Shown here piece after piece: positions 1 to 64,000 of a DNA stretch of 64,000 nt. The number at the start of each line of letters is the position of its first letter. The first letter of the stretch is position 1. The notes beneath the pieces are model-generated. The model ran no database searches. It saw nothing but the letters and a program-made list of their open reading frames with translations, and was not told where the DNA came from. The DNA is from Lachnospiraceae bacterium (lineage in GTDB: Bacteria > Bacillota > Clostridia > Lachnospirales > Lachnospiraceae), in the NCBI GenBank assembly GCA_024696945.1, contig JAILGF010000153.1, positions 1 through 64,000 of the forward strand, written 5' to 3'. The position numbers were made by a program, and so were the translations under genes.

Positions 1-204
1 GATGGTACGGGTATGTGCGGCGGCTGCAGGGTTATCGTTGGCGGCGAGACAAAGTTTGCATGTGTTGACGGACCTGACTTTGACGGACATAAGATCGACT
101 GGGATGCAGCACTTAAGCGTTCTCAGATGTTCAAACCCTACGAGAAAAGATCATGTGAAGAGGGAAGATGCCGTATAACAGGAAAGGAGCACTGCAATGC
201 CTAA
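1..204 (+). CDS. NfnA-type FAD/NAD-binding reductase subunit, C-terminal fragment
   Basis: Only the last 67 residues are visible; the gene begins before the window. The fragment opens with DGTGMCGGCRV and a later FACVDGPDFDG segment, which is the Cys-x2-Cys...Cys [2Fe-2S] ligand region at the C-terminus of the sulfide/dihydroorotate-dehydrogenase-like FAD/NAD-binding subunit. In the family this subunit binds FAD and a 2Fe-2S cluster and partners with the glutamate-synthase-like subunit encoded immediately downstream, forming the NADH-dependent ferredoxin:NADP+ oxidoreductase (NfnAB) or a sulfide dehydrogenase. The stop overlaps the next start by 8 bases, so the two are one translationally linked operon. 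Which of the two reactions the pair carries out is inference. Confidence 0.85.
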   Translation, partial: DGTGMCGGCRVIVGGETKFACVDGPDFDGHKIDWDAALKRSQMFKPYEKRSCEEGRCRITGKEHCNA

Positions 205-1579
205 TATGTCATTAACTAAAAATCCTATGCCCGCACAGGCACCGGATGTGAGAAACAAAAACTTTTTAGAGGTTGCTACAGGCTATACCGAGGATATGGC
301 AGTGGATGAGGCACAGCGTTGCCTTAACTGCAAGAACAGACCTTGTATGACAGGCTGTCCCGTAGCTGTAAAGATTCCTGAGTTCTTAGCTCTTGTTGCC
401 GAGAGAAAATTTGAAGAAGCTTACGAGAAGATTACCGAGACAAATGCACTTCCTGCAGTATGCGGACGTGTTTGTCCTCAGGAAAAGCAGTGTGAGTCTA
501 AGTGCGTAAGAGGTATCAAGGGTGAGCCCGTTGGTATCGGCCGTGTGGAAAGATTTGTTGCAGACTATCATCTGCAGCATGGCAAGGATAAAGCCATAGA
601 GATCAAGAAGAACGGAAAGAGCGTAGCAGTAGTTGGTTCAGGTCCTTCCGGACTTACCGCAGCAGGCAATCTGGTGAAAATGGGCTATGACGTAACTATT
701 TTTGAAGCCTTCCATACAGCAGGCGGAGTGCTTATGTACGGTATCCCTGAGTTCCGTCTTCCTAAGAACATTGTTCAGAAGGAAATCGATAAGTTAAAGA
801 GCCTAGGTGTAAAGATCGAGACAAATACCATTATCGGAAAGACTTTGATGGTTGATGAGCTTTTAGAGCAGTTTGACGCAGTATTTGTAGGAACCGGCGC
901 AGGACTTCCGTCGTTCTTAAGAATTGAGGGTGAGGCTCTTAACGGAGTATATTCCGCAAACGAGTTCCTGACCAGAATCAATCTTATGAAGGGTTATAAG
1001 TTCCCTGAGTACGATACACCTGTTTACTGCGGAAAGAATGTAGCAGTATTCGGCGGCGGCAACGTTGCTATGGATGCGGCAAGATGTGCAAAGCGTCTTG
1101 GTGCCGAGAATGTTTATATAGTATACAGACGTGGTAAGGAAGAACTTCCCGCAAGAAAAGAGGAGGTGGAGCACGCAGAAGAAGAGGGCATCCAGTTTAA
1201 ACTTCTTGAGAATCCCACTAAGTTCATCGGCGATGAGAACGGATGGCTTAAGGGAGTAGAGTTACTCAGCATGGAGCTCGGCGAGCCCGATGCCAGTGGA
1301 AGAAGAAGACCTGTAGAAGTAAAGGGTTCCGAGCATGTGCTCGATATCGATACGGCCGTTATCGCTATCGGTCAGACACCCAATCCTCTTATCAAGAAGA
1401 CCACCGAAGGTCTTGAAACAAATGCTAAGGGCTGTATTATCGCAGATGAGAAGGGTGCTACATCAAAGGCATATGTATATGCAGGCGGTGATGCCGTAAC
1501 AGGCGCAGCAACTGTTATCCTGGCTATGGGTGCAGGAAAGACCGCAGCAGCAGCTATCGACGAAGTACTTAATAAGTAA
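197..1579 (+). CDS. gltA: NADPH-dependent glutamate synthase-like subunit (NfnB/GltA type)
   Basis: 460-residue flavoprotein, the usual length for the homotetrameric GltA / NfnB subunit. Two Cys groups near the N-terminus (C42, C45, C50, C54 and C89, C93, C99, C103) are placed to bind two [4Fe-4S] clusters. A Rossmann motif VGSGPSG (147-153) binds FAD and a second, FGGGNVAMD, binds NAD(P). The start has an AAAGGAG ribosome-binding site. With the preceding 2Fe-2S subunit it is expected to form the electron-bifurcating transhydrogenase NfnAB, balancing NADH, NADPH and ferredoxin in anaerobic cytosol. Many genomes label the same protein glutamate synthase small subunit or sulfide dehydrogenase alpha subunit; sequence reading cannot separate these. 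Confidence 0.9.
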   Translation: MPNMSLTKNPMPAQAPDVRNKNFLEVATGYTEDMAVDEAQRCLNCKNRPCMTGCPVAVKIPEFLALVAERKFEEAYEKITETNALPAVCGRVCPQEKQCESKCVRGIKGEPVGIGRVERFVADYHLQHGKDKAIEIKKNGKSVAVVGSGPSGLTAAGNLVKMGYDVTIFEAFHTAGGVLMYGIPEFRLPKNIVQKEIDKLKSLGVKIETNTIIGKTLMVDELLEQFDAVFVGTGAGLPSFLRIEGEALNGVYSANEFLTRINLMKGYKFPEYDTPVYCGKNVAVFGGGNVAMDAARCAKRLGAENVYIVYRRGKEELPARKEEVEHAEEEGIQFKLLENPTKFIGDENGWLKGVELLSMELGEPDASGRRRPVEVKGSEHVLDIDTAVIAIGQTPNPLIKKTTEGLETNAKGCIIADEKGATSKAYVYAGGDAVTGAATVILAMGAGKTAAAAIDEVLNK

Positions 1580-1612
1580 AAGATCCTTCGTCACTGCGTT
1601 CCTCAGGATGAC
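1580..1612 (-). repeat. Dispersed GTCATCCTGA...GAAGGATCT repeat, copy 1
   Basis: The minus strand reads TGTCATCCTGAGGAACGCA followed by GTGACGAAGGATCT. Two relatives on the plus strand lie at 29043-29069 and 40523-40552. The ends (GTCATCCT...AGGATCTTT) are imperfect inverted repeats, so each unit can form a hairpin. This is a short intergenic dispersed palindrome of REP-like character starting right at the preceding stop codon. Function unknown. Confidence 0.6.
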
Positions 1613-1680
1613 AAAAACTTTCGTTCCAGAAAAAGGTCATTCCTGCAAAATGTAAATCAAAAACATAAAAAAAGACAAAA

Positions 1681-1728
1681 AAGTAGGGCACCGGATAAGA
1701 GATTCGCTCAAATCCGATGCCCTACTTT
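1681..1728 (-). terminator. Intrinsic terminator reading on the minus strand
   Basis: A 16-base stem (1681-1696 with 1712-1728, one C/A mismatch) encloses a 15-base loop. The A-rich stretch 1664-1680 lies on its left side, so on the minus strand the stem is followed by T-runs. On the plus strand there is no T-tract after the stem. It is therefore best read as the end of the minus-strand RNA transcribed from about 2242. Confidence 0.7.
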
Positions 1729-1895
1729 ACTGTCTCAAAACACATTTATTTTCTCTTAAACCTCCTGAGTTTAATATCTATATCAAAAATCTATATTCAT
1801 TACGCCTAATGCGTATTTTTGAATGTAACCCGAATATAAAAGAAGTTATCATTCGGTTCAGACCGGCGTCCCGTGCCGGTAAATTGAATTTAAAT

Positions 1896-2150
1896 TATGA
1901 TCCCATCGGACCGTACCCCGTTTCTTTAAGATTTTGTTTTGAAGATTAAACTACTGTGTCCTTTGGAGTGTACCTCCGTTTCTTTAAGATTTTTGTTCTG
2001 AAGTTAAGCTACTGTCTCCTTTGGAGTGTACCTCTCTTTCTGAAAATTTTGTTTTGAAGTTAAGCTACTGTTTCCTTTGGACCGTACCTCGTTTCTTTAA
2101 TTTTATTTCTTGAAATAGGGCTTAGGTTTTCATTGGACCGTACCTCTCTT
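1896..2150 (-). repeat. Five tandem 56-58 bp repeats with GGTAC(GG/AC)TCC core
   Basis: On the plus strand the ten-base cores lie at 1908-1917 (GGACCGTACC), 1965-1974 (GGAGTGTACC), 2023-2032 (GGAGTGTACC), 2079-2088 (GGACCGTACC) and 2135-2144 (GGACCGTACC), giving spacings of 57, 58, 56 and 56. The flanks TTTCTTTAAGATTTTGTTTTGAAG and TTAAGCTACTGT-like segments are shared by the middle copies and decay at the two ends. The core varies as a pair of bases (GG to AC) while its frame stays fixed. The repeats lie wholly inside the predicted minus-strand RNA. Confidence 0.8.
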
Positions 2151-2248
2151 TCATAAATTTCGTTTTGTTATTGGTAAACCATCAAATATTTTCTTAGGAA
2201 GAAATGAAATTATTTGTTTACTTCTTTGTTGTTTTTGTTTATGTCTGA

Positions 2249-2277
2249 ATTATACACCCTAAAATTCAAAAAGTCAA
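2249..2277 (-). promoter_or_regulatory. Minus-strand sigma-A promoter for the repeat RNA
   Basis: The minus strand reads TTGACT (2277-2272), 17 bases, TATAAT (2254-2249). The expected start is near 2242. No coding region lies downstream on that strand before the terminator at 1681-1728, so the promoter is best explained by a non-coding transcript. Confidence 0.75.
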
Positions 2278-2382
2278 GCATAAAATTATAAAAAATATAT
2301 AAATTATATAAAAATATATTATATATTGTTCAAAATGTTTGACAATTATAAAAAATTCCAACAAAAAGTAAAAAAGTATTTG

Positions 2383-2411
2383 TTGACCATTGAGATATAA
2401 TCGTGTATTAT
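2383..2411 (+). promoter_or_regulatory. Promoter of the GH25 muramidase operon
   Basis: TTGACC (2383-2388), 17 bases, TATTAT (2406-2411), followed within 30 bases by the ribosome-binding site GGAGGGG. It is divergent from the RNA promoter at 2249-2277, separated by about 100 very A+T-rich bases. Confidence 0.6.
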
Positions 2412-2449
2412 TAATATAGTAGTATGTACTATTTTTTGGAGGGGTATTG

Positions 2450-4462
2450 ATGGAGGATAAAAAGGACACCGGAATAGATGAGCTGATGGAAGCTTACGAG
2501 AAGGACAAGGAACGCAGGAATGTCCGCGAAGATGAGCTTCAGGCTGCCAAGGATTACCTCGGGGTTCTGCTTAAAGAAATAGAAGAAAAGAATAAGGAAC
2601 TCGAACAAAAAAAGGAAGAAGCGGGAAAGCTTGCGGATGCCCTTAAGAAAAGCGAGGACGAGAAGCAGGCTGAGGCCGAAGCGACCGCTGAAGCCAAGGA
2701 GGTCGGCAGGTATAAGAGCGTCTGGATCGGAATAGCGATCATAGAATTCCTTGCGATCATTGCAGTACTTGTTTCGCTGTTCATCGTATACGGAAAGGTA
2801 AAGTCCGATTACGAAAAGCAGATAGAGGAGCTTACTGCTAAAGAAGAGCCCGGAGACATTGATGTTACCGAAGCCGTTACACCTGCACCCGTTACCGAGA
2901 AATACGTGGAAAATCTGTCCGGAACGGTTTCAGGACTCACCGGAAAACTGAAGGACGGTTTTTCCTGCGGAGTGGAAAAAATTGAGGGTCTTGAGTATCT
3001 GGTATTCCAAAAGGGAGATTTTAAAATCTGTTATAAGAATGAGTATTATGTTGGCGAGAACGGATTCAAGAAAGCAGTTCTTCTTGAAAAAGGAGAAAAG
3101 CGTATCCTTGAACGCATAGATTATGATCTTGAACAGGAAATGGATAATCTTTGTCCGTTCATGTGTACCGTAAACGGGAAAAATCTTGCGGTTATAACCG
3201 ATTATACAGGCTTTGGCAGTATGCCTTCCAGGTTTAGGCTTGTTGATATTTCGGATCTTTCGGAATATTACGGGGATGACCTTAAGGATAAGATAGGAAG
3301 CTTGATAAAGGCATCTTTTTCAGACAAGCAGACAGGGCTTGCAGAAACACCTATTTTATTAGAACTTGTGACCAGCAAGGCCCAGTATAAATACGGACTT
3401 ACAGATTCCGGATTTAATGAGATGGGATATCTCGTATCGGAAAGTACCGATTCGGAGATTGCTGATATAAGCAGCGAATTCAGACTTATTTTTGACGAAA
3501 ACGGGATCAACTGGGCTACCGTGGTTAAACTCGGCAGAAAGTATTATCTCGGAGAACTTAAGGGCGAACTGGTTCTCGGAATGGGTTCCGTGGCAGTAAA
3601 TAATGCTAAGTTCGGTGCATTTGCCCAGCCCAATGTCGAGGATCCGGAGATGAACGGGGTTATTATTCCTGCCGAATCCATACCTGAGAGATTTGTCACC
3701 ATAGGCGGAAACAATTCGGAAAGGTTTTATATAGCCATTAATGATAAGATCCCCGAATGCCAATATAACTGGGAAAGGCTTAATACCGAGAACCCGACGG
3801 ATTGGGTTTATACCGACGAGAACGGAGCTAAGGCATCAGTCAGAGGTATAGATGTTTCCAAATATCAGGGACGTGTAGATTGGAAAAAGGTTGCTGATTC
3901 AGGTGTTGAATTCGTCATTATCCGTTTGGGCTACAGAGGTATGAACGAAGGTACTTTGGAACTTGATCCATACTTTGAATATAACATTAAGGGCGCAACA
4001 GAGGCCGGACTTGATGTCGGAGTTTATTTCTTCTCCCAGGCGATAACAAAGGAAGAAGCCGAAGAGGAGGCGGATTTTGTACTCGATGCCATTGCAGCAT
4101 ATGACATAACCTATCCCATTGTCTTTGATACGGAACGTGTAACCACATATGACGCAAGAGCAAACGGTCTCAGTATGGCAGAGAGGACTAACATGTGTAT
4201 AGCTTTCTGTGATAAGGTTGGCAGGGAAGGCTATACTCCGATGATCTATGCAAATACCAAGTACATGATAATGGGAATAGATCTTGAAATGCTTACAAAG
4301 TATGATAAATGGTATGCTTATTACAACAGTGAGATAACATTCCCTTACAATTTCCAGATGCTGCAGTATTCTGATAGCGGAAAGATCCCCGGAATTACCG
4401 GAAATGTGGATCTGAACATTTCGTTTATCGATTATTCAAAGGGCAATGACAAAAATGACTGA
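2450..4462 (+). CDS. Membrane-anchored GH25 muramidase (lysozyme-like)
   Basis: 670 residues if started at the ATG at 2450, which lies 5 bases after GGAGGGG; a TTG one codon earlier is too close to that site. Order of parts: acidic, Lys-rich coiled coil (about 25-85), one membrane segment (about 91-115), a long extracellular region without a recognised family, and from about residue 465 a glycoside hydrolase 25 domain opening with RGIDVSKYQGRVDW and containing YPIVFDTER. GH25 enzymes cut the N-acetylmuramic acid to N-acetylglucosamine bond of peptidoglycan. The topology (cytosolic coiled coil, external enzyme) suggests a wall-remodelling enzyme held at the membrane, perhaps through cytosolic partners. 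It heads an operon with hemW 32 bases downstream. Confidence 0.85.
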   Translation: MEDKKDTGIDELMEAYEKDKERRNVREDELQAAKDYLGVLLKEIEEKNKELEQKKEEAGKLADALKKSEDEKQAEAEATAEAKEVGRYKSVWIGIAIIEFLAIIAVLVSLFIVYGKVKSDYEKQIEELTAKEEPGDIDVTEAVTPAPVTEKYVENLSGTVSGLTGKLKDGFSCGVEKIEGLEYLVFQKGDFKICYKNEYYVGENGFKKAVLLEKGEKRILERIDYDLEQEMDNLCPFMCTVNGKNLAVITDYTGFGSMPSRFRLVDISDLSEYYGDDLKDKIGSLIKASFSDKQTGLAETPILLELVTSKAQYKYGLTDSGFNEMGYLVSESTDSEIADISSEFRLIFDENGINWATVVKLGRKYYLGELKGELVLGMGSVAVNNAKFGAFAQPNVEDPEMNGVIIPAESIPERFVTIGGNNSERFYIAINDKIPECQYNWERLNTENPTDWVYTDENGAKASVRGIDVSKYQGRVDWKKVADSGVEFVIIRLGYRGMNEGTLELDPYFEYNIKGATEAGLDVGVYFFSQAITKEEAEEEADFVLDAIAAYDITYPIVFDTERVTTYDARANGLSMAERTNMCIAFCDKVGREGYTPMIYANTKYMIMGIDLEMLTKYDKWYAYYNSEITFPYNFQMLQYSDSGKIPGITGNVDLNISFIDYSKGNDKND

Positions 4463-4494
4463 TCGACCCTAGAAAAATAGCGGAGAACTAAATA

Positions 4495-5793
4495 ATGGAA
4501 TTGTATGTGCATATACCGTTTTGTGTAAAAAAATGCAACTACTGCGATTTCCTTTCGTTTCCCGGATATGGCTGCGATGCTGATGAAAGGCACCGCAGCC
4601 TTTCCTGTAGATATGTGGATGCATTGTGCGGGGAGCTGGAGAGAGCAGGGCGAAAACTGAAGAACACTCCGGCTGCGGGTTGCCGATCTGAGGCTGAAGA
4701 AGCATTCACATCCTGCTTCATCGGTGGAGGCACTCCTTCGGTCCTCGATAAGGAGCAGACCGAGAAGCTTCTTATTATAATTTCACGATTGCTAAATACG
4801 CTCTCTGCTTCGGAGTTCACGATAGAATGCAATCCCGGAACGGTGACAAAGGAAAAGCTGCTATTATATAGGAAGTACGGCGTAAACCGCTTAAGCTTTG
4901 GATTGCAGTCAACAGAAAATGAAATATTAAAGAGGCTCGGGCGTATTCACACATACGAAGAGTTCTTGGAAAGTTTCCGATTAGCACGGGAATGCGGTTT
5001 TGATAACATAAATATCGACATTATCTCTGCCGTACCCGGGCAAACTATCGATAATTGGAAGGATACCCTTAAAAAGGTAGCGGCCCTGAAGCCGGAGCAT
5101 ATCTCTGCTTACAGTCTGATCTTGGAAGAGGGAACACCTTTTTACAGCGAATATGAAAAGGATCCTACAAGTCTCAACCTGCCTAATGAGGAGACGGAGC
5201 GGGAAATATATCACATAACCCAAAGGATATTAAAGGAAAACGGGTATGAAAGATATGAAATATCCAATTATGCCAGACCCGGATATGAATGCAGGCACAA
5301 TATCGGATACTGGACAGGTGAGGAGTATATCGGAGTAGGACTTGGAGCAGCGTCATATATATCGGACCGGAATTATCAGTTGCTGTATAAGAACATGCCG
5401 CAAAAAGAGATCTTGGTTTCGGGAACGGACATGTTAAGGCTTAAAAATACGGAAGATATAGGAAAATTTATCGGATATTATTCAGATAAGAAGAACTCCG
5501 ATAATTGCAAGGATGCCGGTGAAAACTCCGGAATCGGGATAGCGGCGGTCGAAGAACGATTGGATCTTAATTCACAGATGTCGGAATTCTGTATACTGGG
5601 CTTAAGGATGTGCAAAGGCATTTCAAAATCGGAATTCGCAAAGAGATTTGGGAAAGATATATATGATCGATTCGGAGAGGTAATAAGGAAGCATATCCTG
5701 TCAGGGTTGCTTGAAGAAGATGATGACCGGATAAGGTGTACACCTAAGGGATTGGACCTAAATAACTCAGTACTGTGCGATCTGCTGTTATAG
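4495..5793 (+). CDS. hemW: Radical SAM heme chaperone HemW
   Basis: 432 residues. HIPFCVKKCNYCDF near the N-terminus gives the radical SAM Cys-x3-Cys-x2-Cys cluster ligands (C10, C14, C17). Further family hallmarks are GGGTPSVL, ECNPGT, RLSFGLQS and the C-terminal winged-helix part (LGLRMCKGIS). HemW is related to oxygen-independent coproporphyrinogen III oxidase but works as a heme chaperone. In many Firmicutes it stands just before hrcA-grpE-dnaK-dnaJ, and here only three small genes separate it from that block. An insertion of about 35 residues around the ESKKNSDNCKDAGENSG-like stretch near residue 330 is low in complexity. ATG at 4495 has a GGAG site 8 bases upstream. Confidence 0.92.
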   Translation: MELYVHIPFCVKKCNYCDFLSFPGYGCDADERHRSLSCRYVDALCGELERAGRKLKNTPAAGCRSEAEEAFTSCFIGGGTPSVLDKEQTEKLLIIISRLLNTLSASEFTIECNPGTVTKEKLLLYRKYGVNRLSFGLQSTENEILKRLGRIHTYEEFLESFRLARECGFDNINIDIISAVPGQTIDNWKDTLKKVAALKPEHISAYSLILEEGTPFYSEYEKDPTSLNLPNEETEREIYHITQRILKENGYERYEISNYARPGYECRHNIGYWTGEEYIGVGLGAASYISDRNYQLLYKNMPQKEILVSGTDMLRLKNTEDIGKFIGYYSDKKNSDNCKDAGENSGIGIAAVEERLDLNSQMSEFCILGLRMCKGISKSEFAKRFGKDIYDRFGEVIRKHILSGLLEEDDDRIRCTPKGLDLNNSVLCDLLL

Positions 5794-5837
5794 TTATAGC
5801 TGAGGATAAAAAAGTACACGGAAGGAAAAATGAGAAA

Positions 5838-6584
5838 ATGAAACTTATAATAATCAGACACGGAGATCCGGATTATATAAACGACTCCTTAACCGAAAAA
5901 GGAAAACGCGAGGCTGAGCTTTTAGCTGACAGAGTATCAAGGATGAAGATAGACAGGATTTATGTCTCACCGTTGGGCAGGGCGCAGGCTACAATGCAGG
6001 CTTGTCTTAACAAAATGGATACAGAAGGGATAAAATACCCGAAGCCTGTGACACTTGACTGGTTAATGGAGTTTGCCACAAGGATCAAAAGACCTGACAG
6101 ACCTGAACAGGGATCGATATGTTGGGACTGGATGCCTGAAGACTGGACTGCTCTCGATGAATTGTATGACTTTGACAAATGGACTGAGTATCAGGTATTT
6201 AAAGATGCCGGAACGGAAGATGAGCTTAAAAGAATATTTACAGAGTTTGAAAAGCTTTTGAATGAGCTCGGATATATAAGATATGAAAGATACTTTAAGG
6301 CTGAGAAACCAAATAATGATACCATAGTGTTTTTCTGCCATTTCGGTCTGGAGTGTGTACTTTTAAGCTATCTTTTGCATATTCCCACCATGCTCCTGTG
6401 GCAGGGCTTTATAGCCGCACCTACGAGTGTTACAACGGTATGTACGGAAGAAAGAAGAGAAGGAAAGGCATATTTCAGGGTAACGTCATTTGGTGATATC
6501 TCGCACTTATATATAGGTAACGAACCTCCCGCTTTTTCCGGAAGATTCTGTGAATGCTTTTCAAATACTGACGAGAGGCATTAA
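5838..6584 (+). CDS. Histidine phosphatase superfamily protein
   Basis: 248 residues. The start at 5838 puts the catalytic RHG triad almost at the N-terminus (KLIIIRHGDPDY), as in the phosphoglycerate mutase-like family; upstream in-frame codons back to 5775 overlap hemW and lack the motif. ERYF...FFCHFGLECVL supplies the second histidine. These enzymes form a phospho-histidine intermediate and dephosphorylate small molecules or proteins; the substrate here cannot be told. An AAGGA site is 11 bases upstream. It is probably co-transcribed with hemW. Just after the stop, CTAACT/AGTTAG arms (6596-6610) followed by a T-rich run may act as a weak terminator. Confidence 0.8.
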   Translation: MKLIIIRHGDPDYINDSLTEKGKREAELLADRVSRMKIDRIYVSPLGRAQATMQACLNKMDTEGIKYPKPVTLDWLMEFATRIKRPDRPEQGSICWDWMPEDWTALDELYDFDKWTEYQVFKDAGTEDELKRIFTEFEKLLNELGYIRYERYFKAEKPNNDTIVFFCHFGLECVLLSYLLHIPTMLLWQGFIAAPTSVTTVCTEERREGKAYFRVTSFGDISHLYIGNEPPAFSGRFCECFSNTDERH

Positions 6585-6610
6585 AAATTTATTACCTAAC
6601 TTTTAGTTAG

Positions 6611-6638
6611 TTGATTTTTTTTACAAAAGTAATATAAT
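6611..6638 (+). promoter_or_regulatory. Promoter of the twin small-protein genes
   Basis: TTGATT (6611-6616), 16 bases, TATAAT (6633-6638), about 50 bases before the first small gene. A perfect 6-base inverted repeat, CTAACT/AGTTAG at 6596-6610, abuts the -35 box and could be an operator or the end of the upstream transcript. Confidence 0.6.
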
Positions 6639-6686
6639 AGATTTTGTTGGTTGTTTAATTAAATACACAAAAAGGAGAACAGTATA

Positions 6687-6833
6687 ATGAGCAATTACGA
6701 TTACAGACATGACCTTGACGATTCAGAGAGACTTGATCTTTTATTTGAACTGATCCAGGACCTTCAGGAAGCTATGGAAACTATGCAGGAAGAAATCGAT
6801 GCAATAGTTGAAAGTATTGACGGTGAAGAATAA
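6687..6833 (+). CDS. Small acidic protein, 48 residues, twin A
   Basis: ATG at 6687 follows the site AAAGGAG with an 8-base gap. The product begins MSNYDYRHDLDDSERLDLLF and continues as an acidic amphipathic helix (QDLQEAMETMQEEIDAIVES). It has no signal peptide, membrane segment or Cys. It is clearly related to the 54-residue product encoded next: both share NY-x-YR-x-DL, ER-x-DLLFE and a closing Glu-rich helix. The shared pattern and two good ribosome-binding sites make it a real gene although it is below usual length limits. I do not recognise the family. A role in binding a partner through a helical pair is possible; function unknown. Confidence 0.75.
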   Translation: MSNYDYRHDLDDSERLDLLFELIQDLQEAMETMQEEIDAIVESIDGEE

Positions 6834-6867
6834 TTAATGCAAAAACCGGAAAAGGAGATGGATTATT

Positions 6868-7032
6868 ATGGGAAACTACAGTTACAGACGTGATCTTAGT
6901 GAAACAGAGAGAGTTGACCTTTTGTTTGAAATGGTCGAGGATATGAATGAGGCTATAAAGAGTCTTGCAGAGGGAATCGAGGGTTTACAGGAAGAGATAA
7001 ATACCATTTGCGAGCATATTGACAATATGTAA
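6868..7032 (+). CDS. Small acidic protein, 54 residues, twin B
   Basis: ATG at 6868 follows AAAGGAG by 8 bases. The product begins MGNYSYRRDLSETERVDLLF, a close match to the first 20 residues of the preceding gene, then diverges into an acidic helix (MVEDMNEAIKSLAEGIEGLQ) ending CEHIDNM. Same operon as twin A (34 bases apart), ended by a terminator at 7064-7097. This looks like a tandem gene duplication kept under selection for the N-terminal motif. The pair lies between the hemW operon and the CIRCE-controlled hrcA operon but has its own promoter and terminator, so it need not be part of the heat-shock response. Unrecognised family. Confidence 0.75.
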   Translation: MGNYSYRRDLSETERVDLLFEMVEDMNEAIKSLAEGIEGLQEEINTICEHIDNM

Positions 7033-7063
7033 TAAGCCGGATATCAGGCTTACAACTGTTAAA

Positions 7064-7097
7064 ACGCACCTGTCGGGATCGGCAGGTGTTATTTTTT
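7064..7097 (+). terminator. Terminator after the twin small genes
   Basis: Stem CACCTGTCG (7067-7075) with CGGCAGGTG (7080-7088), one G-U pair, 4-base loop, then TTATTTTTTT. A smaller hairpin AAGCC/GGCTT lies just before it (7034-7051). Confidence 0.85.
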
Positions 7098-7128
7098 TGA
7101 AATTTATTGAAAATTTAGAAAAAAAGTG

Positions 7129-7157
7129 TTGACAAAGATAAACTTTGGTGTTATCTT
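7129..7157 (+). promoter_or_regulatory. Promoter of hrcA-grpE-dnaK
   Basis: TTGACA (7129-7134), 17 bases, TATCTT (7152-7157). It sits just upstream of the CIRCE operator, as expected for a sigma-A promoter repressed by HrcA. Confidence 0.75.
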
Positions 7158-7171
7158 ATAGCAAGAGGGTG

Positions 7172-7198
7172 TTAGCACTCTATAAAGTTGAGTGCTAA
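7172..7198 (+). promoter_or_regulatory. CIRCE operator (HrcA-binding site)
   Basis: Perfect TTAGCACTC, 9 bases, GAGTGCTAA. This matches the known CIRCE consensus exactly. HrcA binds it and represses the operon; stress titrates chaperonin away from HrcA and derepresses it. It lies between the promoter and hrcA. Confidence 0.97.
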
Positions 7199-7222
7199 TA
7201 AATGAGACGGAGGGTATTTGAT

Positions 7223-8260
7223 ATGGATCTTGATGACAGAAAACTAAAGATACTTCAAGCAGTTATTAAGAACTATCTGGAAACCGGTGAGCCGGTCGGT
7301 TCGAGAACTATATCAAAATACACCGACCTGAATCTAAGCTCGGCAACCATAAGAAACGAGATGGCGGACCTTGAAGAGCTGGGTTACATTATCCAGCCCC
7401 ATACCTCTGCCGGACGTATTCCTACTGATAAGGGCTACAGACTGTATGTGGATACCTTAATGCAGGAAAAGGTTGACGAAGTAAACAACATGCGTGACGA
7501 CCTTTTGGAAAAGGCTGACAGGATGGAAAACCTCCTGCAGCAGGTTGCAAAGATGCTTGCGGTCAACACCAATTATGCCACTATGGTCACAACGCCCAAA
7601 TACAGAAGCCGCAAGATAAAGTTCATCCAGCTTACGGATGTTGACGAATACCAGGTACTTGCCGTTATCGTACTTGAAGGCAATATAGTAAAGAACAGAA
7701 TGTTCAGATCGGACGTAGCACTGGTAAAGGAAGACGTACTTAAGCTTAATCTTGCACTCAATACCTTCCTTCAGGGACTTGACATAGAAGAGATAAACAT
7801 CGGTCTGGTACAGAAGCTTAAAAGTCAGGTAGGCTCCTATCAGGAACTGGTTTCGGAAATACTTGATGCAATAGCTACCGCGATTCAGGAAGAGGGCGAC
7901 ATCAGGGTTTACACGAGCGGTGCGACAAACATACTGAAATACCCTGAGCTTTCCGATATGAATAAGGCACTCGACATCCTTTCGACCTTGGAGAATAAGG
8001 AAGAACTTACACAGTTTGTTGAAAATGGTGATATACAGCCGGATGAAAAACGCGGCATACAGGTTTATATAGGTGACGAGAATAAGGTTGATTCCATGAA
8101 GGATTGCTCGGTAGTTACCGCTACTTACGAGATAGAGGAAGGCATATACGGCAAGGTCGGGATCATAGGACCCAAGCGTATGGATTATGAAAGAGTTGTA
8201 GGAACCCTTCAGAATATGATGGGACAGCTTGATGACATATTTAAAAACAAGAAGCCTTAG
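7223..8260 (+). CDS. hrcA: Heat-inducible transcription repressor HrcA
   Basis: 345 residues from the ATG at 7223, 9 bases after CGGAGGG. The longer frame opening at 7202 would place the start within 4 bases of the CIRCE arm and leave no ribosome-binding site. The N-terminal winged helix is typical: DRKLKILQAVIKNYLETGEPVGSRTISK and LSSATIRNEMADLEELGYI. The GAF-like centre and C-terminal part (YGKVGIIGPKRMDYERVVGTL) are also family hallmarks. It represses its own operon through the CIRCE site directly upstream. First gene of hrcA-grpE-dnaK. Confidence 0.97.
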   Translation: MDLDDRKLKILQAVIKNYLETGEPVGSRTISKYTDLNLSSATIRNEMADLEELGYIIQPHTSAGRIPTDKGYRLYVDTLMQEKVDEVNNMRDDLLEKADRMENLLQQVAKMLAVNTNYATMVTTPKYRSRKIKFIQLTDVDEYQVLAVIVLEGNIVKNRMFRSDVALVKEDVLKLNLALNTFLQGLDIEEINIGLVQKLKSQVGSYQELVSEILDAIATAIQEEGDIRVYTSGATNILKYPELSDMNKALDILSTLENKEELTQFVENGDIQPDEKRGIQVYIGDENKVDSMKDCSVVTATYEIEEGIYGKVGIIGPKRMDYERVVGTLQNMMGQLDDIFKNKKP

Positions 8261-8271
8261 CGATGGGAAAG

Positions 8272-8286
8272 GGTCGATGATCGACC
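8272..8286 (+). repeat. Perfect inverted repeat between hrcA and grpE
   Basis: GGTCGAT, one base, ATCGACC. It ends right before the GGGAGG site of grpE. It could be an mRNA processing or stability hairpin; the sequence gives nothing further. Confidence 0.5.
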
Positions 8287-8298
8287 GGGAGGCACGAA

Positions 8299-9072
8299 AT
8301 GAGCAAGAAAAATAAAAAGTTTAAAGGAAATAAGGAGCATGAGATGGCTGATTTAAAGGAAAGGCTACTCAAGGAATCCGTAGAAGCCGCTAAGAAAAAA
8401 GCGGCAGAGGAGGCCGAAAAGGAAAAAGCCGGAGAGGCAAGCGCAGGAGACACAGCAGAGAATGAAATAAAGGCTGCCGATACTGCTGAGGCTGCAGAAA
8501 AAGCTGAAGAAACAGTTGAAGCTGCAGAAAAAGTTGAAGGAACCGTTGAGGATGCATTAAACACAGAAGCAGATCAGGAAAGTGAGCTCCCTGCCGATGA
8601 CGGTCCGACAGCAACTTTTGCTAAAGGTGAAGGAGACAAGAAAGACGCTAAGATAGTAGAGCTTAATGACCGACTGATCAGAAACCTCGCAGAGTTCGAC
8701 AATTTCAGAAAGCGTACCGACAAAGAAAAATCCCAGATGTTTGAGATGGGAGCCAAGAGCATTATTGAAAAGATACTTCCCGCAATAGACAGCTTTGAAC
8801 TGGGACTGGCAGCGATGAGCGAAGAGGACAGAGCCTCTGGAGTAGGTCAGGGCATGGAAAAGATATATAAGCAGTTGATGACCATCCTAGAGAATGCGGG
8901 AGTAAAGCAGATAGAGGCATTAGGTAAGGAATTCGATCCGAATCTCCATAATGCTGTAATGCATGAGGAAAATGAGGAGTTCGGTGAAAATACAGTTTCA
9001 CAAGAGTTACAAAAGGGCTATATGTACAATGATTCGGTAATACGTCACAGCATGGTCAAGGTTGCCAACTAG
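8299..9072 (+). CDS. grpE: Nucleotide exchange factor GrpE
   Basis: 257 residues. The C-terminal half holds the family signature: DRLIRNLAEFDNFRKRTDKEK, then EKILPAIDSFELGL and the beta-domain QIEALGKEFDPNLHNAVMHEEN. The first 110 residues are an unusually long, Ala/Glu/Lys-rich, low-complexity tail with repeated AAEKAEE-like blocks. Two in-frame starts both have good sites: ATG 8299 (GGGAGG) and ATG 8344 (AAGGAG, 6 bases upstream), so a slightly shorter form is possible. GrpE drives ADP release from DnaK, encoded next. Confidence 0.96.
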   Translation: MSKKNKKFKGNKEHEMADLKERLLKESVEAAKKKAAEEAEKEKAGEASAGDTAENEIKAADTAEAAEKAEETVEAAEKVEGTVEDALNTEADQESELPADDGPTATFAKGEGDKKDAKIVELNDRLIRNLAEFDNFRKRTDKEKSQMFEMGAKSIIEKILPAIDSFELGLAAMSEEDRASGVGQGMEKIYKQLMTILENAGVKQIEALGKEFDPNLHNAVMHEENEEFGENTVSQELQKGYMYNDSVIRHSMVKVAN

Positions 9073-9096
9073 TGACAGAAACATGGATCAAAGTAA

Positions 9097-11085
<1,989 letters not shown>

Positions 11086-11119
11086 TATCTTAAAAATAAC
11101 TTAAAAATCTGATTTTTAC

Positions 11120-11148
11120 TTGATACAGATTGAGAATATTGTTATAAT
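11120..11148 (+). promoter_or_regulatory. Separate promoter of dnaJ and the GTPase-nuclease gene
   Basis: TTGATA (11120-11125), 17 bases, TATAAT (11143-11148). A hairpin GGCAG, GAAA, CTGCC (11160-11173) lies in the short leader. No CIRCE element is present here, so dnaJ and its partner can be transcribed apart from hrcA-grpE-dnaK. Confidence 0.7.
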
Positions 11149-11208
11149 GATGGGCGTGTGGCAGGAAACTGCCCTCGCCTATTTTTGAAGAACAGAAAGG
11201 CACGTTAA

Positions 11209-12351
11209 ATGGCAGACAAGAGAGATTATTACGAGGTGCTGGGCGTCAGCAAGGACGCTAGTGCCGATGAAATAAAGAAAGCCTACCGCCAGCTCGGAAA
11301 GAAATATCATCCGGATGTAAACCCGGGCGATAAGGAGGCCGAGGAAAAGTTCAAGGAAGTCGGAGAAGCCTATGCGGTCTTAAGTGATCCTGACAAGCGC
11401 CGTCAGTACGACCAGTACGGTCATGCGGCGTTTGAAAACGGCGGAGCCGGCGGAATGGACTTCAGTTCCATGGACTTCTCAAGCATGTTCGGAGATCTTT
11501 TCGGTGGCTTAGGAGGCATTTTCGGAGATCTTTTCGGCGGAGGAAGCCGTTCCGGCGGCGGAGTCCAGCGCGGAGCCAACACCAGAACGAGAGTCCGCAT
11601 AACCTTTGATGAGGCTATGAAGGGCGTTGACAAGGAAATTGACGTAACATTAAAAGAAAAGTGTGAGACCTGTGACGGTACGGGAGCTAAGCCCGGATCA
11701 AAGGTTGAAACCTGCAGCCAGTGCGGCGGTAAGGGTCAGGTGGCATTTACCCGCCAGTCCTTCTTCGGAATGACACAGAGCATTCAGGCATGTCCTCAGT
11801 GCCGCGGCGCAGGAAAGATAATAAAGGAAAAGTGTTCCGCATGTCTCGGAAACGGATATATTTCCAGAAAGAAGAAGCTTTCGGTTTCGATACCTGCAGG
11901 CATCGATTCAGGCCAGTGCATAAGGCTTGCCGGAAAGGGCGAACCCGGAATCAACGGCGGAGCATACGGCGATCTTTTGGTAGAGGTTGACGTTAGCGAT
12001 CATCCTGTATTCCAGCGTGAGGGAATGAACATTTATTCCGTAGCATACATGAGCTTTGCACAGGCAGCGCTCGGCGGTGAAGTCAGGATCCCCACAATTG
12101 ACGGAGATGTTTTATATGAGGTTAAGGCCGGAACCCAGACCGATACCAGAATAAGACTCCGCGGCAAGGGCGTTCCTTCAATCAGGGATAAGTCATACAG
12201 GGGCGACCATTACGTTAATCTTGTGGTTCAGGTTCCCACAAAGCTTAATTCCGAGCAGAAGGATCTCCTGAAGAAATTTGATGAGGCTTATTCGGGAAAG
12301 AAACCTGAAGACGGCACCGAGAAGAAAAAGAAGGGTTTCTTTAGTAAATGA
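11209..12351 (+). CDS. dnaJ: Molecular chaperone DnaJ (Hsp40)
   Basis: 380 residues, the normal length for a type I DnaJ. J domain with HPD at 34-36, Gly/Phe-rich linker to about 115, a zinc domain of four CxxCxGxG repeats ([32 protein letters not shown], about 152-220) and the C-terminal substrate-binding part. It stimulates DnaK ATPase and delivers substrates. The stop overlaps the start of the next gene by 4 bases (ATGA), indicating translational coupling to the GTPase-nuclease fusion. Confidence 0.97.
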
Positions 12352-15047
12352 AAAGGTTCGTTATAGGGATTCTTGCCCATGTGGATGCCGGAAAGACGAC
12401 TCTTTCCGATACAATCCTGTATTTATGCAAATCTATACGAAGGCCGGGAAGGGTCGATAAAAAAGACTCCTTCCTGGATTCTTATGCCTTAGAAAGAGAA
12501 AGAGGCATCACCATATTTTCAAAACAGGCTGTTTTTGAATACGGTGATGTCTCTTTTACTTTGCTCGATACCCCGGGACACGTTGATTTTTCACCCGAAA
12601 TGGAAAGGACATTGGCGGTTCTTGACGCAGCGGTCCTGGTAATAAGCGGCCCTGAAGGAATCCAGGCACATACGAGAACCCTTTGGAAGCTTCTCAGCAT
12701 TTACGATATTCCGGTTTTCATCTTCGCGAACAAGATGGACAGAAACGTCAGAGGTGCTTCCGACGTAATGGCAGAGCTGAAAGCGGGGCTCAGTTCTTCA
12801 TGCGTTGACATGACGGAGTTCCTAAACGAAGACGCTAAAGCCTCATTAAAAAATTCGGTTTATGAAGAAATATCCCTATGTGATGAAGAAGTTCTTGAGA
12901 ACTTTGTAGAAACGGGTGATGTGAGCGATGAAGAGATTGGCGGGCTTATCACCTCACGAAAGCTTTTTCCGGTAATATTCGGTTCGGCCCTTAAGCAGGA
13001 GGGCGTTATCCAGCTTCTAAATGCAATGAAAAGCTTTCTGCCGGAAATAGAATACGGTGAGATACCTTCCGCACGTGTCATCAAAACAGGAAGAGATCCT
13101 TCGGGAAAGCTTGTAACATATATAAAGGTCACGGGCGGAGAATTTAAAACAAGGGACCAGATAAATTATTCCAAAAACGGTGAGGAATACTCCGAAAAAA
13201 TAACGGAGATAAGAATATATAACGGGGAGAAATTCGAAAATACCGATACTGCAATAAGCGGAATGGTTGTCGGAATTACCGGCATTTCTTTCTTGCAGTC
13301 GGGAGATGTGTTAGGTGATGAGGATCCACTTCCGGAAAAAAAGCTGACACCCGTACTTTCATACAGGATAGCGGAACCGCCCGAAAGGCTCAGAACCCTA
13401 AGACCGGTATTCAAAAAGCTTGAAGAGGAGGAACCTTCGTTAAACGTTCATTGGAATGATGAAACAAAAGAACTTCAGATAAGCATCATGGGTGAGATAC
13501 AGCTTGAGGTGCTTAAATCCAAACTGAAGGACAGATACAACGAGGAAGTAAGCTTCGATAAGGGCAGCATAATCTATAAGGAGACCATAACAGGCCCGGT
13601 GCTCGGAGTGGGACATTACGAGCCTTTAAGGCACTACGCTGAGGTACAGCTGGTTATTGAGCCCGGAGAACCCGGAAAGGGTATAGTGTTTGAATCGGGC
13701 GTATTGCGGGAAGACCTTGAGCTTAACTGGCAGCGTCTTATCATGACTCATATATTTGAAAAAGAGCATTTAGGCTGCCTGATAGGTGCGCCCATAGATG
13801 ATATCCGTATCACGCTTGTAGCCGGAAGGGCACATCAGAAGCATACCGAGGGCGGAGATTTCAGGCAGGCAACCTACAGGGCGTTAAGACAGGGCCTGAT
13901 GAAAGCTGCCGTACAAGGTTACGGCAGGATACTTGAACCCTATTATGATTTTACGCTTGAGCTTCCTAAGGAGTGCACCGGAAGAGCCATGACCGATATT
14001 GACAGGAAATCCGGGAAGATCACGGGACATCAGGAGATAGAAGGAACGGGAATGGTAGTGCTTACAGGTACTGCGCCTGTTTCGGAGCTTTCGGGATACT
14101 CAATGGATGTAACGGCATACACGAAGGGGCTGGGAAACATTTACTGCACCTATGCCGGGTACAGACAATGCCATAATGAGAAGGAGATTATAGAAAAGAA
14201 AGCATATGATGCCGTTTCTGACATGAGAAATCCGTCATACTCGGTATTCTGTGCACACGGTGCGGGATTTGCTGTCGAATGGAACGAGGTGGATTCGTAT
14301 AAGCATATAGATTTAAAGGTTAGCTTCAACGGTACCGGAGGAAAGAGCGGCTTCAGCATTGAAAAAGAAAACGAGGATTTTGCCGAAAAGAAAGAACCCA
14401 CATCTGCAGATCCGGGAGCTTCCATATCGGGCGATGAGATCGATTCGATAATCAATCGTACATATTTCGCAAATAAAAAGCAGGAATACCGTAATCCCTT
14501 CAGAAGAAAAAAGACGGTGCTTACTGCCGTTCCAACCAAGCAAAAGACAGAAATGCCTAAAAAAACGGCCTATCTCCTTGTTGACGGCTATAATATCATA
14601 TTCGCCTGGGATGAACTGAAAACGCTTGCCGATGACAATCTTGACAGTGCACGGGACAGACTGAATGAAATACTTATAAACTACAAGGGAATGCATGATA
14701 CAGAGATCATTGTGGTTTATGATGCATATCGAGTGCAGGGACACCCGACAGAATATCTGAGGCTTGAAAACATAAATGTCGTATTTACGAAAGAAGCGGA
14801 GACCGCGGACAGGTTCATAGAGCGTTTTGCGCATGAAAATGCTTCACGCTTCGATGTTACGGTGGCCACCAGCGATGGGCTGGAACAGATAATCATAAGA
14901 GGACAGGGGGCACGTCTGCTTTCTGCACGGGACTTTAAAGAGGAAGTAGACAGGACCCGGGATAATATAAGAGAAAAGTTACAGAAGGGAAACGATAACT
15001 TCACTCTGAAATCTGCGATGAGCACAAAAATAGACGATTTATTTTAG
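12348..15047 (+). CDS. TetM/EF-G-like translational GTPase fused to a Rae1/YacP NYN nuclease domain
   Basis: 899 residues with two parts. Residues 1 to about 650 are a ribosomal-protection-type GTPase: G1 AHVDAGKT (10-17), RGIT (52-55), DTPGH (74-78), NKMD (128-131), followed by EF-G domains II to V. Plain TetM-type proteins stop near 640 residues. Residues about 738-877 form a NYN/PIN-like domain like Yac[13 protein letters not shown] (D746), VVYDA (D792), ETADRFIE (D821) and TSDGLEQ (D843). YacP is Rae1 in Bacillus subtilis, a ribosome-bound mRNA endonuclease acting in the A site. A low-complexity linker joins them. The fusion suggests a factor that enters stalled ribosomes by GTP hydrolysis and cuts mRNA. 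Translationally coupled to dnaJ. Calling it a tetracycline resistance gene would be unsafe. Confidence 0.85.
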
Positions 15048-15100
15048 CAATATTTGGGCAATTTGACGATAATTTTTGTATAGAGTGTTGAAATGAAATG

Positions 15101-15109
15101 TGATATTAT
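15101..15109 (+). promoter_or_regulatory. Possible extended -10 promoter of the efflux operon
   Basis: TGA-TATTAT (15101-15109) resembles an extended -10; the facing -35 region (TAGAGT) is poor, and TTGAAA at 15088 is too close. Placed by its position before a long operon and after the preceding gene's end. Weak. Confidence 0.35.
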
Positions 15110-15153
15110 ATCATCTGTGTGTTTTTAGTTAGAAAAACGGAGATTGCAATATA

Positions 15154-16221
15154 ATGAAAAAATTAAGTTCCAAACTAATAAAATCAACGGCGATCCTTTG
15201 TATGTCCGCAGTACTGTTTACAGGTTGCGGACCGGCCGAGGAGGATTCACGGAGCATAACCATCGTCAGGGAATCGGTTGAGAATTCATATGAATTTACC
15301 CACCTTGAGAAAAGGGATGTCATCAAGACGGAGTCTGTTTCATGTACATACAGCCAGCTGATGCAGGAAGACCTTGCTTTTCCGGTGAGTGACAAGACGG
15401 TTGCCTATGTATATGTAAATGAGGGCGATGAGGTTAAGGTCGGAGATCTGGTGGCAAAGCTTGACGTTGAATCCCTTGAATCTGACAATGTGCAGATGAG
15501 GGAACAGCTTGAAAGAAACGATCTTCTCATGGCACAGGCCGATGAAATGATAGCCTTCTATGAGAAAAAGATAGAGACGCCCGGTATCAGCCTTTCGTCA
15601 AAGGAAAGTTACCTTTCAAAGCTTCAGAAGCTTCGTGAAAAGAGAAGAACCTACAGCGATGAGAACGATTTCAACAGGATAAAGATATCGGCCAACGAAC
15701 AGCAGATAGAAGCCGGTTCTCTTTATGCCGGAATGGACGGTAACATTTCATTTATCAAGGATAACCTTGAAGGAAACACTTCCAGAGCAGGTGAGACTGT
15801 TATTACGATCCTCAACGCCAGTGTTTGCGGCTTCCAGGCCATGGACAGAAAAGCGGTTGAATATGTAAAATTAGGTGACAGGGTTCAGATAGTCACCAGC
15901 CTTGTCGGAGATGTATATGATGCTACGGTTACATCTATCGATGTTGATAAATCAAAGATCGTTTTCGAACTTGACCAGCCTGATTATTCGATAACAGTAG
16001 GAACCAGGGGAACCGTTAACATAGTACAGGGAGAAGCGGACGGAGTTCTGTCCCTTCCGAAATCCTGTGTCTTTGAGGGTGATGATTTCTGGTTTACCTA
16101 CGTCTTAAACGGAAGCGTAAAGGAAATGAGAAAGATCGATATCGGACTTATCGGAAACGACTATGTAGAAGTAACCGGAGGAATCAGCGCGGACGATGTG
16201 GTTATCCTTCGTAAAAGCTGA
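15154..16221 (+). CDS. Lipoprotein adaptor (membrane-fusion protein), HlyD/MacA-like, 1 of 3
   Basis: 355 residues. Lipoprotein signal MKKLSSKLIKSTAILCMSAV with lipobox LFTGC (C25). The mature part has a lipoyl-like half motif (VAYVYVNEGDEVKVGDLVAKLDVES), a helical hairpin rich in Glu/Lys, and a beta-barrel closing with DVVILRKS. This is the plan of periplasmic or extracellular adaptors of tripartite ABC exporters; in a Gram-positive it would sit outside the membrane, docked on the FtsX permease encoded three genes later. First gene of an apparent six-gene operon. Substrate unknown: antimicrobial peptide, lipid or signal peptide export are family options. Confidence 0.8.
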   Translation: MKKLSSKLIKSTAILCMSAVLFTGCGPAEEDSRSITIVRESVENSYEFTHLEKRDVIKTESVSCTYSQLMQEDLAFPVSDKTVAYVYVNEGDEVKVGDLVAKLDVESLESDNVQMREQLERNDLLMAQADEMIAFYEKKIETPGISLSSKESYLSKLQKLREKRRTYSDENDFNRIKISANEQQIEAGSLYAGMDGNISFIKDNLEGNTSRAGETVITILNASVCGFQAMDRKAVEYVKLGDRVQIVTSLVGDVYDATVTSIDVDKSKIVFELDQPDYSITVGTRGTVNIVQGEADGVLSLPKSCVFEGDDFWFTYVLNGSVKEMRKIDIGLIGNDYVEVTGGISADDVVILRKS

Positions 16222-16244
16222 TAAAAGGTAAAGAGGTGCGTTAC

Positions 16245-17294
16245 ATGCTTAAAAAGTTTTTGCTTTTATTCATTCTTACAGGCTGTCTGGTGCTCAGTGC
16301 CTGCAGCGGTTCCGAAGATACGGAAGAGGACGAGATTGAACTTTTGGAACCTATGAATGCCAAAATAGAGACAACCTACGTGACAAAGATGGACATAAGC
16401 CAGGTAGAGCTTCATGACGGAGCAGTCATTCCTGCAATAGAAGAGTTCTCATTTGATGAAAACGGATATCTTTACGGTATATTCGTAAATCCCGGTGATA
16501 AGGTATATAAGGGTGACGTACTTGCCGGCCTTATGGGAAAGGATTACAGGACCATCACTGACTTGGAGGATGAGATAAAGGAACTCGAAAAACAGAAGGA
16601 TAAGGACTATGCCGATTATGAAAAAGAACTTGAGATAGCAAAACTCAACGGCGGCGATACTTCCGAAAAAGAGCTCGAGATAAAGCAGAAAAAGGAACTT
16701 GCTGAATTTGACCTTCAGCAGAAGAAGGACAGACTGGCAGAACTCAAGGAAACCGATATAGGATATATTTATATAACGGCTCCTTATGACAGTGTTGTTG
16801 CTGCCGTATCCTCAGCAAGAGCAAACAGCTATGTATCAAAGGGAACCTCCGTGGTTGCATTGGAAACCGGTGAGGACCCCATGATAACATGTGATTATAT
16901 GACGGAAACCAATGTAAATAAGTTCTATCAATGTTATGCCCTTGTCCGTGGACAGAGAATGGAGCTTGAATATGTTCCGTATACAAAGAATGAGCTTAAG
17001 GTTATCGTAAATAACGGAGTTTCACCTGTTTCAAGGTTTAAGCTTAAGGATATCGGTGATAAAGAGTTTTATGTAGGTGATTATGCAAGCGTCATAGTCG
17101 TAAAGAATTTCAGGGCAGATGTGCTTGCAATCCCCCAAAATGCCGTATATTCCGATTCTAACGGAGAATTTGTTTACGAGATAAAGGACGGCGAAAGAAT
17201 CAGAAAATCGGTTGTTTTAGGACTTTCCGACAACGCTAACGTCGAGGTGGTAGAAGGTCTTGAGGAAGGAGCGAGAATCTATGTTAAGAGCTGA
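16245..17294 (+). CDS. Lipoprotein adaptor (membrane-fusion protein), 2 of 3
   Basis: 349 residues from ATG 16245, 6 bases after AAAGAGGTG; the GTG at 16236 lies inside that site. Lipobox LSAC with C20 (an earlier LTGC at C14 is also possible). Adaptor plan as in the previous gene: lipoyl-like YLYGIFVNPGDKVYKGDVLAGL, a coiled coil (about 105-165, very rich in Glu, Lys and Asp), a second lipoyl half near YITAPYDSVV, and a beta-barrel. Divergent from its neighbours in sequence, so not a recent duplication. Overlaps the next gene by 14 bases. Confidence 0.78.
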   Translation: MLKKFLLLFILTGCLVLSACSGSEDTEEDEIELLEPMNAKIETTYVTKMDISQVELHDGAVIPAIEEFSFDENGYLYGIFVNPGDKVYKGDVLAGLMGKDYRTITDLEDEIKELEKQKDKDYADYEKELEIAKLNGGDTSEKELEIKQKKELAEFDLQQKKDRLAELKETDIGYIYITAPYDSVVAAVSSARANSYVSKGTSVVALETGEDPMITCDYMTETNVNKFYQCYALVRGQRMELEYVPYTKNELKVIVNNGVSPVSRFKLKDIGDKEFYVGDYASVIVVKNFRADVLAIPQNAVYSDSNGEFVYEIKDGERIRKSVVLGLSDNANVEVVEGLEEGARIYVKS

Positions 17295-18411
17295 TAGGAG
17301 ATCGGGCTTTTGCAAAAAGCTCCTGTGCCTTACGCTTGTTCTTATATTGGCGATCATTCCCACTACGGGAGGTTCGGCTGCAGAGGATGATGTACTTTAT
17401 TTCGGTGCATTGGACGAGAGCATAGCGCAGAACGTTAAAACTGCAACTGTAGAAAAGGGTGTATTCTTTGTAAACGGTGCTATTCCCGCAACTCTTGAAT
17501 TTATGAGCAATCAGTGGGTATTTAATGATATCCGTGAAGGTACCGTTCATTTTCAGGAATTTCTTGTAAGCCCCGGAGATGTTGTTAAAAAGGGAGATCC
17601 TTTGGTAAGGATCAGCGTAACGGTCGATGAGATCGAAAAGGAAGAGGTTGAGCTTAACCTGGAAGCAGCTAAAAAGAACCTTGAAGAATATGTTGCCGAT
17701 ACCACACTGCTTCTCGATCAGTATAAGAAGGCATCTCAAACAGGATCGGAACGTGACAGAAAGCTGACATCACTTTCATATGAGAGACTTTTGGATACGT
17801 TCAGAACCGAAAAGGAAAAGCGTGAGAACCGTATAGATGAATATACCTTAAGACTTACGGAAATCGAAGGTCTTGAAGGAAGAGAGTATATCTATGCTCC
17901 CGTTGACGGAATTATCGGACAGTATATGAACAGGTTCAGGACCAATGAAGTTTTAGGTTACTGGCCCGCCTTATGTACAATAAACGATCCCACTAATGTA
18001 AGGATCGTTGTTGAGGGCGGCTCGGACGTTCTCCGTTACAATATGCCGGTCAGGATCATACAGTCAAACGGAAACAAGAACGTTGAGCTTACCGGTAGGG
18101 TTATAACCTTGAAGAGTGCGGCCAATTCGGTAAACCTTATGGCTCAGAATGATGTGATCGAGGTTTACGGCGATGCTTCGGCTTTCAATCCCGGCCGTGA
18201 GGTCAGTGTGCGTTTCGATAAGATATATGTCGAGGATGCGCTTATGGTTCCTAAAACAGCAATAAAATCCGATAAAAACGGCAGTTACGTGAATGTATAT
18301 GTGAACGGTTTTTCGAGCAAACGCTATGTTGTTATCGGAGGAGCCGATTCCATGCGCAACTGGATAGTATCCGGTGTTAATGAAGGCGATATAGTTATTC
18401 TCGATCAATAA
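17281..18411 (+). CDS. Secreted adaptor (membrane-fusion protein), 3 of 3
   Basis: 376 residues from ATG 17281, 9 bases after AAGGAG. N-terminal signal sequence with hydrophobic core LLCLTLVLILAIIP and an A-A-E type cleavage region, with no lipobox cysteine, unlike adaptors 1 and 2. Later: FQEFLVSPGDVVKKGDPLVRI (lipoyl-like), a helical hairpin, YIYAPVDGIIG (second lipoyl half) and a barrel ending GDIVILDQ. The start overlaps the end of adaptor 2, indicating tight coupling. Three unlike adaptors for a single permease is unusual; they may assemble as a hetero-oligomer. Confidence 0.75.
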   Translation: MLRADRRSGFCKKLLCLTLVLILAIIPTTGGSAAEDDVLYFGALDESIAQNVKTATVEKGVFFVNGAIPATLEFMSNQWVFNDIREGTVHFQEFLVSPGDVVKKGDPLVRISVTVDEIEKEEVELNLEAAKKNLEEYVADTTLLLDQYKKASQTGSERDRKLTSLSYERLLDTFRTEKEKRENRIDEYTLRLTEIEGLEGREYIYAPVDGIIGQYMNRFRTNEVLGYWPALCTINDPTNVRIVVEGGSDVLRYNMPVRIIQSNGNKNVELTGRVITLKSAANSVNLMAQNDVIEVYGDASAFNPGREVSVRFDKIYVEDALMVPKTAIKSDKNGSYVNVYVNGFSSKRYVVIGGADSMRNWIVSGVNEGDIVILDQ

Positions 18412-18431
18412 AAGGGCAAGGTACAAAAATA

Positions 18432-21251
18432 ATGTTTCACTTAATGTTGCAGAAAATCCTGCATAAGAAATGGATGGCCGTCAGCCTTCTTATCGGTAAT
18501 ATCCTGCTGATAGCCATTGCGGTAAGCCATCCTATGTATCAGGCAGCTTCCCGGAACAGGATGCTTACGGATGAATTTACAAACTACATGAAGGATAACA
18601 ATGCTTATCCCATGTTAATAGATGTAGAAGGCCTTATCAGAAAGCATGCGGGCAAAAGCGATACCGAGCGTATCCGTAATTTTGCCAATACTGTTGCAGA
18701 GCAGTTCGGTATCGGGGATGTACTTAAGGTCTGCGTGAGAAATCTCGTGGCAAGTGCCGGTACTCCCACCTCCCTCTATGACAGGGCAAGCTCCGAGATA
18801 AAGCTCATGATCGGCAGCATGTCCGATTTCGATCAACATACAGAGATAATTTCCGGAAGGATGTACTCCGAATCACTTTCCGAAGACGGTTATCTTGAAG
18901 CGGTTGTAAGTCAGAGCGCGATGGTCGATTACAGCCTTCTCGTAGGTGAGGAGATTACTTTTAAATCCTTGAAGTATGCCGAGAAGGAAATAGTTAAGGT
19001 AAGGATCGTCGGTGTTTATACAAACTCCGATGATAATGATAATTATTGGGTAAAATCACCGGATTATTACAATGCTCATCTTATCATCTCTCCCAAGGTG
19101 CTTGAAGAAGGCTTTATGGCCAACAATACCATAAAGTACAACGTAAACGAGCATTGGTACACATTGCTTGATTATACACAGCTTGAGCCCCAGCAGATAG
19201 ACAACGTGATCGCAGTGACCGATAAAGCACTTGAAGAGAACAACGGTGTTTATTGCAATATGGCTGAGCCCGACTATATCGAGCTTCTGAAGGACTATGC
19301 AATAAAGGAAAAGCAGATTTCCGTAACGCTTGCAATACTTCAGGTTCCGGTTATTGTTCTGTTGTGTGCGTTCCTGTTCATGATCTCCAGACAGATGCTT
19401 GAAATGGAAGAGAACGAGATTGCCATCCTTAAATCAAGAGGTGCGGGACGTCTTCAGATCATATGGCTTTATTTCCTTCAGTCGATGTTCTTAAGCCTTG
19501 TCAGCTTCATTGTGGGACTTCCGCTTGGAAAACTTATATGTAAGATATTGGGTGCCTCAAGTGCATTCCTGGAATTCGGTTCAAGAAGAAGCCTTAAGGT
19601 TTCTTATTCAACGGACGTTCTTATATATGGCGGAATAGCAGTCGTTGTATCCATGATAATGACGCTGCTTCCCGTATTTAAGCGTTCGACCGCATCGATC
19701 GTTTCCGTTAAGCGTAAGCGTTCAAGACAGCAGAAGCCCCTGTGGCAGAAGCTTTTCCTTGACGTGATCATGCTTGGCGTGGCTATTTACGGTTATTATA
19801 CATTTAAATCACGTGAGGATGAGCTTCTTATAAAGGTTATCAGCGGTGAGTCCCTTGACCCCCTGATCTTCTTAAGCTCTTCACTGTTTATTCTCGGTGC
19901 AGGTCTTTTCTCTCTGAGAATACACTCACTGCTTGTAAATCTGATATTCAGACTTGGAAAACGCGGCTGGAAGCCCGCAAGCTATACATCATTCCTACAG
20001 CTGATACGTACCGGCAGCAAACAGGCATTTATTATGGTATTCCTTGTGCTTACCGTTGCATTCGGTATGTTTAATACCACAATTGCAAGGACCATCCTTG
20101 CAAATGCTGAAAAGAACAATGATTACAATATCGGCGCGGATGTAGTTTTAAGGGAATTCTGGAGGGACAGCAGAGTATATGCCTCCCATGATCCTTCACA
20201 GGAAACCGAGGTATTCTACATTGAGCCCGATTCCGGAAAATATAACGATATTCCCGGTTTAAAGAGCATGGCCAAGGTTTACAGGTCTGAAAATACAATA
20301 GTAAAGACTGATAAAAAAGAGCAGCCCGTAACACTTTTCGGAATCAATACAAAGGATTTTGGCGAGACCACAAAGCTTGATAAAAATCTTCTTCCCTTTA
20401 AGTACAGGGAGTATCTGAATGTTCTTTCAAAGAATTCGGATGCCGTTCTTGTATCGATCAACTTTAGGGACAAGCTCGGAGTCAAGATCGGTGACCAGAT
20501 TAGCTACAGCGTTACGGATGATCTGTTAAGCGGAAGCGGAACCGGTATTGTATACGGATTCTTTGATTACTGGCCCGGTTTCCAGAAGACCAAGGTTGTC
20601 GTTGCAGCTGACGGAACCTCAAAGAATGAAGAGCAGTACATGGTAGTTGCACATCTTTCGGCTGTTCAGGAAAAGGTCGGAGTATTCCCTTACGAGCTCT
20701 GGCTGAACATGGACGGAAATACCGAGGGTGTATATGATTTCATTAAGACCAATGAGATACAGCTTACCAAATTTGTGGATGCGGTTGAAAGCAAGGAAGC
20801 GATAAGCCGTGAGGCACTCTTCCAGGGCACCAACGGAATCCTTACAATGAGCTTTATAACAATACTGCTCATCTGCGGTATCGGTTATCTGATCTACTGG
20901 ACTCTGTCGATACGTTCAAGAGAGCTTCTCTTTGGTATTTTCAGAGCTATGGGTATGGGAAAGAACGAAGTTATCCATATGCTTATCAACGAGCAGGTAT
21001 TGACCGGCGTAGTTGCCATTGTATTCGGTCTGGTAATAGGCTGGATCTCTTCAAGGCTGTTTGTGCCCATTATCCAGATAGCATATTCGGCTACGGACAG
21101 ATCGCTTCCTTTGGAACTTATCACAAGGAATTCAGATATGGCAAGGCTTCTGATCATAATCGGCCTTGTATTTGTGGCATGTCTTGCAGTTCTTATCAGA
21201 CAGGTTTACAGCATGAAGATTTCACAGGCTTTGAAACTTGGTGAGGATTAA
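18432..21251 (+). CDS. FtsX-family ABC transporter permease
   Basis: 939 residues with about ten membrane segments: one near the N-terminus, a large outside domain, a group near 295-425, further segments near 440-500 and 530-560, a second outside domain, and three closing segments. Two FtsX units (around ILKSRGAGRLQIIWLYFLQSMFL and LFGIFRAMGMGKNEVIHMLINEQ) place it in the large double-domain MacB/LolC-like class. These do not translocate through a channel but use mechanotransmission on outside partners, which fits with three adaptor genes upstream. ATPases are encoded next. Confidence 0.85.
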   Translation: MFHLMLQKILHKKWMAVSLLIGNILLIAIAVSHPMYQAASRNRMLTDEFTNYMKDNNAYPMLIDVEGLIRKHAGKSDTERIRNFANTVAEQFGIGDVLKVCVRNLVASAGTPTSLYDRASSEIKLMIGSMSDFDQHTEIISGRMYSESLSEDGYLEAVVSQSAMVDYSLLVGEEITFKSLKYAEKEIVKVRIVGVYTNSDDNDNYWVKSPDYYNAHLIISPKVLEEGFMANNTIKYNVNEHWYTLLDYTQLEPQQIDNVIAVTDKALEENNGVYCNMAEPDYIELLKDYAIKEKQISVTLAILQVPVIVLLCAFLFMISRQMLEMEENEIAILKSRGAGRLQIIWLYFLQSMFLSLVSFIVGLPLGKLICKILGASSAFLEFGSRRSLKVSYSTDVLIYGGIAVVVSMIMTLLPVFKRSTASIVSVKRKRSRQQKPLWQKLFLDVIMLGVAIYGYYTFKSREDELLIKVISGESLDPLIFLSSSLFILGAGLFSLRIHSLLVNLIFRLGKRGWKPASYTSFLQLIRTGSKQAFIMVFLVLTVAFGMFNTTIARTILANAEKNNDYNIGADVVLREFWRDSRVYASHDPSQETEVFYIEPDSGKYNDIPGLKSMAKVYRSENTIVKTDKKEQPVTLFGINTKDFGETTKLDKNLLPFKYREYLNVLSKNSDAVLVSINFRDKLGVKIGDQISYSVTDDLLSGSGTGIVYGFFDYWPGFQKTKVVVAADGTSKNEEQYMVVAHLSAVQEKVGVFPYELWLNMDGNTEGVYDFIKTNEIQLTKFVDAVESKEAISREALFQGTNGILTMSFITILLICGIGYLIYWTLSIRSRELLFGIFRAMGMGKNEVIHMLINEQVLTGVVAIVFGLVIGWISSRLFVPIIQIAYSATDRSLPLELITRNSDMARLLIIIGLVFVACLAVLIRQVYSMKISQALKLGED

Positions 21252-21256
21252 TTACT

Positions 21257-21952
21257 ATGAAATACATAATAGAAACTGAAAATGTAGATAGGGACTTCCC
21301 GATAGCCGGACGTGAGCCGGTTAAGGTTCTTAAAAAGGTTAGCGTAAAGATACCTGAAAAGAGCCTGACAATTTTAAGAGGCCCTTCAGGTTCGGGAAAG
21401 ACCACACTTATGAATATCATCGGAGCACTCGATACTCCCACAGCCGGCAAGACCTTCTTTGACGGGCAGGAGATATCCTCGATGTCCGATACGGGCAGAG
21501 AAAAGCTGAGACGTAAGAACATCGGCTTTGTATTCCAGTCGGTATCGCTTATACCTATGATGACGGTGTATGAGAACGTCGAGTTCAGTCTTCGCCTTTC
21601 TGGTTACGAAGGAGACAGGAAAGCTAGAGTACAGCAGTGCTTAAAGATGGTCGGACTTCAAAACCGTGCCGACCATATGCCTCAGGAGCTTTCAGGCGGT
21701 GAACAGCAACGTGTAGCTATAGCGAGAGCGATAGCCCACAGACCGAGGGTAGTGTTTGCCGACGAGCCCACTGCAGAGCTTGACAGCCAGACAGCCATCA
21801 CTGTTGTAAATATTTTTAAAAAGCTTGTCGCTGAAGAGGGCGTAACCATAGTTATGACCACGCATGACGTAGGACTTATGGATGCCGGAGATACCGTTTA
21901 TACCATAGAGGACGGCTGTGTGGCTAACTGCGTAGTAAACAAAGAAGTGTAA
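21257..21952 (+). CDS. ABC transporter ATP-binding protein, first ATPase of the efflux operon
   Basis: 231 residues, the compact size of MacB/LolD-like ATPases. Walker A GPSGSGKTT, Q-loop near FVFQSVSLIPMMTV, signature [17 protein letters not shown], Walker B VVFADEPTAELD and switch His in TTHDVG. Six bases separate it from the permease stop. It should power the FtsX permease from the cytosol. The presence of a second, different ATPase gene immediately downstream suggests a heterodimer. Confidence 0.9.
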   Translation: MKYIIETENVDRDFPIAGREPVKVLKKVSVKIPEKSLTILRGPSGSGKTTLMNIIGALDTPTAGKTFFDGQEISSMSDTGREKLRRKNIGFVFQSVSLIPMMTVYENVEFSLRLSGYEGDRKARVQQCLKMVGLQNRADHMPQELSGGEQQRVAIARAIAHRPRVVFADEPTAELDSQTAITVVNIFKKLVAEEGVTIVMTTHDVGLMDAGDTVYTIEDGCVANCVVNKEV

Positions 21953-21988
21953 ATACAAGATCCCAAGATCTTATATTTGGAGGTTGAA

Positions 21989-23026
21989 ATGGGAAAATCC
22001 GATAAAAAGGATAAAAATAAAAAGAATCTGCCAAACGGTCCGGAAGAAACGGTTGAAGGCAGTGCCGAGTCCATGTCCGCAATAACATCCGATATGGCTA
22101 ACGAAGCTACTGACAACGACCTTGTTTCAGGTGAGAATGCACCGATGGTTTTGGCCGAAAACCTTGTAAAGATATATAAGACCTCGGAGCTTGAGGTACT
22201 TGCTCTTCAGGGACTTGATCTAAGGGTAGAACGCGGTGAGCTTACAGCCATCATCGGTAACAGCGGTTCCGGTAAATCGACATTCCTTAACATGCTCGGC
22301 GGACTTGATGAGCCGAGTGCCGGAAAGCTTTTTGTGGATGGTAAAAATCTGTTTAAGCTTTCACAGAAGGAAAAGGTTATTTACAAGCGTGATACGGTTG
22401 GCTTCGTATGGCAGAACAACGGAAGAAATCTTCTTCCGTTTATGAACGCCATGGAAAACATAATGACACCCATGCATCTGACCAGCGAGAAAAACAAGAA
22501 GGAGAGAGCTCTTGAACTCCTGGATCTGGTCGGAATGTCGCACAGGAAATTCAGCCGTATGAACCAGCTGTCAGGCGGTGAACAGCAGCGTATAGCAATT
22601 GCCATAGCGCTTGCCAATAAGCCTAAGCTGCTTCTGGCCGACGAGCCCACAGGTTCCGTTGACAGGAAAACGGCTGACTATATATTTGATCTGTTTAAGC
22701 GTCTTAACCAGGAGATGGGACAGACAATTATTATAGTTACCCATGATGTCGAGCTGTCAAAGAAGGTCGCGAGAGTTGTAGCCATCAGGGACGGCAAGAT
22801 AAGCAGCGAGAGGATCTTAAAGGAGCATTACAGCAATCTCGGAAAAGGGGAGATCAACTGGATGGAGGAGGAGACTCAGGACGAATATTCCATCGTTGAC
22901 AGGGCAGGACGTATCCAGATACCGAGAAATATGCTTGATTCGCTTGAACTTAAGGGCAACAAGATCAAGGTTACCTGCGAGGATAAGACCATCATGCTCC
23001 ACAATCCGGATGACGAACAGCAATAG
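21989..23026 (+). CDS. ABC transporter ATP-binding protein with N-terminal tail and AbrB-like C-terminal segment
   Basis: 345 residues from ATG 21989 behind TTGGAGGT (a TTG at 21977 lies within the site). Walker [10 protein letters not shown], signature [17 protein letters not shown], Walker [13 protein letters not shown], switch THDVEL. A charged N-terminal tail of about 50 residues precedes the ATPase core, and the C-terminus carries [20 protein letters not shown] followed by [15 protein letters not shown], which resembles an AbrB/SpoVT swapped-hairpin strand pattern. That resemblance is visual and could mark a dimer or regulatory domain. Last gene of the operon. Confidence 0.85.
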
Positions 23027-23077
23027 GTACAACGACAATTGTAGAATGACAATTATATAATTTTTCGAAAAAAATAT

Positions 23078-23105
23078 TTGACAAATTTTATTTCTATGAT
23101 ATAAT
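23078..23105 (+). promoter_or_regulatory. Promoter of rpmF and tRNA-Arg
   Basis: TTGACA (23078-23083), 16 bases, TATAAT (23100-23105). Strong consensus, fitting a ribosomal protein gene. Confidence 0.8.
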
Positions 23106-23181
23106 AGCCTATGTGCGCGAATTTTGGACGGAAAACATCAAGGAAGAAATTCCCCAGTTGATTTTTAAGGAGGTGTAAGAA

Positions 23182-23367
23182 ATGGGAGCTATTTGCCCGA
23201 AAAACAGAACTTCTAAGGCAAGAAGAGACAGCCGTCGTGCTAATTGGAAGATGACTGCTCCGAACCTTGTAAAGTGCAGCAAGTGCGGTGCGCTTATGAT
23301 GCCTCACAGAGTATGCAAGGCATGCGGATCTTATAACAAGAAAGAAATCATCTCTCAGGAAGCATAA
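23182..23367 (+). CDS. rpmF: 50S ribosomal protein L32
   Basis: 61 residues; start at 23182 after AAGGAGGTG. KNRTSKARRDSRRANWKM is the L32 signature, followed by a zinc ribbon CSKC...CKAC (KCSKCGALMMPHRVCKAC). The N-terminus is MGAICPKNRT rather than the common MAVPKRKT, a small insertion with an extra Cys. L32 sits near the peptidyl-transferase region of the large subunit. It is a single gene here, without the DUF177 gene that often precedes rpmF. Confidence 0.95.
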   Translation: MGAICPKNRTSKARRDSRRANWKMTAPNLVKCSKCGALMMPHRVCKACGSYNKKEIISQEA

Positions 23368-23388
23368 TTGCTTTAAGAAAGAGCATAA

Positions 23389-23414
23389 GCCGGGTTTTAC
23401 CCGGCACTTTTGCT
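23389..23414 (+). terminator. Hairpin after rpmF
   Basis: GCCGGGT (23389-23395), loop TTT, ACCCGGC (23399-23405), then ACTTTTGCT. The flanks AGCA/TGCT can extend the stem. The T-run is short, so readthrough into the tRNA is likely: no separate tRNA promoter is seen. Confidence 0.6.
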
Positions 23415-23430
23415 ATATGCACGGCATATT

Positions 23431-23502
23431 GCGTCTATAGTGGAATGGATACCACGCAAGCTTCCGAAGCTTGTACTATGGGTTCGAATCCCATTAGACG
23501 CG
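23431..23502 (+). tRNA. tRNA-Arg (anticodon CCG)
   Basis: Complete cloverleaf. Acceptor GCGTCTA/TAGACGC; D-arm GTGG...CCAC with GG in the loop; anticodon stem CAAGC/GCTTG with loop TTCCGAA, anticodon CCG at 23464-23466, reading CGG; T-arm ATGGG-TTCGAAT-CCCAT; discriminator G. The 3' CCA is not encoded. Probably processed from the rpmF transcript. Confidence 0.95.
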
Positions 23503-23504
23503 TT

Positions 23505-23537
23505 AAAGGTCACGAAAGGTGACCTTTTATTTTTTTT
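23505..23537 (+). terminator. Terminator after tRNA-Arg
   Basis: AAAGGTCAC (23505-23513), loop GAAAG, GTGACCTTT (23519-23527), followed by a T-rich run to 23538. Perfect 9-base stem. Confidence 0.9.
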
Positions 23538-23546
23538 TCTTGTGTC

Positions 23547-23576
23547 TTGACAGTATTTGTGCTATGATGATATTAA
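23547..23576 (+). promoter_or_regulatory. Promoter of the PAS-GGDEF gene
   Basis: TTGACA (23547-23552), 18 bases, TATTAA (23571-23576). Downstream GGAGGAG and ATG 23618. Confidence 0.5.
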
Positions 23577-23617
23577 GTCAAAATTTGAACTGTAATAAAT
23601 ATGGAGGAGTGGTATAT

Positions 23618-25039
23618 ATGGGGTCTCTAATTCTTTCAGCAGGCTTCCTGGATCTGCCTAAGCCGGTAATAGTCACTATATCGTTAAGTGTCACGGCTGT
23701 ATTAATGCTCGCCGTATTTGTTTTCTATATGTGGCGAAATCAGGAAAGATCGGCAGAGATAGCCCTTGAGGTTCAGCATATTACAAACGAGATAGGTGCC
23801 GGAATAGTTGATTTCATAGCCGGAAACGACGGCTATATCACCTATGCAAGTAAAGGCTTCTATTCCTTTTTGGGCTATACACCCGAGGAAGTGAAGGAAC
23901 TTTATTCGAACGGCTTTTACAATCTGCTCGAGAAGCCTTATTCGGATACATTTAAAAACGCAAAGATAGACAGCTCCTTTAAGATCAAAGAGGAGATGAA
24001 AATACAGACTAAGTGGGGTCCTAAATGGGTTATCATTTCAGGAAATCCACTTCAGAGAAAGAAGATTTTCACAGTTTCCGTAGTGATAGTAGATATCACA
24101 AACGAAAAACTCCTGAATGAACAGATAGCCGTTCAGGAGGAAAGATACAGACTGGTTACCGAGCTTTCAAACGACGTAATATTTGACTACGTCATAGCCG
24201 ACGACGTGTTTTCAATGTCGGAAAATTACAATTCCTTCTATTCGGGACCCGTTAAAATTCAGGAGTTTATAAAGGGTGAGCATTGGAACGACCCCTTCGT
24301 TGCTCCCGACGATTCGGAGAAATTTGCCGAGCTTTTCAGAATCCTTATTTCAAAGGGTGAAAACGTCGATGAGCAGCTCCGTATCAACAACGTTAACGGT
24401 GTATATGTATGGTGCCGTATCATAGCAATGCCCGTTAGGGATCATGAAGGAAACATAAAAGAAGTAATCGGAAAGATAATCAACATCGACCTTCATAAGA
24501 AGGAGCTTGCACGCCTCGAGACAAAGGCTATGAGGGATCCTTTGACGGGAGCTCTCAACAAGGAGTACACAAAGGTATTTATCGAGCGGTACATGGATGA
24601 AAATCCCGACAAGAACGGTATGCTCTTTGTTGTGGATATTGATAAATTTAAGGAAGTTAACGATACCTATGGTCACATCGTGGGAGATAACATAATTATC
24701 GAGGTTGTAAAGGCCATCACAAGATCCTTCCGTTCGAGTGATATCGTCGGACGTATAGGCGGCGATGAATTCGTTGTTTTTGCTTGCAACGTACAGAAGA
24801 AGGAAGATCAGATAAAGCAGGCACAGAAGCTTCACGGAGTATTGCGCCAGCCCGTTGAGGTAAACGGAAAGGTAATACATAAATCCGCAAGTATCGGTGT
24901 TGCAATGTTCCCCGATCATGGTTCAACATACGAAAGACTGGTTGAATGTGCGGATAAAGCTCTGTATGCCGTAAAGGGAAGCGGTAGGGATGCTTTTATC
25001 ATGTATGACGAATCCTTTGAAAGAGTAAAGAGGGATTGA
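23618..25039 (+). CDS. Membrane-anchored PAS-GGDEF diguanylate cyclase
   Basis: 473 residues from ATG 23618 behind GGAGGAG; the open frame back to 23519 crosses the tRNA terminator. One N-terminal membrane segment (VIVTISLSVTAVLMLAVFVFYMW), two PAS-like sensing regions (YITYASKGFYSFLGYTPEE and the part around 190-300), then a GGDEF domain beginning MRDPLTGALNKEY with IDKFKEVNDTYGH and an intact GRIGGDEFVVF active site. It should make cyclic di-GMP from two GTP in response to a signal sensed by the PAS regions. Followed by a cysteine desulfurase gene with 3 bases between. Confidence 0.9.
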   Translation: MGSLILSAGFLDLPKPVIVTISLSVTAVLMLAVFVFYMWRNQERSAEIALEVQHITNEIGAGIVDFIAGNDGYITYASKGFYSFLGYTPEEVKELYSNGFYNLLEKPYSDTFKNAKIDSSFKIKEEMKIQTKWGPKWVIISGNPLQRKKIFTVSVVIVDITNEKLLNEQIAVQEERYRLVTELSNDVIFDYVIADDVFSMSENYNSFYSGPVKIQEFIKGEHWNDPFVAPDDSEKFAELFRILISKGENVDEQLRINNVNGVYVWCRIIAMPVRDHEGNIKEVIGKIINIDLHKKELARLETKAMRDPLTGALNKEYTKVFIERYMDENPDKNGMLFVVDIDKFKEVNDTYGHIVGDNIIIEVVKAITRSFRSSDIVGRIGGDEFVVFACNVQKKEDQIKQAQKLHGVLRQPVEVNGKVIHKSASIGVAMFPDHGSTYERLVECADKALYAVKGSGRDAFIMYDESFERVKRD

Positions 25040-25042
25040 TAT

Positions 25043-26209
25043 TTGAACGGTACTATATATTTTGACAACGCGGCAACCACACGGACGGATGAGAGAGTTC
25101 TTGAGGCCATGCTCCCGTTTATGAGGGAAGCCTACGGAAATCCATCGGGAAAGTATTCCTTAGGATATGAAGCAAGAAAGGCGGTTAATTCCGCACGTTC
25201 ATCGGCAGCGCAGCTTATAAATGCCGAACCCGACGAGATTTATTTTACCTCCTCGGGAACCGAAGGAAACAATACGATAATAAAATCCGTAACGGATCTG
25301 GCAGGAGCGGGTACAAAGAACATATATTCTACAGCTATAGAACATAAGTCCGTGCTTAATTCGGTTAATGCCCTGGAAGGAAAAGGGGCACGCTTGGGAT
25401 TATTGCAGCCGGGTACTGACGGTTACGTTTTCCCGGAGGAACTTGAAAGAAAACTGGCCGGCAGCCCTAAAGCTAACGAAGGCTTCATTAACGGAATTGT
25501 TTCTGTAATGCTTGTAAACAATGAAACCGGGAGTGTTCAGCCGGTTAAGGAACTTTGCGATATAGCTCATCGGTACGGATATCTGTTTCATACCGATGCG
25601 GTACAGGCTGCAGGGCATATGGATATCAATGTAAAGGAAATGGGAGCGGATTTTTTGACCGTGAGCGGACATAAGCTCTACGGACCGAAAGGTACTGGGT
25701 TTATTTTCGTAAAAAGGGGTATCCGTATAAAGCCATATATGGACGGGGGCGGACAGGAACGAGGCTTGCGCTCGGGAACCGAAAACGTTCCGGGAATTGT
25801 GGGACTTGGAAAGGCCTGCGAGATCGCTCTTTCGGAAATGAAAGAGAACGAAAAAAAAGAAAGGGAAACAGGCAGCTTTTTAAAACAATCCCTTTTGGAA
25901 ACAATTCCCGACATAAGCTTCAACGGTACCGGTGACAGGATAATAAACGTTTCCTTTAAAGGAATAAACGGAACGTCCCTTGCACTCAGACTTGATATGG
26001 AACACATCTGTGTATCCACGGGAGCTGCCTGCAGCATGGGGACCGATGAGCGTTCACATGTTTTGACTGCCATGGGACTCAGTGCCGAAGAGATCGATTC
26101 ATCGATAAGAATAAGCATAGGCAGATATAATACCAGGGAAGAAGCGGAGTATGTCGTAGGCAAAATAGCCGGGATCGTGTCGGAACTCAGAAGCCTTGGT
26201 TCTTTATAG
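25043..26209 (+). CDS. Cysteine desulfurase (NifS/IscS family)
   Basis: 388 residues, class V aminotransferase fold. YFDNAATT at the N-terminus, TSSGTEGNN, the pyridoxal-phosphate lysine in SGHKLYGPKG (K211) and the catalytic Cys in STGAACSMG (C330). It takes sulfur from cysteine for Fe-S clusters or tRNA thiolation; the acceptor is not encoded nearby, so its pathway is open. Start is a TTG at 25043, 8 bases after AAAGAGGG; no ATG lies before the conserved NGTIYFDNAATT. Expected to be co-transcribed with the preceding diguanylate cyclase gene. Confidence 0.93.
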   Translation: MNGTIYFDNAATTRTDERVLEAMLPFMREAYGNPSGKYSLGYEARKAVNSARSSAAQLINAEPDEIYFTSSGTEGNNTIIKSVTDLAGAGTKNIYSTAIEHKSVLNSVNALEGKGARLGLLQPGTDGYVFPEELERKLAGSPKANEGFINGIVSVMLVNNETGSVQPVKELCDIAHRYGYLFHTDAVQAAGHMDINVKEMGADFLTVSGHKLYGPKGTGFIFVKRGIRIKPYMDGGGQERGLRSGTENVPGIVGLGKACEIALSEMKENEKKERETGSFLKQSLLETIPDISFNGTGDRIINVSFKGINGTSLALRLDMEHICVSTGAACSMGTDERSHVLTAMGLSAEEIDSSIRISIGRYNTREEAEYVVGKIAGIVSELRSLGSL

Positions 26210-26252
26210 TTTTTTAATCGATAATTAATGGTTGCAATAAAGGAAAAGTGTT

Positions 26253-27167
26253 ATGATATTATACGATGTTCATCTTCACAGCAGGTTTTCAACGGATTCT
26301 CGGGAAGAACCTGAAAACATCGCAGAAACAGCGATATCAAAAGGTCTTAGGGGAATATGCTTTACGGATCATATGGATCTGTATTTCCCCGAGGAGTGCT
26401 CAAAAAAATCCGGAGGGGACTTTACATTTGACCTTGATGGATATTTTGAAGAGCTGGATGAACTTAAAGCTAAATACAGAAACAGACTTGATATCCGTAT
26501 AGGAATGGAGATCGGATTAAGAAATGAGACGGAGCTAAAAAGTAAGGTGGTCTCAGGCTATGAAGAAATGCTTAATAAGTACCCGTTTGATTTTATAATA
26601 GGTTCAACGCACTGCCTGGAGAACATCGATCCTTACTGGGAGGAGTATTGGTATGGAAGAACAGCAGAAGAAGGGCTTGACAGATATTTTGATGCCATTG
26701 ATCAAAATGTTTCTGACAGCTGTCTGTTTGACACCGTTGGTCATCTTGATTATCTTGTTCGTTATGTTTCGGAAGAAGCGTGCTTAAGAAGCGCTGAAGC
26801 TAAAGGATTGGCAGGGATATGTCATTCCGGTTCATTAAAGAGGCTTTACGGGAGGGAGATATATACCCCGGCCGATTTCTCCGATAGGATAGACAGCATA
26901 TTAAAGAAAATAATAGATGACGGGAAGGCTCTGGAAATAAACAGCGCGGGGTTGAAATACGGCCTGGGCTTTGCACATCCCAAAGAAGAAATACTCAAAA
27001 GATACAGGGAGCTTGGAGGAGAGCTTATAACCATAGGCTCCGATGCTCATATCGCGGAGCATCTTGCATATGATTTTGATACGGTCCGAGAGATGCTGAT
27101 CTATCTGGGATATAAGTATTATTTTATTTATAATGAAAGAAAATCCGAAGGCATCACACTGCAATAA
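26253..27167 (+). CDS. PHP-domain histidinol-phosphatase family protein (HisJ/HisK type)
   Basis: 304 residues. N-terminal metal motif DVHLHSRFSTDS, then FTDHMD, GMEIGLR, GSTHCLE and the closing SDAHIAEHL: the PHP pattern of a trinuclear-metal phosphoesterase. HisJ-type members complete histidine synthesis by dephosphorylating histidinol phosphate. No other his gene is near, so another phosphoester substrate is possible. Ribosome-binding site AAAGGAAAAG. Confidence 0.8.
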   Translation: MILYDVHLHSRFSTDSREEPENIAETAISKGLRGICFTDHMDLYFPEECSKKSGGDFTFDLDGYFEELDELKAKYRNRLDIRIGMEIGLRNETELKSKVVSGYEEMLNKYPFDFIIGSTHCLENIDPYWEEYWYGRTAEEGLDRYFDAIDQNVSDSCLFDTVGHLDYLVRYVSEEACLRSAEAKGLAGICHSGSLKRLYGREIYTPADFSDRIDSILKKIIDDGKALEINSAGLKYGLGFAHPKEEILKRYRELGGELITIGSDAHIAEHLAYDFDTVREMLIYLGYKYYFIYNERKSEGITLQ

Positions 27168-27199
27168 CCGGCATGCCCGAAGATAAGGTGTAAGTAATA

Positions 27200-29050
27200 A
27201 TGGCTTTTGACGGAATTACAATAGCAAATATAGTCCGTGACATGAAGGAAAAGCTTGTCGGAGGCAGGATACTCAAAATCCAGCAGCCCGAAAAGGACGA
27301 GCTTATCATCACGATAAAGAATTATGATCAGTATCTGCTTTTTATATCGGCGGATGCGAGCTTGCCGCTTATATATCTGAGTTCTTCAAAAAAGGAAGCA
27401 CCCATGACGGCGCCGAACTTTTGCATGCTGCTCAGGAAGTATATAGGAACGGCAAGAGTTGTAGATGTATACCAGCCCGATTTTGAGCGAGTGGTCGTAA
27501 TAGTATTGGAGCACCTCGACGAAATGGGTGATGTTTGCCGCAAGAAACTGATCGTGGAGATAATGGGCAAGCACAGTAATATCATCTTTTGTCAGGATGA
27601 GGAAGATAAAACAAAGATCATTGACAGCATAAAGCATGTTTCGGCAGCATTGAGCTCCGTAAGAGAGGTACTTCCCGGAAGGGAATACTTCATACCGAAG
27701 CAGGCGGATAAAAAGAATCCTCTTTTAATTACGGAGGAGGAATTTGTAAGCACCATAGGCGGATATCCGGACAGCCTCGGAAAAGCCGTATATATGAGCC
27801 TTACCGGGTTTAGTCCCGTTATGGCAAACGAGCTTCTTTACAGGGCAGGCTTCGATATTGATGTAAATGTTAAGGAAATTTCCCGAGATATGCTTATACA
27901 CCTGTATAAGCGTTTCTTAGAGATGATAAGCATCATCAAAAACGGGGAATTTTCTCCGTGCATATGCTATGAGGGTAAGCAGGACAATATGGCAGCCGAT
28001 CGTCAGGAGGTTTTAAAGCCTATTGAATTTTCGGCGTTGAAGCTCACAATGTATGGCGATTCCGATGCCATGACGATCGTAGACTATGACAGCATAAGTC
28101 GGTGCCTTGAGGATTATTATGCGAAAAAGAACGCGGTAACCAACATGCGTCAGAAATCCTCTGATCTAAGAAGAGTGGTTTCAAATGCAATCGAAAGGAC
28201 GGCTAAAAAGCTTGAAATACAGCAAAAACAGCTGAAGGATACCGAAAAACGCGAAAAATTTAAACTGTACGGAGAACTGCTGACCACATATGGATACAAT
28301 CTTGAGGAAGGGCAGAAGGAGTGCATTTTAAACAACTATTACACGGGTGAGGACATAAAGGTTCCGCTCGATGAAACAATAAGTCCCCTTGAGAATGCAA
28401 AAAAATATTTTGAAAAATATTCAAAGCTGAAGCGTACCTATGAAGCCGTATCTGTTCAGCTGAAAGCCGCTGAGGAAGAGCTTGAACATCTTGAATCGGT
28501 CAGCGTTGCTTTAGGAATGGCCGAATGCTCCGATGATCTTGACGTTATCAAGAATGAGCTTATAGAATGCGGTTATATAAAGGGCCGGAATATTTATTCC
28601 GTAAAGGGCGGGACTAACAGAAAGAACGGAAGAAAAGGCTCCGGAAACGGAAAGAATGCCGGAAACCGCGAAAAATCAAAGCCTCTGCATTATGTAACCG
28701 AGGACGGATTTCATCTGTATGTCGGAAAGAACAATTACCAGAATGATGAGCTTACCTTCAAGGTGGCCGGAAATAATGACTGGTGGTTTCATGCAAAGAA
28801 AAATGCCGGATCCCATGTTATCGTAAAGACGGAAGGCAGGGAGCTTCCCGATAAAGTATTTGAACAGGCCGCTTCCCTTGCGGCGTATTATTCCAAGGCA
28901 CAGGAAAATACAAAAACCGATGTGGACTATCTTAAGCGCAAGGATGTCAAAAAGCCGAACGGTGCAAAGCCAGGATTTGTGGTCTATTACACGAATTATT
29001 CTATGACGGTGGCACCCAAGATCGATGGATTAACTTTGGTATCGTCCTGA
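27200..29050 (+). CDS. rqcH: RqcH (NFACT family) ribosome quality control protein
   Basis: 616 residues. NFACT-N domain (MAFDGITIANIVRDMKEKLVGGRI, later KLIVEIMGKHSNIIF), a central coiled coil (about 295-450) and NFACT-R domain (FHLYVGKNNYQNDELTFKVA, NDWWFHAKKNAGSHVIVK). RqcH binds split large subunits with stalled peptidyl-tRNA and adds C-terminal alanine tails for degradation; older names are FbpA or fibronectin-binding protein. A 25-residue Gly/Asn/Lys-rich insert precedes the R domain. The stop codon falls inside a dispersed repeat (29043-29069). In this window a Rae1-like domain also acts on ribosomes, so two surveillance routes are present. Confidence 0.93.
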   Translation: MAFDGITIANIVRDMKEKLVGGRILKIQQPEKDELIITIKNYDQYLLFISADASLPLIYLSSSKKEAPMTAPNFCMLLRKYIGTARVVDVYQPDFERVVVIVLEHLDEMGDVCRKKLIVEIMGKHSNIIFCQDEEDKTKIIDSIKHVSAALSSVREVLPGREYFIPKQADKKNPLLITEEEFVSTIGGYPDSLGKAVYMSLTGFSPVMANELLYRAGFDIDVNVKEISRDMLIHLYKRFLEMISIIKNGEFSPCICYEGKQDNMAADRQEVLKPIEFSALKLTMYGDSDAMTIVDYDSISRCLEDYYAKKNAVTNMRQKSSDLRRVVSNAIERTAKKLEIQQKQLKDTEKREKFKLYGELLTTYGYNLEEGQKECILNNYYTGEDIKVPLDETISPLENAKKYFEKYSKLKRTYEAVSVQLKAAEEELEHLESVSVALGMAECSDDLDVIKNELIECGYIKGRNIYSVKGGTNRKNGRKGSGNGKNAGNREKSKPLHYVTEDGFHLYVGKNNYQNDELTFKVAGNNDWWFHAKKNAGSHVIVKTEGRELPDKVFEQAASLAAYYSKAQENTKTDVDYLKRKDVKKPNGAKPGFVVYYTNYSMTVAPKIDGLTLVSS

Positions 29051-29069
29051 ACGAAGTGAAGGATCTTTT
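29043..29069 (+). repeat. Dispersed GTCCTGAACGAAGTGAAGGATC repeat, copy 2
   Basis: GTCCTGAACGAAGTGAAG then GATCTTTTA, near-identical over its core to the copy at 40523-40552. Its 5' end supplies the TGA stop of rqcH. Confidence 0.65.
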
Positions 29070-29114
29070 AAACACATAAAATAATCAAAAGAGTTATACT
29101 CGGAGAATTTGAAA

Positions 29115-30164
29115 ATGATCGACAAGTTGGAGAAAAAATTCGGCAAATATGCCATAAGAGGACTTATGAAATATGTCATAATCCTCTATGCAGTCGGATT
29201 TATAATTAATGCTATAAACGGTGATCTGTATTACAGCTGGCTGATGCTGGATATAGATAAACTGCTTGAAGGACAGGTCTGGAGGCTTATTACATTTATT
29301 ATACAGCCGGTTGACCTGAACAATATTTTCAGGGTATTCCTGATGCTGTATGTCAACTTCCTGTTCGGAACCATGCTTGAGAGCATGTGGGGTTCGTTCA
29401 GGTTCAACTTATACTATTTTTCCGGAATATTTTTCAATATACTCGCAGTTGTGGCAATCTACATTTTTACCAAGTTCGTTGTCGGTTACGGAATAAGCTT
29501 CCCCATCGATCTGTCATACCTGCATCTTACGCTGTTTATGGCATTTGCCGTAACCTTCCCCGAAACCCGCTTTGGATTCAGAATTGGCGAAGGAGGAGGT
29601 ATAAGCTGGTTTGTCATAGTATATCTTCTTGCGGTTGCGATCGATGTCGGGCAGGCATTTACCGTAAGCGCTTATTACGGAATGATTACCTTAGTTTCAA
29701 GTCTTGTATGGATCGGTATATTCTGCATGGGACCTAAGGGCAAACATCTTGCCATAGCTTATACGGTACTTATCGGAGTGGAAATTGTCAGGGCATTTAT
29801 TGAAGGCGGGCGTATTTACGGCTTTATGGTCCTTATCGCCATAGGATTTTCAATGCTCAATTTCCTGTTATTCTTTATCAGTTTGAAAAAGAAGGGATTT
29901 GCTCCGATGAATCCTGCAAGAAGGCATTTCCAGCAGGCTATGAGGAGCAGACCTTCGGGCAGTGCAAGATCTTCGTCTGCAGGTGAAAACGGAAAGGTTA
30001 TCCATATCTACAGGCCCTCTGAAGCAAAGGCAATCCATAAATGCGCCGTATGCGGCAGGACCGAAAAGGACGATGACAGACTGGAATTCAGATATTGCAG
30101 CAAATGTAACGGCGAATACGAGTACTGCAGTGACCATCTTTACACACATGAGCATAAAACCTGA
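29115..30164 (+). CDS. Rhomboid-like membrane protein with C-terminal zinc-ribbon-like tail
   Basis: 349 residues from ATG 29115, 9 bases after CGGAG (a TTG at 29109 is less likely). Seven or so membrane segments. GQVWRLITFIIQP and FGTMLESMWGSFRFNLYYFSG match the first part of rhomboid-fold proteins. I cannot find the catalytic GxSG serine at the expected place, so this is probably a pseudoprotease. The C-terminus has CAVCGRT...FRYCSKCNGEYEYCSDHLYTHEH, four or more Cys and His suited to zinc. Role unknown; could chaperone or sort membrane proteins. Confidence 0.7.
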   Translation: MIDKLEKKFGKYAIRGLMKYVIILYAVGFIINAINGDLYYSWLMLDIDKLLEGQVWRLITFIIQPVDLNNIFRVFLMLYVNFLFGTMLESMWGSFRFNLYYFSGIFFNILAVVAIYIFTKFVVGYGISFPIDLSYLHLTLFMAFAVTFPETRFGFRIGEGGGISWFVIVYLLAVAIDVGQAFTVSAYYGMITLVSSLVWIGIFCMGPKGKHLAIAYTVLIGVEIVRAFIEGGRIYGFMVLIAIGFSMLNFLLFFISLKKKGFAPMNPARRHFQQAMRSRPSGSARSSSAGENGKVIHIYRPSEAKAIHKCAVCGRTEKDDDRLEFRYCSKCNGEYEYCSDHLYTHEHKT

Positions 30165-30181
30165 CAGGGGTATGAAAAACA

Positions 30182-31252
30182 ATGCTAGCAAAGGATCTTA
30201 AGCTGATATTCAGTGATAAAAAAATGATCATCCTGCTTATAGCTCTTCTGGGACTTTCTGCAATAGGAATCATTTTCTGTGTCAAGGAGACCAAGGGACC
30301 GGCTGTAAAATTCGGAATTGCGGATGAAGATCAGACGGAATATACGGCTCTGATTAATACATATTTTGACGAGAATCCGGTATTCAGCTCATATTTCAAT
30401 GTTATAAGAGGAACCCGGGAAGAGCTTGAGGAAAGCTTTGAAAAGGGTGAGCTTGATATGTATCTGGTCATCCCCAAGGATTTTACCGAAAATCTGTCGG
30501 ACATCATTAATATGCCGATAGAAGGCAGGATCAACAGTACGGACAAGACCTCGGCAGTTCTTCTGACAAACCTTGCCGATTCATATTCGGATTATATCTC
30601 ATCAGTTGAGATGAACTGTCAGGGACTGGCTGATATAATGAGGGCGGAAGGATATGAATATTCCGACGTTCATGACATGAACGTAAAGATTTCATACGAG
30701 CTGCTTTTTACCGCTCTGGGAAAGGATTCCTTCTTTAAAAGAAAGACAATAGAGCGCTTTGAAGGAATATCCCTGATAAATTATTATGTATATGCAGGTA
30801 TGATACTGCTTATTCTTTATGCCGGACTGCTGGCAGGCTTAAAGACCTTAAAGGAAAAACTCGGAAAGGTCGGCGACAGGCTTGTATCCGCGGGCATCGG
30901 CAGGACACGGATGATAGCGTCAAATTTCATGGCGTTCCTTATAGTATACGGTTTTATAATGCTTATCGCAGTAGGGCTTATTTCTCTGCTCGGTGCATTA
31001 AACATTCCGTTCAGGGCCATTCTGTTCATCTTCGGGGCAATAGCCGTATCATGCATTATTTTCATGCTTATAGCCAGATTAATGAATTCCGTATCGGGAT
31101 ATATGGTTCTCGGAAATATGCTCATACTGTTCATGACTATAGCAGGAGGCGGTATAATCCCCATTATGTATCTTCCCGAGGGAGTTATCTCGGTAGCAAG
31201 ATTTACCCCGACCTATTGGTTCATCAAACTTATTCTTAAAGCGGGGGTATGA
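30182..31252 (+). CDS. ABC-2 type transporter permease, first of a pair
   Basis: 356 residues. One N-terminal membrane segment (MIILLIALLGLSAIGIIFC), a large outside loop with ADEDQTEYTALINTYF, then about five segments in the C-terminal half, with MYLPEGVISVARFTPTYWFIKLILK, a typical ABC-2 (DrrB/YhgE-like) closing region. Encoded right before a second permease of the same class with 1 base between, so they likely form a heterodimer. No ATPase gene is adjacent, so their energy source must be encoded elsewhere. Confidence 0.75.
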   Translation: MLAKDLKLIFSDKKMIILLIALLGLSAIGIIFCVKETKGPAVKFGIADEDQTEYTALINTYFDENPVFSSYFNVIRGTREELEESFEKGELDMYLVIPKDFTENLSDIINMPIEGRINSTDKTSAVLLTNLADSYSDYISSVEMNCQGLADIMRAEGYEYSDVHDMNVKISYELLFTALGKDSFFKRKTIERFEGISLINYYVYAGMILLILYAGLLAGLKTLKEKLGKVGDRLVSAGIGRTRMIASNFMAFLIVYGFIMLIAVGLISLLGALNIPFRAILFIFGAIAVSCIIFMLIARLMNSVSGYMVLGNMLILFMTIAGGGIIPIMYLPEGVISVARFTPTYWFIKLILKAGV

Positions 31253-31253
31253 T

Positions 31254-32294
31254 ATGAACAGATTTGTTTTACGACTGAAGATCTGCTTAAGGGCAAGGAC
31301 GGCAGGAATCTGCTACATAATTTCCGCAATAGTGATGATGGCTCTTTTGCTTTCTCTTGACAGTGCCGGAGAAGAGCGAAGTGCAATACCCGTAGGGCTG
31401 GTCATAAACGATGAAAGCCCGGAGGCAGAAGCACTTGCCGCAAGCATGCAGGATACTCCGTCAATGTACGTTAGTATCGGGACCCTTGACGAAATGAACG
31501 AACAGCTTCTTGACGGTCTTATCAACTGTATTTTCGTTATAGAAGAGGGGTTCGGAGAGAAAATCCGCATGGGATACCCTGACGAAATCGTAACTGTTAT
31601 TTCCGGTGAGGATGATAAAATATCCGTCATACTCAGCGACATAACGGGCGGAAAGATGCTGTACGATATCTGTGTTAACAAGGGCTACCGTGCTTATTCA
31701 AGTCTTGGTGAAAAGAGCACCATGACTAAACAGCAGTATTTTGATTATATAGACAGCATAAAGGACGACCCGATATATAAATTCTCGTTTGACATCAAAT
31801 ACGAGGATGTGGCCTCAAAGAAGATAGAGGAAAAAGAAGTTACAAACGGCATGATCTACAAGCAGATGATAGCCGGCATGATGGCAATGCTTCTCTGCCT
31901 TATGGCGTTTGTTTCATGCAACTGCTTCTGCTTGGAATACGAGAACGGAGTGGCTTACAGATTAAAAGAACTGCCCGGAAATAAACTTCCTTCGGAAGTT
32001 ATGGACTTTTTGGGAATTTTCGTGTATACTTTACCTTTAGGGTTGGTTTCCGGATTCCTGTTCTCTGATATAAAGGGCATATTGTACAGTCTGGTATATC
32101 TGTTTATCATGTGCGTGGTATGTACCTTGGTATCGAAAGGGATCAAAAAGACAGAGTCCTATCAGATAGCGGGAGCCGTATTGGTCATAGGTCTCGGAGT
32201 ACTGGGTTTCGTAAGCGTTTTTTCGGGGATCATCGGAGGTCCGGAGTTCCTGAAATATACGCCTAATGCTATATATATAGATCTTCTTGTATAA
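31254..32294 (+). CDS. ABC-2 type transporter permease, second of a pair
   Basis: 346 residues. N-terminal membrane segment after a basic start (GICYIISAIVMMALLLSLDS), an outside domain with VINDESPEAEALAASM, then five segments ending at GGPEFLKYTPNAIYIDLLV, matching the ABC-2 plan (outside domain with the N-D-E-type motif like its partner). Start ATG 31254 follows GCGGGGG. Membrane located; substrate not known. Confidence 0.72.
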   Translation: MNRFVLRLKICLRARTAGICYIISAIVMMALLLSLDSAGEERSAIPVGLVINDESPEAEALAASMQDTPSMYVSIGTLDEMNEQLLDGLINCIFVIEEGFGEKIRMGYPDEIVTVISGEDDKISVILSDITGGKMLYDICVNKGYRAYSSLGEKSTMTKQQYFDYIDSIKDDPIYKFSFDIKYEDVASKKIEEKEVTNGMIYKQMIAGMMAMLLCLMAFVSCNCFCLEYENGVAYRLKELPGNKLPSEVMDFLGIFVYTLPLGLVSGFLFSDIKGILYSLVYLFIMCVVCTLVSKGIKKTESYQIAGAVLVIGLGVLGFVSVFSGIIGGPEFLKYTPNAIYIDLLV

Positions 32295-32327
32295 AAAACT
32301 CTATAGTTTGTTTTGGAGGAAACGGTT

Positions 32328-33536
32328 TTGAACGATCAGCTTGAAAAATGCTATTTTGAACTGGCCTTTACCGAGCTTGCGATGGATTACTATTCGTTAA
32401 AGGAACGTGATAAAGAGCTTGAAGGCGAAAAAGGATTTGAAAGATCGAACGATATAAGATTCCGCCTTGAGACACTTATCAAAGGGTGCTTCGAGGATTT
32501 CGAAGGCTTGAGCTCCTTGGGAAGCAGGGCTGAAGAATTAAGGGCCGAACTGAAAAACAAGGTTGAAATCCTTGTTCGCAAAATAGATAGGCTGGAGCTG
32601 GAGCATTACGTTGAAATCCGTAAGGAGGTTCCGGACGAAAAACCGGAATATGCCGATGATGACGATGCAGCAAGAGCGGTTCTTCGGAGCATATTCGGAG
32701 TGAATGACAACACCCTGATAAACGAGCGTATAAGGATGGCAGTTTACGAGCTACCCGTAAGGATGACAAAAGTAAGATTTTATGATATACTGAAAAACAG
32801 TCTTAAGATTTATATCGGTATTAGTTCCGATGTACTTGCGCGCATGATGTATATGCTGTACAGTACCTCAGGATTAAAGGGAGATGAGGAATTTGCCGGT
32901 GAGGATATTACAAAAGCCGATGTATCCCTTTTACAGGAAGAATATGATTACTTGAACGATCTTGCTTCGATCTGCAACTATATATGTGTTCTGGGAAGAG
33001 TTAGTGACAACATAAGGAACGAAGGAAGAAAAAAAGTAGAGGACCTTTTAAAACTGATAGAAGCATCGTCAGGCTTGGATGAGAAGTCAAATGCCGATGA
33101 GGCAGAGAAAATACTGTCACGTCTTGAAGGTATCCTTGAGGAGCTTTCCGAAAGGAGACTGGTTCTTGAAGCAAAGCTTGAAAGCTATCTTGAATCCGGA
33201 AGCAGACCCGATGAAGAAGCAGTAAAGCTTGAAAGCATGAGAAGACTGATGTCGAGTTCCGTATATGCCGAGCTTGAGGCGGACAGCTTCGGGAACGCCG
33301 ATGAAAAAGAGGTCGATTCGGCATTTGAAAGATTCTCCGAAGAACTTGACAAGGCGTTTAAGACCGGAAACAGGGCGCTTAACCGCGCAAGACAGGCGGC
33401 TGTACTTTCAACACTTCCCGTATTTTTCAATTCAAAAGCGGATGTAATGAATTATGTACGTGAATCTTTATCCGCATGCAGCAATGTTCATGAGAAAAAC
33501 ACTGCGGTATCAAAGATTCTTTCAATGGAGTTCTGA
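32328..33536 (+). CDS. Unrecognised helical acidic protein
   Basis: 402 residues from the TTG at 32328, 8 bases after GGAGG; the frame upstream to 32313 falls within the site. No signal peptide or membrane segment. Mostly amphipathic helices rich in Glu, Leu, Ser and Arg, with predicted coiled coils near 60-105 and 230-330, and an acidic EYADDDDAARAV stretch. Not recognised. It is probably in one operon with the ABC-2 permeases upstream and with a 112-residue protein, a DUF2953-like protein and GerW downstream, so a role at the membrane or in the spore is possible but only by context. Confidence 0.6.
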   Translation: MNDQLEKCYFELAFTELAMDYYSLKERDKELEGEKGFERSNDIRFRLETLIKGCFEDFEGLSSLGSRAEELRAELKNKVEILVRKIDRLELEHYVEIRKEVPDEKPEYADDDDAARAVLRSIFGVNDNTLINERIRMAVYELPVRMTKVRFYDILKNSLKIYIGISSDVLARMMYMLYSTSGLKGDEEFAGEDITKADVSLLQEEYDYLNDLASICNYICVLGRVSDNIRNEGRKKVEDLLKLIEASSGLDEKSNADEAEKILSRLEGILEELSERRLVLEAKLESYLESGSRPDEEAVKLESMRRLMSSSVYAELEADSFGNADEKEVDSAFERFSEELDKAFKTGNRALNRARQAAVLSTLPVFFNSKADVMNYVRESLSACSNVHEKNTAVSKILSMEF

Positions 33537-33537
33537 T

Positions 33538-33876
33538 ATGATCATGTGGAGCAGCAGGCTGTTCGTGTCGGACAGCATAAAGGAAAAGAAATTAAACAAG
33601 ATCAAAAAAAAGCTCGAAAAGCCGGATAAGCTCAGATTCGGTGCGCATCTTATCACACTGAATACCAACGGCAAGGATCTGTTTGACATTTACAATATCC
33701 TTTTCTTTCCTGCGCGTCATTTCAAAAAAGAGGCCTACGATGTAAAAATCATCGGAGTTGCCGGTAAAGAAGAGGAAGCGAAGGAGCTTGCGGGCGGAGT
33801 GATCGCAAAGCTCGTTAAAGAGGGAGTGGAGCTTACTCCCGAAGGGATAAAAGGTTATTTCAAAGAAGATTTCTGA
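33538..33876 (+). CDS. Unrecognised small protein, 112 residues
   Basis: Start ATG 33538, 7 bases after GGAG and two bases after the preceding stop; longer frames overlap the upstream gene. Sequence begins MIMWSSRLFVSD, contains a Lys-rich helix (KEKKLNKIKKKLEKPDKL) and a compact C-terminal half (DLFDIYNILFFPARHFKKEA, VKIIGVAGKEEEAKELAG). The soluble mixed alpha/beta look is clear but I know no family name. Co-transcribed with its neighbours. Confidence 0.65.
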   Translation: MIMWSSRLFVSDSIKEKKLNKIKKKLEKPDKLRFGAHLITLNTNGKDLFDIYNILFFPARHFKKEAYDVKIIGVAGKEEEAKELAGGVIAKLVKEGVELTPEGIKGYFKEDF

Positions 33877-33899
33877 TATAGAAAAGGCAGGAGCAGACA

Positions 33900-35015
33900 A
33901 TGCTTACGGTTATTCTTACTATATTGAAAATAATAGGAATAATACTTGCGGTACTGATAGGATTGGTACTGCTTATTGTGCTGCTTGTCGGATTTGTTCC
34001 CATACGTTATAAAGCGAGCGGCGAATATCCTTACGAAGGACGGATGAATGAGGAAGTGGTAAGTAAGCGAAAACGTGCTGCCTTGATGAACAAGGTAAAA
34101 GCGTCCGATGAAAAAACGGAGGACGAGTTCGGAGAAGATGTAAAAGAACTAAAAATAAGAGTCAACGCAGTTGTTTCGTGGCTTTTGCATATAGTTCATG
34201 TTTCGGTTGACATGGACAGTACCGGACTCATTATCACGGCAAGACTATTCGGTTTTAAAATATATTCTACAGATCCCGAAACGGTAAAAAAGAAGGAAGA
34301 AAAGCGTAAGAAAAAAGAAGAAAAAGCACGATTAAAGGCAGAGAAAAACGGCAAAAAAGAAGAGAAAAACGAAGAGCCGGAAGAAATAACGGAAATTGAG
34401 AAAACAGAAAAATCAGAGGACGAAAAAGAGAAAAAAGAATCCACCGAGGTTGTAAAAACCGAAGGGGATAAAGAAAGCAAGGAAGACAATACAGAAAAAG
34501 ATATAGAAGATAAAGAAAGCAATAAGGAAGAAAACAAAGAAGAAAATAAAGATAAAACCGAGAAAGAAGAACCCGAGAAATTATCTTTTATAGAAAAAAT
34601 ACAGAATAAATTTGAAGGCATTAAGAATAAGCTTGCATCACTAAAGAAAAAGAAGGATTATATCCTTGATATGAAGGATGATAAGCGTGTAAGGAACGGA
34701 ATAAGCTACGCGAAGGATAAGCTGTTCCTGATAATAAAGAGAGTACTTCCGAAGAAACTTGAAGGAAGGGTTGCCTTTGGTATGGAGGATCCGTCAACCA
34801 CAGGTAAAATAACCGCCGGTGCATGCCTTTTCTACTGCTTGTGGGGCAATCACTTTACATTAGAGCCTGACTTCGATAACAAAAAACTCGAAGCAGACGT
34901 ATCCTTAAAGGGAAGGATAGTTTTGGCATTGCTTGTTATACCGGCCTTAAAGGTCTGGTTTAATAAGGATATAAAATACATCCGCAAAAAGGTGGGTGGA
35001 TTTAAAAAACTGTAA
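33900..35015 (+). CDS. DUF2953-like membrane protein (YtfI-type)
   Basis: 371 residues. Two overlapping hydrophobic stretches form one long N-terminal membrane anchor (ILTILKIIGIILAVLIGLVLLIVLLVGFV), then a region RVNAVVSWLLHIVHVSV, a very long Lys/Glu low-complexity stretch (about 140-235), and a conserved C-terminal part (GRVAFGMEDPSTTGKITAG, WGNHFTLEPDFDNK). In Bacillus, ytfI (DUF2953) sits beside ytfJ (gerW), and the same order is seen here, which supports the assignment. Likely function linked to sporulation or spore germination. Confidence 0.7.
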   Translation: MLTVILTILKIIGIILAVLIGLVLLIVLLVGFVPIRYKASGEYPYEGRMNEEVVSKRKRAALMNKVKASDEKTEDEFGEDVKELKIRVNAVVSWLLHIVHVSVDMDSTGLIITARLFGFKIYSTDPETVKKKEEKRKKKEEKARLKAEKNGKKEEKNEEPEEITEIEKTEKSEDEKEKKESTEVVKTEGDKESKEDNTEKDIEDKESNKEENKEENKDKTEKEEPEKLSFIEKIQNKFEGIKNKLASLKKKKDYILDMKDDKRVRNGISYAKDKLFLIIKRVLPKKLEGRVAFGMEDPSTTGKITAGACLFYCLWGNHFTLEPDFDNKKLEADVSLKGRIVLALLVIPALKVWFNKDIKYIRKKVGGFKKL

Positions 35016-35073
35016 ATTATTTATCGTTTCGAACGGGGACGGTAACAGAAATTAAAAAAGGAGAAAAAGAGTT

Positions 35074-35487
35074 ATGGCAGACAACAATTTCAATGAGACA
35101 GTGGTTTCGTTATTTAAGGGAATGGATTCATTCATTTCTACCAAAACCGTAGTCGGTGAAACTATTAAGCTGGATGACGGTACCATGCTTCTTCCTTTGG
35201 TAGACGTTAGCTTCGGTGTAGCTGCGGGCGCAACCTCCAAAAAGGAAAAGAACAGCGACGGCGCAGGCGGAGGAATGGGCGGAAAGATATCTCCCAATTC
35301 GGTTCTTGTTATCAAGGATGGACAGTGCAAGCTTGTCAGCGTTAAGAGCACCGACGTTGTTTCAAAGGTTATCGATATGGTACCCAATGTGATCGACAAA
35401 TTCAAGAAGTCTCCCAAAGACAAGGCAGACGAAAAGGAAATGGTAAAGAAGGGCGAGGAATACCTCAAGGAACAGGTTGAAGAATAA
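35074..35487 (+). CDS. gerW: Sporulation protein GerW / YtfJ
   Basis: 137 residues. KTVVGETIKLDDGTMLLPLVDVSFG and a Gly-rich loop GAGGGMGGKISPNSVLVI are the GerW/YtfJ signature, with a C-terminal charged tail. Made in the forespore in Bacillus and needed for germination response. The presence of gerW and the DUF2953-like partner implies an endospore-forming ancestry. AAAGGAG lies before ATG 35074. The peptidase gene follows after 2 bases. Confidence 0.9.
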   Translation: MADNNFNETVVSLFKGMDSFISTKTVVGETIKLDDGTMLLPLVDVSFGVAAGATSKKEKNSDGAGGGMGGKISPNSVLVIKDGQCKLVSVKSTDVVSKVIDMVPNVIDKFKKSPKDKADEKEMVKKGEEYLKEQVEE

Positions 35488-35489
35488 TT

Positions 35490-37781
35490 ATGAAGAAAAA
35501 TAATAAGTTTTTAAGAACGGCCGCTGTTATTCTGTCGGTCGTTATGGTTTTATTCTCTTTTTCGGGATGTGATGTTCTCGATGAGGGTATGGAAAACGGA
35601 CCTGATTCAGGATATTATGGCAATACGGACAGTTATTCGGATAATAATAGCACTGATAAGGGCTTGCTGGACGATCTTCTTGATATATTCGGCGATGACT
35701 CGGGATATGATTCCGGATATTATGATGATGACGATGATTACGATTACTCCCAGGGATCGAGCAGTTCAGACGGTGACGATCTGATGAGCATTCTGTTTGA
35801 TTCATTCTTCGGAGGAAGCTCCTCTGATTACGGCTGGGGCGAGTCAAGCTACAGCGGTGGAAATGACAACTACACAGGCAGCGGTTCATCATTTGAATAT
35901 GCCGATCTTAGCGATATAAGTTCCGGTTCAGGTAAATTTACCGTATTGGTATATATGATCGGCTCAAACCTTGAAACCGACGGCGGATGCGGAACCATGG
36001 ATATCCAGGAGATGATCGATGCAAAGGTCGATGATAACGTAAATATTATCCTTGAAGCCGGCGGAGCAAAGAAATGGCAGAATTCCGTAATGTCAAACGG
36101 AAAGGCCGGAAGATATAAGATTACAGGCAAGGGTATCCAGGTGCTTGATGCAGGCTCCAAAAAGAGCATGGTTGAGACTTCGGAGCTGAAGGATTTCATC
36201 AAATACGGTGTCAGCAATTTCCCTGCCGACAGATATGCACTTATATTCTGGGATCACGGCGGAGCAACACTTGCAGGCTTCGGAACGGACGAAATGTTCT
36301 CCGGTGAACTTTCAACGGATGAAATTTCACAGGTATTGAACAACTCAGGCGTACATTTTGATTTTGTCGGATTTGATGCATGTCTTATGCAAAATATCGA
36401 GACTGCATACTCTCTTAAGGATTGTGCCGATTACCTTATCGCATCCGAAGAAGAAGAGCCCGGATACGGCTGGCATTACACAGGCTTCCTTAAGGCCCTC
36501 AGCAAGAATCCTTCCTTAGAGATGACGAGACTGGGAGCGATCATTGTTGATGATTTTGTTGCTTCAAACGGAAGGGATGACGTATCATTAAGCGTTATCG
36601 ATCTTAAGAAGATTGAAAATATTTATATTAAGATGGCAACCCTTTTTGCTAACGGAAGCAAGGAAATATATGCAGGAAATTATCGTACTCTTTCGAAGGC
36701 AAGAAAGAATTCAAAGGGTTACGGCGGAAACAGCTTCGACCAGATAGATATCATCGATTTCTGTAATAAATGCGGACTTGACGGTGCAGATGACGTGGTA
36801 TCGGCGGTTAAATCAGCTGTTGTTTACGAGAAGACAAATATTGACAGGACCAATGGTCTTGCCATGTATTTCCCTTATGATTATCCGAGCTATTACAACA
36901 GCGTATTGAAGCAGTTAAAGAGCTTCGGCATGAACAATAAGAGCTATTACGGATTCTTTGATAACCTGCTTTCAAGCAGATCGGGCGGTACGGGCTCCAG
37001 ATCGATGAAGCCCATCGAGGTTCAGACCGGTTATATCGAAGAAGACACTTCCGAGGATCTTACAACAGAAGACTGGTATGTACCTGAAGTTGCAGAGGCT
37101 GAAACACCCGTTACGTTTGATCTTGATGAAGACGGACTGCTGATCCTCAGAGAATCGGGAGAAAATTTCATCGTAAAGATTACTGACGAACAATATGACG
37201 CAATGGCGTTTGCAGACATCGGAGTATTTCTTGATGACGGTGAAGGATATATCGATCTCGGAAATGATTCGCTCGTAGAGTATGATGAAAACGGTGACCT
37301 TGTACTTGCATACAATTCCGTATGGGTTGCCATAGACGGAAATATAGTTCCTTTCTATATTATTGATGAAGGATACGATGCATACGGAAAGTGGTATTCT
37401 TACGGTGCGGTTGATGCCGAATTCACAAGTGCGAGAACCGGCGAAACACGTGATATTGAAATAATACTCTGCTGGGATGAGGATCATGACGGCGGTTATG
37501 TAAAGGGTTACAGAACTGCATCGGACAGCGAAGCACCTTCACAGGCTGAGAGAAGCGTTACACAGTTTGTCAAGGGTGATAAGATACAATTCGTTTGTGA
37601 GTATTATACTTATGACGGTGAATATGACGATTGTTATTATCTCCATGAGCCCATCATTGTCAATAAGGCTTTAAAAGTTACATATGATGATCTTGACGGT
37701 TATGATGTTCTTGTTTACGGACACATCAAAGACCTTTACGGCAATGATTATTACACCGAATTCTTCTTTGTTGAGGGATAA
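35490..37781 (+). CDS. Clostripain-like C11 cysteine peptidase lipoprotein
   Basis: 763 residues. Signal peptide with lipobox SFSGC (C27), then about 130 residues of low-complexity Asp/Ser/Gly/Tyr (many DDDDDYDY and SSSSDGDD runs). From about 150 a C11 peptidase domain: KFTVLVYMIGSNLE, catalytic His in FWDHGG (H256), catalytic Cys in GFDACLMQ (C298). Substrate processing at Arg is typical of clostripain. The C-terminal 250 residues are beta-rich. Located on the outer face of the cell membrane. Ribosome-binding site for this gene lies inside gerW, so the two are translated in tandem. Confidence 0.88.
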   Translation: MKKNNKFLRTAAVILSVVMVLFSFSGCDVLDEGMENGPDSGYYGNTDSYSDNNSTDKGLLDDLLDIFGDDSGYDSGYYDDDDDYDYSQGSSSSDGDDLMSILFDSFFGGSSSDYGWGESSYSGGNDNYTGSGSSFEYADLSDISSGSGKFTVLVYMIGSNLETDGGCGTMDIQEMIDAKVDDNVNIILEAGGAKKWQNSVMSNGKAGRYKITGKGIQVLDAGSKKSMVETSELKDFIKYGVSNFPADRYALIFWDHGGATLAGFGTDEMFSGELSTDEISQVLNNSGVHFDFVGFDACLMQNIETAYSLKDCADYLIASEEEEPGYGWHYTGFLKALSKNPSLEMTRLGAIIVDDFVASNGRDDVSLSVIDLKKIENIYIKMATLFANGSKEIYAGNYRTLSKARKNSKGYGGNSFDQIDIIDFCNKCGLDGADDVVSAVKSAVVYEKTNIDRTNGLAMYFPYDYPSYYNSVLKQLKSFGMNNKSYYGFFDNLLSSRSGGTGSRSMKPIEVQTGYIEEDTSEDLTTEDWYVPEVAEAETPVTFDLDEDGLLILRESGENFIVKITDEQYDAMAFADIGVFLDDGEGYIDLGNDSLVEYDENGDLVLAYNSVWVAIDGNIVPFYIIDEGYDAYGKWYSYGAVDAEFTSARTGETRDIEIILCWDEDHDGGYVKGYRTASDSEAPSQAERSVTQFVKGDKIQFVCEYYTYDGEYDDCYYLHEPIIVNKALKVTYDDLDGYDVLVYGHIKDLYGNDYYTEFFFVEG

Positions 37782-37793
37782 TAAAAAAAGTGC

Positions 37794-37822
37794 TTGCATT
37801 ATTTTTTAAGTTGTGATAGAAT
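37794..37822 (+). promoter_or_regulatory. Promoter of rpmB
   Basis: TTGCAT (37794-37799), 17 bases, TAGAAT (37817-37822). The leader holds a small hairpin GGCT, CGAT, AGCC (37836-37847) before AAGGAGGTG. Confidence 0.6.
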
Positions 37823-37875
37823 GCAATATGTTTGAGGCTCGATAGCCAAATATGTGTGTTAAGGAGGTGTTTATC

Positions 37876-38073
37876 ATGGCTAAATGCGCAATTTGTGAGA
37901 AGGAAAATAGATTCGGACATCAGCTGAGCTATTCAAGAAGCCACGTTTCGAGACGTGCAAACAGAATGTGGAAGACAAATGTAAAGTCAGTAAGAGTTAA
38001 GACAGCGGGCGGAACACAGAAGATGTATGTATGTACAGCTTGTTTAAGGTCCGGAAAAGTTGAACGTGCTTAA
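37876..38073 (+). CDS. rpmB: 50S ribosomal protein L28
   Basis: 65 residues from ATG 37876, 6 bases after AAGGAGGTG. MAKCAICEKENRFGHQLSYS with CxxC and MYVCTACLRSGKV with a second CxxC are the L28 zinc-binding pattern. Single-gene unit with its own promoter and a strong terminator at 38105-38139, after which ung begins. Confidence 0.96.
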   Translation: MAKCAICEKENRFGHQLSYSRSHVSRRANRMWKTNVKSVRVKTAGGTQKMYVCTACLRSGKVERA

Positions 38074-38104
38074 TTTCCACAAAGTACGAAATAATTAAAA
38101 TCAA

Positions 38105-38139
38105 GGGCATGCGCTTTTTACGGAGTGCATGCCTTTTTT
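38105..38139 (+). terminator. Terminator between rpmB and ung
   Basis: GGCATGCGC (38106-38114) with GTGCATGCC (38125-38133), one G-U pair, then TTTTTTC. The ung ribosome-binding site starts 2 bases after the T-run, so ung is reached either by readthrough or by a promoter I cannot see. Confidence 0.88.
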
Positions 38140-38150
38140 CGGAGAAAGAT

Positions 38151-38825
38151 ATGGGAGCAGAAATACACAATTGGAAAGAAGAATTGATGTCGGAGTATAA
38201 TAGTCAATATTATTCGGATCTGACGGAATTTTTAAAAAACGAATATAACACAAAAATAATATATCCTCCCGCAAAAGATATATTTAATGCATTACGTTTT
38301 ACACCTTTAAATAATGTAAAAGTTGTAATATTGGGACAGGATCCTTACCATGAACCTAACCAGGCGCACGGCCTTGCTTTTTCGGTTCTTCCGGGAAATC
38401 AGGCACCGCCTTCGCTTGAAAATATTTATAAGGAATTAAAGGATGATTGCGGGTGTTATATTCCCAATAACGGGTATTTAAAAAAATGGGCCGATCAGGG
38501 AGTTTTATTATTAAATACTGTTTTAACCGTTCGTGCTCATTATGCAAATACGCATGCGGGACACGGTTGGGAAAGATTTACCGATGCGGTGATAAAAACC
38601 GTAAATAATGAAAGCCGTCCGATAGTTTTTATGTTATGGGGTTCACCCGCACAGAAAAAAACAGCGTTGCTGAACAATCCGAAACACCTTGTTTTAACTG
38701 CTCCTCATCCAAGTCCGCTTTCTGCATACAGAGGCTTTTTCGGATGTAAACATTTTAGTCGTGCAAATGAATTTTTAAAGGAAAATGGCTTAAAACCTAT
38801 TGATTGGCAGATTGAAAATATATAA
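38151..38825 (+). CDS. ung: Uracil-DNA glycosylase
   Basis: 224 residues from ATG 38151 behind GGAG. Family 1 signature: VVILGQDPYHEPNQAHGLAFSV (catalytic Asp), LLLNTVLTVRAHYANTHAGHGWE, FMLWGSPAQKK, and TAPHPSPLSAYRGFFG with the His loop. Removes uracil from DNA. Codon use is distinctly A+T-richer than neighbours (many ATA, AAA, TTA), so this gene may have a different history from its surroundings. Confidence 0.96.
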   Translation: MGAEIHNWKEELMSEYNSQYYSDLTEFLKNEYNTKIIYPPAKDIFNALRFTPLNNVKVVILGQDPYHEPNQAHGLAFSVLPGNQAPPSLENIYKELKDDCGCYIPNNGYLKKWADQGVLLLNTVLTVRAHYANTHAGHGWERFTDAVIKTVNNESRPIVFMLWGSPAQKKTALLNNPKHLVLTAPHPSPLSAYRGFFGCKHFSRANEFLKENGLKPIDWQIENI

Positions 38826-38832
38826 TTAATTG

Positions 38833-38861
38833 TTGACAATTCAAATAATAGATGATATTAT
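38833..38861 (+). promoter_or_regulatory. Strong promoter between ung and the SCP2 gene
   Basis: TTGACA (38833-38838), 17 bases, TATTAT (38856-38861). Starts would fall near 38868. An imperfect inverted repeat lies only 25 bases further (38894-38936), and a second promoter follows (38944-38972). So a very short RNA, or a controlled leader, is possible. Confidence 0.6.
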
Positions 38862-38893
38862 CCATGTATAAATCTAATGATTTATTGTGCAGT

Positions 38894-38936
38894 ATTGCGA
38901 AAAAAGGAATTATTTATAACTCTTTTTTTGGCAATG
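38894..38936 (+). repeat. Imperfect inverted repeat with A- and T-rich arms
   Basis: ATTGCGAAAAAAGGA (left) pairs with TCTTTTTTTGGCAAT (right), 13 of 15 positions, around a 13-base loop. The T-run is in the right arm of the stem rather than after it. It may end transcripts from 38868 or from ung. Alternative reading: a protein-binding site. Confidence 0.5.
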
Positions 38937-38943
38937 TCGCATA

Positions 38944-38972
38944 TTTACATTTAATTAATACAGTGATATAAT
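38944..38972 (+). promoter_or_regulatory. Promoter of the SCP2 gene
   Basis: TTTACA (38944-38949), 17 bases, TATAAT (38967-38972). Confidence 0.7.
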
Positions 38973-39012
38973 TCCACTGTATATTTTTCCTTATATTATT
39001 ATGGAGGGCGTT

Positions 39013-39627
39013 ATGAAGTACGAAGAGATTGTTGCAAAAGTTAAAAAGGCTTATGCAAAAGCTGACACTGCACTTGTTGATGAGCATCTTGCAGTTCAGG
39101 TCGATGTAACAGGTGAAGGCGAAGGCGCCTTCTATATTGAAGTTGCTGACGGAAAGATCAATGTTGAACCTTGGGAATATCTTGATCATGATTTCAAGAT
39201 TCAGTGTACTGCAGAAGAAATTATTGCGATCGCTGAAGGCAAGAAGAAACTTGGTGCTGAGGTTGAATCAGGAAATGTTTATATTTCACGTAACTTTGAC
39301 AAGGTTGCTGTATTCGATCTGATCGTAGCAAAGAAGGCAGCTGCTAAGAAGCCCGCTGCAAAGAAGGCTGAGCCTGCTAAGAAGGCTGAGAAGAAGCCTG
39401 CAAAGAAAGAAACCGTTAAGGCTGAGAAGGCTCCTAAGGCTAAGAAGGAAACCGCTAAGGCTCCCAAGGCTGAGGCTCCCGCTGATAAGAAGAAGCCCGG
39501 AAGAAAGCCCAAGACAGAAGCTAAAGCTGTTGAGGCTCCTAAGGCTGCTGAAGCTGCAGAAGTTAAGGCTCCCGTTGAGAAGAAGAAGCCCGGCAGAAAA
39601 GCTAAGGCTGCAGAAGTTAAGGCTTGA
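39013..39627 (+). CDS. SCP2-like sterol carrier domain with histone H1-like AT-hook tail
   Basis: 204 residues from ATG 39013 behind GGAGGGC; the TTATG at 39001 lies in the site. Residues 1 to about 108 look like an SCP2 fold (YEEIVAKVKKAYAKADTALV, GEGAFYIEVADGKINVEP, CTAEEIIAIAEGKKKLGAE). From about 110 the chain is Lys/Ala/Pro-rich and disordered, like bacterial histone H1-like tails, with two KKKPGRK motifs that resemble AT-hooks. SCP2 domains bind lipids; H1-like tails bind DNA. The combined design is unusual and could tie a lipid-like ligand to the nucleoid, which is inference. Terminator at 39648-39676. Single-gene unit. Confidence 0.7.
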   Translation: MKYEEIVAKVKKAYAKADTALVDEHLAVQVDVTGEGEGAFYIEVADGKINVEPWEYLDHDFKIQCTAEEIIAIAEGKKKLGAEVESGNVYISRNFDKVAVFDLIVAKKAAAKKPAAKKAEPAKKAEKKPAKKETVKAEKAPKAKKETAKAPKAEAPADKKKPGRKPKTEAKAVEAPKAAEAAEVKAPVEKKKPGRKAKAAEVKA

Positions 39628-39647
39628 TAGTAGTTTTATGATAATTA

Positions 39648-39676
39648 AAGGCTACGGTTTTTCCGTAGCTTTTTTC
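39648..39676 (+). terminator. Terminator after the SCP2 gene
   Basis: GCTACGG (39651-39657), loop TTTTT, CCGTAGC (39663-39669), then TTTTTTC. Confidence 0.88.
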
Positions 39677-39706
39677 TTTAGTATATAAGATTTTCATCCT
39701 TAAGAG

Positions 39707-39735
39707 TTGACTTAAAAAATTGAAAGTGTTAAAAT
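39707..39735 (+). promoter_or_regulatory. Promoter of the cupin regulator gene
   Basis: TTGACT (39707-39712), 17 bases, TAAAAT (39730-39735). Confidence 0.6.
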
Positions 39736-39808
39736 ATCATATTAGTTATTAAATAAATATATCAATTAATAATCTGTATCATCATAGAAAAGATTAGGAG
39801 AAAAAACT

Positions 39809-40363
39809 ATGGATGAAGAAATCATAGAAATAGCGGAACGTATTGCAGGTTTGAGAGATGCCTGTGGATACACTCAGGAAGAGTTTGCAAAAGAGCTGGG
39901 TATAGATATTGATACATATAAAGAATATGAATCAACCGGTAAAAACGTTCCTATCAGTACAATTTATCAGATATCGAAATTATGCAATGTGGATTTCGCG
40001 GAAATACTTACGGGCGAGTCTGCAAAGCTTGATACATATCATGTGGTTAGAAAAGGTCAGGGACAGGTAATAGACAGAATTCCCGGTTATTATTTTAAAG
40101 ACCTTGCTTTCAGATTTACAAAGAAAATAATGCAGCCGCTTCTTGTTACCATTGATCCTTCGGACAAGCCCGTCGATCTGGTTACACATAAAGGAGAGGA
40201 GTTTAACCTTTGCCTTAAGGGTAAAGTAACAGTTGTAATAGGAACCAAGGACATAGTTTTAGAGGAAGGCGACAGCATATATTTTAATCCCAATATCCCT
40301 CACGGACAGCGCTGCGCCGGCGATGAGCCTGCTACATTCCTTACGGTGATCACAGAAATATGA
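39809..40363 (+). CDS. XRE-family regulator with C-terminal cupin domain
   Basis: 184 residues. N-terminal helix-turn-helix (RIAGLRDACGYTQEEFAKELGID, TYKEYESTGKNVP) and a C-terminal cupin (VTHKGEEFNLCLKGKVTVVIG, YFNPNIPHGQRC). Such proteins bind small ligands and control neighbouring genes. The acyl-CoA synthetase gene 250 bases downstream is a frequent partner in Clostridia, so this probably controls it. No operator can be assigned with confidence, although palindromes at 40361-40485 lie between them. Confidence 0.85.
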   Translation: MDEEIIEIAERIAGLRDACGYTQEEFAKELGIDIDTYKEYESTGKNVPISTIYQISKLCNVDFAEILTGESAKLDTYHVVRKGQGQVIDRIPGYYFKDLAFRFTKKIMQPLLVTIDPSDKPVDLVTHKGEEFNLCLKGKVTVVIGTKDIVLEEGDSIYFNPNIPHGQRCAGDEPATFLTVITEI

Positions 40364-40485
40364 AAATAAATTTTCATACTTCACTCTGTGTCGTAAAAAT
40401 CACTCCACAGAGTTGCAAACGCGCCTTACGGCGCAATGCCGGGTGTGAAAGCCCTGAGACAATCAGAGGGGCGGTTCTCTGATTG
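40361..40485 (+). repeat. Cluster of four perfect inverted repeats between regulator and acyl-CoA synthetase
   Basis: ATGAAAAT/ATTTTCAT (40361-40378), ACTCTGTG/CACAGAGT (40383-40413), GCGCC/GGCGC (40421-40434) and CAATCAGAG/CTCTGATTG (40460-40485). All perfect. The last is not followed by a T-run. The 40364-40612 gap has no gene; it holds these, a possible TTGACA at 40497 and a dispersed repeat. Confidence 0.6.
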
Positions 40486-40522
40486 AAAATCTGTTATTGA
40501 CACAATTCAGTGATTTATTATA

Positions 40523-40552
40523 TGTCATCCTGAACGAAGTGAAGGATCTTTT
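40523..40552 (+). repeat. Dispersed GTCATCCTGAACGAAGTGAAGG repeat, copy 3
   Basis: TGTCATCCTGAACGAAGTG followed by AAGGATCTTT. Most complete copy in the window; arms AAGATCCTT-like and AGGAT are imperfect inverted repeats. Confidence 0.7.
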
Positions 40553-40612
40553 GTTTTTGTGATGATATGAAATATTAAAATAATTCCGTAAGAAAAAAGT
40601 AGGAGGACTATC

Positions 40613-42292
40613 ATGTTAGAGAAGTTTCTTCCTCGTATAGATTTCGACTCATACGAGGATTTTAAGGAAAATTACAAGGTTAACGTACCGGAGGATTTCA
40701 ACTTCGGTTTTGATATCGTAGACGGATGGGCAAAGGAAAAGCCTGAGAACCGTGCTCTTGTATGGTGCGATGACGACGGTGAGGAAAAGACATTTACCTT
40801 TGCTGAAATGAGTAAGCTTTCAAATAAGGCGGCAAATTATTTTAAGAGCCTGGGACTTCATAAAGGCTGTGTAGTTATGATGATACTGCGCCGAAGATAT
40901 GAATACTGGATATGTGCAACAGCCCTTATCAAGATGGGTGTCATTATTATCCCCGGAACTCTGCAGCTTACAACCCATGACCTGGTATACAGAGCAAAGG
41001 CTGCAAACATCGAGATGTTCATCGGTATCGATGATGATTTCGTAGTAGAGCAGATTGAAAATACCGTAAAGGAAGTACCCGAAGTAAAGAACATTATGCT
41101 TGTAAACGGGCACAGAGACGGCTGGCTGAATCTTCATGACGGAATGGAAGGTCAGAGCGATGTATTTGAAAGACCTACCGGGGAAGAGCGTACTCATAAC
41201 ACCGATATAATGCAGATCTACTTTACATCAGGTACCACTGGTATGCCCAAGATGGTCTGCCACAACTATATGCATCCCTTAGGACATATCGTTACCGCAA
41301 AGTACTGGCAGTGTGTTAGGGAAAATATGCTCCATATGAGCGTATCCGATTCCGGCTGGGCTAAATTTGGCTGGGGTAAGATTTACGGACAGTGGATCTG
41401 CGGAGCAACTATTTTCTGTTATGATATGAAGAAATTCCATCCTGAGAATCTCTTAGCGGTACTTCAGAAATATCAGGTTACCACATTCTGCGCACCGCCT
41501 ACAATGTACAGATTTATGCTTCAGGAGGATGTAGCGGCTTATGACCTCTCATCTGTAAAGCACTGGTGTACGGCAGGCGAACCGCTTAACCCTGAGGTAG
41601 TCCGTAAGTGGAAAGAGTTTACAGGATATACTATAGCTGAGGGCTTTGGCCAGACAGAGAGTACCGTACTTCTGGCAAACTTCCCCTGGTACGAGCCCAA
41701 GCCCGGTTCAATGGGCAAGCCTTCGCCTATTTATAACATCAGACTTCTTAACAGTAAAGGTGAAGAGGCTGAAGACGGTGAAGAAGGCGAGATAACAGTA
41801 GCAGTACCTAAGGACAATTATCCTATAGGGCTTTTCGTAGGCTACTATCGTGACGAAAAGATGACCGATGAAGCTATCGGCAGCGGAATATATAACTTAA
41901 AAGACGTTGCATGGCGTGATTCCGACGGATACTACTGGTTTGTAGGACGTCATGATGACGTTATCAAGTGCAGCGGTTACCGTATCGGACCTTTTGAGGT
42001 AGAAAGCGCGCTTATCACACACCCTGCAGTAGTAGAGTGTGCCATCACAGCGGCTCCCGACCCCATAAGAGGTCAGGTAGTAAAGGCTACGGTAGTACTT
42101 GCAAAGGGATATACACCTTCCGATGAACTTACAAAGGAACTTCAGAACCATGTAAAGCATAACACGGCTCCTTACAAGTATCCTCGTATTGTAGAGTACG
42201 TAGCAGAGCTTCCCAAGACCTTGGGCGGCAAGATCAAGCGTGCCCAGATCCGCCGTGAAGACGCTGAGAACGCAGCAAAAACTCAGGCTTAA
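40613..42292 (+). CDS. AMP-binding acyl-CoA synthetase (acyl-CoA ligase, medium-chain type)
   Basis: 559 residues. Adenylate-forming family: YFTSGTTGMPKMV (P-loop), GFGQTEST, WFVGRHDDVIKCSGYRIGPFEVES hinge, and the C-terminal lysine in TLGGKIKRAQIR. The order N-terminal PRIDFDSYEDFKENY to MLEKFLPRID matches AMP-dependent carboxylate-CoA ligases. It activates a carboxylic acid (probably a fatty or aromatic acid) with ATP to form the CoA ester. Paired with the cupin regulator upstream. Strong AGGAGG before ATG 40613. Confidence 0.9.
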   Translation: MLEKFLPRIDFDSYEDFKENYKVNVPEDFNFGFDIVDGWAKEKPENRALVWCDDDGEEKTFTFAEMSKLSNKAANYFKSLGLHKGCVVMMILRRRYEYWICATALIKMGVIIIPGTLQLTTHDLVYRAKAANIEMFIGIDDDFVVEQIENTVKEVPEVKNIMLVNGHRDGWLNLHDGMEGQSDVFERPTGEERTHNTDIMQIYFTSGTTGMPKMVCHNYMHPLGHIVTAKYWQCVRENMLHMSVSDSGWAKFGWGKIYGQWICGATIFCYDMKKFHPENLLAVLQKYQVTTFCAPPTMYRFMLQEDVAAYDLSSVKHWCTAGEPLNPEVVRKWKEFTGYTIAEGFGQTESTVLLANFPWYEPKPGSMGKPSPIYNIRLLNSKGEEAEDGEEGEITVAVPKDNYPIGLFVGYYRDEKMTDEAIGSGIYNLKDVAWRDSDGYYWFVGRHDDVIKCSGYRIGPFEVESALITHPAVVECAITAAPDPIRGQVVKATVVLAKGYTPSDELTKELQNHVKHNTAPYKYPRIVEYVAELPKTLGGKIKRAQIRREDAENAAKTQA

Positions 42293-42366
42293 ATAGCAGG
42301 CATGGTCCTGATAAGAAAAAATCTTGGTCAGAATGATAATACAGTATGAAACAGAGAGAGATTGAA

Positions 42367-43470
42367 ATGCTCAATTGTATCACTGAAAGAGATTATAATG
42401 TAAATAAAACCCGGAACGGGCATAGGAGTTACATACTCTTATGTCTTGTTTTGGTTCTTGGACTGTTTGTTCTCACCGGTTGTACAACCGAAGAAGTTTC
42501 CTATATAAATGATGCCGCAGATTATTATGAAGCCGGAAAATATGCCGAGGCGGAAGCATCCTTCCTGAAAGCGATCAGAAACGGCGACAAGTCGATCGCC
42601 GTATTTTCGGGTTATGCTTTTAACCAGCTGAAAGCCGGAGACATTGAAGGAGCGGAATCGTTATTCGGGATCATGGTAAACCAGGATATAACATATGGTA
42701 ATTACTTTGACAAGGAGCCCGAAACAGGTGAGGCGGTAAGACTGAGCCTTCTGCAGATCTATATTTCGAAAAATGAATATGAATCTGCGGTCTCTTTGCT
42801 TAAACAACTTGGGGAAAAGGCAACAGACCCCAAGAAGGCGGCAGAATATAAGAAGGATGCCGCGCTTCTTGCCTGGCGCATTGCCGATGTCTACAGTGAA
42901 GCTGAACTCTTAAGCTTTGTTGATGACGCCATAGAAGCAGGAAATGAGGACATTAAGCTGTACCGTATGAGAGCCAATCTAAACTGGGAAAAGGAAGAAT
43001 GGGATCTCTGGGAAGAAGATGAACGTAAGATAATAGGCATGAAGGATTATGCTATGGAAGAGTATAAGGCCATATACGGCATGAGGCTTTCCGTAAAGAG
43101 CGTTTCCGAAGTGCTTAGCCTGATAGACGAAGTCGTTATATATCTGAACGGGCATGCAGCATATATTGAAAACTACGGTGAGATACTTCCGCTTATACTT
43201 AAAGGCGCTGAGTACTCCGGAAGAGTTGAGTGGGAACATGATGCCCAGTACTATTTCGATCTTGCGGAGAAATACATCTCGGCAGCACAGGACAAGAATA
43301 CCTCCGATAATGAGATCTTGAAATATCAGATAATAATAGCCGAGAAAAAAGGCAAGATGGAGCTTGCTTATAAGCTGCTCGGCGTATATCTGGAGCATTG
43401 TCCCGACGATAGGATGGCCTATAAGGAGCAGAAATATCTCGAAAACCGCATAGGAGTAACGTCTGAATAA
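42367..43470 (+). CDS. TPR-repeat lipoprotein
   Basis: 367 residues from ATG 42367 (ATG 42346 in the same frame lacks a ribosome-binding site). Hydrophobic stretch YILLCLVLVLGLFV and lipobox LTGC. The mature part has tetratricopeptide-like helices (DYYEAGKYAEAEASFLKAI, YAFNQLKAGDIEGAESLFG), repeated further along. Role: scaffold at the outer membrane face for protein binding. Own end terminator at 43540-43581 (which overlaps an NrdR box). Confidence 0.75.
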   Translation: MLNCITERDYNVNKTRNGHRSYILLCLVLVLGLFVLTGCTTEEVSYINDAADYYEAGKYAEAEASFLKAIRNGDKSIAVFSGYAFNQLKAGDIEGAESLFGIMVNQDITYGNYFDKEPETGEAVRLSLLQIYISKNEYESAVSLLKQLGEKATDPKKAAEYKKDAALLAWRIADVYSEAELLSFVDDAIEAGNEDIKLYRMRANLNWEKEEWDLWEEDERKIIGMKDYAMEEYKAIYGMRLSVKSVSEVLSLIDEVVIYLNGHAAYIENYGEILPLILKGAEYSGRVEWEHDAQYYFDLAEKYISAAQDKNTSDNEILKYQIIIAEKKGKMELAYKLLGVYLEHCPDDRMAYKEQKYLENRIGVTSE

Positions 43471-43539
43471 GGTTTGAAAGTCAAAGATCAAGTAAATATC
43501 AAGGGATTGCCTTATGGTAACCACGACAAACGCCTATAC

Positions 43540-43581
43540 TTCGGGCAGACACAATATATTGTGCCTGCTCGAAATTTTTTT
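43540..43581 (+). terminator. Terminator after the TPR lipoprotein gene, with an embedded NrdR box
   Basis: TTCGGGCAG/CTGCTCGAA outer arms around a long A+T-rich palindrome, then ATTTTTTT. The loop-side palindrome is itself the NrdR box at 43549-43564, so one palindrome serves as both RNA hairpin and DNA operator. Confidence 0.8.
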
Positions 43582-43594
43582 CATGATATTGTAT
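43549..43594 (+). promoter_or_regulatory. Pair of NrdR boxes upstream of nrdD
   Basis: First box ACACAATATATTGTGC (43549-43564), matching 15 of 16 positions of the known NrdR consensus. Second, weaker box TTTCATGATATTGTAT (43579-43594), 11 of 16, starting 30 bases after the first, three helical turns. Both lie just before the nrdD -35. NrdR is the dATP-sensing repressor of ribonucleotide reductase genes. Confidence 0.7.
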
Positions 43595-43602
43595 TTTTTG
43601 TA

Positions 43603-43631
43603 TTGACTTCTTTGACCTGTTCTGCTAAAAT
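43603..43631 (+). promoter_or_regulatory. Promoter of nrdD
   Basis: TTGACT (43603-43608), 17 bases, TAAAAT (43626-43631). In the leader a hairpin GTGGCGTT, GATGA, AACGTCAC (43640-43660) precedes the site AGGAGGAG. Confidence 0.75.
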
Positions 43632-43703
43632 TTATTGCAGTGGCGTTGATGAAACGTCACAATAATTTTCACTTTTTTTAGCACCAAGCAGGAGGAGAAG
43701 GTA

Positions 43704-46142
43704 ATGGTAAATTTCAGTGTAACAAAGAGAGATGGCGAGATTGCGGATTTCAATCTTTCAAAAATATCCAACGCCATTAAGAAGGCATTTAATGCCACAG
43801 AGCAGCTTTATAACGATGACATCATCAATCTGCTCTCATTAAGGGTTACGTCAGCTTTCCAGTCAAAGATCAAGGATGGCTGTATAAACGTAGAGGACAT
43901 TCAGGACTGTGTTGAGGAGGTTCTGAACCAGACAGGCTACAACGATGTAGCAAAAGCTTATATTTTATATAGAAAGAACCGTGAGAAGATCAGGAACATG
44001 AAGTCTACCATCCTTGATTACAAGGATCTGGTAAACAGCTATGTAAAGGAAGAGGATTGGCGTGTAAAGGAGAATTCCACAGTTACATACTCCGTTGGTG
44101 GACTTATCCTTCACAATTCAGGCTCTATCACAGCAAATTACTGGCTCTCCGAAATTTACGACGAGGAGATTTCAAGCGCTCATCGTAACGCGGACATTCA
44201 TATTCACGATCTTTCCATGCTTACAGGATATTGCGCAGGCTGGTCCTTAAAGCAGCTCATTAAAGAAGGACTCGGCGGTATCCCCGGCAAGATCACTTCT
44301 TCGCCTGCAAAGCACTTAAGCACTCTCTGCAACCAGATGGTTAACTTCCTCGGCATCATGCAGAACGAGTGGGCAGGTGCTCAGGCCTTCTCATCCTTTG
44401 ATACATATCTTGCTCCCTTCGTAAAGAAGGACAACATGACATACCATGACGTTAAGCAGTGCATCCAGTGCTTCGTTTACGGTGTAAATACTCCCAGCCG
44501 TTGGGGAACACAGGCTCCTTTCTCGAACATCACTCTTGACTGGACCGTTCCTAACGACCTTGCAGAGCTTCCCTGCATCATCGGCGGAAAAGAAATGGAT
44601 TTCTGCTACAAGGATTGTAAGAAGGAAATGGACATGGTTAACAAGGCATTCCTCGAGATTATGATCGAGGGTGATGCAAACGGCCGTGGATTCCAGTATC
44701 CCATCCCTACATATTCCATCACCAGGGACTTTGACTGGTCAGACACCGAGAACAACAGACTTCTCTTCGAAATGACCGCTAAGTACGGCACACCTTACTT
44801 CTCGAACTACATCAACTCCGATATGGAACCTTCGGACGTACGTTCAATGTGCTGCCGCCTTCGCCTTGATCTAAGAGAGCTCAGAAAGAAATCCGGCGGA
44901 TTCTTCGGCTCAGGAGAGTCAACAGGCTCTATCGGTGTTGTTACCATCAATATGCCCAGGATCGCATACCTTTCGGCTACACCTGAGGAGTTCTACAAGA
45001 GACTTGACAGAATGATGGATCTTTCCGCTCGTTCACTTAAGGTTAAGAGACAGATCATCACCAAGCTCCTTGACGAAGGACTTTATCCTTACACAAAGAG
45101 ATACCTCGGAACATTCGCTAATCACTTCTCGACCATCGGTCTTGTAGGTATGAACGAGGTTGGTCTTAATGCACGCTGGCTCGGCAAGGATCTTACCGAC
45201 AAGAAGACACAGGAGTTTACCATCGAAGTCCTGAACCATATGAGAGAAAGACTTTCCGATTACCAGGAAGAGTACGGCGATCTGTACAACTTAGAGGCAA
45301 CACCCGCAGAGAGCACCAGCTACCGTCTTGCAATGCACGACAGGAAGCGTTGGCCCGACATCAGAACCGCAGGCGCAAAGGGTGATACCCCTTACTATAC
45401 AAACAGCTCACACCTTCCTGTTGAGTTTACCGAAGATATCTTCGCAGCACTTGATATCCAGGATCAGCTCCAGACACTGTATACCTCAGGAACAGTATTC
45501 CATGCGTTCATCGGTGAGAAGCTTCCTTCATGGGAGTCGGCAGCAAAGCTTGTACGCACGATAGCTGAAAATTATAAGCTTCCTTACTATACAATGTCTC
45601 CTACATATTCCATCTGCAAGAACCATGGATATCTTTCGGGCGAGCAGTTCAAGTGTCCTATCTGCGGAGAGCCTGCAGAGGTTTACTCAAGGATCACTGG
45701 TTACTACAGACCCGTTCAGAACTGGAATGCCGGAAAGTCCCAGGAGTACAAGAACAGGACAGAATACAATCTTGCAAAGTCAACCAGATTCTCACTCGGA
45801 GCAGGCTGCTGCAATTACAATACTGACGATATAGCAGTTAACCTTGACAAGAACACAGAGCCGCTCGATATCGAGAAGATAGAGTCTAAATCCAAGATTG
45901 ATGAGCTTACAGGCGACGGTCTTTACCTTTTCACAACCAAGACCTGTCCCAACTGCAGGCTTGCAAAGCAGTATCTTGACGGTAAGGAATATACAATAGT
46001 TGATGCTGAAGAGAACCCTGAGATCGCAAAGGAATGGGGCATTATGGCTGCACCTACGCTTGTAGTACAGGCTGACGGCCACCGTACCAAGTACGCAAAT
46101 GCATCAAACATCAAGAGATTTACCGAGTACGAGGTTGAATAA
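43704..46142 (+). CDS. nrdD: Anaerobic ribonucleoside-triphosphate reductase with fused glutaredoxin-like domain
   Basis: 812 residues, longer than the usual 600-700. An ATP-cone at the N-terminus (VTKRDGEIADFNLSKISNAI) senses dNTPs. The large catalytic part has HIHDLSMLTGYCAGW and a glycyl-radical site RITGYYRPV with G666, and a zinc-finger like KCPICGEP. After 720 the chain continues into a redoxin: LYLFTTKTCPNCRLAKQYLDG with C748 and C751, IMAAPTLVVQ. A linked redoxin is known in the NrdD class that reduces with thioredoxin-type proteins rather than formate. Activase NrdG is not adjacent. Makes dNTPs under anoxia. Confidence 0.92.
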   Translation: MVNFSVTKRDGEIADFNLSKISNAIKKAFNATEQLYNDDIINLLSLRVTSAFQSKIKDGCINVEDIQDCVEEVLNQTGYNDVAKAYILYRKNREKIRNMKSTILDYKDLVNSYVKEEDWRVKENSTVTYSVGGLILHNSGSITANYWLSEIYDEEISSAHRNADIHIHDLSMLTGYCAGWSLKQLIKEGLGGIPGKITSSPAKHLSTLCNQMVNFLGIMQNEWAGAQAFSSFDTYLAPFVKKDNMTYHDVKQCIQCFVYGVNTPSRWGTQAPFSNITLDWTVPNDLAELPCIIGGKEMDFCYKDCKKEMDMVNKAFLEIMIEGDANGRGFQYPIPTYSITRDFDWSDTENNRLLFEMTAKYGTPYFSNYINSDMEPSDVRSMCCRLRLDLRELRKKSGGFFGSGESTGSIGVVTINMPRIAYLSATPEEFYKRLDRMMDLSARSLKVKRQIITKLLDEGLYPYTKRYLGTFANHFSTIGLVGMNEVGLNARWLGKDLTDKKTQEFTIEVLNHMRERLSDYQEEYGDLYNLEATPAESTSYRLAMHDRKRWPDIRTAGAKGDTPYYTNSSHLPVEFTEDIFAALDIQDQLQTLYTSGTVFHAFIGEKLPSWESAAKLVRTIAENYKLPYYTMSPTYSICKNHGYLSGEQFKCPICGEPAEVYSRITGYYRPVQNWNAGKSQEYKNRTEYNLAKSTRFSLGAGCCNYNTDDIAVNLDKNTEPLDIEKIESKSKIDELTGDGLYLFTTKTCPNCRLAKQYLDGKEYTIVDAEENPEIAKEWGIMAAPTLVVQADGHRTKYANASNIKRFTEYEVE

Positions 46143-46184
46143 TCCTGAACACTTCCAAATTCGAAATAACAAGCAGAACCCGGC

Positions 46185-46215
46185 AAAAGGGCTGTCGAAA
46201 TACGGCAGCCCTTTT
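46185..46215 (+). terminator. Terminator between nrdD and thyA
   Basis: AAAAGGGCTGTCG (46185-46197) with CGGCAGCCCTTTT (46203-46215), one G-U pair, 5-base loop. The T-tract is formed by the right arm itself, so this can also work in the other direction. It stands only a few bases before the thyA ribosome-binding site. Confidence 0.8.
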
Positions 46216-46240
46216 ACGGATATAAGGAGGGGTATAATAA

Positions 46241-47089
46241 ATGAGTGTAGCAGATGATCTGTTCATAAAAATGTGTAAGGACATATTGGAAAACGGTACA
46301 AGCACCGAGGACGAAAAAGTACGTCCCCATTGGGAGGACGGAACGCCCGCTTATACCATAAAGAAATTCGGAGTTGTAAACAGATATGACCTAAGCAAGG
46401 AATTCCCTGCAATGACGCTTCGTAAGGTGCCTATCAAAACCGCAACCGACGAGATACTCTGGATATGGCAGAAAAAATCCAACAAGGTATCCGAGCTCGG
46501 AAGCCATATCTGGGACCAGTGGGTTGATGAAAACGGTACCATAGGAAAAGCATACGGATATCAGCTCGGCGTAAAGCACAAATATAAGGAAGGCATGTTT
46601 GACCAGGTTGACAGAGTTATCTATGACCTCAAGAACAATCCCTTCAGCCGAAGGATCATGACAAATATATATGTACATCAGGATCTGTCGGAAATGATGC
46701 TGTACCCTTGTGCATACAGCATGACCTTTAACGTAACAAAACCCAAAAACGGCGGCAAGCTGGTCTTAAATGCCATTCTTAACCAGCGTTCGCAGGATAT
46801 TCTGGCTGCAAACGCCTTTAATGTATGCCAGTATGCGGTTCTCGTACATATGCTTGCCCGCGAATGCGACATGCAGGTGGGAGAATTCCTCCATGTTATC
46901 GCAGATGCCCATATCTACGACAGACATGTGGATATAATAAAAGAACTGATAACCCGTCCTACATATCCCGCACCCGACTTCTGGCTCAATCCCGATAAAA
47001 AGGACTTCTACTCCTTTACAAAGGATGACGTAAGACTCGACAACTACCAATTCGGCGAGCAGGTAACCAACATACCGATTGCCATATAA
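46241..47089 (+). CDS. thyA: Thymidylate synthase
   Basis: 282 residues. Active-site region LYPCAYSMTFNV (nucleophilic Cys), NPFSRRIMTNIYVHQ, LNQRSQDILAANAFNVCQYA and HIYDRHVDI; these match the ThyA family rather than ThyX. Makes dTMP from dUMP with methylene-tetrahydrofolate. The DHFR gene follows, as often. Preceded by AAGGAGGGG, following a terminator; no clear promoter lies between, so a controlled readthrough from nrdD is possible. Confidence 0.94.
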   Translation: MSVADDLFIKMCKDILENGTSTEDEKVRPHWEDGTPAYTIKKFGVVNRYDLSKEFPAMTLRKVPIKTATDEILWIWQKKSNKVSELGSHIWDQWVDENGTIGKAYGYQLGVKHKYKEGMFDQVDRVIYDLKNNPFSRRIMTNIYVHQDLSEMMLYPCAYSMTFNVTKPKNGGKLVLNAILNQRSQDILAANAFNVCQYAVLVHMLARECDMQVGEFLHVIADAHIYDRHVDIIKELITRPTYPAPDFWLNPDKKDFYSFTKDDVRLDNYQFGEQVTNIPIAI

Positions 47090-47256
47090 ATCTATAAGCT
47101 GATTTATCAGCTTCCCTTGTGTAACAAGGGAAAGTGCGAAGCACTTATAGATTTACCGAGGGAAACGCGGAGCGTTTCTCGAGGTGACCCACCCCGACGA
47201 AGTCGGGGGTGCACGAAGTGCACATTTTTTTACCGAGGGAAACGCAAAGCGTTTCT
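47088..47256 (+). repeat. Nested palindrome cluster after thyA
   Basis: Outer 11-base inverted repeat AAATCTATAAG (47088-47098) and CTTATAGATTT (47144-47154) enclosing three smaller hairpins: CTGA/TCAG, CCCTTG/CAAGGG and AAGTGC/GCACTT. Next, a hairpin GAAACGC, GGA, GCGTTTC (47162-47178), then ACCCCGAC/GTCGGGGGT, GTGCAC/GTGCAC followed by ATTTTTTT, and a second GAAACGC, AAA, GCGTTTC hairpin. TTTACCGAGGGAAACGC occurs twice (from 47152 and 47229). The outer left arm includes the last bases of the thyA stop codon. Confidence 0.75.
47209..47231 (+). terminator. Terminator after thyA (within the palindrome cluster)
   Basis: GTGCAC, GAA, GTGCAC, then ATTTTTTTT. Ends the thyA message; DHFR is about 60 bases further. 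Confidence 0.7.
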
Positions 47257-47292
47257 CTATATAAGGTTTTATCATACGAGGAGAGACAGTAA

Positions 47293-47808
47293 ATGAAATT
47301 AATAGCAGCAGTAGACAATAATTGGGCCATTGGCTTTAAAGGAAGATTGCTCGCAAGCATCAGGGCAGACCAGATGAACTTCAAAAGACTTACACTCGGC
47401 AGAGTTGTGGTACTGGGAAGAAAAACCATAGAAACATTCCCGGGAGGAAGACCTCTGGTTCAGAGAAGAAACATAATCCTTTCCAGAAACCCAAACTATA
47501 AGGTAAAGGATGCGGAAGTCGTTCACAGCAAGGAAGAGCTCTTTGAGCTTATAAAGAAAGAAAACATAGAATCCGATGATATATTTATCATAGGCGGTGA
47601 AAGCCTGTATCGTGAGTTCCTTCCTTATTGCGACACCGCTATTATTACAAAGATCAATTACAGCTATGAAGCAGATGCTTACTTCCCCAACCTTGATACA
47701 GATCCTGAATGGGAATGCGTGGAAGAAGGAGAGGAGCAGACGTGCTTTGACATGGAATTCAGGTTCTGTGAGTATAAGCGTGTAAACACTCTTTCTACGG
47801 AAGAATAA
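47293..47808 (+). CDS. folA: Dihydrofolate reductase
   Basis: 171 residues. MKLIAAVDNNWAIGFKGRLL, VVLGRKTIETFPGGRPL, NIILSRNPNY and IFIIGGESLYREFLPYCDTAIITKI are DHFR hallmarks. Reduces dihydrofolate produced by thymidylate synthase, with NADPH. AGGAGAG lies upstream of ATG 47293. Confidence 0.94.
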   Translation: MKLIAAVDNNWAIGFKGRLLASIRADQMNFKRLTLGRVVVLGRKTIETFPGGRPLVQRRNIILSRNPNYKVKDAEVVHSKEELFELIKKENIESDDIFIIGGESLYREFLPYCDTAIITKINYSYEADAYFPNLDTDPEWECVEEGEEQTCFDMEFRFCEYKRVNTLSTEE

Positions 47809-47831
47809 ATGACTTGACAAAGAAAAAAAGT

Positions 47832-47860
47832 TTTACAAGCAGAAAAAAATGTAGTATAAT
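47832..47860 (+). promoter_or_regulatory. Promoter of the aldose epimerase gene
   Basis: TTTACA (47832-47837), 17 bases, TATAAT (47855-47860). The leader has CCTG...CAGG around the region right before AGGAGGAG, a hairpin that may influence start access. Confidence 0.75.
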
Positions 47861-47919
47861 AGTTTAAATTTTTAATCGGTGGGGTAAAAACCTGCTTTTT
47901 CAAAACAGGAGGAGATATC

Positions 47920-48978
47920 ATGGGAGTTACAACAAAAAGCTTCGGCGTTACAGCAAAAGGCGATAAGGTTACATTATACAAGATAACCAACTCAAAAGGA
48001 TTAGCGGCAAACGTTATAGATTACGGTGCAATACTTCAGAGCCTGTACGTACCCGACAAAAACGGAAGACTTGACGACGTAGTATTGGGCTTTAACAGTA
48101 TCACACCTTACGAGTATAACGCATCCTTCTTCGGAAGCACCATCGGACGTAACGCAAACCGTATAGGAAACGCAAAATTCACTATTAACGGTAAGGAATA
48201 CAAGCTGGCACCGAACGATAACGAGCATAATAACCTTCACAGCGATTTCATGACCTGCTTCAACAAAAAGATGTTCAAGGGCGAGATCATAGAGGGTGAG
48301 AATGCGGTAAGATTCACTATAGACAGTCCCGATATGGATCAGGGCTTTCCCGGAAACTTAAAAGCAAGTGTGATCTACAGACTTACCGATGACAACGCTT
48401 TAGAGCTTGAATATACCGCAGTATCGGATCAGGACACCATTTATAATCCCACAAACCACAGTTACTTCAATCTTGCGGGCGAATCAAGCGGAACAGCCAT
48501 GGGACATAAGCTGTACCTCAATTGCTCAAACTTCACTCCTGCGGATGACGAGAGCATTCCCACAGGAGAAATAAGACCTGTTGCAGGAACACCCTTTGAT
48601 TTTACAACACCTACGGTGATCGGAGACAGGATAAACGATTACAGCTACGACCAGTTAAGATTCGGTGGCGGCTACGACCACAATTTCGTTATAGACAAGA
48701 AGGAAAAAGGCGTTGAGCTCTGTGCCATCCTGTCCGATGAAAAGAGCGGAAGACGCATGACCTGTTATACCGATCTTCCCGGAGTACAGTTCTATGCAGG
48801 AAACTTCATTGCATACCAGTACGGAAAGACCGATAAGGCATACACAAGAAGATGCGGAGTCTGCCTTGAGACACAGTTCTTCCCCGATGCGATCAACAAA
48901 GAGAATTTTGAATCACCCATTCTTAAAGCGGGAGAGGAATTCCACAGTATCACAAGATACGCATTTGATCTTATTTGA
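47920..48978 (+). CDS. galM: Aldose 1-epimerase (galactose mutarotase)
   Basis: 352 residues. LGFNSITPYEYNASFFGSTIGRNANRI, NPTNHSYFNLAGESSG (catalytic His), YDHNFVID and GVCLETQFFPDAINKE (catalytic Glu) are the GalM family. Interconverts alpha and beta anomers of aldoses. Single gene; no sugar pathway gene adjacent. Confidence 0.93.
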   Translation: MGVTTKSFGVTAKGDKVTLYKITNSKGLAANVIDYGAILQSLYVPDKNGRLDDVVLGFNSITPYEYNASFFGSTIGRNANRIGNAKFTINGKEYKLAPNDNEHNNLHSDFMTCFNKKMFKGEIIEGENAVRFTIDSPDMDQGFPGNLKASVIYRLTDDNALELEYTAVSDQDTIYNPTNHSYFNLAGESSGTAMGHKLYLNCSNFTPADDESIPTGEIRPVAGTPFDFTTPTVIGDRINDYSYDQLRFGGGYDHNFVIDKKEKGVELCAILSDEKSGRRMTCYTDLPGVQFYAGNFIAYQYGKTDKAYTRRCGVCLETQFFPDAINKENFESPILKAGEEFHSITRYAFDLI

Positions 48979-49039
48979 TAACAAATAGAAGATTATAAAA
49001 GGACCACAAAAGAGTATTTAAAGAGGCATAGAAAGCGGT

Positions 49040-51301
49040 ATGGATAACAGTAAAACTTCAATGGAGATACCTGAAGACTTTACGGCTCCGGAGATTCTCT
49101 ACGAAAAATTGAAAAAGAGAATACTTGAGTATCATCCTTCTTCAGACCTGGAACTGGTCGAGAAGGCTTATAAGCTTGCCTTTGACGCACACAAGGATCA
49201 GAAACGTAAGTCGGGAGAACCGTATATCATACACCCCGTCTGTGTTGCGCTTATCCTGGCTGATCTCGAGCTAGATATCGAAAGTATTGTTGCCGGACTG
49301 CTGCATGATGTAGTGGAGGACACCGTAGTTACCCAGGAGGAGCTTGAAAAAGAGTTCGGATCGGAAATAGCACTTCTCGTCGACGGTGTTACAAAGCTTA
49401 CCAAACTCAATTATTCAGCCGATAAAGTAGAGCTTCAGGCTGAGAACCTCCGTAAGATGTTCCTCGCTATGGCAAAGGATATCCGTGTTATCCTGATAAA
49501 GCTTGCAGACCGTCTTCATAACATGCGCACCCTGAAGTACCAGCCTCCTCATAAGCAGTACGAGAAGGCAAGGGAAACAATGGACATCTATGCGCCCATT
49601 GCGCAGAGACTCGGTATTTCAAAAATCAAAATAGAACTAGATGATCTTTCGCTTCAGTACATAGAACCCGTTGTATATAAGGAGCTTTCCGAAAACGTAG
49701 CCAAGAAGCTTGCCGATCAGCAGGATTTTATCCAGGAAATAACCGAAGAGGTAAGCAACCATATCAAGGAAGCAAATATCGAGGCAAAGGTAAACGGCAG
49801 GGTAAAGCATCTTTTCAGTATCTATAAAAAGATGGTCACCCAGAACAAGACCTTGGATCAGGTATATGACCTTTTTGCCGTACGTATCATCGTAAACGAT
49901 ATCAAGGACTGCTATGCAGCACTCGGTGTCATCCATGAAATGTACAAGCCCATTCCGGGGCGTTTCAAGGATTATATTGCCATGCCCAAGCCGAACATGT
50001 ACCAGTCGCTTCATACAACCCTTATAAGTCACAGCGGACAGCCCTTTGAGATTCAGATAAGAACCTTTGCGATGCACAGGACGGCTGAATACGGTATCGC
50101 TGCCCATTGGAAATACAAGGTAGACCCTGAGGGCAAGATGAGTCCCGATTCCGAAGAGGAGAAGCTTACCTGGCTCAGACAGATATTAGAGTGGCAGCAG
50201 GACCTTTCCGACAACAAGGAATTCCTGATGCTCCTTAAGGATGACCTTAACCTGTTTTCAGACAGCGTATTCTGCTTTACGCCCACAGGCGAAGTAAAGA
50301 ACCTGACGGTCGGATCCACACCCATCGATTTTGCTTACAGCATACACAGTGCCGTCGGCAATAAGATGATAGGTGCCAGAGTAAACAACAAGATGGTGCC
50401 GAACGATTATATAATCCAGAACGGCGACCAGATAGAGATAATCACCTCAGCCAACTCAAAAGGACCTTCGAGGGATTGGCTGAAGATAGTAAAAACAACA
50501 CAGGCAAAGAATAAGATAAACCAGTGGTTTAAATCCGAAAGCCGTGAGGATAACATCCAGCGCGGAAAGGATGTATTCATAGCACTGTGCAAATCCAAGG
50601 GTGTACAGCCCTCAGACCTCTTAAAACCCGATTATATCGAAGCGGTTCTTAAGAAATACGGGTATAAGGATTGGGAGAATATTTATGCTTCCATAGGCCA
50701 CGGTGCATTAAAGGAAGGCCAGGTATTTGCAAGGCTTCAGGACGAATATAACAAAGCACACCGTACCGAGCCGACCGACAAGGATATTCTCGATACATAC
50801 GGAAATAAACGTACCGTTAAAAACGACATAATCGTCAAGGGCAGTGTCATGGTACAGGGCGTGGATGACATTGCGGTTCATTTCTCAAAATGCTGTTCAC
50901 CCGTAAGAGGAGACGAGATAGTCGGTTTTACCACCAGAGGCCGCGGACTTTCGGTTCACAGGACCGACTGCCCCAATATCTTAAGCCTATCCGAAATGGA
51001 CAGAAAGAGGCTTCAGCCATTAGAGTGGAATACCTCGGATAACTCTAAGGAAGATAAACTCTTCCTTGCCGAGATAAATATCTATGCCAAGAACAGACCC
51101 GGTGTATTGCTCGGCGTTTCTAAGGTACTTACCGAGAATAACATAGTAATAACCTCTGTAAACGCCCGTGCAAGCAAGCAGGATACGGCAACAATTACTG
51201 TAAGCTTCAACATAACCGATACCGAAACCTTGAATACCATAATATCAAAGCTCAGGAATGTTGAAAGCGTAATGGCTGTGGAAAGGGCACTCGGAGGCTG
51301 A
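49040..51301 (+). CDS. relA: Bifunctional (p)ppGpp synthetase/hydrolase, RelA/SpoT family
   Basis: 753 residues. HD hydrolase domain (HPVCVALILADLELD, LLHDVVEDT, LADRLHNMRTLKYQ), synthetase domain (GRFKDYIAMPKPNMYQSLHTT), TGS domain (VFCFTPTGEVKNLTVGSTPIDFAYSIHSAVG), zinc-finger part (CCSPVRGDEIVGFTTRGRGLSVHRTDC) and C-terminal ACT domain. The full Rel plan, so both making and breaking (p)ppGpp is expected. First gene of an operon with an MBL protein, HemZ and an HD-GYP protein. Confidence 0.96.
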   Translation: MDNSKTSMEIPEDFTAPEILYEKLKKRILEYHPSSDLELVEKAYKLAFDAHKDQKRKSGEPYIIHPVCVALILADLELDIESIVAGLLHDVVEDTVVTQEELEKEFGSEIALLVDGVTKLTKLNYSADKVELQAENLRKMFLAMAKDIRVILIKLADRLHNMRTLKYQPPHKQYEKARETMDIYAPIAQRLGISKIKIELDDLSLQYIEPVVYKELSENVAKKLADQQDFIQEITEEVSNHIKEANIEAKVNGRVKHLFSIYKKMVTQNKTLDQVYDLFAVRIIVNDIKDCYAALGVIHEMYKPIPGRFKDYIAMPKPNMYQSLHTTLISHSGQPFEIQIRTFAMHRTAEYGIAAHWKYKVDPEGKMSPDSEEEKLTWLRQILEWQQDLSDNKEFLMLLKDDLNLFSDSVFCFTPTGEVKNLTVGSTPIDFAYSIHSAVGNKMIGARVNNKMVPNDYIIQNGDQIEIITSANSKGPSRDWLKIVKTTQAKNKINQWFKSESREDNIQRGKDVFIALCKSKGVQPSDLLKPDYIEAVLKKYGYKDWENIYASIGHGALKEGQVFARLQDEYNKAHRTEPTDKDILDTYGNKRTVKNDIIVKGSVMVQGVDDIAVHFSKCCSPVRGDEIVGFTTRGRGLSVHRTDCPNILSLSEMDRKRLQPLEWNTSDNSKEDKLFLAEINIYAKNRPGVLLGVSKVLTENNIVITSVNARASKQDTATITVSFNITDTETLNTIISKLRNVESVMAVERALGG

Positions 51302-51309
51302 TACCGGAA

Positions 51310-51927
51310 ATGAAGATAGAAAGAATGACAGTGGGTCCCATGCAGGTAAACTGCTATATACTGTGGGAACCCGGAATAAATAAAGCTTTTGTGGCAGATC
51401 CGGGGGATGAACCCGAACGGATAGCGGAAAAACTTAAAGAGCTTGGACTGGAATGTCAGGCCATACTCCTTACACATGGGCATTTTGATCATATCACCGG
51501 AGTAAACGGATTAAAGGAACTTACCGGAGCACCCATATATGCCGGAAGAGACGAGGAACAGCTGCTTAAGGATGCTGACCTTAACATTTCAAAGCGCATC
51601 AGGCGTCCGGTAACCATTGAGCCGGATAGGCTTTTAGATGACGGTGAGTTTGTAGAAGAAGCCGGAATGAGTTTTAAGACAATATTTACTCCGGGCCATA
51701 CAAAAGGAAGTGTCTGCTACTACTTTGAAAAGGAAGGCGTTGTCCTTTCGGGAGACACGTTGTTTAAGTCAAGCTACGGAAGAACCGATTTTCCGACAGG
51801 AAATGAGGCGGCACTATTTTCATCCATAACCCACAGACTGTTAAAACTTCCGGAAAGTACCGGATGTTATCCGGGACACGGGGAGGCAACCGACATTGCA
51901 AGTGAAAGTAGATATTTCAGGGATTGA
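51310..51927 (+). CDS. MBL-fold metallo-hydrolase (glyoxalase II-like)
   Basis: 205 residues. LTHGHFDHITG gives HxHxDH metal ligands, then FTPGHTKGSVCYYF and YPGHGEATDI, the ligand set of the metallo-beta-lactamase fold. The family includes hydroxyacylglutathione-hydrolase-like thioesterases; substrate unknown. Follows relA by 8 bases and overlaps hemZ by 32 bases. Confidence 0.85.
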   Translation: MKIERMTVGPMQVNCYILWEPGINKAFVADPGDEPERIAEKLKELGLECQAILLTHGHFDHITGVNGLKELTGAPIYAGRDEEQLLKDADLNISKRIRRPVTIEPDRLLDDGEFVEEAGMSFKTIFTPGHTKGSVCYYFEKEGVVLSGDTLFKSSYGRTDFPTGNEAALFSSITHRLLKLPESTGCYPGHGEATDIASESRYFRD

Positions 51928-53449
51928 TATGTCACAGGATATAGGACCTCTTATCAGGTCCTTTTATCCGCATGAAGAAGTGATCATTTCATATATCCTT
52001 GATGCATCTGATACCTCCGATATCCGATCCGATGATAAAAAATCGGATGAAACGAATTTTAATCTACAGGATAAAGAAGAGAACGCTTCTATAATTAAAA
52101 AAACGATAACAGTTAAGACTTACATTACGGGATTCAATATTTTATATGATAGTGATCCAATGATCCAAGTACCTTTTGAATACACCGATGTTCCCGATGA
52201 ACATATGGTTTACGAAAAACGCAGGCACAGGGCATACAGGAATCTTCTTTTAAGAGAGCTGTATAAGCTCCTTTCGGAAAAAACAGGAAGAACACTTCCC
52301 TGGGGAATCCTTACCGGTGTGCGTCCGACCAAGCTATGTTTTGAAAGGCTCAAAAATAACACGGTCGGAAACATCACATATATGACAGGCGAGTATCTCT
52401 GCTCTCCGAAAAAAGCGGGACTTGCCCAAAAGGTTGCGGCAAAAGAACTTGAGCTATTAAAAAAGTTCGATTATAACGACGGATACAGCTTGTATGTAGG
52501 CTTTCCGTTTTGCCCGAGTATCTGCAATTACTGTTCCTTTGGTTCACATCCAATAGAAAAATATAAGGATCTGGTAGAAGATTATATAAAGGCATTATTA
52601 CATGAAATAGACGGCTCTTGCAGGTTCCTTCCCGGTAAAAAACTCCAAACCGTCTACTTTGGGGGAGGAACGCCTACGGCAGTATCGGCAGAACAGTTAC
52701 AATCCGTAATAAAGAGGGTAAAAGAAAGCTTTGATATGTCTTCCGTAATGGAATTTACCGTTGAAGCGGGAAGACCTGACAGTGTAGATATAGAAAAGCT
52801 TCAGATGTTGAAATCTGAAGGAATTACCAGGATATCGATCAATCCGCAGAGCATGCGCCAGAAAACGCTTAATATCATCGGAAGAAAGCATACAGCAGAA
52901 CAGACGATAGAAGCATTTAAGCTTGCACGATCCGTCGTATTTGATAATATAAACATGGACCTTATAGCAGGCCTTACCGGAGAATGCTTTGAGGACATGA
53001 AATACACACTCGATGAAGTAAACAAGCTCTCTCCAGACAGCATAACCGTACATACGCTGGCATTAAAAAGAGCCGCAAGACTTAAAACCGAGAGTGAGCT
53101 GTACCGCGGACAGGAAGCCACCGATGTACCGGAAATGGTAGAGTACGCTTATGACTTCTGTACCAAGAACGGCTATGAACCGTATTATCTGTATCGCCAG
53201 AAGAACATGACCGAAAACCTTGAAAACATAGGTTATGCCCGTCCGGGCAAGGAAGGTCTATACAATATCCTGATAATGGAAGAGGTTCAGCAGATACTTG
53301 CACTCGGTTCGGGTGCTTCATCAAAATTCATCGACAGAAACAAGACCAACGGAAGAAGGTTCGGCAGAATAGAAAACGTAAAGAATGTCGGTGAATACAT
53401 AACAAGAATAGACGAAATGATAGACAGGAAGCGAGAAGCTTACCTGTGA
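51896..53449 (+). CDS. hemZ: Radical SAM coproporphyrinogen dehydrogenase-like HemZ
   Basis: 517 residues. A N-terminal region specific to HemZ precedes the radical SAM core SLYVGFPFCPSICNYCSFGSH (CxxxCxxC), with FGGGTPTAV, EAGRPDS, ISINPQSM and NMDLIAGL. In Bacillus HemZ is an oxygen-independent coproporphyrinogen-like oxidase. Start TTG at 51896, 9 bases after GGGGAGG, overlaps the MBL gene end by 32 bases. A second related protein (HemW) is at 4495. A true coproporphyrinogen oxidase role is uncertain. Confidence 0.88.
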   Translation: MQVKVDISGIDMSQDIGPLIRSFYPHEEVIISYILDASDTSDIRSDDKKSDETNFNLQDKEENASIIKKTITVKTYITGFNILYDSDPMIQVPFEYTDVPDEHMVYEKRRHRAYRNLLLRELYKLLSEKTGRTLPWGILTGVRPTKLCFERLKNNTVGNITYMTGEYLCSPKKAGLAQKVAAKELELLKKFDYNDGYSLYVGFPFCPSICNYCSFGSHPIEKYKDLVEDYIKALLHEIDGSCRFLPGKKLQTVYFGGGTPTAVSAEQLQSVIKRVKESFDMSSVMEFTVEAGRPDSVDIEKLQMLKSEGITRISINPQSMRQKTLNIIGRKHTAEQTIEAFKLARSVVFDNINMDLIAGLTGECFEDMKYTLDEVNKLSPDSITVHTLALKRAARLKTESELYRGQEATDVPEMVEYAYDFCTKNGYEPYYLYRQKNMTENLENIGYARPGKEGLYNILIMEEVQQILALGSGASSKFIDRNKTNGRRFGRIENVKNVGEYITRIDEMIDRKREAYL

Positions 53450-53475
53450 GATACATTTACAGTGAGGAAGAATAA

Positions 53476-54165
53476 ATGTTTAGGGGAAACGCGGAGCTGC
53501 TGGGATTATTCAGCGTAGACGACAAGGCATGGGAAAATCTTGACGACGCTTCAAGGGAGGAAGTAGAGCTTGCCGCCAGCGAAGACAGCGAGGAGGCTAT
53601 CGATCACGGTATCCTTGTAGCAAACCTGGCACTCAGACTTTCGGAAGAATTAAATTTTGACAAAGACTTCTGCAATGAAGTAGCAAAAGCCGGAATAGTA
53701 CATGACATAGGAAAACTCCAGATCGGTTCCCTCCTTTACGGACGTAAGGAAGGCGTCTTAAGGATCGAGGAAATAAAATATGTTCGTCGGCATCCAACAC
53801 TCGGTTACAATTTCCTGCGTCAGAAAAAAATCGGAGATGAAGAATTCCGTAACATGATACTTCATCACCACGAAAACTATGACGGTTCAGGCTACCCTGA
53901 CAACATGAAGGGCGAAATGATTCCGGTCGGCTCAAGGGTACTCCGCATATGTGATGTATATGCAGCCCTTGTATCCGAACGTCCCTACAGAGCGGCCTTC
54001 GAAAAAGATGTTGCAATGGAACTCATGATAGACGAAGTCAAAAACTTCGACATGACCTATTTCCTTGCTTTCATGCGTATCGTACATGCCGATGACTTTA
54101 AGGATATCGACGACTACATCAAGCGTTGTAATTCCAAGGTACACGTAAAAACAAAACGTAAATAA
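53476..54165 (+). CDS. HD-GYP domain protein, putative cyclic di-GMP phosphodiesterase
   Basis: 229 residues. The HD motif AGIVHDIGKLQIG, RRHPTLGYNFL and HHHENYDGSGYPDNMKGEMIPVGSRVLRICDVYAALVSERPYR are the HD-GYP signature, almost complete. No N-terminal sensory domain, so a stand-alone phosphodiesterase. Last gene of the relA operon. Terminator at 54175-54208. Confidence 0.88.
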   Translation: MFRGNAELLGLFSVDDKAWENLDDASREEVELAASEDSEEAIDHGILVANLALRLSEELNFDKDFCNEVAKAGIVHDIGKLQIGSLLYGRKEGVLRIEEIKYVRRHPTLGYNFLRQKKIGDEEFRNMILHHHENYDGSGYPDNMKGEMIPVGSRVLRICDVYAALVSERPYRAAFEKDVAMELMIDEVKNFDMTYFLAFMRIVHADDFKDIDDYIKRCNSKVHVKTKRK

Positions 54166-54174
54166 CAAAATTTA

Positions 54175-54208
54175 GAGCCCTTAGCATCGGCTAAGGGCTC
54201 GATTTTTT
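54175..54208 (+). terminator. Bidirectional terminator between convergent operons
   Basis: GAGCCCTTAGC (54175-54185), loop ATCG, GCTAAGGGCTC (54190-54200), perfect 11-base stem, followed by GATTTTTTT on the plus strand and by A-rich bases on the other side. Separates the plus relA operon from the minus metY operon. Confidence 0.92.
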
Positions 54209-54235
54209 TGCGTCCGAAGTGAAGATATAGATATG

Positions 54236-55513
54236 TTAGATACATTCAAGAGCCTGCTTGATATCAGCAATGATATCATCAACATCCTCGATACCTACGG
54301 AGAACCTGATAAGATCGGGATCAACGCCTGCTTCACGAAGCTGCTCATCTGAGAGCTGTCTGTGTGTATGACTTGCGGGATGGAGGATACAGGTCTTTGC
54401 ATCGGCAACATGGGTAACGATAGAAGCGAACTTCAGGTTATCCATGAACTTGATGGCTGCATCCCTGCCGCCCTTAACTGCGAATGCAATAACGCCGCAG
54501 GAACCCTTCGGAAGGTATTTCTGCTGAAGAGCATGACACTTATCACCGGGAAGATCGGGATACTGAACCCATTTGATCTTGTCATTACCTGCAAGGAACT
54601 CGGCAACAGCCTTTGCATTGGCACAATGCTTAGCCATACGTACATGCAAGGTCTCAAGACCTAAGCTGATATAGAAAGCATTCTGGGGTGACTGGATGGA
54701 ACCGAAGTCACGCATAAGCTGTGCAGTAGCCTTTGTAATATATGCAAGCTTGCCAAACTTTGTAGCATAGGTAAGTCCGTGATAGCTCTCATCGGGAGTG
54801 CAGAGTCCGGGGAACTTCTCAGCATGAGCCATCCATTCAAAATTACCGGAATCAACGATGGCACCGCCTACCGAAACAGCCTGACCGTCCATATACTTAG
54901 TGGTGGAGTGAGTTACGATATCACATCCCCACTCGAAAGGCCTGCAGTTAACGGGAGTTGCAAAGGTGTTGTCCATAATAAGCGGGATACCGTTCTTATG
55001 AGCGATATTGGCAAACTTTTCGATATCAAAAACATTAACGGTAGGATTGGTAATGGTCTCACCGAAAATACATTTTGTATTGGGACGGATAAGCTTCTGA
55101 AGCTCTTCCTCGCTTATGTCATTATCAACAAATGTACACTCAATACCCATTTTCTTCATACTTACACCGAACAGATTGTAGGTTCCGCCGTAAATTGAAG
55201 AAGAGGAGATGAAGTGGTCACCGCACTCGCATATATTGAAAACAGCATAGAAGTTAGCAGACTGTCCCGAGGAGGTAAGCATTGCAGCAACACCGCCTTC
55301 AAGTGCAGCGATCTTCTCTGCAACAAGGTCGTTGGTGGGGTTCTGAAGTCTGGTATAGAAATATCCGGAAGCTTCAAGATCAAAGAGCTTGCCCATTTGT
55401 TCGCTTGTGTCATACTTAAAGGTAGTACTCTGGTAAATGGGAACCTGTCTGGGTTCGCCCTGCTTAGGCGTATATCCCGCCTGAACGCATTTTGTGTCAA
55501 CTGTTGAATTCAT
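54236..55513 (-). CDS. metY: O-acetylhomoserine sulfhydrylase (aminocarboxypropyltransferase)
   Basis: 425 residues from the ATG at 55513, 9 bases after GGAGG (an ATG two codons earlier is only 3 bases from the site). Cys/Met-metabolism PLP enzyme: VPIYQSTTFKYD, YTRLQNPTNDLVAEKIAALE, IYGGTYNLF, the PLP lysine in THSTTKYMDGQ, and HPASHTHRQLSDEQL. Makes homocysteine from O-acetylhomoserine and sulfide (or makes cysteine from O-acetylserine). Lies 30 bases downstream of the HD-domain gene on the minus strand, so it is co-transcribed with it. Confidence 0.94.
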   Translation of the reverse strand: MNSTVDTKCVQAGYTPKQGEPRQVPIYQSTTFKYDTSEQMGKLFDLEASGYFYTRLQNPTNDLVAEKIAALEGGVAAMLTSSGQSANFYAVFNICECGDHFISSSSIYGGTYNLFGVSMKKMGIECTFVDNDISEEELQKLIRPNTKCIFGETITNPTVNVFDIEKFANIAHKNGIPLIMDNTFATPVNCRPFEWGCDIVTHSTTKYMDGQAVSVGGAIVDSGNFEWMAHAEKFPGLCTPDESYHGLTYATKFGKLAYITKATAQLMRDFGSIQSPQNAFYISLGLETLHVRMAKHCANAKAVAEFLAGNDKIKWVQYPDLPGDKCHALQQKYLPKGSCGVIAFAVKGGRDAAIKFMDNLKFASIVTHVADAKTCILHPASHTHRQLSDEQLREAGVDPDLIRFSVGIEDVDDIIADIKQALECI

Positions 55514-55543
55514 TATCATTTTCCTCCGTGTATATAAATTTTA

Positions 55544-57430
55544 TTAATCTGCTGGTTTGTCAAAATGCCTTTGATAGTACTCGTAATAGATATTTTCTCT
55601 GTTATTGGATATCAGGCTGTCAACCTTGCAGGATAATTCCATATCATTTAAGAAAAGATTTACAACACTGGTGTTGTACTTTGTTCCGGAATCGGTTATG
55701 AGCTCCGAAAGGACGATTGAAAAATCCTTAGGCTCCTTATAGCAGCGTCCGGTCTTGTCGGTTCCCGCATTGAGAGCATCACAAATGGAAAGGATATCGC
55801 ATACTATCCTTAACGGAGAATTGCTCATATCGGTATCTTCGGGATAACCGGCTGTCTGATCATATGTTTTATGATGGCCGAGAATAACGTCCCTGTATAT
55901 ATCAAGGCTTCCCTCAGCTATCAGGGTACCGAGCTGCGGGTGTTTCTTTAATACTTCCATCTCAATGTCCGACAGCTTTCTCGACTGAGTACCGTCGATC
56001 TTGCTTATCAGATTAAGTCCGATATCATGGAACAGGGCACACTTCCTGACAAATTCGATAACATCATGTCTTGAAGCGGGCATTGAACGGCTCTTAAGGA
56101 AATTCTCACAGGAATTCAGCAATATGGGTGTGTGAAAGTATAATGCCTCAGTTATCAAAACTGCCAGATCAGCATTAAGGTATGCATTGAAAAATGTCAG
56201 CGGCTGCCTGTTTATCAGCATGGTGATAAGGAAATTTTCCTTTTCTGCTCTTGTCGGCAGGTAATGCACTGCGAAAAAGCACCATGTGCAGCATGATTCA
56301 TATATCAGGTGTGAATGTATCCCCCTCTTCGACAAACTGATAAAATAACTGTTCTGCTCATCGATCAGCTTTTTACGCAAAGAAGCACACATGTCAGAGA
56401 GAATATCTATCTTGTCAAGCCATTTTATAAGAGCTATCGGAAGCTTGGTCTGGAAATAAAAATCAGTTTCATCAAATTCCGATTCGGGGTTGGAATCGAA
56501 CAGGGCCTTTTTCTTATAATAATAATTCATCATATAGTTGACCGCATCGATGTAAGAGGTTTTTCCCTCGAGTATCAGCGAATGCTGGTAGGCTATGACC
56601 GTGGAAACGGGGAAGTTTAAAATATCCTCGTTTTGAGCCATCTTATCATATACATCGTGCACAACCTTTATGAAAGCAGCCTTTGTTTCAGAGTCGGCGA
56701 CATCTATCCTGTACTCGATCCAAAGCCAGTTTTCCTTTATCATATCAATACAGGAGCGTATTTCCTCGGAATTGCCGTCGATCTTCTGGACTGTCGGAGA
56801 ATTGAAAAACGACAGAACCTCAAGAAGATAATCAAGACTTTGTGACGGAAGGATGGTATCCTTGCATTCGATTATAGGAACTACGCAGCACATGCTGTAA
56901 TATGCCTGGAAAAACAATTTTCTTAGTTTAATATCCGGTATCAGATTGTAATTTGATTTATACCCTATGATTTCTTTAAAACACTCGAGAGCCTTGGAAT
57001 AATTCTCGTCCACATGCATTTTAACGGTTGAGATGTAATTCTGTCCGAGACGATAGAGGATCGGGATAAGCCGTAAAAGATCGTGCTGTTCCCTGTAATA
57101 ATCAGCCAGGGTTTCCAAAAGCGAACAACTGAAGAACAGGTCGAGATTTCCATCCGAACCCATGGTACAATCCTCATGGAAAAAGGCTTCGGCGTAATCA
57201 TAATCCAGCTTTGTTCCAAAAACAGCATCATTAATAAGAACACTTGTCTCAGTGTTCACATCATAAGCTGCCCTTATGGTAGCTGCCCGTTCAAGATAAG
57301 TGGAGATCCACTCGGAGCGGGTAGATGCCAGACTAAGCTTTCTGTTAAGTTCATTCATGATCCTGCGCTGATTTCTGTAGGAACTGTATACAGCACTTAT
57401 CAGCGTTGGATTAAGCCGTTCCTTCTTCAT
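55544..57430 (-). CDS. HD-GYP-like protein with long helical N-terminal region
   Basis: 628 residues; ATG 57430, 8 bases after GGGAG. About 480 residues of helical, unrecognised sequence (no membrane segment) precede a C-terminal HD domain: RKCALFHDIGLNLISKI, KKHPQLGTLI, GHHKTYDQTAGYPEDTDM and ICDILSICDALNAG. The GYP loop is altered (TAGYP), so phosphodiesterase activity is likely but not certain. Unusual neighbour of metY: they share one promoter. The large N-terminal part may be a ligand or protein-binding sensor. Confidence 0.75.
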   Translation of the reverse strand: MKKERLNPTLISAVYSSYRNQRRIMNELNRKLSLASTRSEWISTYLERAATIRAAYDVNTETSVLINDAVFGTKLDYDYAEAFFHEDCTMGSDGNLDLFFSCSLLETLADYYREQHDLLRLIPILYRLGQNYISTVKMHVDENYSKALECFKEIIGYKSNYNLIPDIKLRKLFFQAYYSMCCVVPIIECKDTILPSQSLDYLLEVLSFFNSPTVQKIDGNSEEIRSCIDMIKENWLWIEYRIDVADSETKAAFIKVVHDVYDKMAQNEDILNFPVSTVIAYQHSLILEGKTSYIDAVNYMMNYYYKKKALFDSNPESEFDETDFYFQTKLPIALIKWLDKIDILSDMCASLRKKLIDEQNSYFISLSKRGIHSHLIYESCCTWCFFAVHYLPTRAEKENFLITMLINRQPLTFFNAYLNADLAVLITEALYFHTPILLNSCENFLKSRSMPASRHDVIEFVRKCALFHDIGLNLISKIDGTQSRKLSDIEMEVLKKHPQLGTLIAEGSLDIYRDVILGHHKTYDQTAGYPEDTDMSNSPLRIVCDILSICDALNAGTDKTGRCYKEPKDFSIVLSELITDSGTKYNTSVVNLFLNDMELSCKVDSLISNNRENIYYEYYQRHFDKPAD

Positions 57431-57474
57431 CTAGAAGACTCCCGTAAAATGTTCATAAAACAAAACCACTACTC

Positions 57475-57503
57475 ATTATATCAGTAATTATCCCAATAGT
57501 CAA
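57475..57503 (-). promoter_or_regulatory. Promoter of the minus-strand HD-metY operon
   Basis: Minus strand TTGACT (57503-57498), 17 bases, TATAAT (57480-57475). Divergent from the plus promoter only 13 bases away on the other side. Confidence 0.75.
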
Positions 57504-57515
57504 ACAAAGATTGGT

Positions 57516-57544
57516 TTTACAAACTGAAAAAAATGTGATATGAT
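57516..57544 (+). promoter_or_regulatory. Promoter of the Cys-rich protein and EAL operon
   Basis: TTTACA (57516-57521), 17 bases, TATGAT (57539-57544). Back to back with the minus promoter at 57475-57503; the -35 boxes are 12 bases apart, so one regulator could control both. Confidence 0.65.
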
Positions 57545-57582
57545 ATAAAAGAAGTATTATTCATAAATGATACGAGGTTCTG

Positions 57583-57849
57583 ATGGAGACAAAAAAAATA
57601 TGTTACAAGTGCCTTCTTGAGGAGCTCGATGCAGGAAGGATACTTGAAAGTGTAAAAGAAATGATAGACGCGATCCCTCAGGATAATAGAACCGGATCCG
57701 AAGAATACAGAAGAAGGCTAAATATCTGTAAGGATTGCGACAGCCTTATAAGCGGAACCTGTGTAAAATGCGGGTGCTATGTGGAACTCAGGGCGGCGGG
57801 AAAAAACAGAGGCTGTCCCGATGTTAACGATAAATGGAAGGTTGGATAA
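57583..57849 (+). CDS. Small Cys-rich protein (DUF6171-like)
   Basis: 88 residues. ICYKCLLEELDAGRI, then NICKDCDSLISGTCVKCGCYVELRAAGKNRGCPD: eight cysteines in CxxC pairs, fitting one or two zinc ribbons. This pattern is shared by a small family of Lachnospiraceae proteins; I know no function. The 3' end overlaps the long open frame of the next gene, which might use an ATG at 57821 inside this gene. Confidence 0.75.
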   Translation: METKKICYKCLLEELDAGRILESVKEMIDAIPQDNRTGSEEYRRRLNICKDCDSLISGTCVKCGCYVELRAAGKNRGCPDVNDKWKVG

Positions 57850-57853
57850 GTAT

Positions 57854-59716
57854 ATGGATACGATAAACAATATTTCATCGGATGTTCAGGAGCTGGCAAG
57901 GTTCGCGGACGATCTGATGAAAAGAGATAAAGACGCGGATAAAGCCATCGAGGATTTCCTTGTTAAGATGTCCTCGTTTTTTGATGTGGATGTGATCGTT
58001 ATCAAGGAAAAATCGGAAAACGGCGCTGTTATAAAGTGTACATATGAATGGAGCCGTAAAAGCTTCCTTCAGCTTCAGGGACTTGAGAGAAGATTCCTTG
58101 AGAAGGTATGGGACGAATGGGAAGAACGATACAGAAAAGGCGGCGGAGTATATAAGTATTACAGAGGTGAAGTATGTCCTATAATTCTGATTCATTACAG
58201 GGAAACGGAAAGCCTTATACAGATACCTGTATATAACGGAAAAGAACTGGTGGCCTGTGTTGATTTTGTCGATTCCGTAAGACGCAGAGAGTGGACCGAC
58301 GATGAAGTATCGGCCATGAAATACATCTGTTCATACATTTACAAGGAGATGTTCCTGAAAAGAACTCCGAGGCGTGATCAGGAAGCTCTGAAGCAGAAGC
58401 TTGACAGGGACATGCTCACCAAGCTTCCCAAAAGGGACCGCTTCTTAAAGAAGGTTAACGGTTCCATAGTCAAGGATGACGGTTCAAAGTATGCCATAAT
58501 AAGCTCAGATATCGCCAACTTTAAATATATCAACGAAAAATACGGATACAATACCGGTGATCTGCTGCTCAGGAAACTTGCGGGCACGATCTATCTAAAG
58601 ATAAACGGGATCATTTCCTGCTGCAGGGAATATTCGGATATATTCCTTTTGGCCGTAAGAGTGCCTTTGGAATACGGAAACGATGAAGTTAAAGCAATGG
58701 TTGACAACTGCAACAATGCCTTCCTTGAGGATATCCGTTCGATAACCGAAGACACAAATATAGCTATCAACAGCGGATTCGCATTTGTCGGAGATCATGA
58801 CATCACCGTAGAGGAAGCTATTACCGGAGCTACCGCAGCACGTAAGACCGCAAAGGAAATGGCTCTTTTCAATATGAGCCGCTGCTGCGCATATGAGCCG
58901 TCGATGATCGCTAACAAGGCCAGGACCATCGAGCTCATCGCAAGCTGTGACAGAGCTCTTGAAAAAAATGAATTTATGGTTTATCTCCAGCCTAAGGTTT
59001 TATGCAGGAGTTATGTTATTGTCGGTGCGGAGGCTCTTATACGCTGGAGGAAGCCCGATGGATCCTTTGTATATCCGGATGAATTTATACCGGCATTTGA
59101 GAGCAACGGCTGTGTAAGGAAAACGGATTATTTCGTATATGAGAGCGTTTTTAAATATCTAAAGGAAAGGATCGATAAAGGCCTATTCTGCGTTCCGATC
59201 TCCATGAACGTTTCGAGGATACATCTCTTTAATAACAGATTTGTCGAATTCATAGGGGAACTATTGGATAAATACCGGATTCCTACCAATCTTATCGAAT
59301 TTGAGCTGACCGAAAGCATATGCCTTGAAGGGCTTCCCTCTGTAGCATATACCGTACAGTGGCTCAGACAGAAGAATATAAAAATTTCGATAGACGATTT
59401 CGGGTCCGGTTATTCAAGCCTTGAAGTGCTGACAAGACTTCCGATCAATGTTCTTAAGCTTGATAAAGTATTCATGAAGGATTTCCTGAATGATAAAGAG
59501 AAGATCATTATCTCTTCAGTGGTTGAAATGGCACGTCTTTTAGGACTTGAGGTCATCTGCGAGGGTGTCGAGGAGGATATCCAGAGGATATTCCTGTTGG
59601 AGTCATCCTGTGAGATGCTGCAGGGTTACGTTTTCTCAAAACCGGAAACAATGGAAGACTTTTCAAAGAAGCTTGAACGTGAATACCGTGATTCCCAGAT
59701 GCGGGCACTGGTGTAA
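57854..59716 (+). CDS. Degenerate GGDEF plus intact EAL domain protein, putative c-di-GMP phosphodiesterase
   Basis: 620 residues from ATG 57854 (ATG 57821 with AGAGG 8 bases upstream is a real alternative). A GAF-like N-terminal part (around 60-190), then a GGDEF-like domain whose signature has decayed to CREYSDIFLLAV, and an EAL domain with intact residues: AEALIRWRKPDG, ELTESICLE, DDFGSGYSSLE, KLDKVF and CEGVEE. The expected role is c-di-GMP hydrolysis with the dead GGDEF as GTP-binding regulator. Followed by a radical SAM gene. Confidence 0.88.
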   Translation: MDTINNISSDVQELARFADDLMKRDKDADKAIEDFLVKMSSFFDVDVIVIKEKSENGAVIKCTYEWSRKSFLQLQGLERRFLEKVWDEWEERYRKGGGVYKYYRGEVCPIILIHYRETESLIQIPVYNGKELVACVDFVDSVRRREWTDDEVSAMKYICSYIYKEMFLKRTPRRDQEALKQKLDRDMLTKLPKRDRFLKKVNGSIVKDDGSKYAIISSDIANFKYINEKYGYNTGDLLLRKLAGTIYLKINGIISCCREYSDIFLLAVRVPLEYGNDEVKAMVDNCNNAFLEDIRSITEDTNIAINSGFAFVGDHDITVEEAITGATAARKTAKEMALFNMSRCCAYEPSMIANKARTIELIASCDRALEKNEFMVYLQPKVLCRSYVIVGAEALIRWRKPDGSFVYPDEFIPAFESNGCVRKTDYFVYESVFKYLKERIDKGLFCVPISMNVSRIHLFNNRFVEFIGELLDKYRIPTNLIEFELTESICLEGLPSVAYTVQWLRQKNIKISIDDFGSGYSSLEVLTRLPINVLKLDKVFMKDFLNDKEKIIISSVVEMARLLGLEVICEGVEEDIQRIFLLESSCEMLQGYVFSKPETMEDFSKKLEREYRDSQMRALV

Positions 59717-59776
59717 TTAAAACTATTGTAAAAACGAAATATTGACAGGATGAGGTGTATTATAAATAGAAATGAA

Positions 59777-60817
59777 ATGAATTATTATATGGAATCTAAG
59801 AAAAATGCCTGTGATATCTGCCCAAGACATTGCATGGCAGACAGAAGCGGCGGAAAGAAAGGATTCTGCGGATCTGACTCGGATATTTTGGTAGCACGTG
59901 CGGCCCCTCATATGTGGGAGGAACCTTGCATATCCGGAAGAAACGGCTCCGGAGCAGTTTTTTTCTCAGGTTGCAATCTCCATTGTGTATACTGCCAGAA
60001 CAAAGCAATATCGGACGGCGGAGCAGGGAAAAAGGTAAGTATAGAAAGGCTTGCTGAAATTTTCCTTGAACTGCAGGCCAAAAATGTATATAATATTAAT
60101 TTGGTCACGCCGTCACACTATGCTTTTGCAATAAAAGAAGCCGTGAAGCTTGCACGGAACGGTGTTGTGCGGAATGAATATCAGGAAACGATCGATAATG
60201 CATGTTGTGAAAAGCTGACGATCCCGGTTGTATATAATTGCGGTGGTTACGAGAGTGTTGAAACCGTAAAAGCACTTGAAGATACAGTAGATATCTGGAT
60301 GCCGGATTTTAAATATATGTCCTCAGATACTTCCAAAAGGTACTCTAATTGCCCTGATTACTTTGAAAAAGCAACCGAAGCACTTGATGAAATGGTACGG
60401 CAGGTCCGTTTCAAGGGAGGATTTGCATTTGATGGCTCGGGTATCTGCAAAACGGATGCTCATGCTGAACAGGACATTGATCTTACCGCATACGATACAA
60501 GCAATATCATGTCAAGAGGCGTAATTGTACGGCATATGCTTTTGCCCGGACATATAGGAGAATCAAAGAGAATTCTCCGCTTCCTGCACGAGCGGTACGG
60601 AAATGACATCTACATAAGCATTATGAGCCAGTACACACCGATGCCCCATATAATGGCGGATGATCGTTTCCCTGAATTGCAGCAAAAGGTGGATAGGGAT
60701 GAGTATAACCGCCTGGTCGATTTTGCATTAAAGATAGGCATCGAAAATGCTTTTATCCAGGAAGGGGACGTATCTTCGGAAAGCTTTATTCCGGCATTTA
60801 ACGGCGAGGGCGTATGA
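59777..60817 (+). CDS. Radical SAM protein of the PflA-like group
   Basis: 346 residues if started at ATG 59777; ATG 59750 and 59789 are other choices and none has a clear ribosome-binding site. Radical SAM cluster FFSGCNLHCVYCQNKAIS (CxxxCxxC). The N-terminus carries an extra Cys set, ACDICPRHCMADRSGGKKGFCG, typical of the PflA-like family (COG1313) with an additional cluster. It may activate a glycyl radical enzyme, but the target is unknown (NrdD is 13 kb away and usually uses NrdG). Confidence 0.85.
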   Translation: MNYYMESKKNACDICPRHCMADRSGGKKGFCGSDSDILVARAAPHMWEEPCISGRNGSGAVFFSGCNLHCVYCQNKAISDGGAGKKVSIERLAEIFLELQAKNVYNINLVTPSHYAFAIKEAVKLARNGVVRNEYQETIDNACCEKLTIPVVYNCGGYESVETVKALEDTVDIWMPDFKYMSSDTSKRYSNCPDYFEKATEALDEMVRQVRFKGGFAFDGSGICKTDAHAEQDIDLTAYDTSNIMSRGVIVRHMLLPGHIGESKRILRFLHERYGNDIYISIMSQYTPMPHIMADDRFPELQQKVDRDEYNRLVDFALKIGIENAFIQEGDVSSESFIPAFNGEGV

Positions 60818-60858
60818 TATTTGCCCTCCGGATCGACTTAAAAGGTGTGATCCAATTC

Positions 60859-60902
60859 GATATTTACCACTATCTTCGCTTAGATAAGAGGTGGGGAATA
60901 TC
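60859..60902 (+). repeat. Imperfect hairpin before the NYN gene
   Basis: GATATT...AATATC ends with ACCACT, ATCT, loop TCGCTT, AGAT and GAGGTGG inside. No T-run after it, so not a terminator; about 30 bases before AAAGGAGG. Possible regulatory leader structure. Confidence 0.5.
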
Positions 60903-60950
60903 TTCAATTTTAATATGTTTGGAAAAATATGAAAGGAGGTGAGAGGTGAA

Positions 60951-62069
60951 ATGAGAAGCTTTTTTATAGACCTGGAAAATGTCAGGAGCTACGGACTTGA
61001 AGGGATATTATTGCTTAAGCCTGAAGACAAGGTTTATGTTTTTTACAGCGATAACGCCAACACATTGACTATCCCGACCATTGAATCCCTGAATGAGAGC
61101 AGCGCACAGGTAAAGTACATAAAGACAAATTATATCGGTGCGAATGCCATGGATTTTCAGATAGTTACCCTGCTCGGCGCTTCCATAGAAAAGGAACGTA
61201 CCGGAAGATTTTATATTATCAGTCATGATAACGGATTCAGATCAGCGGTCAAATTCTGTGAGGGTTACTTTACGGGTTATGATATCGTGACAGGTGTATT
61301 CGCCAATATTCTGCTGGCCATCAATTCCGAAAACGCAAGCAGTGCGGGGGCAGACCCCGCCGCTGAAATGGGGTCAGACCCCACAACAAAGAGCCGAAAT
61401 CGCCGAAGAAAAGGTCATAATAAGGATAAAGCCGAAGAGACAACTAATTCATCATCGACTGATATCGATAAGGGGTCAGACCCCACCGCTGACCCCACCG
61501 CTGATAAGGGGACTGACCATGATAACGATGAAACTAGCGGTTCAAAATCAAAGAGCCGAAATCGCAGAAGAAGAGGCCGGAACAAGGATAGAGTTGAAGA
61601 AACAACAAGTTCTTCATCTATGAATATCGATAATGCCGATATAGATGATACGGATTCTTCAGAATCAATGACCTCACAGGATGGCTTCATGCTCATTCAG
61701 GCTTCAGAAGATCAAAAACAGAATAATGCTGCTGCAGGAAAAAATGCTCATCGTAAAAAGAATAATCGTAGAAACGATAAAAGCATTAAAAGTGATCCAA
61801 CAAACAAAAACGTTAAAAATGATAAAAACGAAGGTCCTGGAGATAAAAGCGGCAGTTACAAGTACGTGTATAATGCATTGTCGGATTTCCTGTCGAAAAA
61901 CACTATCGATATGTATGCTTCAAGCATAGACGAAGGCATCAGGAAATCCGCCAACAGAAACGATCTGCATCAGTTCTTCAAGAAGAAATACGGTTCTGAT
62001 GAAGCAGAAGCTCTGTACAAAATAATATATTCCGATTTCGATAAGATGAAGAAAGAAGCCGGAAACTGA
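60951..62069 (+). CDS. NYN-domain protein with low-complexity repeats
   Basis: 372 residues from ATG 60951, 10 bases after AAAGGAGGT. An N-terminal NYN/PIN-like domain of about 135 residues: MRSFFIDLENVRSYG, VYVFYSDN, GANAMDFQIVTLLG and YIISHDNGFRSAV supply the acidic residues of a metal-dependent RNase fold. The middle 170 residues are disordered, with two near-identical 27-residue blocks (KSRNRRRKGHNKDKAEET and KSRNRRRRGRNKDRVEET starts) and in-frame GGGGTCAGACCCC palindromes. The C-terminus (YKYVYNALSDFLSKNTIDMY) is conserved-looking helices. A putative RNase; unrecognised subfamily. Confidence 0.72.
   Translation: MRSFFIDLENVRSYGLEGILLLKPEDKVYVFYSDNANTLTIPTIESLNESSAQVKYIKTNYIGANAMDFQIVTLLGASIEKERTGRFYIISHDNGFRSAVKFCEGYFTGYDIVTGVFANILLAINSENASSAGADPAAEMGSDPTTKSRNRRRKGHNKDKAEETTNSSSTDIDKGSDPTADPTADKGTDHDNDETSGSKSKSRNRRRRGRNKDRVEETTSSSSMNIDNADIDDTDSSESMTSQDGFMLIQASEDQKQNNAAAGKNAHRKKNNRRNDKSIKSDPTNKNVKNDKNEGPGDKSGSYKYVYNALSDFLSKNTIDMYASSIDEGIRKSANRNDLHQFFKKKYGSDEAEALYKIIYSDFDKMKKEAGN
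61346..61484 (+). repeat. In-frame GGGGTCAGACCCC palindromes
   Basis: GGGGGCAGACCCC at 61346-61358, GGGGTCAGACCCC at 61370-61382 and again at 61472-61484, with decayed versions TGACCCC and GGGGACTGAC near 61489-61520. Inside the NYN gene they encode G(S/A)DP. Likely an inserted palindromic element used as coding filler. Confidence 0.7.
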
Positions 62070-62123
62070 CTTGATGTGATATCTTAGAGTGCCAATAGGT
62101 ACATGTTTGGCAGGTGAAGAATA

Positions 62124-63140
62124 ATGACAAAGGAAAAGGCTCAAAAATACTCATATTGGGTAAATACTGTAATCCTTCTTATGGTATTCGGCCTGATGGC
62201 TTTCTTTTGGATGCTTGACGTACCGTTCCTGGTAATCTTCAGTATCCCTACGGCATGTGTATATATCATAGGCTATTTCCTGATATATAAGGAAAAATTG
62301 GACATCTATGTGTGGATGGTATATCTGTGGTTAAGCATCTATATGGGCCTAACCACGATCTGTCTTGGCTATGGTTTCGGATTCCATCTGTATTGCATGT
62401 CAATGATACCCGTCATGTTTGTAACGGAATATCTGGCATATAAGCTAAAAACAAGGAGTCTTAAAGCACTGTACGTCAGTATAGCGGTCTGTGTTGTTTA
62501 TATCGTAAGCACTGGATATGTTTCAAATATTGGTCCGATATACGAAAGGGATGAAAGCGCCGCAAAGGTATTCTGGCTGATGAATTCCGTTATAGTGTTC
62601 GGATTCCTGATATTCTATACAAACTGGATGCTCAGCCTGGTCAAGGAATCAGACAAAAGGCTTGTCGAGATGGCTCACATTGACAGACTTACAGGACTCT
62701 ATAACCGCCATTATCTGATGGAACTTCTTCAAGGCTTGATATCAACAGATGCCAATGATGTGATAGCTATGGCAGACATTGATTATTTCAAGAAGATCAA
62801 TGATACTTATGGACACAATGCCGGAGATTATTGCCTGCAGAAGCTGGCAGAAATTCTCCGGGGCTATAGTGACCAAGCGACAGTAGGCAGATGGGGAGGA
62901 GAGGAATTCCTGATATACCTGCCCGCAGAAAAATCAAAACCGGATTTCTTTGAAAACTTAAGAAGAAAAGTTGAAGAAACCGAATTTTGCTTTGAAAACA
63001 ATAATATTAATGTAACGATCACTATTGGTATTGCTAAAAGAAATACTCACGCCTCTGTTGAAAAATGGATCCAACAAGCCGATGAGAATCTTTATATCGG
63101 AAAAAACAAAGGACGAAACATGTGCATTGAGAAGGCTTAA
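62124..63140 (+). CDS. Membrane-bound GGDEF diguanylate cyclase
   Basis: 338 residues. Six membrane segments in the first 190 residues, one of which opens with ILLMVFGLMAFFWML. Then GGDEF domain: HIDRLTGLYNRHYLM, MADIDYFKKINDTYGHNAG and active site GRWGGEEFLIYL (GGEEF variant, active in many). Makes c-di-GMP. Its N-terminal part may sense a membrane signal. Terminator at 63172-63203. A TGCCAA/TTGGCA inverted repeat (62090-62112) lies just before the ribosome-binding site. Confidence 0.9.
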   Translation: MTKEKAQKYSYWVNTVILLMVFGLMAFFWMLDVPFLVIFSIPTACVYIIGYFLIYKEKLDIYVWMVYLWLSIYMGLTTICLGYGFGFHLYCMSMIPVMFVTEYLAYKLKTRSLKALYVSIAVCVVYIVSTGYVSNIGPIYERDESAAKVFWLMNSVIVFGFLIFYTNWMLSLVKESDKRLVEMAHIDRLTGLYNRHYLMELLQGLISTDANDVIAMADIDYFKKINDTYGHNAGDYCLQKLAEILRGYSDQATVGRWGGEEFLIYLPAEKSKPDFFENLRRKVEETEFCFENNNINVTITIGIAKRNTHASVEKWIQQADENLYIGKNKGRNMCIEKA

Positions 63141-63171
63141 TACAAGAAAAAGACTAAGGTGAAAATTGTTT

Positions 63172-63203
63172 AAGGATGTATATTACTATGTACATCCTTT
63201 TTT
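63172..63203 (+). terminator. Terminator after the diguanylate cyclase gene
   Basis: AAGGATGTA (63172-63180), 10-base loop, TACATCCTT (63191-63199), then TTTTT. Good stem. Confidence 0.88.
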
Positions 63204-63205
63204 AC

Positions 63206-63482
63206 TTGCTTTTTATACATAAATGTGCTATTTTATTTATAGATGAAAGAGGTTACATACTGTGACTGTTCTTTAATCTTAATAAAGCATCTGGATTTCT
63301 ATATATATTCAGGTTAACGGACACTGTTCTGTTGATATAAAACCTGAATAGACTTGATTGATTTAGACTTTGTGATTCTATCGATATTGCTTTTTTCTTA
63401 TAATTCCTCATGCTTTTAAAATAAATAAGGCAGGGGATGAACGCTCATTAATACTCTTGCCTTAATGGAAAGGAGATTATGA
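63206..63482 (+). promoter_or_regulatory. Long A+T-rich leader with possible promoter before the Rpn gene
   Basis: Covers most of the 63141-63482 gap, which has no gene. A possible promoter is TTGCTT (63206-63211), 17 bases, TATTTT (63229-63234). Downstream is a perfect inverted repeat ATTCAGGTT/AACCTGAAT (63307-63315 and 63341-63349) with a 25-base loop, and AAAGGAG before the start. The leader of about 240 bases is long and could hold a control element; no known riboswitch is recognised. Confidence 0.4.
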
Positions 63483-64000
63483 ATGGGCATAAAAGACATT
63501 GAAGAGAAGCAGTTTGAGGATTACAATGATGTGTTTGCAGACATTGTAAATGTGTTGTTGCTTGATGGAAAGCAGGTTGTTAAGTCTGAAAGTCTTGAAA
63601 ATTCAAAAGACAGGTCGAGATTTAAAGCTGCCACAGGAAAAATTACGGAGCAAGAAAGAGATGTTTCAAAATGGTGGAAGAAGACAAGGATAAGACTTGC
63701 TTTATTTGGACTTGAGAATCAGACGGACGAAGATCCAAGGATATGTTTTAGATTGCTCGGCTATGATGGTGCAGTGTATAAGAGCCAGTATAACGAAAAA
63801 AATACTTATCCGGTCATCACATTGGTTTTATATTTTAATTACGAAAGACGTTGGAAAAAGGCAAAATCACTTTTGGAAGGTATTAAAGTGCCGGATGGCT
63901 TAATGCCTTATGTGAATGACTACCGTATGAATTTGTTTGAGATTGCATGGCTTTCTGACGAGCAAGTGAAAATGTTTTGTAGTGACTTCAAGATTGTTGC
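63483..64000 (+). CDS. Rpn-family PD-(D/E)XK nuclease / putative transposase, N-terminal fragment
   Basis: Open reading frame runs off the window end after 172 codons. ATG at 63483, 8 bases after AAAGGAG; an ATG at 63479 stops within 8 codons. The start MGIKDIEEKQFEDYNDVFADIVNVLLLDGKQV-like region (first 35 residues), then EQERDVSKWW, RLALFGLENQT, YPVITLVLYFNYERRWKKA and NLFEIAWLSDEQVKMF match the Rpn (RpnA-like, transposase_31 / PD-(D/E)XK) family, common in Lachnospiraceae. Such proteins cut DNA and promote RecA-independent recombination in the studied members. Base use is slightly A+T-richer than the neighbours and it stands alone, in line with a mobile gene. Partial by window end. Confidence 0.8.
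   Translation, partial: MGIKDIEEKQFEDYNDVFADIVNVLLLDGKQVVKSESLENSKDRSRFKAATGKITEQERDVSKWWKKTRIRLALFGLENQTDEDPRICFRLLGYDGAVYKSQYNEKNTYPVITLVLYFNYERRWKKAKSLLEGIKVPDGLMPYVNDYRMNLFEIAWLSDEQVKMFCSDFKIV

Follow-up and report, generated by a model that had tools for sequence, protein, structure and literature searches.

The question raised by this locus is what a single chain that joins a TetM-like ribosomal GTPase to a Rae1/YacP-type mRNA nuclease does in the cell. The gene lies in a 64,000-nucleotide stretch of a Lachnospiraceae contig (the window). A sequence-only reading had proposed a dedicated stalled-ribosome response linked to folding and knew of no functional description of the fusion. We likewise found no functional test of it in the literature; however, the fusion itself is already in print. 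In its available part, Atkinson 2015 (PMC4342817) reports a Tet-NYN fusion from ten clostridial species and reads it as possible antibiotic resistance via RNase activity. The available part of a screen for tetracycline resistance genes (PMC7725328) holds nothing on it.

The gene is an intact open reading frame with an ATG start, encoding 899 aa with no internal stops, and one chain indeed holds both parts. All of its domains scored above the Pfam gathering cut-offs: GTP_EFTU (residues 5-232, 3e-50), EF-G_D2 (241-322), EFG_III (346-403), EFG_IV (407-520), EFG_C (527-612) and NYN_YacP (743-890, 2e-49). From N- to C-terminus, EF-G/Tet-type domains I-V (5-612) are followed by a conserved tail, a basic linker and the YacP/Rae1 NYN domain (Table 1). 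The five GTPase domains and the intact G motifs place the protein in the EF2 family of translational GTPases. Among distinct fused proteins, with the duplicate pairs L088/L223 (fused) and L116/L117 (unfused) each counted once, the P-loop and DTPGH are kept in 59/59 and [NT]KxD in 58/59. Domain IV is the part of EF-G and TetM that enters the A site. The tail after domain V is common to unfused orthologs and was unmatched in seven proteins resembling the tetracycline ribosomal protection proteins (RPPs). Within the linker, an islet is conserved among 58 distinct proteins (E697 in 55, I701 in 53, T705 in 47). An AlphaFold2 model of the whole fusion from a five-row alignment (mean pLDDT 54.6, pTM 0.40) did not reach the quality needed to search for similar folds or to argue about docking.

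Table 1. Positions of the fusion gene, its parts and the upstream heat-shock genes in the window
Feature	Position	Strand	Basis or remark
CIRCE operator (HrcA binding site)	7172..7198	+	0 mismatches to the consensus; chance expectation 0.03
hrcA, heat-shock repressor	7202..8260	+	PF01628, E 1.5e-65
grpE	8299..9072	+	PF01025, E 7e-46
dnaK	9124..11085	+	PF00012, E 8e-243; start codon as listed, true start may lie downstream
Promoter-like site between dnaK and dnaJ, TTGATA-17-TATAAT, TG preceding second hexamer	11120..11148	+	Consensus match only
dnaJ	11209..12351	+	Pfam DnaJ, DnaJ_CXXCXGXG, DnaJ_C
Fusion gene, EF-G/Tet-type GTPase + NYN_YacP (Rae1) nuclease	12348..15047	+	ORF list, Pfam
GTPase domain I, residues 5-232, with [14 protein letters not shown] and NKMD	12360..13043	+	Pfam, motifs
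Domain IV, residues 407-520	13566..13907	+	Highest conservation among domains of the fusion family
Domain IV loop III, residues 496-505, [10 protein letters not shown], in place of the RPP SPVST loop	13833..13862	+	
EF-G domain V, residues 527-612	13926..14183	+	Pfam
Conserved tail after domain V, residues 613-656, with [10 protein letters not shown]	14184..14315	+	
Linker, residues 657-742	14316..14573	+	Weak conservation; basic beyond residue 709
Conserved linker islet, residues 695-709, around E697, I701, T705	14430..14474	+	
NYN_YacP (Rae1-like) nuclease domain, residues 743-890, with D746, D792, D821, D843	14574..15017	+	

The C-terminal part had been read as the nuclease Rae1, and this assignment held. 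The NYN_YacP domain scored 168.2 bits against a gathering score of 24.6, and the nearest solved structure by sequence is YacP (5MQ8 and 5MQ9, E 1e-22), which we take to be the B. subtilis protein. D746, D792, D821 and D843, whose conservation had been named as support for an active nuclease, align with Asp in YacP. Across 68 fused NYN domains, Asp occupies these positions in 68, 68, 68 and 67; L106, the only one to deviate, is truncated at a contig end. All four are also present in 26/26 stand-alone domains. The loci counted were mostly taken from the best HMM scorers, with identical sequences dropped, and L052, whose 271-aa frame extends past the end of its contig, was entered as fused. A poor NYN_YacP match or loss of the acidic residues in homologs would have spoken against the assignment; both are contradicted by the E value of 2e-49 and the retained Asp. 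Free NYN relatives are 170-176 aa long, and their gene follows a run of cysS, a small ORF and the rRNA methylase gene rlmB in 9 of the 12 loci examined. The cysS-rlmB-sigH neighbourhood, which is usual for the free gene and not strictly defining, was absent at 27 fused loci of 8-14 kb. It is also absent at the fusion in the window, where dnaJ lies upstream and an ORF without a Pfam match downstream.

We put it at about an even chance that the fusion acts in the A site of stalled ribosomes as a GTP-dependent factor and cuts the mRNA there, i.e., a Rae1 with a built-in ribosome-targeting module. The confirmed domain identities and acidic residues are consistent with the earlier idea of one chain combining a factor that enters the A site with a nuclease that works there, and Rae1 is described as an A-site endoribonuclease in the available parts of PMC6613710 and PMC12320835. 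The GTPase would bind ribosomes whose A site is empty or abnormally occupied, domain IV would reach the decoding centre, and GTP hydrolysis would allow the fusion to leave or rearrange the complex. The nuclease, tethered about 86 residues from domain V and the tail, might then cut the A-site mRNA, after which ribosome rescue would presumably take over the truncated complex and the mRNA would be degraded. Also in favour of this reading are the high conservation of domain IV, the nearly constant single copy of NYN_YacP, the trees fitting a single fusion event and the exact CIRCE match ahead of the operon.

The nuclease could instead be aimed at rRNA or tRNA, with the GTPase delivering it for maturation or for the inactivation or turnover of defective ribosomes. 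An early prediction for NYN_YacP, cited in PMC4342817, was rRNA/tRNA maturation, and in the available part of PMC6613710 mutations in B. subtilis yacO (an rlmB homolog) and rae1 appeared to affect one pathway; the position of the free gene behind the rlmB run agrees with this. However, the tested B. subtilis member needs translation to destabilise mRNAs, and the fusion shares with it the domain and all four acidic residues, so that we regard an rRNA or tRNA target as unlikely.

The survey suggested with the first reading showed the fused frame to be widespread. In the genus sample, a single frame spans GTPase and NYN in 23 of 24 genomes, the 24th being cut by a contig end, which rules out a chance or frameshift artefact. 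Of the 140 genomes of the family sample, 126 are NYN-positive, and in 113 of these the domain sits within a long fused-type frame. Many other families show this frame as well, so the fusion is not an assembly accident or a product of chance. Trees of the GTPase and of the NYN domain fit a single fusion event; the former left out duplicates (L109-L113, L116, L143), the contig-cut L106, partial proteins below L069 and proteins of less than 600 aa (L126, L128, L150), and thinning removed 22 of 94 rows from the latter. An intact fused NYN never occurred alongside an intact stand-alone one in the NYN-positive genomes of the family (126), order (103) and phylum (86) samples. The fusion is therefore normally the only Rae1 of the cell, and in place of a free nuclease the cell would have one carried to the ribosome, and perhaps licensed there, by the GTPase. 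In the phylum sample, a single NYN was counted in each fused genome of five further families (f27, f30, f34, f81, f93). Genome G420 carries a second NYN piece, cut by a contig end, and two NYN matches occurred in 9 of the 392 genomes of a larger order sample, three of the nine being resolved. No NYN match was obtained for 14 of the 140 genomes in the family sample or for 23 of the 126 in the order sample, which indicates that the function is dispensable.

Unfused GTPase orthologs occur in several families and in Actinomycetota, mostly with the same domain-IV motif. Two were found in genomes where no NYN was detected (the Coriobacteriaceae MAG G655, and G012, 77% complete), so the GTPase can function independently. 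It could be the main actor, as a special elongation, back-translocation or recycling factor, with the NYN domain a passenger for RNA or ribosome binding and little regulated cutting. The mean majority-residue frequency in the fusion family is also higher in domain IV (0.76) than in the other domains and NYN (0.60-0.67). Nevertheless, the invariance of the acidic residues across diverse fusions and the absence of an intact free NYN beside any fusion in the samples point to a nuclease in use, and we think a passenger role improbable. The tie between unfused GTPase and free NYN was strong in hand-picked genomes (15/27 vs 0/22) and weak in the evenly drawn order sample (12/63, one partial gene included, vs 1/22; p 0.17, not significant), and we do not rely on it. 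An ortholog here is a protein scoring at least 600 bits with query A1, a line of our own placed in score gaps (family 680 to 492, with split-gene pieces below; order 653 to 533; phylum 908 to 531). G571 and G527 (531 and 526 bits; frames of 659-683 aa; free NYN) and G446 (481) fall below this line and could be distant unfused relatives.

The published proposal (PMC4342817, available part) is resistance or tolerance to tetracycline-type antibiotics, in which the GTPase clears the A site of the drug and the RNase contributes a further effect. The term TetM-like is apt insofar as TetO and TetM are the nearest solved structures by sequence, and NCBI names some orthologs, fused and unfused, as TetM/TetW/TetO/TetS family. 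However, the GTPase half reached 391.8 bits on the NCBI tet_protect model against a cut-off of 775, which all five clade members scored (that of the window, one other fused and three unfused) missed, whereas a control RPP (L134) from the fusion-bearing genome G350 scored 850.5. The SPVST loop III of domain IV was absent from 59/59 distinct fused proteins and present in 6/7 RPP-like ones, which share 30-34% identity with the GTPase half; in the fusion clade this loop is mostly KHTxGGDF. In the GTPase tree the fusion-type proteins form their own clade apart from TetM-type proteins, and this, with the different loop, rules out a paralogous TetM. RPP-like genes also coexist with the fusion in G350 and G417, and the presence of the fusion across most of the genera in the family sample does not resemble the pattern of an acquired resistance gene. 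Taken together, these data leave a resistance function with little probability. As members of the clade are named as resistance proteins, although the five scored fall below the cut-off and the clade lacks the RPP loop, such names can inflate resistance-gene counts in gut data.

Contig and plasmid collections were also searched. A single fusion protein as query gave 5 loci in genome contigs, and the NYN queries gave none in viral contigs. Query A1 gave 49 viral-contig loci, most of which look like RPP or EF-G relatives by identity, and the two inspected (L238, L270) were unfused orthologs. Both plasmid-collection records with at least 80% of the query were typed non-mobilizable, and a mobile resistance gene was rejected on this basis. 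Unfused orthologs lie on Ligilactobacillus salivarius plasmids, one of them typed mobilizable. Two 'Bacteriophage sp.' records showed near-full-length matches and carry no annotation.

The proposed link to folding began with the gene start, which was described correctly: the ATG of the fusion overlaps the TGA of dnaJ by 4 nt (ATGA), at the end of a CIRCE-hrcA-grpE-dnaK-dnaJ operon. Promoter-like sites across the region numbered 9, against 6.3 expected. The fusion might accordingly serve a protein-folding stress response coupled to DnaJ, e.g., at ribosomes stalled by misfolding chains, and within the genus dnaJ is the immediate upstream neighbour in 17 of 23 informative genomes, at protein identities as low as 55%. 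In the other 6 of 23, dnaJ was not found within 1-1.5 kb upstream, and outside the genus it was upstream at 0 of the 83 fused loci examined (3 of 60 loci were too short for the upstream test). A general functional coupling to DnaJ is consequently improbable; the linkage was seen only within the genus, and the overlap looks like a local regulatory placement outside the general mechanism. Because the gene stands behind dnaJ in most sampled members of the genus, it is probably produced there along with the heat-shock chaperones, under conditions in which stalling or misfolding during translation would be expected. A known anti-phage system was ruled out, as no PADLOC-DB family matched the fusion at E 0.001.

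In a wider form, the preferred reading of a GTP-dependent mRNA-cutting factor would make the fusion a separate class of ribosome quality control, in which one chain enters and vacates the A site by GTP and carries its own mRNA nuclease. It would be the sole Rae1 of most Lachnospiraceae, would have spread to other Bacillota displacing the free nuclease, and would be wired into the HrcA heat-shock operon in one genus. We offer this only tentatively, as a possibility somewhat less probable than the mechanism itself; if true, free Rae1 could also have a GTPase partner where both are separate. If the mechanism is right, most members of a large gut family run mRNA surveillance via a GTPase-tethered nuclease, for which we found no studied counterpart, and the fusion offers a direct handle on how Rae1 reaches and chooses stalled ribosomes.

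Compared with known systems, the fusion shares with B. subtilis Rae1/YacP (5MQ8, 5MQ9) the NYN_YacP family (E 1e-22) and the four acidic residues. However, the B. subtilis protein stands alone, as a 181-residue chain in these entries, while the domain here lies behind a GTPase and at unrelated loci. TetM and TetO (3j9y, 4v6v) have the same domains I-V and G motifs; they differ in the SPVST loop, whereas the fusion has an extra conserved tail, a score below the cut-off and a separate clade. SmrB is a collision nuclease, and we know of no GTPase attached to it or to the RelE-kind A-site nucleases. Its likeness and that of the RelE kind (PMC12320835, available part) to the proposed activity lies in mRNA cutting on the ribosome, upstream of rescue. 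The fusion of Atkinson 2015 is the same arrangement, a Tet-type GTPase with a YacP-like NYN domain in Clostridiales, as is found here; the available part of that paper (PMC4342817) suggests resistance and connects the fusion neither with Rae1 or dnaJ nor with a replacement of the free nuclease.

The fusion of an EF-G/Tet-type GTPase with a C-terminal Rae1-like nuclease is real and conserved. Pfam placed a complete EF-G set on the chain, followed by NYN_YacP at residues 743-890. Among PDB entries, residues 1-608 were closest in sequence to TetO and TetM, and the tail was closest to YacP (E 1e-22); the proposal of the sequence-only reading that both domains share one chain is thereby borne out. 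The four acidic residues it had singled out align with Asp of YacP. In a set of loci drawn largely from the top of the HMM ranking, plus six weak scorers (L102-L107), D746, D792 and D821 were Asp in 68/68 fused NYN domains and D843 in 67/68, the exception being cut by a contig end; all four positions were Asp in 26/26 free NYN domains.

Among 58 distinct fused proteins, domain IV was the most conserved domain (0.76), with values of 0.67 for NYN and 0.30 for the linker. The linker holds a single conserved islet around E697 (55/58), I701 (53/58) and T705 (47/58), which could be a docking motif; the segment after it has a positive net charge in 57/58. The tail after domain V (SVFC..G or close variants) was present in 59/59 fused and 13/14 unfused proteins and in 0/7 proteins resembling tetracycline ribosomal protection proteins (RPP-like).

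Features of the fusion locus in the window
Feature	Position	Strand	Remark
CIRCE	7172-7198		no mismatch
Fusion ORF	12348-15047	+	intact, 899 aa, ATG start
Conserved tail after domain V	14184-14315		common to fused and unfused orthologs, not the 7 RPP-like proteins
Conserved linker islet (E...I...T)	14430-14474		before basic stretch; rest of linker variable

A survey of how often the fusion occurs, as the sequence-only reading had suggested, found it in 113/126 NYN-positive genomes of the family sample, 39/103 of the order sample and 10/86 of the phylum sample. The family sample comprised 140 evenly drawn Lachnospiraceae genomes, 14 of which had no NYN_YacP. The 113 had NYN in a frame of at least 690 aa and a GTPase in a length-matched frame of the same genome, compared by eye; a free NYN of 174-184 aa was found in 8, and NYN was short or split in 5 (G468, G446, G423, G494 and G364). 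Among the 126 order genomes, 63 had free NYN in frames of 170-272 aa and one was unclear (G039). The phylum counts (149 genomes, E 0.001 or better, with G541 below the cut-off) include the window's genome among the fused, and 75 were free. All 24 genomes of the genus sample had a match, with both parts in one frame in 23 and a contig-cut gene in the 24th.

Second NYN matches occurred in three family (G420, G454, G496) and three order genomes (G021, G050, G114), all of them either fragments 34 to 139 aa long or a single frame in two parts. G420 also carries the fusion, and its 139-aa fragment (contig C121:2-400) begins at the end of a contig, which makes a second copy of some kind possible there; this is the sole possible two-copy case in the family sample. 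G420 aside, intact fused and intact free NYN were not seen together in the family, order and phylum samples. In a larger order sample of 392 genomes, at least 9 had two NYN matches, 3 of which were resolved.

In the window, the fusion gene is the last in the order CIRCE, hrcA, grpE, dnaK, dnaJ, fusion, and its ATG overlaps the dnaJ TGA, as had been read from the sequence. A promoter-like site between dnaK and dnaJ, a consensus match only, may allow dnaJ and the fusion to be expressed in the absence of heat shock as well. In 17 of the 23 informative genomes of the genus sample (one contig of the 24 begins inside the fusion gene), dnaJ immediately preceded the fusion gene in the same orientation, with an overlap of 1-4 nt in 12; no dnaJ was found within 1-1.5 kb upstream in 6/23. 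The dnaJ-linked copies, excluding the window's own, were 55-75% identical to the window copy, which indicates that the link was kept over considerable divergence. Outside the genus, dnaJ was upstream at 0/26 loci of a first set and 0/57 of a second, the visible upstream stretch varying from about 1.3 kb up in both; the 27th locus of the first set, L088, belongs to the genus and lacks dnaJ too. The dnaJ linkage is a genus trait, and the heat-shock link is confined to this genus as far as sampled; a general connection to folding is not supported. The stretch downstream of the fusion (15154-21251) holds three ORFs that match nothing in Pfam and by eye resemble adaptors or lipoproteins, followed by or together with a 939-aa protein matching FtsX permease; it probably encodes an export system with no relation to the fusion.

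The description of the GTPase as TetM-like fits its closest PDB relatives but not its scores or its place in the tree. On tet_protect, the NCBI curated RPP model (cut-off 775), the window protein scored 391.8 bits and one fused relative 427.9, and three unfused relatives ranged from 377.5 to 421.1; an RPP encoded in G350, a genome that carries the fusion, reached 850.5. The SPVST loop was present in 6/7 RPP-like proteins and in 0 of the 73 others, fused and unfused, and the KHTxGGDF form of domain IV loop III in 55/59 distinct fused, 11/14 distinct unfused and 0/7 RPP-like proteins. Judged by its sequence, the fusion is not a resistance protein. Public records, with L235 (NZ_CP143948.1, 4968-7769) and Ligilactobacillus salivarius plasmids as the cases noted, name some members of the clade TetM/TetW/TetO/TetS family tetracycline resistance proteins, probably false resistance calls, and others 'translation factor GTPase family protein'. 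Near-full-length relatives of the fusion also occur in two 'Bacteriophage sp.' records of human faecal origin that carry no annotation (MT835514.1 and MT835563.1); these could be bacterial contigs.

The usual place of free NYN is downstream of a run of cysS, a small ORF and rlmB, which clustering showed at 9/12 free loci examined. At one locus, L091, SigH, RlmB and CysS were above the NCBIfam cut-off; the small ORF, which we take to be MrnC, had no NCBIfam match at 1e-50. No cysS-rlmB-type block accompanied the fused gene at any of 27 loci spanning 8 to 14 kb, where the commonest shared neighbor cluster (c7) occurred in 8, at varying positions and strands. Unfused GTPase orthologs, the complete ones with frames of about 650-675 aa and 39-46% identity, occur in genomes with free NYN, on L. 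salivarius plasmids, at a contig edge in the viral collection (L238) and in a Coriobacteriaceae MAG that had no NYN match (L148, with no usual start codon found ahead of the P-loop); an unfused relative in an Eggerthellaceae MAG (L150) looks broken. The genomes with an ortholog and no NYN match were G084 (contig-cut gene), G012 (77% complete) and G655 (a Coriobacteriaceae MAG). In the order sample, 12/63 free-NYN genomes had an unfused ortholog (counting a partial gene in G024) versus 1/22 genomes without NYN match (omitting G084 with its contig-cut gene), which was not significant (p 0.17).

A GTPase tree built from 38 fused, 14 unfused and 7 RPP-like proteins, 59 in all (quick search, SH-aLRT only), set the RPP-like proteins apart (SH-aLRT 100) and grouped all fused proteins with the Coriobacteriaceae protein (SH-aLRT 99). 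In a tree of NYN domains (72 of 94 rows), one branch parted fused from free domains with weak support (76). These trees are compatible with, but do not prove, a single fusion event that subsequently spread, with the NYN part lost at least once.

The fusion architecture has already been noted in print (PMC4342817); the literature searched yielded no functional test of it. No other paper announcing it appeared among the titles and abstract openings of the matches listed. The most likely mechanism, to which we give an even chance, is GTPase-guided cutting: the GTPase half would guide the tethered Rae1, which would then cut mRNA in the A site. For Rae1 itself, candidate mRNA targets are named in PMC10632193.
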